A stretch of 33,969 nt of DNA. Origin: Candidatus Methanoplasma cognatum. GTDB lineage: Archaea > Thermoplasmatota > Thermoplasmata > Methanomassiliicoccales > Methanomethylophilaceae. Both the position numbers and the translations under genes were made by a program. This document shows, piece by piece, positions 1 through 33,969 of this stretch. Below the pieces are notes generated by a model, which had not been told where the DNA came from, ran no database searches, and saw only the letters and a list, made by a program, of their open reading frames with translations. Position 1 is the stretch's first letter. Every line of letters begins with the position of its first letter. The DNA is taken from positions 87,370 to 121,338 of the forward strand of contig WRLM01000005.1 in NCBI GenBank assembly GCA_009777615.1, in the 5' to 3' direction.

Positions 1-310
1 CGTTGTTGATAGCAGAATATATGCTTCCTACGTCCTTTGCGTGAAGATCCTTCAAACGTTCGTCCTTTGTGTATTCATATGTTGAATATGTGGTAACGGC
101 GATTATCTTGTCGATCTCGCCCACCATTGCAACAGTAAGCGCCGGAGCATAACCCAGTGCCGCTATGTACTTTACAGGTTCGGCATCCCCGGTGCCATCG
201 GTTATTGCATCAGCAGGATCAGCACCGTCGGAGACATCGTCGAACGCGATCACCGACATTCCAGAAAATGTGATCAGAACCGAGACCAGTAAAATGATTT
301 TAACATTCAT
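1..310 (-). CDS. Secreted substrate-binding protein, N-terminal part (runs off window)
   Basis: Reading leftward from ATG at 310, the frame stays open to the window edge (about 103 residues). The N-terminus is a signal peptide or lipobox-free anchor (MNVKIILLVSVLITFSG), followed by an acidic Asp/Ala/Gly/Thr linker. The globular part then begins with a pattern around 'APALTVAMVGEIDKIIAVTT' and ends in 'DVGSIYS'. That layout (a residue run leading to 'G..DKI+GVTTYS..' and then '..VGSIYS') is typical of cluster A-II/FecB-BtuF-type binding proteins of iron-siderophore or cobalamin ABC transporters. Role inferred: it captures a metal chelate outside the membrane. A GGGGA at 316-320 lies 5 bases upstream of the start. 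Only the first third is visible, so the substrate cannot be told, and the family call rests on this short stretch. Confidence 0.6.
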   Translation of the reverse strand, partial: MNVKIILLVSVLITFSGMSVIAFDDVSDGADPADAITDGTGDAEPVKYIAALGYAPALTVAMVGEIDKIIAVTTYSTYEYTKDERLKDLHAKDVGSIYSAINN

Positions 311-409
311 TATTTTCCCCCATATTACGAATCATATATTTAGTGCTATTTCGTAACATGTTCAATGTATATAATTATATTCGACCCAATGGTAAAACTT
401 CGGGCATCC

Positions 410-604
410 TTTCGGTTTGAGACCCGTCTGGAATATGTTGTAGATGACGGGGTCGTCCAAGAATGTGAAGTAGGCGACATCCTCGTATTCCCGTTCTCCG
501 AATTCTCTGAGTATATACGTCTTACCGCATTGTCTTACGCTTTCAAGCAGCGGAGGTTTGCGGGCCCTGCTGTTCTTCAATTTCAGAAGTCGCCATTTGC
601 AAGC
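410..604 (-). pseudogene. Fragment of an AAA_14/DUF4143-type ATPase
   Basis: The minus strand encodes about 65 residues that follow the N-terminus of AAA_14 ATPases: 'W+..K.SR.RKPPLL', a P-loop region, then 'YILREFGEREYEDVAYF.FL..P...IF.TGLKPK'. The P-loop reads ESVRQCGKT where the family has GARQVGKT, so the first glycine is lost. No family-like sequence continues on either side: the Walker B region, the winged helix and the DUF4143 nuclease-like part are all missing, and there is no convincing start codon. It is a leftover of a gene of the same broad family as the intact one at 17586-18803, but of a different subfamily. The 311-930 stretch holds nothing else except the direct repeat at 654-708. 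Confidence 0.6.
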
Positions 605-653
605 CTTTTTATGAACATAAATTGTGTTCTGCTTATTGGTATTTTTGCTGGCA

Positions 654-708
654 CACATTTTCCACACGAATAATTAGCAATTTTACCACATTTTCCATAG
701 GAATAATT
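654..708. repeat. Two 22-bp direct repeats, 33-bp period
   Basis: Positions 654-675 and 687-708 are the same 22-mer except at three central bases (cacattttcca-NNN-gaataatt). They lie just upstream of the ATPase fragment at 410-604. They may be operator-like sites or a relic of a mobile insertion; nothing else is visible to decide this. Confidence 0.5.
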
Positions 709-930
709 TGTATCACAGTCATAACTATGCCGGATCCGACAGGCGGTTTGCGTTCTCGTCAAAGGACCAGACCGTTTGCGGCGACCTTCGATCGCATCGA
801 CGACCGCGTCAAGTCGAAACGTTTGATATCGTACGTTATTCCGCAAGATGTCCTTTGTTCCTGAATATGACGCGCATGTCCGTCAAAGCAAAGGGTTTTT
901 CATTCTCCTGTAAGATAGGGTACCGATAAG

Positions 931-1785
931 ATGCCGTCGCCGACAGTCGCAGACTATATGATAAGGGACGTCCAGACAGTGACACCGGACATGACCGTCA
1001 GGCAGGTCAGGGAAAAGATAATCAAATCGAGTTTCCACGGCTTCCCTATAGTGGAGAACGAGTACTTGCTCGGATATGTCACGGCGAAGGAGCTGCTAAG
1101 GGTCATGGACAGGCCGGACGCTAAGATGAGGGAGATAATGAACCGCGGGACCCTCTGTGCCATTCCGTCCATGTCGATCGAGGACGCCACCAGGATACTT
1201 TTCAGATACGGACTCAGGAACCTGCCGGTGGTGGACGAGGAAAGGAAGATAGTCGGTATCATTTCAAACATAGACGTGGTGAGGTCCCAGATAGAAAGAT
1301 CGAGGCCGGCCAAAGTGATGTCTGTGAAGAACCTGCTGGAACAGCAGAACGGGATAAGACTCAAGATATCCAATCAGGAGGTTCCGATAAGCGAGCTCAT
1401 ACCAACCCAGAAGGAGGTCTACATGGACGAGCTTATCGGCCGTCAGTATGAGATCAAAAGAGGGCTGAACGAACCCCTCATCGTGATAAAAAGGAGGAAC
1501 GGGTACCTGGTGGTCGACGGCCACCACAGGATCCTGGCCGCACAGAAGCTGGGTCTCGGTACTTTCAACGCGATCGTGCTTGAGCCGAACGATCTTAACG
1601 CCAAGCTCGGGCTGGAGAAGACGGCGGAGAAGTGGGGCCTCAAGACCCTCGGCGATATAAGAATAATAGACGGGTCTAAGCACCCGTTCATGGAAGTAAC
1701 GACCATGCTGCTCCCGCAGGAGCAGGCCAACGGCCTGAATGAGAGACTCATCAGCGGGTCGGATGCTAATAGCCCTGATCACTGA
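931..1785 (+). CDS. CBS-pair protein with ParB-like domain
   Basis: 284 residues. Residues 1-125 form two CBS motifs ('VADYMIRDVQTVTPDMTV', then '..IMNRGTLCAIPSMSIEDA' and 'GLRNLPVVDEERKIVGIIS'), the usual adenosine-nucleotide-binding pair. From about residue 145 a ParB/Srx-type N-terminal domain follows ('VPISELIPTQ', 'EPLIVIKRRNGYLVVDGHHR'), with D196-G-H-H-R200 matching the nucleotide-binding box of ParB/sulfiredoxin folds. There is no HTH or ParB dimerisation domain, so this is unlikely to be a chromosome-partition protein. The architecture is known in archaea but I know of no firm function; a kinase or CTPase-like switch sensing AMP/ATP is possible. The stop codon directly abuts the stop of ppsA (TGA then TCA, 1783-1788), so the pair is convergent with zero spacing. 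Confidence 0.8.
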   Translation: MPSPTVADYMIRDVQTVTPDMTVRQVREKIIKSSFHGFPIVENEYLLGYVTAKELLRVMDRPDAKMREIMNRGTLCAIPSMSIEDATRILFRYGLRNLPVVDEERKIVGIISNIDVVRSQIERSRPAKVMSVKNLLEQQNGIRLKISNQEVPISELIPTQKEVYMDELIGRQYEIKRGLNEPLIVIKRRNGYLVVDGHHRILAAQKLGLGTFNAIVLEPNDLNAKLGLEKTAEKWGLKTLGDIRIIDGSKHPFMEVTTMLLPQEQANGLNERLISGSDANSPDH

Positions 1786-4092
1786 TCACTGCTTCTCGTT
1801 AAGCTCCCTGAGACCTTTCAGCAATATCTTCTGCTCGGCCGACGCTATGTTCCTCTTGGTCTTCACGAAAGTGTCCGGGTTGAGCGAGATTGAATCTATC
1901 CCTTCCTCAACGAGGAACTCTGCGAACTCCGGGTATACCGAAGGACCCTGTCCGCATATTCCGACGGTCTTTCCGTTCTTGTGAGCGATCTTGATCAGCT
2001 GGGATATCGCAGCCTTCACGCCGGGGTTCCTCTCGTCGAAGTAGCCCATGCGTCCCAGTATATCGGAGTCGCGGTCGCATCCCAGTATGAGCTGGGTAAG
2101 ATCGTTGGACCCGATTGAGAACGCGTCGCAGTACTTGCAGAACTCCTCGGCCATGAAGATATTGACGGGAATCTCCGCCATGAAGTATAGTTTGAAGTCC
2201 AGACTCCTTCTCAGGCCGACGCTGTTCATCATGGCGATGATGTCCTCGACCTCGAATATCGTCCTGACGAAAGGCAGCATCACGTGCAGGTTCTTCAGTC
2301 CGAGCTCGTCGCGGACCTTTTTTATTGCTCTGAGTTCGCACATGAACGCTTCCCTGTAATTCTCGGATATGTACCTCGAGCATCCCCTCCATCCTATCAT
2401 CGGGTTCTCTTCGTTCGGTTCGTAGTCAACGCCGCCTTTCATGTCGCGGTACTCGTTCGTCTTGAAGTCCGATGTTCTTAGGATTATCGGCCTGGGGTAA
2501 AATGCCCTCGCGACCTTCGACATGCCTTCCGCAAGTTTGTCGATCAGTTCTTCCGATCTTCCCTCGTCTATGACGGCGCAGGGGTGCTCTCCAATGTAAT
2601 TTGTGAAAAGGAATTCGCTTCTCATAAGGCCGACGCCGTCGCATGGAAGTTTCGCGATCTCATCGGCCTTCGAAGGCATGCTCATGTTCACCATGACCTT
2701 GGTCCCCGTGATGGGGACGAACTCCGCCGAGATCACGTCCGCGGTCTGGCCGCCGGATTCCTCTTTCTTCTTTATCGCGCCTCTGTATACGGTGCCGGTG
2801 GTTCCGTCGACCGTTATCGTATCCCCGTCCTTCAGGACCTCGGTCGCGCTCCCCGTCCCTACGACGCAGGGCGTTCCCAATTCCCTTGATATTATCGCGG
2901 CGTGGCAGGTCATCCCGCCCTCGTCGGTGACGATCGCGGCGGACCTGCTCATGGCGGGGACCATGTCCGGCATTGTCATCTTCGTGACGAGGACATCCCC
3001 GTCCTTCACCACATCAAGGCTCATGGATTCTTCGTATATTCTGACCGTTCCTGTGGCGAAACCAGGGCTTGCGCCGAGCCCGGTGAGGAGTATGTCCTCG
3101 CTGGAGGCGTCGTTCTCTCCTTTGGTTCCGGAGTTTCCGACGGCCGTTATGGGCCTCGCCTGCACAAGGTACGCTTTGCCCCCTTCGATGCACCATTCTA
3201 TATCCATGGGCTTCTGATAGTGTATCTCCACCTGGCGGCCGATCTCCGCCATCTCCAGTATGCGGGCGTCCTCCATCTTCTGTTTTTTGTCATCGCCGTT
3301 GTGAACGTCTTCCTTCAGGCACCCTCCGTCCGGCCCTCTGACATATTTCCACTTCTGGCTGGATATCCTTTTCTTGGTTATGGTCATCTTTGATTTGTCG
3401 ATGACGTATGTGTCGGGGGTCACTTCCCCTCCGACGATTGCCTCGCCGAGGCCGTATCCGCCCTCGATGATGATGTTCTTTGCCCCGCTGTGGGGATCCA
3501 CGGTGAACATTATCCCGGACACCTCGGAGTTGACCATCTTCTGTATGACGACGGCGATCTTCACGGCGCTGTGGACAAATCCCTGCTTCTCTCTGTAGGC
3601 TATCGCTCTGGCCGTGAACAGGGAGGACCAGCATTTCCTTATTTTATCGAACAGGCTATCCTCGCTCTCAACGTTCAGGTATGTCTCCTGCTGGCCCGCG
3701 AAGCTTGCGTCCGGGAGGTCCTCGGCCGTCGCGCTTGATCTTACGGCCACGAAACCGATCTCACCCTTGGGGACTATCAGCCTGTAGCTGGAGGCTATCT
3801 CTTTTTTCAGGTCGTCAGGTATTCCGCAGGTCTCGAACAGAGCCCTGATCCGTTTGGAAGCATCGGTGAGGCTCTGGTCCGAGGACCTGTCTATGCCTTT
3901 GAGCTCCTTTTCTATGTCTTTTGAGATCCCGCTTCTTTCTAGGAAATGATCATAGGCAACGGTCGTAAGAACGAATGCCCCGGGGACCGGGAAACCGGCG
4001 GAGGTGAGCTCGCCGAGGTTCGCTCCTTTTCCGCCGACATAAGGTAAGTCATCCACGCGCAGTTCGTTGATATCCACTATCTTCTTGTCCAT
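1786..4092 (-). CDS. ppsA: Phosphoenolpyruvate synthase (pyruvate, water dikinase)
   Basis: 768 residues, the normal length. It makes PEP from pyruvate and ATP (pyruvate + ATP + water to PEP + AMP + phosphate), the entry to gluconeogenesis in autotrophic or methyl-using methanogens. Order of domains: ATP-grasp nucleotide-binding domain (about 1-330, with 'VGGKGANLGELTSAGFPVP' at the start and 'QARPIT' at its end), swivelling phosphohistidine domain with 'GGMTCHAAI' (catalytic His397), and the PEP/pyruvate TIM barrel with 'SIGSNDLTQLILG' and a C-terminal 'GICGQGPS' carrying the catalytic Cys. All key residues are intact. It is divergent from the por operon, which makes its substrate pyruvate, so shared control of the two is likely. 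A TATA-like stretch (minus strand, about 4161-4175) lies roughly 70 bases upstream, so this transcript probably has a leader. Confidence 0.96.
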   Translation of the reverse strand: MDKKIVDINELRVDDLPYVGGKGANLGELTSAGFPVPGAFVLTTVAYDHFLERSGISKDIEKELKGIDRSSDQSLTDASKRIRALFETCGIPDDLKKEIASSYRLIVPKGEIGFVAVRSSATAEDLPDASFAGQQETYLNVESEDSLFDKIRKCWSSLFTARAIAYREKQGFVHSAVKIAVVIQKMVNSEVSGIMFTVDPHSGAKNIIIEGGYGLGEAIVGGEVTPDTYVIDKSKMTITKKRISSQKWKYVRGPDGGCLKEDVHNGDDKKQKMEDARILEMAEIGRQVEIHYQKPMDIEWCIEGGKAYLVQARPITAVGNSGTKGENDASSEDILLTGLGASPGFATGTVRIYEESMSLDVVKDGDVLVTKMTMPDMVPAMSRSAAIVTDEGGMTCHAAIISRELGTPCVVGTGSATEVLKDGDTITVDGTTGTVYRGAIKKKEESGGQTADVISAEFVPITGTKVMVNMSMPSKADEIAKLPCDGVGLMRSEFLFTNYIGEHPCAVIDEGRSEELIDKLAEGMSKVARAFYPRPIILRTSDFKTNEYRDMKGGVDYEPNEENPMIGWRGCSRYISENYREAFMCELRAIKKVRDELGLKNLHVMLPFVRTIFEVEDIIAMMNSVGLRRSLDFKLYFMAEIPVNIFMAEEFCKYCDAFSIGSNDLTQLILGCDRDSDILGRMGYFDERNPGVKAAISQLIKIAHKNGKTVGICGQGPSVYPEFAEFLVEEGIDSISLNPDTFVKTKRNIASAEQKILLKGLRELNEKQ

Positions 4093-4399
4093 GGCAATTA
4101 CACTCTTGTAAGGAGTTTTTCAGCGCAGGACCGTTGCCCTACAACTGAGTAACGGTATCGGTTTTATTATAATATCTTTTTTTGAGCCAACCAATTTTTT
4201 GGTAACTACAAAACTACGAGGTCGTACGGCGCGGTCTCGAATTAATTCGAAATTCGAAAAAAATTAAGCATGATTCGTATAATTATTGGAAAAAAATGCG
4301 ATAAAGGTCAAAAGCAAAGTAAATCACTTCTTTGCTTCTTCGGCAATGAACGTATGATTTAAATCAGATACAGGTATTCGGTATTTTTGTTGATTCAAC
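4093..4399. promoter_or_regulatory. Divergent ppsA/por control region with palindromes
   Basis: 307 bases between the divergent starts hold no gene. Visible elements are: an inverted repeat ACCAA-TTTT-TTGGT at 4190-4203; overlapping palindromes at 4238-4258 (CGAATTAATTCG, and TTCGAA-A-TTCGAA sharing half of it); a 20-mer at 4279-4298 that occurs again at 18958-18977; and an AT-rich gatttaaatc at about 4350-4360, some 40 bases before porC. Minus-strand TATA candidates lie around 4161-4175. The paired palindromes look like binding sites for a dimeric regulator acting on both sides. That is inference from symmetry and position. Confidence 0.5.
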
Positions 4400-4957
4400 A
4401 TGGATACAGAAATATGTTGGCACGGAAGAGGGGGTCAAGGCGTGGTCACGGCAAACGAGATACTCGCCGAGGTGTCCATCAACGCCGGGAAATACGTCAA
4501 GGCTTTCCCGGAGTTCGGACCGGAAAGAATGGGGGCCCCGATAAAAGCATTTGCAAGGATATCGGAAAGCCCTATAAGGATCCACACACAGGTCTATGAT
4601 CCCGACATTGTCATAGTGATCGACCCGACGCTGATAGGCAAGGTAGACGTCGGGAAAGGCCTCAAGAGCGGAGGGACGATAATCGCGAATTACTCCGGTT
4701 CTTCGTCCGATCTTCAGAAGGCCATAGGCACGAACGCAGAATGTCATGCCGTGGACGCGACGAAGATATCTCTGGAAGAGATAGGCCGCCCCATGGTCAA
4801 TACCTCAATGCTCGGTGCTTTGGTAAAAGTAAGGCCGATCATCCGCTACGAGGCGTTGGAGAGCCATATCAGAACAAAATTCGAGGGTAAGCTTCAGGAA
4901 AAGGCGATAGAGCAGAACCTGAAAGCGCTCAAGAGAGCATTTGAGGAGGTGCAGTGA
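4400..4957 (+). CDS. porC: Pyruvate:ferredoxin oxidoreductase, gamma subunit
   Basis: 185 residues, the normal size for the separate gamma subunit. It begins 'EICWHGRGGQGVVTANEIL' and has 'FPEFGPERMGAPIKAF', both hallmarks of the 2-oxoacid:acceptor oxidoreductase gamma family. The complex interconverts acetyl-CoA + CO2 + reduced ferredoxin and pyruvate + CoA in the cytoplasm. The first of four tightly linked genes: its stop overlaps the porD start (TGATG at 4955-4959). The order gamma-delta-alpha-beta is the classic archaeal pyruvate synthase order, which favours pyruvate over other 2-oxoacids. ATG at 4400 lies about 40 bases after a TATA-like element. Confidence 0.93.
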   Translation: MDTEICWHGRGGQGVVTANEILAEVSINAGKYVKAFPEFGPERMGAPIKAFARISESPIRIHTQVYDPDIVIVIDPTLIGKVDVGKGLKSGGTIIANYSGSSSDLQKAIGTNAECHAVDATKISLEEIGRPMVNTSMLGALVKVRPIIRYEALESHIRTKFEGKLQEKAIEQNLKALKRAFEEVQ

Positions 4958-5235
4958 TGGCCAACATAGCTAACTACAAGGACATGGTGATCGGAGACCG
5001 CGTGATCGAACCCGGAAGTTCCGAGAAATTCCACACAGGGGACTGGAGAAGTTCCGTTCCCGTTGTGAACAAAAGCGAATGCATAGACTGTCTCACCTGC
5101 TGGGTGTACTGTCCCGATAACAGCATAATCGTGGAGGACGGCAAATTCATAGGGATAAAGATGTCCCACTGCAAGGGCTGCGGTATCTGTGCGAAGGTCT
5201 GCCCCAAGAAGATAATAACGATGAAGGAGGAGTGA
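4957..5235 (+). CDS. porD: Pyruvate:ferredoxin oxidoreductase, delta subunit (2x[4Fe-4S] ferredoxin)
   Basis: 92 residues from ATG 4957. GAGGAGGT at 4943-4950 sits 6 bases upstream and decides this start over the in-frame GTG at 4954. Two CxxCxxCxxxCP clusters are complete: Cys42/45/48/52 and Cys72/75/78/82, the pattern of a bacterial-type two-cluster ferredoxin. The N-terminal 40 residues ('EPGSSEKFHTGDWRSSVPV') are the typical PorD lead. It passes electrons between the thiamine-diphosphate/FeS core (PorAB) and external ferredoxin. It overlaps porC by one base. Confidence 0.95.
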   Translation: MANIANYKDMVIGDRVIEPGSSEKFHTGDWRSSVPVVNKSECIDCLTCWVYCPDNSIIVEDGKFIGIKMSHCKGCGICAKVCPKKIITMKEE

Positions 5236-5237
5236 TC

Positions 5238-6401
5238 ATGAGCAACCATATCGCAATAAACGGAGACGCGGCGGTCGCGCTTGCGTGGAAACAGATAGAT
5301 CCCGACGTCTGCGCCGCATACCCCATCACGCCTCAGACCATAATAGTCGAGAAGTTCGCCGAGTACGTAGCGAACGGGGAAGTGTCGACGGAGTTCGTCT
5401 GCGTCGAATCCGAGCACAGCGCCCTTACGCTGTGCACCACATCCGCATCCGCCGGAGCCAGAACGTTCACGGCGACGGCGTCGCAGGGTCTGGCCTACAT
5501 GTGGGAGATGATGCCGATAGCGGCGGCCATGAGGGTCCCGCTGATAATGGCGGTCGCGAACAGAGCGGTCAGCGGACCAATAGACATCCACAATGACCAC
5601 GGCGACGTCATGTCGGCGAGGGACTGCGGGTGGATATCGCTGTTCGCGGAGAATGTCCAGGAGGCGTATGACATGTCGGTGATCGCCCCCAGGATAACCG
5701 AGCACCCCAATGTCCAGCTCCCCGGACTCGTCAACCTCGACGGGTTCATACTCACACACGCAATAGAAAGGATATCCCCCCTCGACAACGAGGCCGTCAG
5801 GAAATTCGTCGGAGAGTACAAGCCGATCTATCCGCTTCTGGATGTGAAGAACCCCATATCCCACAACCTTCTGGACGGACCGATGTTCTACTTCGCCCAC
5901 AAATACCAGTCGGTCGTGGCGATGGACAATGCGTTCGAAGTAACGGAGAATGCATTCAAGGAGTTCGAGAAGATCTCCGGCAGAAGATACAACATTATTG
6001 AAGAATACAAGTGCGAGGACGCGGAATGCATCGCGATTGTTCTTGGATCGTCATTCGGGACCATGAAGGAAGCGATCGACCAGCTCCGCAAGGAAGGATT
6101 GAAGGTCGGAGCGGCGATGCCCCGTCTTTTCAGACCCTGGCCGATCGAAGGGCTGGCAAAACTCATGAAAGGGAAGAAGACGGTCATTGTCATGGACAAG
6201 CACCTGAGCATCGGAGCATACGGTCCGATGTTCCCCGAGGTCGTCGCTGCGGCCCTGGAGAACGAATCCATGCCGAAGATGTACAACTACGTATTCGGTC
6301 TCGGAGGAGTGGACACAATGGTCTCCGACTTCGTGTCGATGTTCAAGGACGTGGCCGGAGGGAAGGCAAAGAGGATAAACTTCCTGGGGGTGAAAGAATG
6401 A
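5238..6401 (+). CDS. porA: Pyruvate:ferredoxin oxidoreductase, alpha subunit
   Basis: 387 residues from ATG 5238. GGAGGAG at 5226-5232 supports this start over an in-frame GTG at 5232. It carries the alpha-subunit pyrimidine-binding signature 'GDAAVALAWKQ..PDVCAAYPITPQT', the catalytic-region Glu in 'EFVCVESEHSA', 'TATASQGLAYMWEM', and the C-terminal domain ('GLKVGAAMPRLFRPWPIEGL'). PorA binds the thiamine ring partner side and CoA. It starts 2 bases after the porD stop, and its own stop overlaps the porB start (ATGA, 6398-6401), so the four subunits are translationally coupled. Confidence 0.96.
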   Translation: MSNHIAINGDAAVALAWKQIDPDVCAAYPITPQTIIVEKFAEYVANGEVSTEFVCVESEHSALTLCTTSASAGARTFTATASQGLAYMWEMMPIAAAMRVPLIMAVANRAVSGPIDIHNDHGDVMSARDCGWISLFAENVQEAYDMSVIAPRITEHPNVQLPGLVNLDGFILTHAIERISPLDNEAVRKFVGEYKPIYPLLDVKNPISHNLLDGPMFYFAHKYQSVVAMDNAFEVTENAFKEFEKISGRRYNIIEEYKCEDAECIAIVLGSSFGTMKEAIDQLRKEGLKVGAAMPRLFRPWPIEGLAKLMKGKKTVIVMDKHLSIGAYGPMFPEVVAAALENESMPKMYNYVFGLGGVDTMVSDFVSMFKDVAGGKAKRINFLGVKE

Positions 6402-7348
6402 GCTCATTGGCATTGAAGGACCTAAGCAAGATACCGGTCAGGCTGGCAAGCGGCCACAGGCTGTGCGCCGGATGCTCGGAATCGATAATCGCAAAACAGA
6501 TACTTATGGGGACGGACAAGGACGTCGTGGTGTCATGCGCCACAGGGTGCTTCGAGGTATCGACGACGATATTCCCGTACACCTCGTGGAACACTCCGTA
6601 CATACACACCGCGTTCGGCAACGGGGCGGCAACGTGCGCCGGGGTGGAGTCCGCATACCAATCCCTTAAGAGACAGGGCAAAGTGAAAGAGGACATAAAG
6701 TTCGTGACCTTTGCCGGGGACGGAGGAACATACGACATCGGTATCCAGGCGCTGTCGGGCGCAATGGAGAGGGGCCACAGCATGCTTTATGTCTGTTTCA
6801 ACAACGAAGCGTACATGAACACAGGCATCCAGAGGTCGAGCGCGACCGGTAAAGGAGCGTCCACGACGACATCCTGGGCCGGCAGCGTCATGCCCGGGAA
6901 GAAGGAGTTCCCCAAGGACATGACCCGAATAATGGCCGCCCACGGGATACCGTTCGCCGCCCAGGCCGCGCCCCACGCGTGGAGGGACATGGTCCAGAAG
7001 GCGCAGAAGGCGTTCAGTCTGTCCGGGCCTTCGTTCATCAACGCGATAACGCCGTGTCCGAGAGGCTGGAGATTCCCCTCAGACGAGACCATCGCGATAT
7101 CGAGACTTGCGGTCGAGACCTGCGTCTGGCCTCTCTATGAGGTAGAGAACGGCACCGATTATACGCTGTCAGCGGAAAGCCAGAGGATAGCCGACGGCAA
7201 GGCGGAGAAGAAGCCGATAACCGAGTGGATCAACTCCCAGGGCAGATTCAGCCACCTCAAAGAGGAGAAGTGGGCGCCCGTCGTTGAGAGCATGCAGGCG
7301 GATGTGGACAAGAAGTGGGATTCTCTCCTGAAACTTTGTAAACTTTAA
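6398..7348 (+). CDS. porB: Pyruvate:ferredoxin oxidoreductase, beta subunit
   Basis: 316 residues from ATG 6398, preceded by GGGGGTGA at 6386-6393. It is the thiamine-diphosphate and [4Fe-4S]-binding subunit: CxxC at 23-26 ('GHRLCAGCSES'), 'CATGCFEVSTT', and the TPP-magnesium motif 'FAGDGGTYDIG' followed by 'FNNEAYMNTG'. The fourth cluster Cys is in 'TPCPRGW'. Every expected landmark is present and the length fits PorB rather than KorB or VorB. It is the last gene of the operon and is followed by a terminator at 7357-7385. Confidence 0.95.
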   Translation: MSSLALKDLSKIPVRLASGHRLCAGCSESIIAKQILMGTDKDVVVSCATGCFEVSTTIFPYTSWNTPYIHTAFGNGAATCAGVESAYQSLKRQGKVKEDIKFVTFAGDGGTYDIGIQALSGAMERGHSMLYVCFNNEAYMNTGIQRSSATGKGASTTTSWAGSVMPGKKEFPKDMTRIMAAHGIPFAAQAAPHAWRDMVQKAQKAFSLSGPSFINAITPCPRGWRFPSDETIAISRLAVETCVWPLYEVENGTDYTLSAESQRIADGKAEKKPITEWINSQGRFSHLKEEKWAPVVESMQADVDKKWDSLLKLCKL

Positions 7349-7356
7349 GGATAAAC

Positions 7357-7385
7357 AGGGGGCGATGCCCTCTTCCAATTTTTTT
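7357..7385 (+). terminator. Hairpin plus T-tract after porB
   Basis: AGGGGGC (7357-7363), loop GAT, GCCCTCT (7367-7373) form a 7-bp stem with one G-U pair, followed by seven T at 7379-7385. It lies 9 bases after the porB stop and would end the por transcript. Confidence 0.65.
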
Positions 7386-7503
7386 GGATATTTACGTGAT
7401 CTACACATTTCACGCATATGTGTGAAATTCGCATCGGTCGATGATATATATGGTCGATATCATGTAAATTTACCGGAAATTCAGCAGGATGTGAAAAGTT
7501 ATT

Positions 7504-7983
7504 ATGAATAAGTTTACAATATTGATCTTTTCGCTAGTTTTAATAACGGTTGTCGCCGCCATTGCCATAGCAGCGATTTACACACAGGAGAGTGACAATA
7601 CGCAGGATAGTGACCAGATGGAATGGGACCAACCTACGCCATTGGGTAAAGACGTAGAAATGAAGATAAAACAAGATTATTTGGATTTTCACGTAAAGCA
7701 TATCAACCCCGATGCGACGGCGGACGATGTGTGGCTCCTTGGATGTTGCGGAATATATGATGGCTGCGTAGCGGTAATGATGGACTATAGTTTGAGCAGA
7801 TATCTTACTGCAACAGGCAGCGAGACCGTAGGTGGAGTAACGTTCTACTATGGAAATTCAAACAGAATTCTAGTTTGGGAAGACGGAAATTTCCACAGTC
7901 TGCAAGAGGCATATGATGCGGGTTTACTGACAAAGGATGATCTAATAAAAATTGAGCGCAATTATGTTGCATACAGCATCTGA
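7504..7983 (+). CDS. Small membrane-anchored or secreted protein, function unknown
   Basis: 159 residues. Residues 4-26 are hydrophobic (ILIFSLVLITVVAAIAIAAI), then an acidic, disordered linker, then a compact domain of about 110 residues. In it are 'EMKIKQDYLDFHVK', 'GCCGIYDGCVAVMM' and a C-terminal stretch ('VTFYYGNSNRILVWEDG', 'SLQEAYDAGLLTKDDLIKI'). I recognise this last part as a motif repeated in many uncharacterised surface proteins of gut Firmicutes, which suggests exchange between gut microbes (from memory, not searched). It has its own TATA-like region and no operon partner. Three cysteines are close together (GCC..GC) on the likely outside. Function unknown. Confidence 0.7.
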   Translation: MNKFTILIFSLVLITVVAAIAIAAIYTQESDNTQDSDQMEWDQPTPLGKDVEMKIKQDYLDFHVKHINPDATADDVWLLGCCGIYDGCVAVMMDYSLSRYLTATGSETVGGVTFYYGNSNRILVWEDGNFHSLQEAYDAGLLTKDDLIKIERNYVAYSI

Positions 7984-8183
7984 TGAATATCGCCCTTTGT
8001 GTAATTCCTCCTGCCATTGGTCTTTTAAATCACTTATTAGGCAGAAATATGGCACTCAGCATAAAACCATTGCAATATTGCCAATGCAAGTGGAGACCCA
8101 TCGCACTCCGCCTGCCTTTTTCTCGGAGAAATAAACGGCATTATGGGCCGTCAGAAAAACTCAGAACTAGTTTCGGGTATACA

Positions 8184-8930
8184 TCAGAGGAACAGGATGA
8201 TGGCCACTCCGAGCCATGCGGCGGCAAGCGCGCTGACGGAGTTGTTGGTGTATTTCGTGATCCTTCCCTTTCTCTCAAGGGTCGCGCCGAGCACGCTGTC
8301 GATCAAGCTCCCGGCGATGCCCATCGTTATCGGTACTAGGATGTAGATGCCGTCGGCGCCCAGGCCGCCGAAGATGAGCAGCCACCCCACAATGCTTGTG
8401 AACGCCGCTGCCGCAATGGATGACAGCGTCCCGAGTACGGACACTCCTCCGTCCGTCCCGCGTTTAACTCTTTCAAAGGTCGTTATGAGCCAAACCTTCC
8501 TGTCCCTGATCCCTATTTCGCTCGCAACCGTGTCCGCAGCGGCGACCGAGAGGACGGTTATGAACGCAGCGGTCATCGCCAGGTCGTACTCCTTGTTAAA
8601 ATATAAATGCATGAATCCGTAGAGGAATGCGAACAGGCATGCCGGGAAACCCACCCCCAGAACGTTCTTATGCGTTCTCTCTCCGAAATCGCCTTCCTGC
8701 AGACCGTATTGTTTTTTGTCGCTGATGTTCATCTTCGTCGCGGCAAGACCGACAAGCGTGAAGGCGACAAGGAGTATCAGCCAATAGACGGAACCGAACA
8801 CACCCACAACGTACCCGACCAAGAACGACGCTATCGCCCCTGAGGACGTCAGCATCCTGAACTTATAGGCAACTATCGACAAGGCCGCCGACAATATGCC
8901 AGAAAGTATCATCTGGGTAATTAATTCCAT
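8184..8930 (-). CDS. DUF92 family membrane protein (putative isoprenoid-phosphate enzyme)
   Basis: 248 residues with six or so hydrophobic segments and the DUF92 core 'GVFGSVYWLILLVAFTLVGLAATK', 'VGFPACLFAFLYG', 'VAAADTVASEIG', 'VKRGTDGGVSVLGTLSS', which is the long conserved box of this family. The plant member VTE6 is a phytyl-phosphate kinase, so a role in phosphorylating polyprenyl phosphates in the membrane is a reasonable guess for the archaeal protein, but it has not been shown here. It lies downstream of the pyrB-led cluster with a 42-base gap and a TATA box at 8951-8960 spaced for a leaderless start, so it is probably expressed on its own. Confidence 0.85.
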   Translation of the reverse strand: MELITQMILSGILSAALSIVAYKFRMLTSSGAIASFLVGYVVGVFGSVYWLILLVAFTLVGLAATKMNISDKKQYGLQEGDFGERTHKNVLGVGFPACLFAFLYGFMHLYFNKEYDLAMTAAFITVLSVAAADTVASEIGIRDRKVWLITTFERVKRGTDGGVSVLGTLSSIAAAAFTSIVGWLLIFGGLGADGIYILVPITMGIAGSLIDSVLGATLERKGRITKYTNNSVSALAAAWLGVAIILFL

Positions 8931-8950
8931 GAAGGGGACATACGTAATAA

Positions 8951-8960
8951 GGATATAAAA
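8951..8960 (-). promoter_or_regulatory. TATA box of the DUF92 gene
   Basis: TTTTATATCC on the minus strand ends 21 bases before the ATG at 8930, the distance expected if transcription starts at or next to the start codon. There is no ribosome binding site before that ATG, which fits a leaderless message. Confidence 0.55.
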
Positions 8961-8972
8961 GTAAGGTGGAGC

Positions 8973-9239
8973 TCAGATCAGCTTCTCGAGGATATCCGTT
9001 GCGTATCTGATGCACAATGAACGGTCCTTCAGGGGGAAGAACATCACCTTGCCCTGGGGGTATATCGTTGTCTCCAGTCCCTCCCAGTCCAAGATGACCA
9101 TCATATCATCCTTCTGTCTGATGGTGCATCCCATTCCCTCCAGAACGGCGGAGACCTTGCCGATATCAAGATCGAGGTCGTCCGCCGATATCGCCATCAG
9201 GGCCTCTCCGCCGCAGAGACGCATGGTCGTGAACCTCAT
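8973..9239 (-). CDS. Small conserved-looking protein, function unknown
   Basis: 88 residues, no transmembrane segment. It looks like a compact alpha/beta domain: 'LDIGKVSAVLEGMGCTIRQKDDMMVILDWEGLETTIYPQGKVMFFPLKDRS' with a strand-rich middle and a helix at the end. The ATG overlaps the stop of the upstream UPF0200 gene by 4 bases (ATGA), so the two are translationally coupled and very likely act together. It is not the UPF0201 domain that is fused to UPF0200 in some archaea, as far as I can judge by eye. Function unknown. Confidence 0.7.
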   Translation of the reverse strand: MRFTTMRLCGGEALMAISADDLDLDIGKVSAVLEGMGCTIRQKDDMMVILDWEGLETTIYPQGKVMFFPLKDRSLCIRYATDILEKLI

Positions 9240-9766
9240 CTGAACTCCTTCAGTATCCTTTCGGATGCGGAACGGAACTCACCGAGGCTTGAATCGTTGA
9301 TGATCATTATGTCGGACAGGGCAATGACCTCGGCCAATCCCCATGATATCTCTCTGGAGTCCCTTTCGCTGAATTCCGTCCTGCTTTGGGGGGCGTCCTC
9401 CCTCCCTCTTTTCACGAGCCTTTCGTATCTTACTTCAGGAGGGGAGTGTATCCCTATTATCCGGACGTTCCCGCTGAGCTCTTTGAAGGACCTGACCTCG
9501 TCCATGCTCCTGCAACCGTCCACAAGGAACAGGCCGCCGCTCATACGCTCGATGGTCCGTTTTGCCCAGATGTTCTTTCCGTGCCGTTCTCTTTCCGCAC
9601 TTGCGAACTGCCCTACGCTCAATCCCATGCCGCATTCCGGCGACGACGGATACGCTTCCCTTACCGCATCCCCCATACGCGCGAACGGGATCCCCATCGA
9701 ACCTGCGACCGAAAGGAACTCTTCTTTGCCGGCTCCCGGCATCCCGGTGACTATAATGATCTTCAT
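9236..9766 (-). CDS. UPF0200-type P-loop kinase-like protein
   Basis: 176 residues. The N-terminus is a strand plus P-loop 'MKIIIVTGMPGAGKEEF' (G8..K14), with Glu15 in the place usually held by Ser/Thr that coordinates magnesium. Later landmarks are 'FARMGDAVREAY', 'WAKRTIE' and 'VDGCRSMDEVRSFKEL', plus 'SPPEVRYERLVKRGREDAP', which resemble nucleotide and dephospho-CoA kinases. This is the archaeal UPF0200 family, of unknown substrate. It sits one base after the pyrI stop and overlaps the 88-aa gene, so it rides in the pyrimidine operon; a link to nucleotide metabolism is a guess from context. Confidence 0.75.
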   Translation of the reverse strand: MKIIIVTGMPGAGKEEFLSVAGSMGIPFARMGDAVREAYPSSPECGMGLSVGQFASAERERHGKNIWAKRTIERMSGGLFLVDGCRSMDEVRSFKELSGNVRIIGIHSPPEVRYERLVKRGREDAPQSRTEFSERDSREISWGLAEVIALSDIMIINDSSLGEFRSASERILKEFR

Positions 9767-9767
9767 G

Positions 9768-10241
9768 TCACAAGAGGTTCTCAGAGATGTTTGTCAATAT
9801 CCTGTCGCAGTAGACGCATCTGAGCTTAGGGGGGTTGCGCTCTCCCACTATGAATTCCGGAATGACGGGCTCCCCCCTGTTGGTGATGCAGTTGGGGTTG
9901 CTGCATTTGGCCAGCCCTATGATATGGTCGTCCAGCCTGACCTTGAACTTCTCTGCCACGTAATAATCCCTTATGATGGATATCGTCGCGTCCGGCGCGA
10001 TAAGCGCTATCTTCCCCACCGTCACATGGTCGAGTTCCCTGTCCTCCACCTTTATCACGTCCTTCCATCCTTGGGTCTTGGTAGACAGGACGTGCATGCC
10101 GATGCTTATCACCGAGTCGATGTTATGCTCGTTGACCCCCAGTATCTTAAGGACGTTGAGAGCCTGACCGCTGGCGATGTGATCGATGACGGTGCCGTTC
10201 CTGATGGGCGGTATCTTGGTCTCGGCGATCTTGTTATCCAT
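9768..10241 (-). CDS. pyrI: Aspartate carbamoyltransferase regulatory subunit
   Basis: 157 residues from ATG at 10241. GGAGGTGA on the minus strand lies about 5 bases upstream and picks this ATG over the one three codons earlier. The allosteric domain has 'IPPIRNGTVIDHI..GQAL.VLKILG', the nucleotide-binding strand region, and the zinc domain uses Cys113, Cys118, Cys142 and Cys145 (CSNPNC ... CVYC). It binds PyrB trimers and passes the CTP/ATP signal to them. It overlaps the 3' end of pyrB by 8 bases, so the two subunits are coupled in translation. Confidence 0.95.
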   Translation of the reverse strand: MDNKIAETKIPPIRNGTVIDHIASGQALNVLKILGVNEHNIDSVISIGMHVLSTKTQGWKDVIKVEDRELDHVTVGKIALIAPDATISIIRDYYVAEKFKVRLDDHIIGLAKCSNPNCITNRGEPVIPEFIVGERNPPKLRCVYCDRILTNISENLL

Positions 10242-11169
10242 CGATGTCACCTCCGAGTATGGCGCAGAGGAGGGCCATTCTTACGGGCACCCCGTTGAAC
10301 GCCTGCTCAAAGTATTTCGCATGGGGAGTGGAATCCACCTCGGGCATGATCTCGTCGACCCTCGGCAGCGGATGCATCACTATCATGTCGCTCTTCGCCT
10401 CGCGGAGTATCGCGTTGTCTATCCTGTACGTCCCCGCAACCTTCTGATACTCGGCGGGGTCCGGGAACCTTTCTTTTTGTATCCTTGTCACATAGAGTAC
10501 ATCGGCCTGCCCTATCGCATCCTCCAGGACATGCGTCTTCGCGGGCCTGCACCCTTTCTCGACGATGTGGTTGAAAGTGTCCGCAGGCATCTGCAGCGAT
10601 TCCGGCGCTACGAACGTTAACTTCGCGCCGAACATCGTCAGCGCTTCGGCGAGTGAGTGGACGGTGCGGCCGTATTTCAGATCCCCCACCAAAACTATGT
10701 TCAGGCCGTCGAGGGATCCTTTGGCGGACCGCATGGTGAAAAGGTCGAGCAGCGTCTGCGTGGGGTGGGAGCCGGCCCCGTCCCCGGCGTTTATCACCGG
10801 GTTCTCGGAGAACTTCGCCGCAAGCCTGGCGGCACCCTCATGAGGATGCCTCAGGACGATGACGTCGCAGTACCCGTCCACCATTTTTATGGTATCGGCA
10901 AGAGTCTCCCCTTTTGACATGGAGGTCATGGACATCTCGGAAACATCTATGACCGTGCAGCCGAGTCTTCCGGCCGCGCTTTCAAATGACAGTTTTGTCC
11001 GGGTGGATGGTTCAAAGAACAGGTTGCCGAGCACCTTGCCGTCCAGCACTTTCTTCACCTTCTCGCCTTTGGCGTAAGGTATCATCCTTTCGGAAAGGTC
11101 AAGCAGATAATTTATCTGCTCTCGGTCAAGGTCGCGTATGGAAACAAGGTCCTTGTCATAGAAGTCCAT
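10234..11169 (-). CDS. pyrB: Aspartate carbamoyltransferase catalytic subunit
   Basis: 311 residues, the family length. It joins carbamoyl phosphate and aspartate to N-carbamoyl-aspartate, the second step of pyrimidine synthesis. Carbamoyl-phosphate loop 'FFEPSTRTKLSFE' (S55-T-R-T58), the 'SMSKGETLADT' 80s loop with the lysine borrowed by the neighbouring chain, 'DGAGSHPTQTLLDL', and 'HPLPRVDEI' for the carbamoyl/aspartate site are all present. It is first in a leftward cluster pyrB-pyrI-UPF0200-88 aa. A TATA-like ttatattataaag (11186-11198, minus strand) ends about 17-20 bases before the ATG, which suggests a leaderless message. Confidence 0.96.
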   Translation of the reverse strand: MDFYDKDLVSIRDLDREQINYLLDLSERMIPYAKGEKVKKVLDGKVLGNLFFEPSTRTKLSFESAAGRLGCTVIDVSEMSMTSMSKGETLADTIKMVDGYCDVIVLRHPHEGAARLAAKFSENPVINAGDGAGSHPTQTLLDLFTMRSAKGSLDGLNIVLVGDLKYGRTVHSLAEALTMFGAKLTFVAPESLQMPADTFNHIVEKGCRPAKTHVLEDAIGQADVLYVTRIQKERFPDPAEYQKVAGTYRIDNAILREAKSDMIVMHPLPRVDEIMPEVDSTPHAKYFEQAFNGVPVRMALLCAILGGDIDG

Positions 11170-11448
11170 GTTTCCTTATCCGAACTTTATAATATAACTC
11201 TTTTTCTTTGTGATGAAAAAGAGCAACGAAGGCTTCCTTGGTCATATTTGCCCGCCGGAATATTCACACAATTTTGAGAAAGCTGTCCTTGAGAAGTTTT
11301 TTTACGCACATTATATTGGAAAAAGTTTTTCTTCAAAAAAATTTCAAGAAAAAATTGGAGTAAAAATTTCTTTAAAATCGCTTGAGAAAAAGTATTGAGT
11401 GAATTTTTCTTCAAATAAGGATTTATATGCACAAACTCATGCGGCCCT
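11170..11448. promoter_or_regulatory. AT-rich divergent promoter region, pyrB / fic
   Basis: 279 bases with no supported gene. It contains a pyrB TATA on the minus strand (11186-11198) and a fic TATA-like tttatatgc at 11422-11430, 19 bases before the fic ATG. Between them are runs of A and T with repeated 'tttttcttcaaa' (11326-11340 and 11404-11416) and 'ttgagaa' (about 11273, 11289, 11380). Short frames on both strands overlap each other here and look like chance. Confidence 0.5.
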
Positions 11449-12603
11449 ATGGATGAGAACAGCCTTCACAGCGATAAGGCGGGACGGATCGAATGGGCTG
11501 ACAACGGACAGTTCTGTTATTTCAGACCTAACACTTTGCCTCTTGACATAAAGGCCGACGGTCTGACCAACAGAACATTCCGCACGGTGTCCGCAGTGTC
11601 CAAATTGGACGGAAGGATATCCGGCATCCCGGATGAAGAACGGGTCGTGATCCTCAACGCATTTGCAGTAAAGGAGGCCACGACCAGCTCCGCCATAGAA
11701 GGATCCAGGTCCACGGTGTCCGATATATTCAGGGAAGAAAAAGAGAAAGAAAGGGACAGAGAAAAAGCGTTGGACAATCAAGAGGTGCGGAACTATAAAG
11801 AAGCACTCCGCAGCGGGATCGAAGCAGTCTCCGGAAGGGGCGCGATAACCGAGGAGATAATGCTGTCGATGCACAGGACATTGCTGAAAGGGGTCAGGGG
11901 TAGCGGTAAACAGCCAGGTTCCTATCGAAGCGGTCAGGTCTGGGTCGGAGGCAGAAAAGACACGCTGGAAACGGCAGAGTTCGTCCCGGTCCCGCCATTT
12001 GCCATACAATATATGATGGACGACCTCATAAATTACATGAACGAAAATGATGATGATCCAATCAGGAAGATAGCAGTCTCCCATTATCAGTTCGAGACCA
12101 TACACCCATTCATGGACGGGAATGGGAGGATAGGGAGGCTGATGATAATGCTCCTCCTTTACAGAGAAGGTATAATGGAGAACCCATTTCTTTACATAAG
12201 CGAATATTTCAATAAGCACAGGGGCGAGTATATCTGTCATCTGACCGAGGTGCGCACAGACGGAGACCTGCAGGGTTGGCTGGAATTCTTCCTTGATGCA
12301 TTAGACTCTCAAACAAAGAGGTCGATGGAGCTTCTTGATTCTCTGGAGTCATATAAGAAAACGATGCGGGAGCTGGCGCTTAGGGAGAGGAGCAGTGCTT
12401 TGGACGTGATCGGCGGCATGCTGATAGAGAACCCCTTCATAACTGCAAAGGACATCGCGGACAGGACGGGCGTAAGTGCGCCCACTGCAAGAAAGTTGAT
12501 CGACGTCCTTCTGTGGAATGATGTGTTGGATGTTATGGAAGGCAAAAGGAAAGGAAAGTTGTACAAAGCAACAGCGATACTGGATATGCTGGAGAGCATC
12601 TGA
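11449..12603 (+). CDS. Fic family AMP-transferase with C-terminal winged helix
   Basis: 384 residues. Fic core motif HPFMDGNGRIGR with catalytic His219; it would transfer AMP from ATP to a Ser/Thr/Tyr hydroxyl of a target protein. The inhibitory alpha-helix motif S80-x-x-x-E84-G85 lies in the N-terminal Fic_N region, as in class II Fic proteins, where that Glu blocks ATP until released. 'GSYRSGQVWVGG' is the flap. Residues about 320-384 form a winged helix ('NPFITAKDIADRTGVSAPTARKLIDVLL'), found in many Fic/DOC family regulators. No antitoxin gene is adjacent, as expected when inhibition is built in. TATA at 11422-11430. Confidence 0.93.
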   Translation: MDENSLHSDKAGRIEWADNGQFCYFRPNTLPLDIKADGLTNRTFRTVSAVSKLDGRISGIPDEERVVILNAFAVKEATTSSAIEGSRSTVSDIFREEKEKERDREKALDNQEVRNYKEALRSGIEAVSGRGAITEEIMLSMHRTLLKGVRGSGKQPGSYRSGQVWVGGRKDTLETAEFVPVPPFAIQYMMDDLINYMNENDDDPIRKIAVSHYQFETIHPFMDGNGRIGRLMIMLLLYREGIMENPFLYISEYFNKHRGEYICHLTEVRTDGDLQGWLEFFLDALDSQTKRSMELLDSLESYKKTMRELALRERSSALDVIGGMLIENPFITAKDIADRTGVSAPTARKLIDVLLWNDVLDVMEGKRKGKLYKATAILDMLESI

Positions 12604-12762
12604 ACGGACCGGCCCTCATTAATTTCGCGGGTCGCGTTTTAATGAAAGCGGGGCGTCTGCTGGAGCCAGAGTCGGGAAAGGCAAAGCAAAAGGGGCTGCC
12701 TTGTTCTTTGGAGCAGCAGCGATGCTTGTCACAGCAGTATCGCTAACGCCCTCCTTGAGGCA

Positions 12763-12771
12763 ATATTAATT
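12763..12771 (+). promoter_or_regulatory. TATA-like box before arcS
   Basis: The stretch atattaatt lies about 24-32 bases before ATG 12795. This distance favours 12795 as a near-leaderless start over the upstream ATG at 12780, which would be only 9 bases away. Confidence 0.4.
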
Positions 12772-12794
12772 AACGCGCGATGAATCGAGGGGTC

Positions 12795-14483
12795 ATGCTG
12801 AGTGTCATCGGAAGGTCTCAAAGAGGAAGGACGTGCGAGTATTCCAGAGGGGACCGGTCAATAAAGACGCCGTTCATAATAGGTTCCGACGACCCCGACA
12901 TCCGCATTTCGGCCGGAGCCGAAGGCAGGACACTCCGTTTCTTCGGCTCAGAGATCCCCATCGACCAAAAACTGCTCACTTCAGTATCTTCAAGAAAGGA
13001 CACGGCGCCATTCTGCAAAGACGGAGTGTGCGTCGTAAGGCTTCCTTTCAGCAGCGAACATGACATCCCAGATGATTCCGACGTGATCGTGGTGCCGAAC
13101 GCATTCGAACTTAGGAATGACGCGAGAAAACTCATCGATTCCGTGATCAAAATAAGGGAGAAAATAGGATACAACAGACTCCTCTGCATGATCGGTATCG
13201 CCGAGCCCTCCACGGTCGCGCTACTGACGTACATGGGGGCGGATGTGTTCGACGATTCTCTGGCAAAAGCGGCGGGTTCCAAAATGATCCGTCTGATCCC
13301 GGAAGGAGAGATACGCGCCGGCAGCGATGTTTCGGATGAGAACATCGCCGACCTAAGTAAGGAGTGCGAAAAGATAATCGCGTTCACGGAAGCGGGAAGG
13401 CTGAGGGAATTGGTCGATCAGAGGGCGCCGTCGTCGCCGTCTTCGGTCGCCGCACTGAGGATCTTCGACGAAGTCGGCTACAGGTATCAGGAGGAATGCT
13501 GTTCCTCCGTCGGGACGAGGTTCGCGTGCAACACGACCCAGGCTCTAAGAAGACCGGACCTTATGATATACCGCGATAAGATCTCCGAAAGATACAGGAA
13601 GCCGGAACATAAGCGTATACTGCTGCTGCTTCCCTGTTCGGCGAAGAAGCCTTACCACATCTCGAAGACACACAAAGCGTTCGCATCGGCGATACACACG
13701 GCACAGCACGACACCCTTGTGCACGAGGTCATTGTGACATCCCCTCTCGGCATCGTACCGAGGGAGCTGGATATATTCTATCCTGCCAACTCATATGACA
13801 TACCGGTCACCGGAGAATGGAAATGCCAGGAGCGGGAGATGATAAGGTCGATGGTGTCCGGCATACTCTCGCAGGGCTATGACAAGGTGATATGCCACTT
13901 GGGTGATTCGGCGGAACTGGTCGAGGATCTGGCAGATATGGAGGAGACCGTCGTCGGAGATCCTACCTCCCCCGCATCGCTGAAGAATCTGGATGAGGCG
14001 CTGAGAAGGGCCGCAAAAGGCATGGAACCTGCCGATTATTCTGTCGAGAGGATAGGTTCTGTGAGATCTATATTGGCATTCCAGCTGGGGCAGGAGGCCG
14101 CCGATGCTCTGATGAGCGACGGAAGCTACGCAATAGGCAAATTCCCTTACTGGAAGATATTGAGGAACAGTCCTGACGGCAAGGACAAGATCCAGTTGGG
14201 GATGCTTACGCCGGAGAGGGGCATGGTATCCCTTACGATAGAGGGCGCGGAGATCATCGCAGGGACAGGCAAGAACATCGTTGAGATGACGGATTTCGAG
14301 ATGAAAGGGAACCTCTTTGCCGTCGGTGTGAAGGATGCCGACCCCGGACTCAGGCCGGGCGACGAAGCAGTTGTCACTCTGAACGGGAATGTCATAGCAG
14401 TAGGGGTCGCGATGATGTCCGGCAAGGAGATGGCGGACCTCAAAAGAGGGATAGCAGTCAAGGTAAGGCACAAAAGAAAGTGA
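12795..14483 (+). CDS. arcS: Archaeosine synthase ArcS (tRNA-guanine transglycosylase paralogue)
   Basis: 562 residues from ATG 12795; an in-frame ATG at 12780 would add five residues. GAGGGG stands just before 12795, and 'MLSVIGRSQRGR..' aligns by eye with the usual ArcS start. N-terminal TGT-like barrel without the zinc-binding cysteine set of active TGTs, then the ArcS core with 'PCSAKKPYHISKTHKAF' (the family signature), then a C-terminal PUA domain ('VGVKDADPGLRPGDEAVVTLNGNVIAVGVA'). ArcS acts on preQ0 at position 15 of tRNA; work on other archaea indicates it adds lysine, with a radical SAM partner (RaSEA) finishing archaeosine. No RaSEA is recognised in this window. Confidence 0.9.
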   Translation: MLSVIGRSQRGRTCEYSRGDRSIKTPFIIGSDDPDIRISAGAEGRTLRFFGSEIPIDQKLLTSVSSRKDTAPFCKDGVCVVRLPFSSEHDIPDDSDVIVVPNAFELRNDARKLIDSVIKIREKIGYNRLLCMIGIAEPSTVALLTYMGADVFDDSLAKAAGSKMIRLIPEGEIRAGSDVSDENIADLSKECEKIIAFTEAGRLRELVDQRAPSSPSSVAALRIFDEVGYRYQEECCSSVGTRFACNTTQALRRPDLMIYRDKISERYRKPEHKRILLLLPCSAKKPYHISKTHKAFASAIHTAQHDTLVHEVIVTSPLGIVPRELDIFYPANSYDIPVTGEWKCQEREMIRSMVSGILSQGYDKVICHLGDSAELVEDLADMEETVVGDPTSPASLKNLDEALRRAAKGMEPADYSVERIGSVRSILAFQLGQEAADALMSDGSYAIGKFPYWKILRNSPDGKDKIQLGMLTPERGMVSLTIEGAEIIAGTGKNIVEMTDFEMKGNLFAVGVKDADPGLRPGDEAVVTLNGNVIAVGVAMMSGKEMADLKRGIAVKVRHKRK

Positions 14484-14611
14484 CGATCTTTCATTTTCTG
14501 TACTTTCGGGTACTTTCGGTGACCTCCCCCGCTTTTCTTTATATATTCTCCTTGCCATGATTGTATTGAAGATCACAGTGCATCCCCAAGAAGCACAGGA
14601 TACTTCAGGAA

Positions 14612-14654
14612 AACGGGGTTCTATCCCATTCCATCCGCCCCGTTGTCCTTTTTT
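14612..14654. terminator. Candidate two-way terminator between arcS and DUF368 gene
   Basis: AACGGGG (14612-14618) and CCCCGTT (14638-14644) form a 7-bp stem with a 19-base loop. On the plus strand it is followed by tttttt at 14649-14654; on the minus strand by TTTT. It lies between two convergent genes, 129 bases after arcS and just after the DUF368 stop. Confidence 0.45.
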
Positions 14655-14662
14655 CTTCCTTT

Positions 14663-15523
14663 TCATCGGATGGAGAATTCCTTTGACGTCTCCTTACCCA
14701 GCTTTGAGAACAACAGACTCAGCGCTATGCCTCCGACCAACGCAACGGTACCCAGCGCGATGTCCGTGACGCCGGGGCCGGCGGCCGCAGCCTCATATAA
14801 TATAACAAAGACGGAACCTATCGTCAGCCCGAATATCATCAGGTAGGTGGACCTGCGGTATCTGGTAAGCGCATAGCTTACGACCTTGGAGAAACCGATC
14901 AAGCCGATGAAGACTCCTATCACAAGCGGTACCATCAGAACGACATCGAACGAGGCTATCGTCTCTATCAGCTGGGGGTACAGGCCCATGGCCAAAAGTA
15001 TCGTGGCACCGCTTATCCCCGGAACAAGATGAGATACGGAAAAGATCATGCCGATGAGGACCATGCACAGGCACGACACCGCATCGTGTGAGAGTTTTAT
15101 CTCTTCCGCTTCCATCATGGCCATGGCCAAGAACAGCAAGGTTATGACAATGCCGACCGCAAATGCCAAGACGTTCGTCTTAGAAGGTTTGCTTTCCCGT
15201 TCTGTGTGTTTCCACAGCTCCGGAAGCTGTCCCAGTATCATCCCCGTGAACAGCATCATGGAGGCGACCAAGTAATGTTCCAGTATCCAATCGAGCCCTT
15301 TGAAGGAGACCACAATGCCGAAGGCAATGCCCACTCCTACGACCATCAGGAATCCGAAGTCCTCCCTGATCTTATGGGCAATGTCCGCGATGTCCGATAT
15401 AAGCCGCTCATAGATCCCGAAGCAGACGGCAAGGACCGCCCCGCTCACGCCCGGTACCGTAGATGCGATGCCTACAAGCACACCAATGAAAAATTTCTTG
15501 ACGGCAGGTACCGGGGACTTCAT
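14663..15523 (-). CDS. DUF368 membrane protein (polyprenyl-phosphate transporter family)
   Basis: 286 residues, about eight hydrophobic segments. DUF368 signature 'FFIGVLVGIASTVPGVSGAVLAVCFGIYERLI' at the start and its internal echo 'FSVSHLVPGISGATILLAMGLYPQL' in the second half, the inverted-repeat halves typical of the family. Bacterial members (PopT) carry undecaprenyl phosphate back across the membrane. In an archaeon the substrate is likely dolichyl phosphate used for glycosylation of surface proteins; this is inference. The gene is divergent from a radical SAM gene with a 72-base gap. Confidence 0.85.
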   Translation of the reverse strand: MKSPVPAVKKFFIGVLVGIASTVPGVSGAVLAVCFGIYERLISDIADIAHKIREDFGFLMVVGVGIAFGIVVSFKGLDWILEHYLVASMMLFTGMILGQLPELWKHTERESKPSKTNVLAFAVGIVITLLFLAMAMMEAEEIKLSHDAVSCLCMVLIGMIFSVSHLVPGISGATILLAMGLYPQLIETIASFDVVLMVPLVIGVFIGLIGFSKVVSYALTRYRRSTYLMIFGLTIGSVFVILYEAAAAGPGVTDIALGTVALVGGIALSLLFSKLGKETSKEFSIR

Positions 15524-15551
15524 AAAGGGAGATATTAGACGTGGTATTAAT

Positions 15552-15577
15552 TATTAGAGTATAGACGATTTGTCTAA
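15552..15577. promoter_or_regulatory. Nested inverted repeats between DUF368 and radical SAM genes
   Basis: ATTAGA (15552-15557) pairs with TCTAAT (15572-15577), and inside it TAGAC (15562-15566) pairs with GTCTA (15571-15575). They lie in the 72-base gap between two divergent starts, so an operator is possible; the symmetry is short. Confidence 0.3.
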
Positions 15578-15595
15578 TCGTTACATAGAGAAGGT

Positions 15596-16504
15596 ATGAC
15601 CAAAATGCACTACGCCGACTACAAAACGATCCTCTCCCCCAACAACGGGATGAATATATACAGGGGATGCACACACGGCTGCATATACTGCGACAGCCGC
15701 AGCGCCTGCTACCGCATGGATCATGATTTTGAGGACATAGAGGTAAAGCGCAACGCCCCGCAGATCCTCGAATCCCAATTGAAAAGGAAAAGGAACAAAT
15801 GCATGATCGGCACGGGAGCGATGTGCGACCCGTACATCCATCTGGAGGAAGATCTGCAGATGACCAGACAATGCCTTTCCGTGATCGAGAAATATGGTTT
15901 CGGCGTCTCCGTCTTAACGAAATCCTCCCGCATACTGCGCGACACGGACCTCCTGAAATCGATCAACGAGAAGGCCAAATGCGTGGTGCAGGTCACCCTT
16001 ACAACATACGACGAGGAATTATGCCGAAAGATAGAACCCAACGTTTCCACAACCTTTGAACGCTTCCGAGTCTTAAAAACTATGAGAGAAGCCGGAATAC
16101 CTACAGTTGTCTGGCTATGTCCCATACTTCCGTTCATAAATGACTCTGAGGAGAACCTTCGGGGGCTGCTCGATTACTGTATTGAAGCAAAGGTCCGCGG
16201 AATATTGTGTTTCGGTTTCGGCGTGACATTGAGAGAGGGCGACAGAGAATACTTCTATCATTCGATCGACAGACTCTTCCCCGGCGTGAAGCAGAAGTAC
16301 ATTGATCGTTTCGGGGATTCGTACGTTTGCAACAGCCCCAACAACGCCCGGCTGACGGATATCTTTATAGACGTCTGCAAAGAGCACAATATGCTCTATA
16401 AAATGGACGAGGTGCTCGAATATCTGCGAAGATTTGAAACGAAAAGCAGGCAATCGTCCTTATCCGATCACATACTCGGCGATCCGCCCTCCGAGCACGA
16501 TTGA
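15596..16504 (+). CDS. SPL-like radical SAM protein
   Basis: 302 residues. The radical SAM cluster is Cys25, Cys29, Cys32 in 'YRGCTHGCIYCD', followed by 'VSVLTKSSRILRD', 'VQVTLTTYDEELCRKIEPN' and 'AGIPTVVWLCPILPFIND', the layout of the SplB-related family (radical SAM proteins near spore photoproduct lyase). The typical C-terminal extra Cys of true SPL is not evident, so photoproduct repair is unlikely and the substrate is unknown. Homologues are very common in gut Firmicutes. An alternative start is ATG 15605. It is convergent with pheA with only 3 bases between stops. Confidence 0.8.
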   Translation: MTKMHYADYKTILSPNNGMNIYRGCTHGCIYCDSRSACYRMDHDFEDIEVKRNAPQILESQLKRKRNKCMIGTGAMCDPYIHLEEDLQMTRQCLSVIEKYGFGVSVLTKSSRILRDTDLLKSINEKAKCVVQVTLTTYDEELCRKIEPNVSTTFERFRVLKTMREAGIPTVVWLCPILPFINDSEENLRGLLDYCIEAKVRGILCFGFGVTLREGDREYFYHSIDRLFPGVKQKYIDRFGDSYVCNSPNNARLTDIFIDVCKEHNMLYKMDEVLEYLRRFETKSRQSSLSDHILGDPPSEHD

Positions 16505-16507
16505 ACA

Positions 16508-17359
16508 TCACCCCATATTGATCGTATGGTAAGAGCCCATATTCTTGAAGAAGCTCGTTTTTCTCTTTATCATGGTAAGCGCGTCGGAAACGTCGGAAGT
16601 GTTCTCGTATCCGGAGATCTCGATAAAGAACACATATTCTCCGTGCCTGTTCTTCGTCGGGCGCGACAGTATCTTCGTCATGTTCAGATCCCATATTGCG
16701 AAGATATCCAGGATCTTGTAGAGCTCTCCGGGTTTATCCTCGGTCGAGAACACGATTGATGTGCTGCAGCCGGCCTTCGGCAGCGACGTGTTAGCTTTTG
16801 TCAGCAGAATGAACTGGGTTGTGTTGTTCTTATTGTTCTGGATATTCTCGTGGATGGTCGTGAGATCATAGAGATCAGCTGAGACCTTAGAACCTATCGC
16901 CGCAATGATCTCTCCGTTTTCTCCGTCGCAGGAAGCGGCGAGCTTCGCGGCCTCAGCCGTAGAACTGACAAATTCAACGACAGCGTCCGGATAGGATTTG
17001 TTTATGAACTTCCTGCATTGCGCCAATGCCTGAGGGTGCGACAGTATCTTTGTGATCTTGCCGCCGGCGTTCTTTTCGCCGACCATCAGATTCTGCACAA
17101 TAGGCAGAGTCAGCTGCTTCGAGATGAAAAGCTTGGAGTCAAAGATGAGCGTGTCGATGGTCGTGTTCACCGCCCCCTCGATCGAATTCTCGATCGGAAC
17201 TACTCCGTAATCCGCTTTATTGTTCTCAACAGCCTCGAAGACATCTTCTATAGAAGAAAGCGGAAAAAGTAATGCCTCCAAATGATCTGTCGATCTTACG
17301 AAAAAGTCCGCCGCCTGTTCTGTGAATGTCCCCTCAGGTCCAAGGTAAGCTATCTTCAT
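16508..17359 (-). CDS. pheA: Prephenate dehydratase
   Basis: 283 residues from ATG 17359 ('MKIAYLGPEGTFTEQAA'); a longer frame upstream has no family match and is not used. It converts prephenate to phenylpyruvate in phenylalanine synthesis. PDT domain: 'ADYGVVPIENSIEGAVNTTIDTL' and the catalytic threonine region 'NTTQFILL', where the more usual form is T-R-F; here Arg is Gln. The ACT domain at about 200-283 ('STSIVFSTEDKPGELYKILDIF') contains 'LSRPT' for the ESRP-like phenylalanine-binding site, so feedback control is probable. No chorismate mutase is fused. GGTGA before the ATG. Confidence 0.93.
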   Translation of the reverse strand: MKIAYLGPEGTFTEQAADFFVRSTDHLEALLFPLSSIEDVFEAVENNKADYGVVPIENSIEGAVNTTIDTLIFDSKLFISKQLTLPIVQNLMVGEKNAGGKITKILSHPQALAQCRKFINKSYPDAVVEFVSSTAEAAKLAASCDGENGEIIAAIGSKVSADLYDLTTIHENIQNNKNNTTQFILLTKANTSLPKAGCSTSIVFSTEDKPGELYKILDIFAIWDLNMTKILSRPTKNRHGEYVFFIEISGYENTSDVSDALTMIKRKTSFFKNMGSYHTINMG

Positions 17360-17585
17360 TTTTTCACCAGATCTTATGTGCTGGGCCGCACAAAGATGTA
17401 TATTTATTCCATGTTCTTTAATTATCCGTAAAATGGCCGTTTGCAGCAATATCAAAAGTACGGAAATACTGCTCTAAATGCAGTGAAAATGGGAATTGTT
17501 ACTCCAATAAATGCAGGCCAGCAAAAATACTAATTCGCAGGAGCCGGAGAGTGAGTGCAGCATGGCAGTTGCACTGTTATATTGA

Positions 17586-18803
17586 TCATATCATGCCGAT
17601 AGGGATTATCTTATCGCTGCTGTCGAGCGAGAGCAGGTCGTCATATGTGCAAATGATGCCGCCCGGCCCCCTTTTTCCGAGTCTGTCTACGATCCTGAAC
17701 GCTCTGATGTCCTTCTTGCCTGGGTCTGAGTTTTTCTTGATCTCGATCGGATGCAGGAGGCCGTTCTCCTCTATGATCAGATCGATCTCGTTACCTTCTT
17801 TATCTCTGTAATAATACAGGTGTGGGTCCGAGATGCCCGCGTTGTAATAGCTTTTCAAGACCTCGGAAATTACATATGTCTCAAAGAAAGCGCCTGCCAT
17901 GGCGCCGTCTCGTAGGACATCCGGCGTATTCCACCGCGTGAGATAAGCGGCCAGGCCCGTATCAAGGAAATACAGCTTAGGCGCCTTGATGGTACGGTTG
18001 GTGATGTTGTTGTGGTACGGCTGAAGCAGGTAGATGATATTGGATGCCCTGAGCACGGACAGCCAGCGTTCGGCCGTGGGCACGCTTATCCCCACGTCGT
18101 TCGCCACCGACGACAGATTAAGCACGGTGCCGGTACGTCCGGCGATAACTGTCATGAAACTGATGAATTTCAATTCGTTTTCGATGTTTATCAGATCTCT
18201 CACATCCCGCTCTATGTATGTGGCCACGTAAGATGAATAGAACATCCGGCAATCCATTTCCCTGTTCATGAAAAGCTCCGGCAGACATCCCCTCTGTATG
18301 GTCTCCCAGAGGTGGCCCCGATCCACAGGCCTATATGTTTCAGATCTCTCAATGAAATAATCTTCGGTCGGTAAGAACGGTCGGTTGAATGGGATCTCGG
18401 ACATCTCCCGCATCGATAACCCCAGCATATTAAGGATGCCGATCCTGCCGGCAAGCGACTCGCTCACATTTTTCATCATACGGAACTGCTGCGAACCGGA
18501 TAAGTAGAACAGGCCTTTTTTCTTCCTCTCATCGATGATCATCTTCATTACAATGAAGAGGGAAGGTGCGCGCTGCACTTCATCAACGAACACCGGCGGC
18601 GGGAAATCCTTGAAGAAAGTGATACTTTCGTTGACAGCTGACGACAAACGAAGCGGATCATCTAATGAGACATATCTGATGCCTTCTGTGACCTCCCGGA
18701 GCATTGTGGTCTTACCGACCTGCCTTGGCCCGGTCACAAGTATGGAACCAAACATCGCCGATGCTTTTTTTACTACGTCTTCCAGGTGCCTCTTTAAGTA
18801 CAT
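17586..18803 (-). CDS. AAA_14 / DUF4143 ATPase
   Basis: 405 residues, intact. P-loop 'TGPRQVGKTTML' (G25-K31-T32), Walker B-like 'PPVFVDEVQRAPSLF', sensor 'LFYLSGSQQFRMMK', a winged helix around 220-270 ('VANDVGISVPTAERWLSVLRAS'), and a C-terminal DUF4143 with 'NEIDLIIEENGLLHPIEIKK', the D..ExK pattern of a PD-(D/E)xK-like fold. The family is widespread and highly expanded in gut bacteria and archaea; its role is unproven, perhaps DNA-directed and linked to mobile DNA or defence. A 27-bp perfect palindrome lies 12 bases before the start codon. It is distinct from the 410-604 fragment. Confidence 0.9.
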   Translation of the reverse strand: MYLKRHLEDVVKKASAMFGSILVTGPRQVGKTTMLREVTEGIRYVSLDDPLRLSSAVNESITFFKDFPPPVFVDEVQRAPSLFIVMKMIIDERKKKGLFYLSGSQQFRMMKNVSESLAGRIGILNMLGLSMREMSEIPFNRPFLPTEDYFIERSETYRPVDRGHLWETIQRGCLPELFMNREMDCRMFYSSYVATYIERDVRDLINIENELKFISFMTVIAGRTGTVLNLSSVANDVGISVPTAERWLSVLRASNIIYLLQPYHNNITNRTIKAPKLYFLDTGLAAYLTRWNTPDVLRDGAMAGAFFETYVISEVLKSYYNAGISDPHLYYYRDKEGNEIDLIIEENGLLHPIEIKKNSDPGKKDIRAFRIVDRLGKRGPGGIICTYDDLLSLDSSDKIIPIGMI

Positions 18804-18815
18804 GTCAATTTCCGT

Positions 18816-18842
18816 CTAATTTAATATTCAATATTAAATTAG
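18816..18842. promoter_or_regulatory. 27-bp perfect palindrome upstream of the AAA_14 gene
   Basis: CTAATTTAATATT (18816-18828), a central C, then AATATTAAATTAG (18830-18842): 13-bp arms with no mismatch. It lies 12 bases before the start codon at 18803. The sequence also serves as the only TATA-like stretch for that gene, so a protein bound here would compete with the TATA-binding protein. Autoregulation is an inference. Confidence 0.65.
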
Positions 18843-18941
18843 TCGTATATAATATGTGGCATGCCTCAGCCGTTGGCAGGAACATGCATACTTCCGGCGA
18901 TGTTCACATGCAGAGGCCCTTTCAACGTGATGGAAAAGCTG

Positions 18942-18982
18942 TTGGAAAAAAATGGGAATAATTATTGGAAAAAAATGGGAAT
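18942..18982. repeat. Tandem 18-mer repeat (23-bp period)
   Basis: ttggaaaaaaatgggaat occurs exactly at 18942-18959 and again at 18965-18982. The second copy lies inside a 20-mer (ataattattggaaaaaaatg, 18958-18977) that is also found exactly at 4279-4298. Confidence 0.7.
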
Positions 18983-19047
18983 TTTATTATGCTGGAATCA
19001 TTATCGGGTGACTTGCCCCGGATAAGGCCACATGAGATCGAGACCTT

Positions 19048-19380
19048 ATGAAGGATGCGGGACTGGAAGCTTCGGTATTTGAATCGACAGGGTTCTTCAA
19101 GGTCACATTCAAACGGCCGCTGATGCACACATTGACCATCGAGGAAGTACCCGATAGAATGCCCATAAAACTCACTCACGGACTCACCGAGAATGAGATA
19201 AGAGTTTGCGAACTAATTTCGATCGATGTCAGAATAACTATTATCAAGATGTCCAAAGAACTTAAGCTTACTACACGTCAGACACACATCATCATTTCTT
19301 TGCTTACCGAAAAGGGTACCGTTAGAAGAATAGGTTCCAAAAAGACTGGTTCATGGGTATTTTTTGGTGCGATGAAATGA
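19048..19380 (+). pseudogene. C-terminal remnant of an AlbA_2/RecG-like regulator
   Basis: 110 residues that match, by pattern, the C-terminal end of ATP-binding 'RecG-like' regulators: 'MKDAGLEASVFESTGFFKVTFKRP', then a winged HTH 'LTENEIRVCELISID', 'TIIKMSKELKLTTRQTHIIISLLTEKGTVRRIGSKKTGSW'. The large N-terminal AlbA_2 domain is missing. Just upstream (about 19017-19050) another frame reads '..RIRPHEIETL', which would be the preceding family sequence, so a frameshift near 19045 is likely. It may still express a small DNA-binding protein from ATG 19048, but I treat it as decayed. Confidence 0.55.
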
Positions 19381-19412
19381 TATACAAATCTGAAGATCAA
19401 TCCGAAAATATC

Positions 19413-19537
19413 GGGAAAATAAACGTAAAACAAACGAGAAGCAAATGCCATTTTATAGCAGTAGTTAAAATAGCCAGCAAATAAGAATCTATGAATTTAA
19501 TTGGGGAAAATAAATGTAAAATAAATGGGAAATAAAT
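19413..19537. repeat. Two A-rich direct repeats differing by transitions
   Basis: Positions 19413-19446 and 19504-19537 align without gaps; over the first 30 bases the six differences are all C/T or A/G. They begin gggaaaataaa(c/t)gtaaaa. The stretch 19381-19562 holds no gene. Confidence 0.4.
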
Positions 19538-19570
19538 TATGATTTGTGATATTCGCTGTCTCAACGACTA

Positions 19571-19735
19571 GGGTCTTTCCAAACCTGTTGTATTTTCTCT
19601 ATGTGTCTGGCGATCTCCTGCCCCTCTGGCATCAAGTAAAGTATCATTGAGTTATGTTGTTTATTCTCTTCCCGATGATGATTATTCGTTCTTCGATCAA
19701 TTCATTGATCTTCAGGAAACAAGACTGCCCAAACT
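19571..19735 (-). pseudogene. Decayed winged-helix gene, copy 1
   Basis: Translating the minus strand gives 'FLKINELIEE....GKRINNITQ', two stop codons in 'YFT', then 'RGQEIARHIEKIQQVWK', a clear match to the intact protein at 21803-22084 ('FLRINDVIGEENKQHNAMRLYLTPRGQEVASHLEKIQQVLER'). It has internal stops and an insertion, so it is dead. Confidence 0.65.
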
Positions 19736-19816
19736 TAAATTCCGATAAGAGTATGGGTGTTCGGAGGTACGAGAGAAAGCAATCTTACAGACACAGGACA
19801 AGGACGAGGAGGCACG

Positions 19817-19860
19817 ATCTGAAGGATTGCAGAACTCCTTTTGCTCATAAGCAATACTAA
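19817..19860 (+). pseudogene. Tiny tyrosine-recombinase remnant, copy 1
   Basis: 'DLKDCRTPFAHKQY' followed by a stop resembles the catalytic box 'ELRDCRRGFGQNYLDKG' of the recombinase fragment at 22105-22395. It lies to the right of winged-helix copy 1, just as in copy 2. The match is short and counts mainly because of its position. Confidence 0.45.
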
Positions 19861-19934
19861 GGTTCATTAGACTACACGATATCATTATAACTCGAGTCGA
19901 ATAGCTTTATCTGTTAAAAAAGTCATAAACATTT

Positions 19935-20762
19935 ATGGAATGGTTCAAAGAAAGAAGAAGATACATGGGCACAATTTTTGGATCATGCTACCTCGACTCA
20001 AACCTTATTGTTGCTAAACTAACTGGAGATAGACCAGATTTAATACCTGGTATTGACTACATTTTAGACCAGTATCTGGGAATGTACATCTACATTTCTC
20101 CCATGGTAATAGGTGAGTATTTTGATGTGGCAACACGAAAAAAAGGTCTATCAAGGGAAGAAGCTACAGATGTTTTACGTGATTTCATTCTGAAATATTC
20201 AATCACAATAACATGTCCAAAAGTCAATCTAGCAAGTCATTTCCCAATTGCCGCAGAAGGCGAATTATATGCCGATATTGTTTTACATGATTCAAAACAT
20301 GGAACTTTACAGGTACTCTCAACAAAAGGTTCGAAAAAGCAGTCTGTTACGATGAAATCCGAGCGGCCTGGGTATTCTGATCATAATTACGTTTCTGCAG
20401 AAATAACAGGTTTGTTGACAAAGTTTCTTATTGAGGCAGCAACAGGAGATTATGGAGGAAATAGCGGGAAGTTATCATATCAAGACAAATTGGTTCTGCA
20501 TATGGCTTCTCAGATCGGGCCAGTGTACTTTGTGACAGATGATTCCGACTCGCTTCTAAAGCATTTTACAGGCTTGCCGAACGACAGAAGATGTGGAAAC
20601 ATCTGGGGAATGTTTAACTTATCCGAATTTGAGAAAAAGGACAGAGCGAAGAAAGAGACATTTTTTGGTCCAGAGTATGAAAAATATACATGGTGGGCTG
20701 AGAAAGACAAAGGCAAAGTTAATCTTGGATTGGATTTTCTAAAGGAACATGACAACGGTTGA
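19935..20762 (+). CDS. PIN-domain nuclease-like protein
   Basis: 275 residues. The four acidic positions of a PIN fold are in order: D21 in 'CYLDSNLIVAKL', E61 in 'ISPMVIGEYFDVAT', D184 in 'SYQDKLVLHMA', and D202/D203/D205 in 'VYFVTDDSDSLLKHF'. The fold is a metal-dependent RNase in most toxins. Between the second and third acidic residues is an unusually long insertion of about 70 residues (roughly 95-165), and about 65 residues follow the fold. ATG 19965 is another possible start. The next gene begins 17 bases after the stop on the same strand, so the two form an operon. It is AT-rich, unlike the core genes. The fold call is by motif only. Confidence 0.6.
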   Translation: MEWFKERRRYMGTIFGSCYLDSNLIVAKLTGDRPDLIPGIDYILDQYLGMYIYISPMVIGEYFDVATRKKGLSREEATDVLRDFILKYSITITCPKVNLASHFPIAAEGELYADIVLHDSKHGTLQVLSTKGSKKQSVTMKSERPGYSDHNYVSAEITGLLTKFLIEAATGDYGGNSGKLSYQDKLVLHMASQIGPVYFVTDDSDSLLKHFTGLPNDRRCGNIWGMFNLSEFEKKDRAKKETFFGPEYEKYTWWAEKDKGKVNLGLDFLKEHDNG

Positions 20763-20779
20763 TCCGAACTGGTGTAACA

Positions 20780-21796
20780 ATGTCTGAAAAAACAGTAGAT
20801 GAGGACCTCTTCAATGATGATGCTACATTCGGAGAAATATTTGACAGAGACTCAAAAGACTACTTAATCGTTCATCTTGATGTTCTGGGATACAAGGATT
20901 TTGTTGAAATAAATGGTGAAAAAGAACTATTTGCTTCAATAAGAAAAGGGTGGATGTTTGCTAAAGCTCTTTTTGACCCCGAATTAACTATGGCTGATGG
21001 AAGTACAGTAAGCTACGAAGTAAAATTAAGGATGTTTACGGATAATATTTTCATCTCGGTAGAGTTAGAAGGAGATGGGCGGGACGAGATGCGAGTTACC
21101 CTGACCATCAATATACTAGCACATCTTCAAAATTCAATAATGGATCATTCAAATTTGTTGCTAAGGGGGGCAATTACGTATGGGAAATGCTACATTGATG
21201 ATTTCATTTTGGGAAAACCATTCATAGAGGCATTTGAGCTCGAATCTAAGAAAGCAATATGGTCGAGGATAATAATTAGCGAAAAGGTGTTGACACACAT
21301 TCCACAAAAATTTGTAAATACTCTCGTAAAAAAAGACGAAAAGGGCCTATTTCAACTGGATTATTTACGCATAGTTATCGAATTTACGCATAGTATGTCT
21401 GGAATCACTTCAAGCGAGACACTACTGAAACACAAGGGGAGTGTTTTAAAGATAACCAGAAACACTTTGAACGATGATCGATTTTTAAGCATTGAAACCA
21501 TCGGTGATGCAATCAAAATTCTCAAAATTACAAAAAAATATCATTTATTGACCAAGTATCATAATGACTTATGTGAAGAATATGGCTGTGAGGATGCAAA
21601 AATGGAGGATGTCGAATGGTCTGACACACTTCTTGAGCAATACGAAAGCCTGACTAATCACATAACAGAAGCTAGATCTCCTAAAGAAATTGATGAAATT
21701 AGCAAGATATTGTTGCAAATAAAAAATTCATATGGAAAAATAATTGAGCCTATTATTGCCCATAATGCTAAATATGGTTCTGGAAAAAGCAAATGA
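20780..21796 (+). CDS. Class III nucleotide cyclase-like protein, PIN partner
   Basis: 338 residues from ATG 20780; a TTG at 20759 could add seven. The landmarks follow the class III cyclase layout: 'LIVHLDVLGYKDF' (D34, first metal Asp; compare 'DIxGF'), 'RMFTDNIFISV' (D88, second metal Asp), 'LLLRGAITYG' (129-135; compare 'RxGIHxG') and 'LGKPFIEAFELESKKA' (144-159; compare 'GxxVNxAARLExxA'). About 160 residues of helical C-terminal sequence follow. It might make a cyclic nucleotide signal, as Pycsar cyclases do, or be a derived, non-catalytic relative; the substrate-specifying residues cannot be assigned. It follows the PIN gene closely and its stop is 6 bases from winged-helix gene copy 2. 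Confidence 0.5.
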   Translation: MSEKTVDEDLFNDDATFGEIFDRDSKDYLIVHLDVLGYKDFVEINGEKELFASIRKGWMFAKALFDPELTMADGSTVSYEVKLRMFTDNIFISVELEGDGRDEMRVTLTINILAHLQNSIMDHSNLLLRGAITYGKCYIDDFILGKPFIEAFELESKKAIWSRIIISEKVLTHIPQKFVNTLVKKDEKGLFQLDYLRIVIEFTHSMSGITSSETLLKHKGSVLKITRNTLNDDRFLSIETIGDAIKILKITKKYHLLTKYHNDLCEEYGCEDAKMEDVEWSDTLLEQYESLTNHITEARSPKEIDEISKILLQIKNSYGKIIEPIIAHNAKYGSGKSK

Positions 21797-21802
21797 GAAG
21801 AC

Positions 21803-22084
21803 TCATTCTTTAATATCTTCCTGTTTGTTCACTCTTTCCAGAACTTGCTGTATCTTTTCCAAGTGGCTTGCGACCTCCTGCCCCCTCGGCGTCAGGTAAA
21901 GCCTCATTGCATTGTGTTGTTTATTCTCTTCTCCGATCACGTCATTGATCCTCAGGAACTTCGTTCTTTCATTTCCACCCTCTAACTTTGTTATCTCTGT
22001 CTTTTTCGATCCTGGGTTCTCTTTGACGGCCATTATGACATAAAGGGAGAACTTTCTCTCGAGAATTTCTAACGCAAATCCCAT
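21803..22084 (-). CDS. Winged-helix-like DNA-binding protein, element-borne (copy 2)
   Basis: 93 residues: 'ILERKFSLYVIMAVKENPGSKKTEITKLEGG.ERTKFLRINDVIGEE....MRLYLTPRGQEVASHLEKIQQVLER'. The layout of helix, helix, recognition helix, wing ('RLYLTPRGQ') and a final long helix fits a small winged-helix transcription regulator. Remnants of the same gene lie at 19571-19735 and 25738-25818, each next to where a recombinase is or was. It is therefore probably the directionality factor or repressor of the integrative element. The start codon is 20 bases from the surviving recombinase fragment, in divergent orientation. Confidence 0.65.
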   Translation of the reverse strand: MGFALEILERKFSLYVIMAVKENPGSKKTEITKLEGGNERTKFLRINDVIGEENKQHNAMRLYLTPRGQEVASHLEKIQQVLERVNKQEDIKE

Positions 22085-22104
22085 ATTTCATAATTCAATA
22101 CCTG

Positions 22105-22395
22105 TTGCTACGCAGCAAGTGGTTGAAGTCCCACTCCGCTGAAACAAAGGCGCTATTCTTCTCGTTTTCGGACGGTTACGGTCATCTTTCGGGCAACAGT
22201 TTCAGGAAGATCAAGTCAAAAATCGAGGTAAAAATAGGCGAGAAATTTGAGCTCAGAGACTGCCGCAGAGGCTTCGGTCAGAACTATCTGGACAAGGGCC
22301 TCAACATCGAAGCCGTCTCCGTTCTGATGGGACACTCTTCAACGAAGACCACCGAAGGCTACTACTGCAGGAAATCACAAGCGAATGTAATCTAA
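22105..22395 (+). pseudogene. Tyrosine recombinase, C-terminal fragment (copy 2)
   Basis: About 96 residues holding the end of a phage-type integrase: 'FELRDCRRGFGQNYLDKG' (catalytic Arg box), 'IEAVSVLMGHSSTKTTEGYYCR' with the conserved His and the nucleophile Tyr in the final 'YY'. The reading frame is open back to about 22060 but family sequence stops near the winged-helix start. The N-terminal arm- and core-binding domains and the first catalytic Arg are missing. Its 3' end is followed at once by the 82-bp arm and the tRNA-derived repeat, as expected for an integrase placed beside its attachment site. Confidence 0.7.
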
Positions 22396-22475
22396 GGAGC
22401 GAAGGAAGTATAATGAAACACGCAGGTTGCACCCATCTGGATGCTGGCTATGATAAAGTGAGTGCAACCGCCGGG
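22394..22475. repeat. Attachment-site arm with tRNA-Gly 3' end (distal copy)
   Basis: Matches 25819-25901 over its length by eye, with exact agreement at the end (gtgagtgcaaccgccggg, 22458-22475), which is the last 12 bases of the tRNA gene plus 6 flanking. GGTTGCAC (22425-22432) and GTGCAACC (22462-22469) form an inverted repeat around the middle, as recombinase-bound core sites often do. The rest of 22476-22701 holds nothing that I recognise. Confidence 0.65.
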
Positions 22476-22701
22476 TTTCACACCCCCCTTAGCCAGCGTT
22501 TTCTAAATAAGGGTCAATTCTGCATTTTTACAATAATTCGAAATCAATCGGTTTCACCATAGACTTTTGGGTGTTCTCAGCGACTCGGTTAGATGGAATT
22601 CTGACCGTTTGACAGGCATGTAAGCTGTGGTTGCTGAGGCATCAAATCCAAAAACTCATTAGAAAATCTCTTAACAAAACAACAGAAAGGAACATGAAAA
22701 C

Positions 22702-22893
22702 ATGGCAACAAGTGTAGAAACAAACTTAGGCAAGAAGATAGGAATATACTTCAGACAGATGAACATCGGAGACAACGATGAAGAGCAAAAGACATTAATC
22801 ATGTCTTTTTCAGAAGGCAACGTATACGTTGATCTGAAGATACTCTCGCACTTCAATCGGGAAAAATGGCAGGAGATATCTTCATTTGTTTAG
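22702..22893 (+). CDS. Small protein, function unknown
   Basis: 63 residues, 'MATSVETNLGKKIGIYFRQMNIGDNDEEQKTL...' with no transmembrane segment and no motif I know. The preceding bases contain GAAAGGA 6-12 bases before the ATG, a fair ribosome binding site. It overlaps the next gene by 28 bases in another frame, so a single frameshifted gene is an alternative. It sits inside the att-flanked segment. Confidence 0.45.
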   Translation: MATSVETNLGKKIGIYFRQMNIGDNDEEQKTLIMSFSEGNVYVDLKILSHFNREKWQEISSFV

Positions 22894-23120
22894 AAGACAA
22901 AGAAGAATTAGAGGGTTTTTCAGAGGAAGATTTGCCAGAGATGCTGAGAGATGTGCTCTGTGACTTATTGATTTCAATGATGGATGAGATAGAGAGACAG
23001 AATGCCACACACTGTGACCCCGAGAAATGTGAGGAAGACTGTGACCTTTGCGAAATAAGGGCTATACCGAAAATAATCTGCATCAGAAGCAAAGTCATCA
23101 GAACAAACGGGAGGGCATAA
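22866..23120 (+). CDS. Small acidic protein with Cys cluster, function unknown
   Basis: 84 residues. The first half is strongly acidic ('EDKEELEGFSEEDLPEMLRDVLCDLLISMMDEIER'); the second has 'CDPEKCEEDCDLCEIR', four cysteines spaced C-x4-C-x3-C-x2-C, which could bind zinc. It overlaps the previous small gene by 28 bases, so translation is probably coupled. No family is recognised. Acidic, small and Cys-rich proteins of mobile elements are often anti-restriction or regulatory, but nothing here proves that. Confidence 0.45.
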   Translation: MAGDIFICLEDKEELEGFSEEDLPEMLRDVLCDLLISMMDEIERQNATHCDPEKCEEDCDLCEIRAIPKIICIRSKVIRTNGRA

Positions 23121-23212
23121 TGTTTCACTATCAATTTTTAATATCAGAAGAAGAGGAATGATTAAGGATCATTTTATTGATTGTTTAAACCAAATAGATT
23201 GGCATTAATTTT

Positions 23213-24364
23213 TTATTTTGCTAGGTTGAGATTCAAAATATCCATTCCAAACTGATTATAAATCCATTCTAAAGCCAGACATGTTTTTTTAATGAAGAAA
23301 TACGCACATGTTATCAGACCAAAAAAAGGAATGCCATCTAACCTCAGCGCATGAGTACGATATGTTGCTTTAACAATGTCCTCTCCATTGGATAGCCTGC
23401 TGATCCATCTCTGTTCTGCTCTGTCTTCTAGATACACATTAATAGAAAAATCGAGATGATTTAAATTCATATTTCCGAGATCTTTACCATATGCATCGTT
23501 AATGATACAGTGTATAAATCTCCCGATTACTCGTTGTCTGAAATTATCTAAATGTACTTCTTCGATGTACATTTCCATATCATTACGGTTCTTGGTCTTG
23601 ATAATAACTTCAAGCCGCGCATCATTCTGGCTTTGAAAAGTAGATTTGTATTCAGGCAAGTCTTCTAATTTTTCATTTTTTTGTGAACAATCGTACTCTC
23701 CCCCTGTGTATTTCTTTTGTAGTCTGAAATTACTTATACATTTTGGATCTATTGGGCGAATAACAGCGGCTTCCTTATAATATGAAATATCTGAAAGATT
23801 GTGTACAAAGTATGGGTCGATGTGTAAAAGATAGTTGTTTCCATAAGTTTTTTCGATGTGTTGGATCATTTTATCCTTTTCAAGATATTCAAAGCAATGT
23901 CCTTTGTAACTAACTCCGATAAATGGTCCAAAACGAACCCCATCGTCCACATATTTCCCTCCTCTCAATTCACAATCATCAAAAATATTTCTAGGAAGGT
24001 ATTCGCCGCTACCCTGTTTACTTATCTTTTCAAATAGTTCAGGAAAGGCTTGAAACAGGGGTTGAGATTCGTTATATTGTTCATAACTGCGTCTTTCATG
24101 AAAAGAATGGTTCTCTAGGTAAATATCGTATAGGACTCTTGCTTCGTTTTCATTTTTCGAATCGGTACCTAATTGATAAAAAATGCCCATTCTGCAGTCT
24201 GAAGAAGAGTCTTTCCATTCATATTTGAATTTGCTTGCTCCTTCACATAAATCTTTGATTTGGTTGTCATATCTTCTAATAAAATAGTTGTAGTTAAAAC
24301 GATTAATCTTACCAATTTTATGTGCGAGCTTTTCCATCTTCTCTATGTAGTCGTTGCACATCAT
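23213..24364 (-). CDS. 383-aa protein of unknown function, element cargo
   Basis: I do not recognise this protein. It starts 'MMCNDYIEKMEKLAHKIGKINRFNYNYFIRRYDNQIKDL' (helical), has a middle part rich in Tyr, Gly and acidic residues with 'FGPFIGVSYKGHCFEYLEKDK' and 'YLLHIDPYFVHNLSDI', and a C-terminal part 'IEEVHLDNFRQRVIGRFIHCIINDAYGKDLGNMNLNHLDFSINVYLEDR' and 'YRTHALRLDGIPFFG'. There are no P-loop, no long TM helices and no clear nuclease motif. A minus-strand TATA-like tttttatttatt (24380-24391) is placed for a leaderless start. It is AT-rich and divergent from the HEPN gene, with a 329-base gap. Confidence 0.75.
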   Translation of the reverse strand: MMCNDYIEKMEKLAHKIGKINRFNYNYFIRRYDNQIKDLCEGASKFKYEWKDSSSDCRMGIFYQLGTDSKNENEARVLYDIYLENHSFHERRSYEQYNESQPLFQAFPELFEKISKQGSGEYLPRNIFDDCELRGGKYVDDGVRFGPFIGVSYKGHCFEYLEKDKMIQHIEKTYGNNYLLHIDPYFVHNLSDISYYKEAAVIRPIDPKCISNFRLQKKYTGGEYDCSQKNEKLEDLPEYKSTFQSQNDARLEVIIKTKNRNDMEMYIEEVHLDNFRQRVIGRFIHCIINDAYGKDLGNMNLNHLDFSINVYLEDRAEQRWISRLSNGEDIVKATYRTHALRLDGIPFFGLITCAYFFIKKTCLALEWIYNQFGMDILNLNLAK

Positions 24365-24391
24365 ACTATAATATGGTTAATAAATAAAAAA

Positions 24392-24411
24392 GTGTGAGGT
24401 TTCCTCCACAC
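24392..24411. other. Hairpin in divergent gap
   Basis: GTGTGAGG, loop TTT, then CCT-C-CACAC: eight pairs with one bulged C. It lies just upstream of the TATA-like box of the 383-aa gene. The 24365-24693 gap holds this, the hairpin at 24629-24654, a smaller one around 24573-24586, and no gene. Confidence 0.4.
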
Positions 24412-24628
24412 AAATAGTCACATCCTCTTAAACTATTCCTCCGTGTCCTCCCTCAGAGAACTTTTTCCACAACAGATGAAGGCATTATAACACAAGAGAA
24501 ATTTGATGCCGTCAAAATAAGACTTTTGGAACTATGGTTTCAATTGAAGTATCTCTTTTAACCTGACTTTCGAGCCTCTGAAATAAGAGGTCGGATCCTG
24601 TACAGCGTGGTTTGAACATCTATCTAAT

Positions 24629-24654
24629 GTCGAATAGGGGCATCCCCATTCGAC
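24629..24654. promoter_or_regulatory. Strong inverted repeat before the HEPN gene
   Basis: GTCGAAT-A-GGGG (24629-24640), loop CAT, CCCCATTCGAC (24644-24654): 11 pairs with one bulged A. It is directly followed by a TATA-like tattatattt (24660-24669) that sits about 25 bases before ATG 24694, so it covers the place where BRE-binding factors or a repressor would sit. Confidence 0.5.
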
Positions 24655-24693
24655 TATAGTATTATATTTCTACATAATCGATTATAATGAATT

Positions 24694-25710
24694 ATGGTAA
24701 CTCACGATTCAGACGATTCAAAATTATATCATATTATGTATCCTATTGTATTTTTCTATTCGTCAAATTATTTGGAGGAGTTCAACAGTTGGAAGAGAGT
24801 TATTGAAGATGATGATACTGACTATGTTAATTACATTGTAGAAAAATTCATTTCCAATCCAATCGAATCACATACTTTTTCAAAAAACGTTAATCCGATC
24901 GATGTTACTTTTACATCATCAGGAACAATTATTTTGAAAACAGACGATTATGAGATAGCAAAACGCATCGTAAATTCACTTTTACTTTCCTTTGCTCTTT
25001 TGACAGGTCATACATGTTTTTCGTGCAAGATCACAGATTTAGATCCGATGAGGAATGAAAGAGGTAATTCAATTCCATTGGTTAGATCACATGTGTCCAT
25101 AGGAAGAGCAACAGCATGCTCAAAAGCAATTCTTGGAGATGAGTTTAACAACATTCTCTTCAACAAGCAGTTTCTTCATAAAGACACAATTGCGCCCATA
25201 GTAGAACTAGCTGAACATTTTTATGAATCAAAAAATACTGTCTCTTATCAAAGAGAATTTGAAGCCTTATATCAATGGTCTGTAAAAAACTATGATGTGG
25301 CTTTTATATTATATTGGGTACAAATAGAGCTATTTTTGAAAAGAAATCTTAGATCGTACAATGGGATACCCAGTGCAAGAAAATCAATAAATTCACTTAT
25401 TGGCGTAGACCAAAATGGGAGACCTGTAAGGAGAAAGACAAAACTGTGTGGCAAGTATATACCGTTACTCTTGGCAAGAGACATTAACAATTGTTATGAA
25501 ATAAGAAAGAACATGGTTCATGAAGGGAAAGAGTGTGACGAAAAGTCTGCAGAACTGTGTAAAGAGATTGCTGAAAAACTTCAATTGTGGAGACTTATTG
25601 ATATAGATAGGATTGATTATGATTCATATCTTCACAGAGTTAGATTAATAATTGAACGGGAAGAAAAAGTCATTTGGCCGATGAATAATAATGGTTCTCT
25701 AAGAATGTAA
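24694..25710 (+). CDS. HEPN-domain protein (ApeA-like), element cargo
   Basis: 338 residues. The C-terminal third is helical and carries R271-K-N-M-V-H276 in 'CYEIRKNMVHEGKEC', the RxxxxH signature of HEPN RNases, preceded by a helix with 'YWVQIELFLKRNL' that fits the first HEPN helix. Residues 1-170 form a separate domain with strands ('IDVTFTSSGTIILKTDDYEIAKRIVNSLLLSF') that I cannot name; it may sense the trigger. HEPN proteins of this build are frequent anti-phage RNases acting on tRNA or mRNA. It reads from a likely leaderless start after the hairpin at 24629-24654. The gene is AT-rich and ends 27 bases before winged-helix remnant copy 3. Confidence 0.65.
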   Translation: MVTHDSDDSKLYHIMYPIVFFYSSNYLEEFNSWKRVIEDDDTDYVNYIVEKFISNPIESHTFSKNVNPIDVTFTSSGTIILKTDDYEIAKRIVNSLLLSFALLTGHTCFSCKITDLDPMRNERGNSIPLVRSHVSIGRATACSKAILGDEFNNILFNKQFLHKDTIAPIVELAEHFYESKNTVSYQREFEALYQWSVKNYDVAFILYWVQIELFLKRNLRSYNGIPSARKSINSLIGVDQNGRPVRRKTKLCGKYIPLLLARDINNCYEIRKNMVHEGKECDEKSAELCKEIAEKLQLWRLIDIDRIDYDSYLHRVRLIIEREEKVIWPMNNNGSLRM

Positions 25711-25737
25711 GTGGAAATATTCTCTCGAGTAAAGAAA

Positions 25738-25818
25738 TCAGGATCTTTCCAAAACCAGTTGTATCTTTTCCAAGTGAATTGCGATTCCCTGCCCCTTTGG
25801 CGTCAGGCAAAGCCTCAT
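25738..25818 (-). pseudogene. Winged-helix gene remnant, copy 3
   Basis: The minus strand reads 'MRLCLTPKGQGIAIHLEKIQLVLERS', the last third of the winged-helix protein (compare 'MRLYLTPRGQEVASHLEKIQQVLER' at 21803-22084). Right after it, at 25819, the sequence jumps to what follows the recombinase stop in copy 2. So a deletion removed the gene's front part together with the recombinase. Confidence 0.65.
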
Positions 25819-25901
25819 AAGAAGCGAAGGAGGTGTGGTGAAACAGGCCGGTTGCACCCCTTTTTGATGCTGGGTGGGTAAAAGTGAGTGCAACCGCCGG
25901 G
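25819..25901. repeat. Attachment-site arm joined to tRNA-Gly (proximal copy)
   Basis: 83 bases related to 22394-22475, sharing 'gcgaagga', 'gaaaca', 'ggttgcaccc', 'gatgctgg' and the exact 3' end 25884-25901. It contains the last 12 bases of the tRNA gene. The two copies are 3426 bp apart and would be the left and right ends of the younger element. Confidence 0.65.
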
Positions 25902-25961
25902 ATTCGAACCCGGGTAGCAAGCTTGGAAGGCTTGAATCCTGACCAGCTAGATTACAGTTGC
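25889..25961 (-). tRNA. tRNA-Gly (anticodon TCC)
   Basis: 73 nt on the minus strand from 25961. Acceptor stem GCAACTG / CGGTTGC with one G-U pair, discriminator A, D arm with TAGCTGGTCA, anticodon stem CAAGC / GCTTG with loop CTTCCAA (anticodon TCC), TpsiC arm CCGGG-TTCGAAT-CCCGG. No CCA is encoded, as usual in this group. TATA-like tgatatttaa (25986-25995) lies about 25-34 bases upstream. It is the integration target of the elements to its left; the gene remains whole. Confidence 0.93.
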
Positions 25962-26076
25962 AACGGACCTCCCCTATTTTGTACTTGATATTTAACTGTA
26001 ATGCTGGGTTAGGAAAGCATTCGTGATTTTAAAGGAAAAGACTTAGATTTATCTATTCTGCGGAAGATACTGGTAC

Positions 26077-29007
26077 ATGATGCACGAACCTGTGTTCCAG
26101 GATAGTTTTGAAGTAAACGTCTGGAAGAGGCTTAACTCCGAAAAGGACAGTGCATCGCAGAAGAGCGATTTTTTCATCGGCATCGCCAATAGCGTTATAA
26201 AACGCGAAAGATCCGCTAATTCCGCGATACTTTCGCTGCTCATTGAGAAACTATTCGAGACGCAGAGCAGCGGGATGGAGCCGCTCATCGACCAGCTTGT
26301 TTCCAAAAGCAGGCCTAATGACTGCATGCCGGCGCTGACGGCGGCCCTTGTCTATGCCGGTGTCGACAGGTGGGATAAGGCGGAAGAGATGGCGGAATCG
26401 GTGAAGCACGCTCAGAACATCCCCATGCTGGGATGCGTGAGGGCAAAGATAGCGATGGAGGCGGGCGATACCCCGAAGGCAAAGAAGGAACTGATGAGGG
26501 CAAGATGCAGCGACCCCGCTTTTCCTATGTTCTATGAGCTCATCCAGCAGGCGGAGCCGGCGGAAGGCTGGATGTACAGGCAGAACATCGAACTGCTGGC
26601 CGCCGGCAGGGAGCAGATACCCTTCGGCGATAACACCGGCTCCAATCCCGTTCAGAAGCTGTATGAGATCTACAGGGATTGGTACAAAGGTAGCAGGGAC
26701 GAGGCCACCGAAGCGATGATAAGGTCCGAAGAGTACAAGAAAAAGAATTCGGAGTATGTGCTAGCATCCGCCAGGATGTCCATGGACGAGAGAGACTGGC
26801 ACTCCGCTCAGATGATGTACACCTCCCTCCTCACAAAAAGCGCGAACTGCGTTTACATAATATGCGAGGCGGCCAAAGCGTTCTACTCCGGAGGGAACTT
26901 TGAGAAAGCGCTGTCCATGTACAGGGACGCGGAAGCACTGGACCCTGTTTCCCCATTGGTCATGAGAGGCTTGATCCAAACCTATTCGGCGCTGGGAATG
27001 AAAGCGGAAGCGGCGCAATGCGCGAAAGAATACCTGGACAGCGAGAACGCGGACCTTGCGGCATATGTCATGGGGGCGAAGGTGCTGTTCTCGAACTCCT
27101 TCTATGCGGACGCAGAGTCGGTGGTGGACAAGGTCCTCCTTTCCCATCCGGGCGATCCGAGCGCATTCGTTCTGAAATCGGAGATAGAGTTCGAGAGTGG
27201 GAACATAAACGCCGCCCTGAGGACGGTCCTGAACGGGGTCGATAAGAATCCAGACAATGCAGACGTCAGGCGTCAGAAGGCGAGGATACTGTTCAAGACA
27301 GGGAGGGCGGACAAAGCGGCGGCAGAACTGGAGAAAGCGGAGAAAGCAGACCCAGATAATGTGGGGGTGCTGCTTCTGATGAAGGACATCGCGATCGCCG
27401 GCGGAAAGAGCGAGGACGCCGTAAGGCTGAGCAACAGGATACTTCAGCTGGACCCAGGGAACGTCGACGCCATGAACACCCTGTCGAAGGCGAATCTTTC
27501 GGTGAAGAGAGAGGAGTCCTACTCCTCGTACAAGGACATGATGGTAGCAGACAACAGAGCGGAGAATTTCGTTAATGTCTTATCGTCCATGATCATCGAC
27601 GGCAAGTACAGGGAGGCGGTACAGATGTTCATCGAGAAGGAAAGGGAGTTCGGCAAGAATCCGGCGGTGAGGCGTTTGAAAGGGAACGCCGAGTATGCCC
27701 TGGGTAATTACAAAGAAGCATCCGCCGCCTTCGCATACGCTTCCGAGCTGGACCCGAAGGATCCGATGGCATGGCACTCGAAGGGCATGGCCGACGAGGC
27801 CATGGGCGACCTCAAGAATGCCGAAGAAGCTTACAACAAAGCCGTCCTTCTGGATATGAACGAACCGGAGTACTGGGTCTCGCGTTCTTCCATACAGGAG
27901 AAGAAGAAAGACCTGGCCGGGGCGGTCGAGTCCCTGAACAGGGTTATCGAACTCAGACCGGGCGACATATACGCGCTTGTGAAAAAGGGAATGATCTTCG
28001 CGGAGCTCGGAAGATTTGATGAAGCGCTTTATTATCTGGATATGGCGACGGTCACCGATCCTGATAACATCGAAGTGATGAGGATCAGGCGCGACGTGGG
28101 GATGGCCTCCGGTAATATCAAGGCGGCGGAGGAAGCGGCAGTGAAGCTGGTCGAACTGAGGCCCTTCGATGAGGAAGGGGTCGCCGCAGCGGTCAGGATA
28201 CTTATGCTCAATGGCAGGGACGAGGCCGCCGCAGGCCTGATAGAGAATGCGCTCAAGGCGGAGCCGTCCTCGATCCCTCTCCTCATAACCAAAAAGGAGT
28301 TCTGCACGCTGAGAGAGGACCACAGAGGGATAATCGAGGTCTGCCGCCGCATTTTGGCAGCACAGCCGGATAATAATCTGATCAGAAACGATCTCGCCGA
28401 AGCGTACGCGGCCACGGGCGATGTGAATGCGGCAAGCAGGATGTACATGGAGATCAGCCCCGCGGAAGATAAGGCCGAACAAAAACGCCAATATGCCCCC
28501 AAGGCACAGAAACAAAAAGTACCAGACACAATAAAAAGATATGCAGAAAGGGTCCTGAGGCGCGCATACATATCAAAACTCTCGCTGAGCGATCCGACGC
28601 TGGTCGAAGCGCTGGATATCGATGAGGCCACCGCCAGGGCCATAATGGCCTATCTCTCCGACATATCGGAATACGGCGACGTCAGCCCAGGAACACTGGA
28701 GTTCGAAAGGATGGAGAAGCTTTCGTTCAACGCGGTGACCAAAGGGAACTGCACGGGCCTGGAGAGCGAACCGCTGATAACGATACCCAGCGCGTATGTC
28801 GCCGGCGGGGCGAAGGATGCGGACGAAGCGAAGTTACTGGTCGCCTACATGTATAAGGTGTTAAGCGCCAAAAAGTCGGCGAAAGCGCTCCCTCCGGATC
28901 TGAGGAAGATAGCGGAAGCAACCCAAAAGGACACATCCATTGAAGAAATAATGAAAGGGCACAAGATCGGAGCGTATCAGGCGAAGCTGGTCAAAGACAA
29001 CCTGTGA
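26077..29007 (+). CDS. Large TPR-repeat protein
   Basis: 976 residues. From about 230 to 800 it is a run of tetratricopeptide repeats (for example 'AKAFYSGGNFEKALSMYRDAEALDPVSP', 'NAEYALGNYKEASAAFAYASELDPKDP', 'MIFAELGRFDEALYYLDMATVTDPDN'), forming a superhelical scaffold for protein contacts. No signal peptide or TM segment, so cytoplasmic. The last 150 residues are a different alpha-helical part ('RYAERVLRRAYISKLSLSDP', 'IMKGHKIGAYQAKLVKDNL'). The partner is unknown. ATG 26080 is an equal alternative start; a TATA-like gatttatct (26046-26054) lies 23-31 bases upstream. Its stop directly abuts the truD stop (TGATCA at 29005-29010). Confidence 0.9.
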   Translation: MMHEPVFQDSFEVNVWKRLNSEKDSASQKSDFFIGIANSVIKRERSANSAILSLLIEKLFETQSSGMEPLIDQLVSKSRPNDCMPALTAALVYAGVDRWDKAEEMAESVKHAQNIPMLGCVRAKIAMEAGDTPKAKKELMRARCSDPAFPMFYELIQQAEPAEGWMYRQNIELLAAGREQIPFGDNTGSNPVQKLYEIYRDWYKGSRDEATEAMIRSEEYKKKNSEYVLASARMSMDERDWHSAQMMYTSLLTKSANCVYIICEAAKAFYSGGNFEKALSMYRDAEALDPVSPLVMRGLIQTYSALGMKAEAAQCAKEYLDSENADLAAYVMGAKVLFSNSFYADAESVVDKVLLSHPGDPSAFVLKSEIEFESGNINAALRTVLNGVDKNPDNADVRRQKARILFKTGRADKAAAELEKAEKADPDNVGVLLLMKDIAIAGGKSEDAVRLSNRILQLDPGNVDAMNTLSKANLSVKREESYSSYKDMMVADNRAENFVNVLSSMIIDGKYREAVQMFIEKEREFGKNPAVRRLKGNAEYALGNYKEASAAFAYASELDPKDPMAWHSKGMADEAMGDLKNAEEAYNKAVLLDMNEPEYWVSRSSIQEKKKDLAGAVESLNRVIELRPGDIYALVKKGMIFAELGRFDEALYYLDMATVTDPDNIEVMRIRRDVGMASGNIKAAEEAAVKLVELRPFDEEGVAAAVRILMLNGRDEAAAGLIENALKAEPSSIPLLITKKEFCTLREDHRGIIEVCRRILAAQPDNNLIRNDLAEAYAATGDVNAASRMYMEISPAEDKAEQKRQYAPKAQKQKVPDTIKRYAERVLRRAYISKLSLSDPTLVEALDIDEATARAIMAYLSDISEYGDVSPGTLEFERMEKLSFNAVTKGNCTGLESEPLITIPSAYVAGGAKDADEAKLLVAYMYKVLSAKKSAKALPPDLRKIAEATQKDTSIEEIMKGHKIGAYQAKLVKDNL

Positions 29008-30318
29008 TCAGTATCTGTTCATTTCCGATTTCATATATTCTCTTAAAAGGCATGTCGCATAATTCCCCTTCGTAAGGGAGAAGCTGACCTCGTATCCGTC
29101 GCCGGCGATCCTGTGCGACAGACCTGCCACGGGACACAGTATCTCCCTCCTGCTCCCCTTCGAACTGCAGTGCGGCAGCCCTGGGACAATGAAGTCCTTG
29201 CCGGAGATCCTCTCGTTTTCAATGACGGATCTCTCGATCTCTCCCATCTCTCCTTCCGCTATCCTGCTTTCGGAACCGAACAGCGATATGGTAACGAACG
29301 CCCTGCCCGATCTGACCTGTCTTGTCACAAGGTCAATGTTGTTCGGCGTCGTAGCGACAGGGTTCTCATGCTGAGGCACCCTGTTGGAATCCAGGGGGAT
29401 GACGACATCCCCCACTATGGGTCTGTTCAGAGGGATGCCTTTCCCCATACGTCCGCTGAGCATCCTGTTGAAAAGATATGACTGGTAGGCATGCACGAAC
29501 ATCATCTGGAGGTTCTTAGGGAGTTTTTCTATGGCCCCCTTCCAATCGTCTGGGTAAGAGACAATGTGTTCCACCATGATCTTCTCGAACGACAGCGAAT
29601 CCGGCATATCTTTCAGAAGGGAGGACCAGTCGCCGTCTTCAGACAGGGCTCTTCTCGCGTCCGTGACATCCTCGTCCTCGAATGCGGACAGGTCCGAAAC
29701 ATAACTTCGGACAGCTCCTTCTATATCTCCTCTGACTATGGATTCGCCGACCTTATGCGTTATCGGCCTGACAGATCCGAACCTCTGCACTCCGAAATAG
29801 TTCGGAAAGCCCCCCTTATCCTTCACGGCCGAGGAAACGGCGTCAAGGGTCTCAGAGATGTCGTTCTCCGGGACAGTGCACTCTCTGACCCTGACCGCAA
29901 ACGAATTCCCCAGCAGGTCCCCGATCTGAACCCCTCTTTTTGCAGTGTATGGCTCTTTGATCTCCACATCCTTGAGGGAGATCCTTTTCATAGAATCGAT
30001 GGGGCATTCGAAGGACATTAGCTGCGTCGTCACCGCTCTTTTGTCCTTTGTCCCGGCAAAGCCTATCTTTTCGCGGGATATGCCGAGGCCTCTCGAAAGC
30101 AGTCTTACGAGGCGGTTCGTTTCCCAATTCCTGCTGGTAACTTCTGCGATAACGAACCTTCCGTCCGCAGCGGCCTCAGGTCTGTCCGATATCTCTTTTA
30201 CAACAAAATCCTCCGGCTCTTTTTTGAGACGTCCGCCGGTCCCGTCCGTGTCGCTCAGGTAGAAGGACATGCCGATGTCCGCTTCGGCGGTGCGGCATTC
30301 CCTGTACGGGCCGTTCAT
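29008..30318 (-). CDS. truD: tRNA pseudouridine synthase TruD
   Basis: 436 residues, the archaeal length. It makes pseudouridine at position 13 of tRNA. TruD signature 'IGFAGTKDKRAVTTQ' with catalytic Asp92, 'GNSFAVRVREC', 'GGFPNYFGVQRFGS' and 'HAYQSYLFNRMLS', with the large archaeal insertion domain in the middle. The ATG overlaps the rpoL stop by 4 bases, so it is translated together with RNA polymerase subunit L. The preceding residues before 'FYLSDTDGTGGRLKKEPEDF' are not conserved, so a later Met (17) could also serve as start. Confidence 0.95.
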   Translation of the reverse strand: MNGPYRECRTAEADIGMSFYLSDTDGTGGRLKKEPEDFVVKEISDRPEAAADGRFVIAEVTSRNWETNRLVRLLSRGLGISREKIGFAGTKDKRAVTTQLMSFECPIDSMKRISLKDVEIKEPYTAKRGVQIGDLLGNSFAVRVRECTVPENDISETLDAVSSAVKDKGGFPNYFGVQRFGSVRPITHKVGESIVRGDIEGAVRSYVSDLSAFEDEDVTDARRALSEDGDWSSLLKDMPDSLSFEKIMVEHIVSYPDDWKGAIEKLPKNLQMMFVHAYQSYLFNRMLSGRMGKGIPLNRPIVGDVVIPLDSNRVPQHENPVATTPNNIDLVTRQVRSGRAFVTISLFGSESRIAEGEMGEIERSVIENERISGKDFIVPGLPHCSSKGSRREILCPVAGLSHRIAGDGYEVSFSLTKGNYATCLLREYMKSEMNRY

Positions 30319-30569
30319 TGCTTTACCGTTGCAAAATAGGCGGATATTGCTTTGGAGGCCTTCTTCACCGCGTCCTCAGGCTTTCCTTTGCTGACTTCCA
30401 CATGTAAAACGGCGTCGGACAGCTCCGGGTGGTGGTTTATGTATCTCACCAAATTGACGTTTTTGTCATCGCTGAGCATCTTCATCATAAGCTCTATGAT
30501 CGTCGGGTCCTCGCCGGTGAATCCGAGCGTTATCGTCTTATCTGTCTTTTCGACGGTATAGACTTCCAT
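30315..30569 (-). CDS. rpoL: DNA-directed RNA polymerase subunit L
   Basis: 84 residues, the usual size of archaeal Rpo11/RpoL, which pairs with RpoD in the assembly platform of the polymerase. 'GEDPTIIELMMKMLSDDKNVNLVRYINHHPELSDAVLHV' matches the RpoL core ('EDHTLLNLL...L......AAY...HPLL....L.+'), followed by a final helix 'PEDAVKKASKAISAYF'. It is first of the pair rpoL-truD. A TATA-like ctttattat on the minus strand (about 30589-30597) is 20-28 bases before the ATG, which suggests a leaderless message. Confidence 0.9.
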   Translation of the reverse strand: MEVYTVEKTDKTITLGFTGEDPTIIELMMKMLSDDKNVNLVRYINHHPELSDAVLHVEVSKGKPEDAVKKASKAISAYFATVKQ

Positions 30570-30609
30570 GCGTTGCGATTACGATACGAATAATAAAGTT
30601 TTCGTAAAC

Positions 30610-30644
30610 GCGGCTTCTCCTCCTTCTGAGAGGAGGAGCTCCGC
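30610..30644. other. Long hairpin upstream of rpoL
   Basis: CTCCTCC (30617-30623) pairs with GGAGGAG (30632-30638) over an 8-base loop, and flanking GCGG (30610-30613) pairs with CCGC (30641-30644). It is beyond the rpoL TATA box, so it is not in that transcript. The 30570-31265 stretch holds this hairpin, TATA-like sequences and no gene that I can support. Confidence 0.4.
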
Positions 30645-31198
30645 ACTTATAGGACATACCTAGTCCGTTTTTATGATTCTGCGTATCGGAACATAAGCAG
30701 GCTGGAGGATATTTTTCCCATGAGCCATCCGGGCAGCAGTTTTTCAAAATCTCAGATGTCTGGTTTTCCGTCATAAGAGTATGGCGCCTTCTCAGCCGGA
30801 AAGTGACGTGCGTATGAATGTCTTTACTGAAGATGTGCCAAAACCTCTTGTCAGTATATAGTGGGATTCTGTTGTCAACCGAAACCTATGAGAAAATCCC
30901 TATAACTTTCGGCTGAAAACCTATATTTCAATAAATATATACCTGCAACTGAAACAATATAAAATTTGAAGATACATTTAAATATGCCAGATGGAGAATG
31001 ACAAAGTTAAATGGAGAGAAAGTAAGGAAAGAGTAGGAACGTGATCACATATAACTGTTTTGATGCGGGAGTGTTCTTTCAATCCCTTGTATTTTCACAT
31101 AACGCTTTTTTTAAAGCATAGGCCGCGCTAAACGATGAAAACCGCTGAAATCTATTGAAAAAAGACGGGATCAAAGGTCGTATAGTTGCATCCAACAG

Positions 31199-31260
31199 AA
31201 CCTATATATATTATAGTCATGGTTGTTTCAAGCAAACTGTTTATATAATAGTGGAGGAGA
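31199..31260 (+). promoter_or_regulatory. Promoter and RBS of the esterase gene
   Basis: Two TATA-like stretches lie at 31202-31214 (ctatatatattat) and 31240-31250 (tttatataata). GGAGGAGA at 31253-31260 is 5 bases before the ATG, so a leadered transcript from the first box is more likely than a leaderless one from the second. Confidence 0.5.
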
Positions 31261-31265
31261 ACACA

Positions 31266-33969
31266 ATGAAGAGTATAAGCGTATTAGCGTTAGCTATCAC
31301 GCTGGTTACGGTTTGCGTTTGTGCTGCATACGAGATGGGGGCGTTCAGCAAAGATGTTAATTCCACCAGTGTTCAAGACGAAGAATCACTCATACCCATT
31401 CCATATCCAAGGCTCAGCACTGATGATAATTACACCAGTGTTCAAGCTGATTTTAATGGGTCGGCGACTGGCGGTTATGCCGATGAAGGCAGTTTAGACC
31501 GCAAAAACCAACCACACAACCTCGCCGCAGCGATCGGCGAAAATGGTAATTCGTGGTTCCAATACAATGGAGCGATGGATTTCACAGCACAGAGTAGTTA
31601 TACTTTTGATCTTGTGAGGGGTAACAACCTGACCAAGGTCGGGGAGTATACGATTGTTTATAACAACGACACCGAAGAGTTCACGATATTCTTCAATGAT
31701 ACGATATCGGTCAGTAAAGCAGATATGTCTATTTCTAATAATATGCAGGCCTTTAAGAACAAAAACGACAAAGGCTTCGACAGCAGTTATATCTGGACAT
31801 CATCACCGGGCCAGCAACAATTCAGTTTCAAAGGTTCTTTTTACACCTTCGAGGCCCCCTGGGTGACCGATCTGACGAGTGTTAACGTCTACATCAACGT
31901 TGATGGTATCAAGGGCGATAAGAACTCCTACATTATCCCCGGACACTACGTATTCAAAATAGACGGGATCACTTATGACCTGGAGGTACCTGCACAAATC
32001 CGCGGATTTATCATTGATATGCACGGCGCCACCATGAATGCCACCCAGGAGAACAACGGAACCAACCTGCGCGAGATAGGAAGCAGAGAGGGATATGTCG
32101 TTCTTCAACCGTCACTACCATCCAGTATGGTCACCCGCAATTTCGATGATTCGATGTTTGAGGTGATCAATCTCGTTGTCGATGCGCTCAACATAGACAG
32201 GAACCGCCTGCACATAACAGGCTTCTCCATGGGAGGAATGTTCACATGGCGCTCCATACACGACCATCCGGACTTCTATGCCTCAGCGGCTCCCGCGGGC
32301 GCAGCTTACAATGGTAACCTGGGATGCTTGTTCACCGGAGATGACATACCTCCGGTCGAGCTCCCGATACTGCAAATGCATGGAACGCAGGACTTTGTAT
32401 CGAACTTTGAATTAAACGGACTTCGCCAGAGCAATGCCGTGATAGATTCATGGAATATGGGCCCTGGCCTGATCATCGCAGGAGATGACACGTACACGCA
32501 CGCCCGCTACATAAACGAAAATGGGACCGTGTATGAGTTCATATATCACAGTTATTCATCTACTGCTCCCTTCGGATCGTCGGGCGTCACGGGTCACTGC
32601 TTCCCCGGAAGCACAGTTTACTATGACTCAGATAATCCCTTCCAAACATTCGCTTGCGAAGACGACGTTTCGTTCCACTGGGGAGAAGAGGTCGTAAAGT
32701 TCTTCAAGGCACACCCGAAGAACGAAGCGAAGACGACTGGATCGGTACTCGCAGACACATCACCCGGACATCATCTCTACACCTACGAAGGAATACTGTT
32801 CGATCTGGAGATCCCCGAACAGATCGAGGACGGCCAGGTAGGGTTGGTCCTCGATATGCACGGTCTCACCATGGATGCCGACATACAGAACAATGGAACG
32901 AACATGCGTGCGCTCGGACAGCAATACGGGTATGTCATACTCCAGCCGTCTGTGCCTACCAGGAACGTTACCATAAACTGGGATGAGCCTATATTCGAGA
33001 TGTTGGCCATCGTTGTAGATTCACTCAACATCGATGAGAACCGCATACATGCAACAGGATTCTCTCAGGGCGGAGCGTTCACTATGCGTGCCCTGCGTGA
33101 TCATTCCGACATCCTGGCATCGGTAGCCCCGCTGGCGACCGGAGCCGGAGCGGACGAGACAAGGTATGTTCCCTCCAAGGACAACATGCCCGAGATGGAG
33201 ATCCCGATCCTGTACATGATAGGAACCAAGGACTCAGTATATCCTCGCGGAATTGAGCTTTGGACGGCAATATCGGACACATGGGATATCGGCAACGGAG
33301 TACAGATAGCAGGAGACGATACTTTCACCCACACCCGCTATACCAATGCGAATGGAACTGTGTTTGAGATCTTCATGCATGACTATTCGTCCGGCGCACC
33401 GTTCCTTTACGGAGCTGTGGGCGGCCACTGCTTCCCCGGAAGCACTGTGTATTATGACCCGGAGAACCCCATATCATCTTTCGCTTGTGAGGGCGAGAAT
33501 TCGTTCATCATTGGTGAAGAGGTAATGAAGTTCTTCATCGCACACCCGAAGAATGAAGTGAAAGTGGGCCACCTGATAAAGGACAAGACTCCCGGACACC
33601 ACTATTTCGAGTACGACAGGGTCGGCTATGACGTGGAGATACCGGAACAGTTCCTTGATGGGCCGGTCGGATTGATCCTTGACTGCCATGGCAGCACAAT
33701 GGATGCCACCCAGGAGAACAACGGAACCAACCTGCGTGAGATCGGTGCCAGAGAAGGATACATAGTCCTTCAGCCTAACATCGCATCCAACCAGCAGATA
33801 CCCCCGACCTTTGACGACCAGCTGATGGAGGTCCTGAACCGTCTCGTCGCCGAACTCGGCGTGGACGAGAACAAGATCCACGTGACCGGATTCTCAATGG
33901 GAGGAAGGTTCACATGGCGTATGATCCGTGACCACTCTGACATCTTTGCATCGGCGGCACCCTCGGCCA
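31266..33969 (+). CDS. Secreted protein with tandem PHB-depolymerase/feruloyl-type esterase units (partial)
   Basis: Open from ATG 31266 to the window end, 901 codons, no stop. Signal peptide MKSISVLALAITLVTVCVCA, then about 200 residues of less clear, beta-rich sequence. Then three alpha/beta-hydrolase units of the PHB-depolymerase-like esterase type follow, spaced 277-279 residues. Nucleophile elbows: GFSMGG (Ser321), GFSQGG (Ser600), GFSMGG (Ser877). In units 1 and 2 the acid ('MHGTQDF', 'MIGTKDS') and His ('TGHCFPGS', 'GGHCFPGS') are present, so both look active; unit 3 is cut by the window edge. Each unit has 'DMHG/DCHG' for the oxyanion site. It is secreted or surface-bound; substrate unknown, maybe plant-wall or host-derived esters. 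Confidence 0.85.
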   Translation, partial: MKSISVLALAITLVTVCVCAAYEMGAFSKDVNSTSVQDEESLIPIPYPRLSTDDNYTSVQADFNGSATGGYADEGSLDRKNQPHNLAAAIGENGNSWFQYNGAMDFTAQSSYTFDLVRGNNLTKVGEYTIVYNNDTEEFTIFFNDTISVSKADMSISNNMQAFKNKNDKGFDSSYIWTSSPGQQQFSFKGSFYTFEAPWVTDLTSVNVYINVDGIKGDKNSYIIPGHYVFKIDGITYDLEVPAQIRGFIIDMHGATMNATQENNGTNLREIGSREGYVVLQPSLPSSMVTRNFDDSMFEVINLVVDALNIDRNRLHITGFSMGGMFTWRSIHDHPDFYASAAPAGAAYNGNLGCLFTGDDIPPVELPILQMHGTQDFVSNFELNGLRQSNAVIDSWNMGPGLIIAGDDTYTHARYINENGTVYEFIYHSYSSTAPFGSSGVTGHCFPGSTVYYDSDNPFQTFACEDDVSFHWGEEVVKFFKAHPKNEAKTTGSVLADTSPGHHLYTYEGILFDLEIPEQIEDGQVGLVLDMHGLTMDADIQNNGTNMRALGQQYGYVILQPSVPTRNVTINWDEPIFEMLAIVVDSLNIDENRIHATGFSQGGAFTMRALRDHSDILASVAPLATGAGADETRYVPSKDNMPEMEIPILYMIGTKDSVYPRGIELWTAISDTWDIGNGVQIAGDDTFTHTRYTNANGTVFEIFMHDYSSGAPFLYGAVGGHCFPGSTVYYDPENPISSFACEGENSFIIGEEVMKFFIAHPKNEVKVGHLIKDKTPGHHYFEYDRVGYDVEIPEQFLDGPVGLILDCHGSTMDATQENNGTNLREIGAREGYIVLQPNIASNQQIPPTFDDQLMEVLNRLVAELGVDENKIHVTGFSMGGRFTWRMIRDHSDIFASAAPSA

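Follow-up and report, generated by a model that had tools for sequence, protein, structure and literature searches.

Organization of the locus

The window that we analyzed, i.e., the entire stretch of 33,969 nucleotides (G000:C5:87370-121338), is part of a 1.6 Mb genome in seven contigs. Its flanks have a GC content of 52%, which falls to 34-41% between roughly 18.8 and 25.9 kb. Among the genes of the window identified from gene reading are those for an archaeal-type TruD, archaeosine tgtA and a pyruvate oxidoreductase, by which we assign the host to the archaea.

Within the GC-poor stretch, two copies of an exact 21-bp repeat (AAAGTGAGTGCAACCGCCGGG) enclose 3.4 kb, the right copy being the 3′ end of a tRNA-Gly(TCC) gene, which is the only RNA gene found in the region from 18.5 to 26.1 kb (Table 1). 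With up to three mismatches allowed, the 18-bp core of the repeat has no further match in the window; zero would be expected by chance, and none occurred in shuffles. The enclosed genes are organized in the following manner: two overlapping small genes at the left end code for a 63-aa protein and a Cys-rich 84-aa protein, and behind them lies the cargo (34% GC), comprising a 383-aa gene and a 338-aa gene that are divergently oriented on either side of a 329-bp spacer. The first-pass annotation had described a compact att-flanked unit with tRNA-derived repeats and four genes in this divergent layout. All four genes, along with residues R271 and H276 of the 338-aa protein, are indeed where it placed them, the right repeat copy matches the tRNA 3′ end, and the unit itself is borne out by the exact repeat together with a left boundary that is fixed by comparison with a congener.

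Table 1. Features of the 22455-25901 unit and its immediate neighborhood, in window coordinates
Feature	Coordinates	Strand	Evidence or remarks
Longest HTH-regulator copy (neighboring element, outside the unit)	21803-22084	-	Repeat comparison
Tyrosine integrase, C-terminal fragment (neighboring element, outside the unit)	22105-22395	+	Pfam Phage_integrase, E 9e-8
Distal att copy, left boundary of the unit	22455-22475	+	Exact repeat; congener homology begins at 22458
Left-end module	22458-23124	+	78% identity over 673 columns to the G071 element (blastn)
63-aa small gene of the left-end module	22702-22893	+	69% identical to the G071 gene; no family match
84-aa Cys-rich small gene of the left-end module	22866-23120	+	68-70% identical in G071
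383-aa cargo gene, family X	23213-24364	-	Relatives L007-L013 and L050
338-aa cargo gene, putative HEPN-type RNase	24694-25710	+	Motif RKNMVH, residues 271-276
HTH regulator gene remnant (3′ part), inside the unit	25740-25818	-	79 bp; 84% identical to 21833-21907, 77% to 19570-19647
Right-end segment running into att and tRNA	25818-25911	+	80% identical to 22393-22485
tRNA-side att copy	25881-25901	+	21-bp exact repeat
tRNA-Gly(TCC)	25888-25961	-	Target gene of the integrations

A decayed element at a tRNA-Gly hotspot

The tRNA-Gly gene is a genus-wide integration hotspot at which cargo is exchanged between species. In G071, a one-contig genome from the same genus, an insertion of 11.3 kb occupies this tRNA-Gly site; its distal end is homologous to the left end of the unit, and an exact 17-bp repeat flanks it. 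Since the homology begins at 22458, at the distal end of the G071 insertion, that position marks the boundary of the element. The shared segment, which we term the left-end module, consists of the att core and both small genes. Identity between the window and G071 ends after the 84-aa gene and returns at the tRNA; thus, the right end is also common to both, and the small genes constitute an end module behind which the cargo has been exchanged. In G071 this cargo includes HsdR-, HsdS- and HsdM-like proteins, which we take, from their translations, to be a type I restriction system. In another genome, G062, the same tRNA is neighbored by the remnant of an integrase and, going by our reading of the genes, by nitrogenase-like genes and ABC-transporter genes, and in G061 and G056 the flanking gene directly follows the tRNA-Gly, i.e., the site is empty. 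A search for the small genes in viral contigs returned none; a weak match to the 84-aa gene (31% identical, E 6e-5) is seen in G121.

These comparisons also bear on whether 22455-25901 is a discrete element at all, or whether its repeat is a product of chance or recombination. The duplication at the right end does belong to a longer diverged repeat, as such a view would have it; nevertheless, the view is contradicted by the homology to an independent element of another species, which begins at the att core, and by the empty sites in the congeners, and we give it hardly any credence.

The left att copy is adjoined by the C-terminal fragment of a tyrosine integrase that belongs to a neighboring element, followed by the segment 22393-22485, i.e., the counterpart of the right-end segment on the tRNA side. 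Full-length relatives of this integrase in the genus are about 340-375 aa long, and several of them abut the 3′ ends of other tRNAs. The fragment is the only integrase found in positions 18500-26100 of the window, with none inside the unit. The gene for an HTH regulator is seen in three copies, namely a partial one at 19570, the longest one in the neighboring element and the remnant retained inside the unit; these copies and the integrase fragment go beyond the first-pass annotation. Since the att repeats are kept and no intact integrase is present, the sole trace being the fragment left of att, the unit is a decayed, CIME-like element within a tandem at the tRNA-Gly hotspot; it presumably was mobile in the past. 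It parallels cis-mobilizable elements (CIMEs) of the kind that accrete in tandem at tRNA genes, where decayed elements accumulate at one target (PMC5704250), in having att copies at both ends, in the loss of integration genes and in standing in tandem with related decayed elements at a single target. It differs from them in its archaeal host and its conserved two-gene left-end module.

A variant of this interpretation would have the unit as a still-active element mobilized in trans rather than a fossil. It would account for the retention of both att copies with an exact 21-bp core, and it gains from the G071 element, in which we likewise found no integrase, and from the presence of integrase genes of this family elsewhere in the genus. 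Against this, the HTH and integrase remnants speak of progressive deletion, and the only other integrase match in the unit’s own genome is also a short fragment (104-aa frame, G000:C1). Accordingly, we regard current mobilization in trans as unlikely.

The 383-aa gene and its relatives in bacterial defense loci

The 383-aa protein has eight relatives, seven of them bacterial and one on a viral contig, with which it forms a family that we call family X. They are encoded by the following carriers: a Peribacillus plasmid (E 4e-22 at a coverage of 83%), a Priestia plasmid, whose gene carries in-frame stops, a Rhizobium plasmid, whose gene is interrupted by an insertion element, two Paenibacillus (one copy being truncated), a Saprospiraceae bacterium, a Marinococcus and the viral contig. 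Within the phylum, family X was seen in G000 only, among 293 genomes, and in one Bacilli sample in the seed genome only, among 399. An alignment of six family X proteins displays 39 invariant columns, the strongest of which fall in the signatures GRxIH, LNHLDxxINVY and RTHxxR, and searches of Pfam, PADLOC, NCBIfam and PHROG gave no convincing match to the family. We rejected a relationship to the lipocalins, as the PDB matches that hinted at it (E 0.04) vanished with the family profile. A single-sequence structure model of the 383-aa protein had a mean pLDDT of 32, too poor for a fold search.

The neighborhoods of most of these genes, called by family search or from the record annotation, contain known antiviral genes. 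In the Saprospiraceae locus (L010) an AriA-like ATPase (2.7e-80) and in Marinococcus a PifA-like KAP NTPase (3e-78) lie directly upstream of the family X gene. At other loci its neighbors code for an Avs1-like STAND protein (P. rigui), for DSR2 and TIR proteins (Priestia), and for a SIR2 protein along with a serine recombinase (viral contig); the Rhizobium plasmid has an AbiE pair, and Paenibacillus DMB5 shows a weak match to PDC-M36A. Around L007, the genes annotated or scanned close to the family X gene included no defense gene. Family X thus lies in bacterial defense loci in most of the eight cases. Since there are only eight loci and no background rate, an antiviral role for the 383-aa gene would be a case of guilt by association.

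In the Saprospiraceae bacterium the family X gene occupies the position of ariB, directly after the AriA-like ATPase, as in PARIS (AriA/AriB). However, family X matches neither DUF4435/AriB nor any PADLOC model, and neither AriA nor an AAA_15/AAA_21 ATPase is encoded in the archaeal unit. On a bolder reading, which we consider unlikely on present data, family X would be a new effector family that is coupled to different sensor NTPases (e.g., AriA-like in Saprospiraceae and PifA-like KAP in Marinococcus) or acts solo, and that reached its archaeal mobile element from bacteria.

The 338-aa gene as a putative HEPN RNase

The 338-aa protein contains a single RxxxxH motif (RKNMVH) with a polar residue after the R, as in the Rx4-6H signature of HEPN domains. 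The first-pass annotation had called it a HEPN gene. The motif is present as described, but the protein has no match at E<=1 to the HEPN models of Pfam, PADLOC, NCBIfam and PHROG, and an hhalign comparison with four Apea-HEPN proteins gave an E-value of 0.2, within the range of its shuffled controls (best of five, 0.17). We found no relatives of the protein in 147 genomes of the order, in 390 of the phylum, or in plasmids and phages, and pattern scans of genome contigs and viral contigs returned nothing; its C-terminal half, when compared with plasmids and phages at E<=10, matched phages only, at E 0.08 and above. Weak order-wide matches to the 338- and 383-aa proteins were discarded upon inspection: those in G057 were GyrA-like, those in G108 and G105 CarA-like, and that in G077 runs across stop codons and has no phmmer match.

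Whether the motif is meaningful can be weighed against chance. An RxxxxH of some kind occurs in 43% of shuffles of the protein, which, along with the missing library and profile matches, lends substance to the idea that the motif arose fortuitously and that the cargo includes no RNase. In contrast, the stricter form R-polar-x-aliphatic-aliphatic-H arises in just 1.7% of shuffles; MAFFT sets RKNMVH over the RNxxxH of the four Apea-HEPN proteins, which come from the same order; and a single-sequence model, although of low confidence (mean pLDDT 38, too poor for a fold search), has a helical C-terminal half with the motif where one long helix ends. A chance motif is a serious contender, if one that we hold at somewhat below even odds, and identification of the protein as HEPN is a reasonable guess from its sequence. 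The likeness to the HEPN superfamily RNases, and to Apea-HEPN in particular (PMC3710099), thus comprises the RxxxxH, the polar residue following its R and, in the low-confidence model, a helical C-terminal half; it differs from them in lacking a profile match to any HEPN family, and both the HEPN fold and the RNase activity are putative, being suggested by the motif. An antiviral role, likewise, may be proposed for this gene to the depth that the motif allows.

The cargo genes and the role of the unit

The first-pass annotation had offered several roles for the 383-aa gene, namely a sensor for the HEPN protein, a protector of its target or an independent system, and had named separate occurrence of the two genes as one half of what would speak against its proposal. 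A search for their co-occurrence beyond the unit found them apart: the eight genomes or records with a relative of the 383-aa gene gave no match to the 338-aa protein, be it near the family X gene or elsewhere. This pattern disfavors the sensor and protector roles and agrees with an independent system. It also weighs on the possibility that the 383- and 338-aa genes together make up a single system (toxin and antitoxin, or effector and sensor) divergently transcribed from the 329-bp spacer. Their immediate vicinity in one compact unit, divergent layout and similarly low GC would suit such a pair. Yet toxin-antitoxin pairs are rarely divergent, and, as distinct from the HEPN-MNT toxin-antitoxin systems, the unit has no minimal nucleotidyltransferase: no nucleotidyltransferase family match (Pfam) was obtained for the 383-, 84- or 63-aa genes. 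We therefore judge a functional pair to be improbable.

Our preferred explanation, to which we assign a probability of about 0.68, is that the unit is an integrase-less remnant at tRNA-Gly, a member of a tandem, with two cargo genes that work separately. It would go back to an integrative element that belongs to this archaeal genus and inserts at the 3′ end of tRNA-Gly(TCC), and would represent the tRNA-proximal member of an accretion tandem of decayed elements, having retained both att copies and the two-gene left-end module and lost its integrase and most of the HTH gene. Movement today would require a related integrase from another element to act on its att sites. The 383-aa gene belongs to a rare, horizontally spread family and probably codes for a stand-alone or NTPase-coupled antiviral protein, and the 338-aa gene probably for a HEPN effector that cleaves RNA and has a regulatory region of its own at the N-terminus, which would confer immunity of the abortive-infection type. 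The idea that the unit carries defense cargo, which also goes back to the first-pass annotation, is supported by the setting and, through association, by the company of family X; for the 338-aa gene it reaches as far as the motif.

Comparable tRNA-associated defense hotspots and islands are described from E. coli (PMC10121019) and, as P2/P4 hotspots, in PMC9122126. The parallel lies in a single integration site, in cargo that is replaced among strains or species and in the antiviral genes within that cargo. The present site differs from these in being archaeal, in its uncharacterized cargo and in what we read as metabolic cargo at the same site in the congener G062. It documents an archaeal tRNA-Gly hotspot with integrase-less elements that share a common left end and exchange their cargo, defense genes included. 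The arrangement as such is ordinary for mobile defense cargo, and what is new are the two undescribed cargo genes. Family X in particular is a rare, undescribed family that is found among known antiviral genes and has members in Bacillota and Bacteroidota, on a Rhizobium plasmid and a viral contig, and in one archaeon. Were its members effectors, the invariant GRxIH, LNHLDxxINVY and RTHxxR signatures would mark an undescribed active site.

Use of the tRNA-Gly(TCC) site in related genomes

The tRNA-Gly gene used by the decayed att-flanked unit of the window is also occupied in two congeners, with differing cargo. In G071, it hosts an 11.3-kb element that carries HsdR-, HsdS- and HsdM-like genes; a gene for a 394-aa ATPase-like protein adjoins the tRNA gene, and the far end features both of the small genes (coding for 63 and 84 aa) that are also present in the window's unit. 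In G062 (locus L059), an integrase remnant adjoins the tRNA-Gly gene, and beyond the remnant lie nitrogenase-like and ABC-transporter genes, a metabolic rather than defensive cargo for this site. At the right end of the window's unit, the 21-bp att core is surrounded by an imperfect inverted repeat, whose GCAGGTTGCAC-type arm also occurs at the right end in both congeners, G071 and G062.

Other features of the window and its genome

The next decayed element in tandem, to the left of the unit, codes for two proteins of 275 and 345 aa, the first of which overlaps the start of the second. The former gives a weak match to the PIN domain (E 0.1), and no relatives of it were found on plasmids; the latter matches phrog_23933 (6e-13), and its distant relatives are borne by plasmids of Rhizobium, Acinetobacter and others. 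Elsewhere in the window's own genome, a second integrase C-terminal fragment adjoins tRNA-Arg(CCT) beside a low-GC stretch, and this locus is probably another decayed element. Outside the tandem, the three spaced copies of a 108-nt repeat suggest a long repetitive gene that extends beyond the window.

Coordinates of the features discussed (window positions unless a locus is named)
Feature	Position	Remark
AAA_14/DUF4143 ATPase gene	17586-18803	left edge of the low-GC island (about 18.8 to 25.9 kb)
Genes for the 275-aa and 345-aa proteins	19935-21796	
Inverted repeat	25840-25905	26 nt, 73%
108-nt repeat, 3 copies	32003-33775	spacing about 830 nt; 68-80% identical
Element of G071	L056:471-11760	
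Integrase C-terminal fragment	L037:8781-9198

Follow-up and report, generated by a model that had tools for sequence, protein, structure and literature searches.

The window, i.e., the whole stretch of 33,969 nucleotides of Candidatus Methanoplasma cognatum considered here (G000:C5:87370-121338), ends within a multi-catalytic esterase gene whose open frame carries at least two complete catalytic units. In this order, methanogens are regarded as terminal consumers of hydrogen and methyl compounds; to our knowledge, this organism is not known to digest polymers, and a multi-unit esterase is unusual there. The explanation that we favor, and to which we give an even chance, is that a single very large gene, split by the assembly, codes for a chain of serine-esterase units that is exported and remains attached to the cell surface or close to it, where it would act on esters of gut polymers. 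If this is true, certain methanogens of insect guts would directly target polymers or their neighbors' surfaces.

The ATG at position 31266 opens the last open reading frame of the window, and the frame remains uninterrupted up to the last base. Contig C5 is 121338 bases long, so that the end of the window is the end of the contig and the gene is truncated by the assembly rather than by the choice of the window. In the encoded protein, a hydrophobic N-terminus and a region of ~175 residues precede two complete esterase units and one half unit, laid out as follows:

31253..31259, + strand: GGAGGAG, a ribosome-binding-like sequence upstream of the ATG, read from the sequence
31266..33968, + strand: 5′ part of the giant multi-unit esterase gene (901 residues), running off the contig end
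31275..31328, + strand: hydrophobic N-terminal segment (~residues 4-21), a putative export signal or anchor, from hydropathy
31443..31964, + strand: N-terminal region (residues 60-233) common to adhesin-like proteins of two congeneric genomes, from a sequence match, without a Pfam family
31923..32723, + strand: esterase unit 1 (Ser 32226-32228, Asp 32391-32393, His 32595-32597), from motifs, unit alignment and profile
32745..33554, + strand: esterase unit 2 (Ser 33063-33065, Asp 33231-33233, His 33426-33428), from motifs, unit alignment, profile and model
33573..33968, + strand: esterase unit 3, truncated at the contig end after its first half (Ser 33894-33896), from motifs, unit alignment and profile

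The preliminary description had reported three units in tandem, each with a G-x-S-x-G elbow, and full triads in the two complete ones. This observation is confirmed: the units start at residues 224, 500, and 776, the elbows lie at residues 319, 598, and 875 and read GFSxG in each unit, and the GTxD (Asp) and GHCFPG (His) motifs are found in both complete units of the window. The spacing of about 278 residues given at that time came close to the measured period of 276. An alignment was built from ten unit sequences of two genomes, the window's own and a second one (G014) whose frame holds three complete units. Pairwise identity among the ten ranges from 42 to 72%; the catalytic Ser is present in all of them, and the Asp, the His and two Cys, one of which stands directly after the catalytic His, are present in all nine complete units. 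Since every complete unit keeps the Ser-Asp-His triad and the Cys pair, all complete units are probably active and disulfide-stabilized. Against the unit profile, of which all three are also members, the window units scored E-values of 2e-67 to 4e-148; these matches, together with the independent match of the protein to solved esterases, indicate that the esterase assignment is not due to chance.

Searched against the PDB, the unit profile matched LC-Est1C, a thermostable esterase, and PHB, feruloyl and acetyl-xylan esterases. The nearest solved relatives in sequence are the C-terminal domain of LC-Est1 (3wyd, E 1.8e-13) and the thermostable esterase 3doh (E 1.5e-9), each ~20-24% identical to the unit over the fold; in both, the solved chain has a single catalytic domain. 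A model of unit 2, computed from six sequences, is of moderate confidence (mean pLDDT 66.8, pTM 0.73), and its residues 215-255, which include the catalytic His and both Cys, have a pLDDT below 50. The best structural match of this model was the PHB depolymerase of Lihuaxuella thermophila (8daj, 9byu), a single-unit enzyme with 18% identity, at Z 18.9 over 222 residues and 3.4 Å for 8daj. The acetyl xylan esterases 9j07 and 5x6s followed with Z 17.7 and 17.2 and the feruloyl esterases with Z 16.6-16.8, within a range of Z 14.5-18.9 among the 50 matches listed. From this fold and from the Ser-Asp-His triad with its G-x-S-x-G elbow, the units are predicted to be alpha/beta-hydrolase serine esterases. 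Because the PHB, acetyl xylan and feruloyl matches differ by no more than about two Z units, the fold leaves the substrate class unreadable.

The top structural match, taken by itself, would suit an extracellular PHA/PHB depolymerase using storage polymer released by gut bacteria, as would the best NCBIfam matches, NF050058 (scl PHA depolymerase, cut-off 150 bits) and TIGR01840 (cut-off 107.85 bits), grouped here as PHB depolymerase family esterases. The whole window protein indeed passes both cut-offs (155 and 116.6 bits, respectively), but each pass results from three unit scores combined. Scanned one by one, eight units reached at most 66.4 bits for NF050058 and 47.6 bits for TIGR01840, the single-unit gene C1a reached 65.8 and 53.6 bits, and a genome-wide search gave no single match above the TIGR01840 cut-off. 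The family name “PHB depolymerase” was rejected for this reason. With single units at 50-66 bits against 150 and 38-54 bits against 107.85, with feruloyl and acetyl xylan esterases matching the fold almost equally, and with no PHB-binding domain recognized in a domain scan of the window and C4 parts, we regard a PHA/PHB depolymerase as quite improbable.

The rest of the gene is probably to be found on another contig. C4 begins within a 946-residue frame that has no start; this frame covers the tail of one unit, a complete unit, four Ig-like domains of the Big_3 type and a final unit, and closes with a normal stop. Next after this stop lies a gene for a 190-residue TlpA-like thioredoxin, followed on the opposite strand by a DNA ligase gene (named from its translation). 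The corresponding anchor on the window side is truD:

29008..30318, − strand: truD, window-side anchor of the synteny, outside the esterase gene

truD lies 3.7 kb before the end of C5 and the ligase gene 3.8 kb after the start of C4, in the orientation expected for joined contigs. Both genes are on one contig in 13 of the 16 other genomes of the genus, close and co-oriented in every one of these, with 304 to 4655 bases between the two matches; of the three remaining congeners, two have them on separate contigs and one yielded no ligase gene. This synteny across the genus argues for the joining of C5 and C4 and would place the esterase in a truD-ligase spacer that holds other genes in other species. 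The unit profile stands at positions 132 and 230 at the two contig ends, so that ~97 missing residues would complete unit 3. The two parts are probably one gene, whose protein, with the gap filled in this way, would have five units and ~1,940 residues; a larger number of units is possible.

Further units beyond the window, which the preliminary description had foreseen, were found in this way. Far from an early stop or poorly aligning units, the probable continuation carries more units and a normal stop; the anchor that the same description had sought in the rest of the gene did not appear, as hydropathy revealed none at the C-terminus of the C4 part. The first 55 bases of C4 (L008:1-55) consist of a short loop flanked by a perfect inverted repeat of 20 bases, probably an assembly artefact. 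An apparent loss of the catalytic His from the truncated unit with which C4 begins was rejected, since the repeat makes that residue untrustworthy.

The gap between C5 and C4 could hold a stop and a new start, in which case the locus would consist of two or more separate tandem multi-unit esterase genes. Such an arrangement would recall the two single-unit esterase paralogues that lie side by side, as separate genes, on contig C1 of the same genome. We consider it unlikely, given that at both contig ends a long open frame breaks off within a unit, that a gap of ~97 residues is enough to join the two parts, and that the C1 genes each begin with an N-terminal hydrophobic (membrane) segment whereas no further one occurs along the window frame. 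The single-unit copies have a practical value, as they ease enzymology. Near both of them is a 600-codon frame of short Sel1-type-like repeats, recognized by eye (L009:11096-12898).

The case for a single exported chain at or near the cell surface draws on the N-terminal part of the window protein as well. Residues 60-233 have no family in Pfam and match large proteins, in frames of 912 and 942 residues, of two congeneric genomes; the region is ~60% identical over the shared stretch to the one of them that was aligned. Its fold model, from only two alignable sequences, reached a mean pLDDT of 50.2 and was set aside as too weak for a structure search. The matching proteins (L022:4296-7034 and L023:7342-10170) are surface-like and combine this common region with a SpaA-type domain, which is over the cut-off in one and under it in the other; we take their first part to resemble thioester-containing adhesin domains. 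Taken together, the open frame, the hydrophobic N-terminal segment, the fold and the triads bear out the giant, exported, multi-unit serine esterase in a methanogen that was proposed from the sequence at first sight. The link to the cell surface proposed along with it is strengthened by the N-terminal hydrophobic segment, the adhesin-like N-terminal region and the N-terminal membrane segments of the single-unit paralogues.

Big_3 was recognized on the C4 part in four stretches (73.6 bits, against a Pfam gathering score of 21.2), and the Pfam scan gave no Big_3 match on the window part. The first three domains correspond in order between C4 and G014 with 50 to 67% identity; the comparison covered these three, the pattern used having missed the fourth C4 domain. 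In a tree of the units, the last C4 unit pairs with the last G014 unit (100/99); the unit that precedes the Big_3 block on C4 pairs with the one that follows the block in G014 (98/94). These pairings point to a probable reshuffling, inside the gene, of units or of the Big_3 block. An adhesin-like N-terminal region followed by a Big_3 array is also what a surface adhesin might look like, in which the esterase units would serve mainly as binding or spacer modules and catalysis would be secondary or lost. The retention of the triad in nine of nine complete units, despite identity down to 42%, points instead to selection for catalysis and makes such an adhesin decidedly improbable.

If the C5 and C4 parts form one catalytically active chain, as we favor, its architecture would be an N-terminal export signal or anchor, then an adhesin-like domain, four or more esterase units, a series of four Ig-like spacers (Big_3) and a last unit. 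Many linked copies could raise both the local activity and the avidity toward a substrate that is insoluble or repetitive, with the Ig-like modules holding active units apart and the chain being tied to an adhesin-like head. The TlpA-like protein has an N-terminal hydrophobic segment and a CPDC motif; membrane-tethered and encoded by the neighboring gene, it would probably form or repair the disulfides of the units outside the cell. Its gene follows the esterase in both esterase-bearing genomes, and elsewhere among the 17 genomes of the genus only one marginal match of 18 bits was obtained.

Esterases with more than one domain per chain have precedents. A multidomain CE1 enzyme of Dysgonomonas mossii is described as having a carbohydrate-binding module between its two CE1 domains (PMC8040265); like the protein studied here, it comes from a gut microbe and has more than one alpha/beta-hydrolase esterase domain per chain with a non-catalytic module between them. 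In contrast, it has two domains, is bacterial, belongs to a polysaccharide utilization locus and has a measured activity; the comparison made here is one of domain layout. Fused CE6-CE1 acetyl-feruloyl esterases are described in Bacteroides ovatus and Flavobacterium johnsoniae, with synergy from the linkage for one of them (PMC7110780). Esterase domains are linked there too, but two different families are fused once, whereas the window protein repeats one family, in an archaeon. Linked two-domain esterases are, by these two accounts, known in gut bacteria (PMC8040265; PMC7110780). A literature search that covered few subscription journals yielded no multi-unit esterase in a methanogen and no example there of one family repeated at least five times; the word “esterase” is absent from the consulted passages of PMC10804542, PMC7883539, PMC9723798, PMC5011839, and PMC10684969.

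The genus Methanoplasma is described as found exclusively in arthropod guts (PMC10684969). This habit, the kinship within the genus and the MtaB match fit an insect- or millipede-gut methyl-reducing methanogen. In such a gut, the most likely substrates would be acetyl or feruloyl-type acyl esters of plant-derived polymers. The likely gain for the methanogen would be attachment to fiber and to its hydrogen-producing degraders, and/or the release of small products. Against this explanation, no glycoside hydrolase was seen among the few neighbor genes scanned, and the domain scan of the window and C4 parts recognized no polysaccharide-binding domain. The tethered enzyme might otherwise remove methyl esters at the cell surface, e.g., from pectin or methyl-esterified uronic acids, the methanol feeding the organism's own MtaB pathway. 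The genome does hold a full-length mtaB match (630 bits); MtaB is likewise matched in 14 of the 17 genomes of the genus, and because most of these relatives lack the esterase, this support is only permissive. We judge the release of methanol very improbable; if true, it would mean that the methanogen is not wholly dependent on other microbes for methyl groups.

The unit family is rare: among the 102 genomes searched in the taxonomic family, two contain it, that of the window and G014. It is absent from most close relatives, including the fully assembled congener G016 (1.49 Mb), which counts against our favored explanation of a surface-held esterase acting on gut polymers. A search of the phylum returned matches in 66 of 389 genomes, the window's own among them; the other 65 scored 58 bits or less and were taken for ordinary distant hydrolases. 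Only two records of a named genome collection matched the short peptide patterns used, which are insensitive to distant relatives. The 19 viral stretches that matched a peptide pattern included no relative, and the 37 plasmid records with distant matches, at best 27% identical and bacterial esterases, included no close donor. The G014 esterase gene also breaks at a contig end and is then followed by the same thioredoxin-like gene. It adjoins argG-like and argH-like genes (from translations), and the truD-ligase spacer of G014 measures only 304 bases; the G014 locus lies outside this spacer, so that the esterase-thioredoxin pair occupies different places in the two species. The spacer itself (window 29008-31265 and L008:2944-5555; L048, L049, L050, L051, L054, and L056) differs in length and content from species to species, which marks it as an insertion hotspot, and holds in other species transporter-like, ATPase-like and acetyltransferase-like frames, among others (from translations). 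On the window side, truD is adjoined by a gene for a 976-codon TPR-repeat protein (window 26077-29007), and a small frame of 84 codons beside truD is presumably rpoL.
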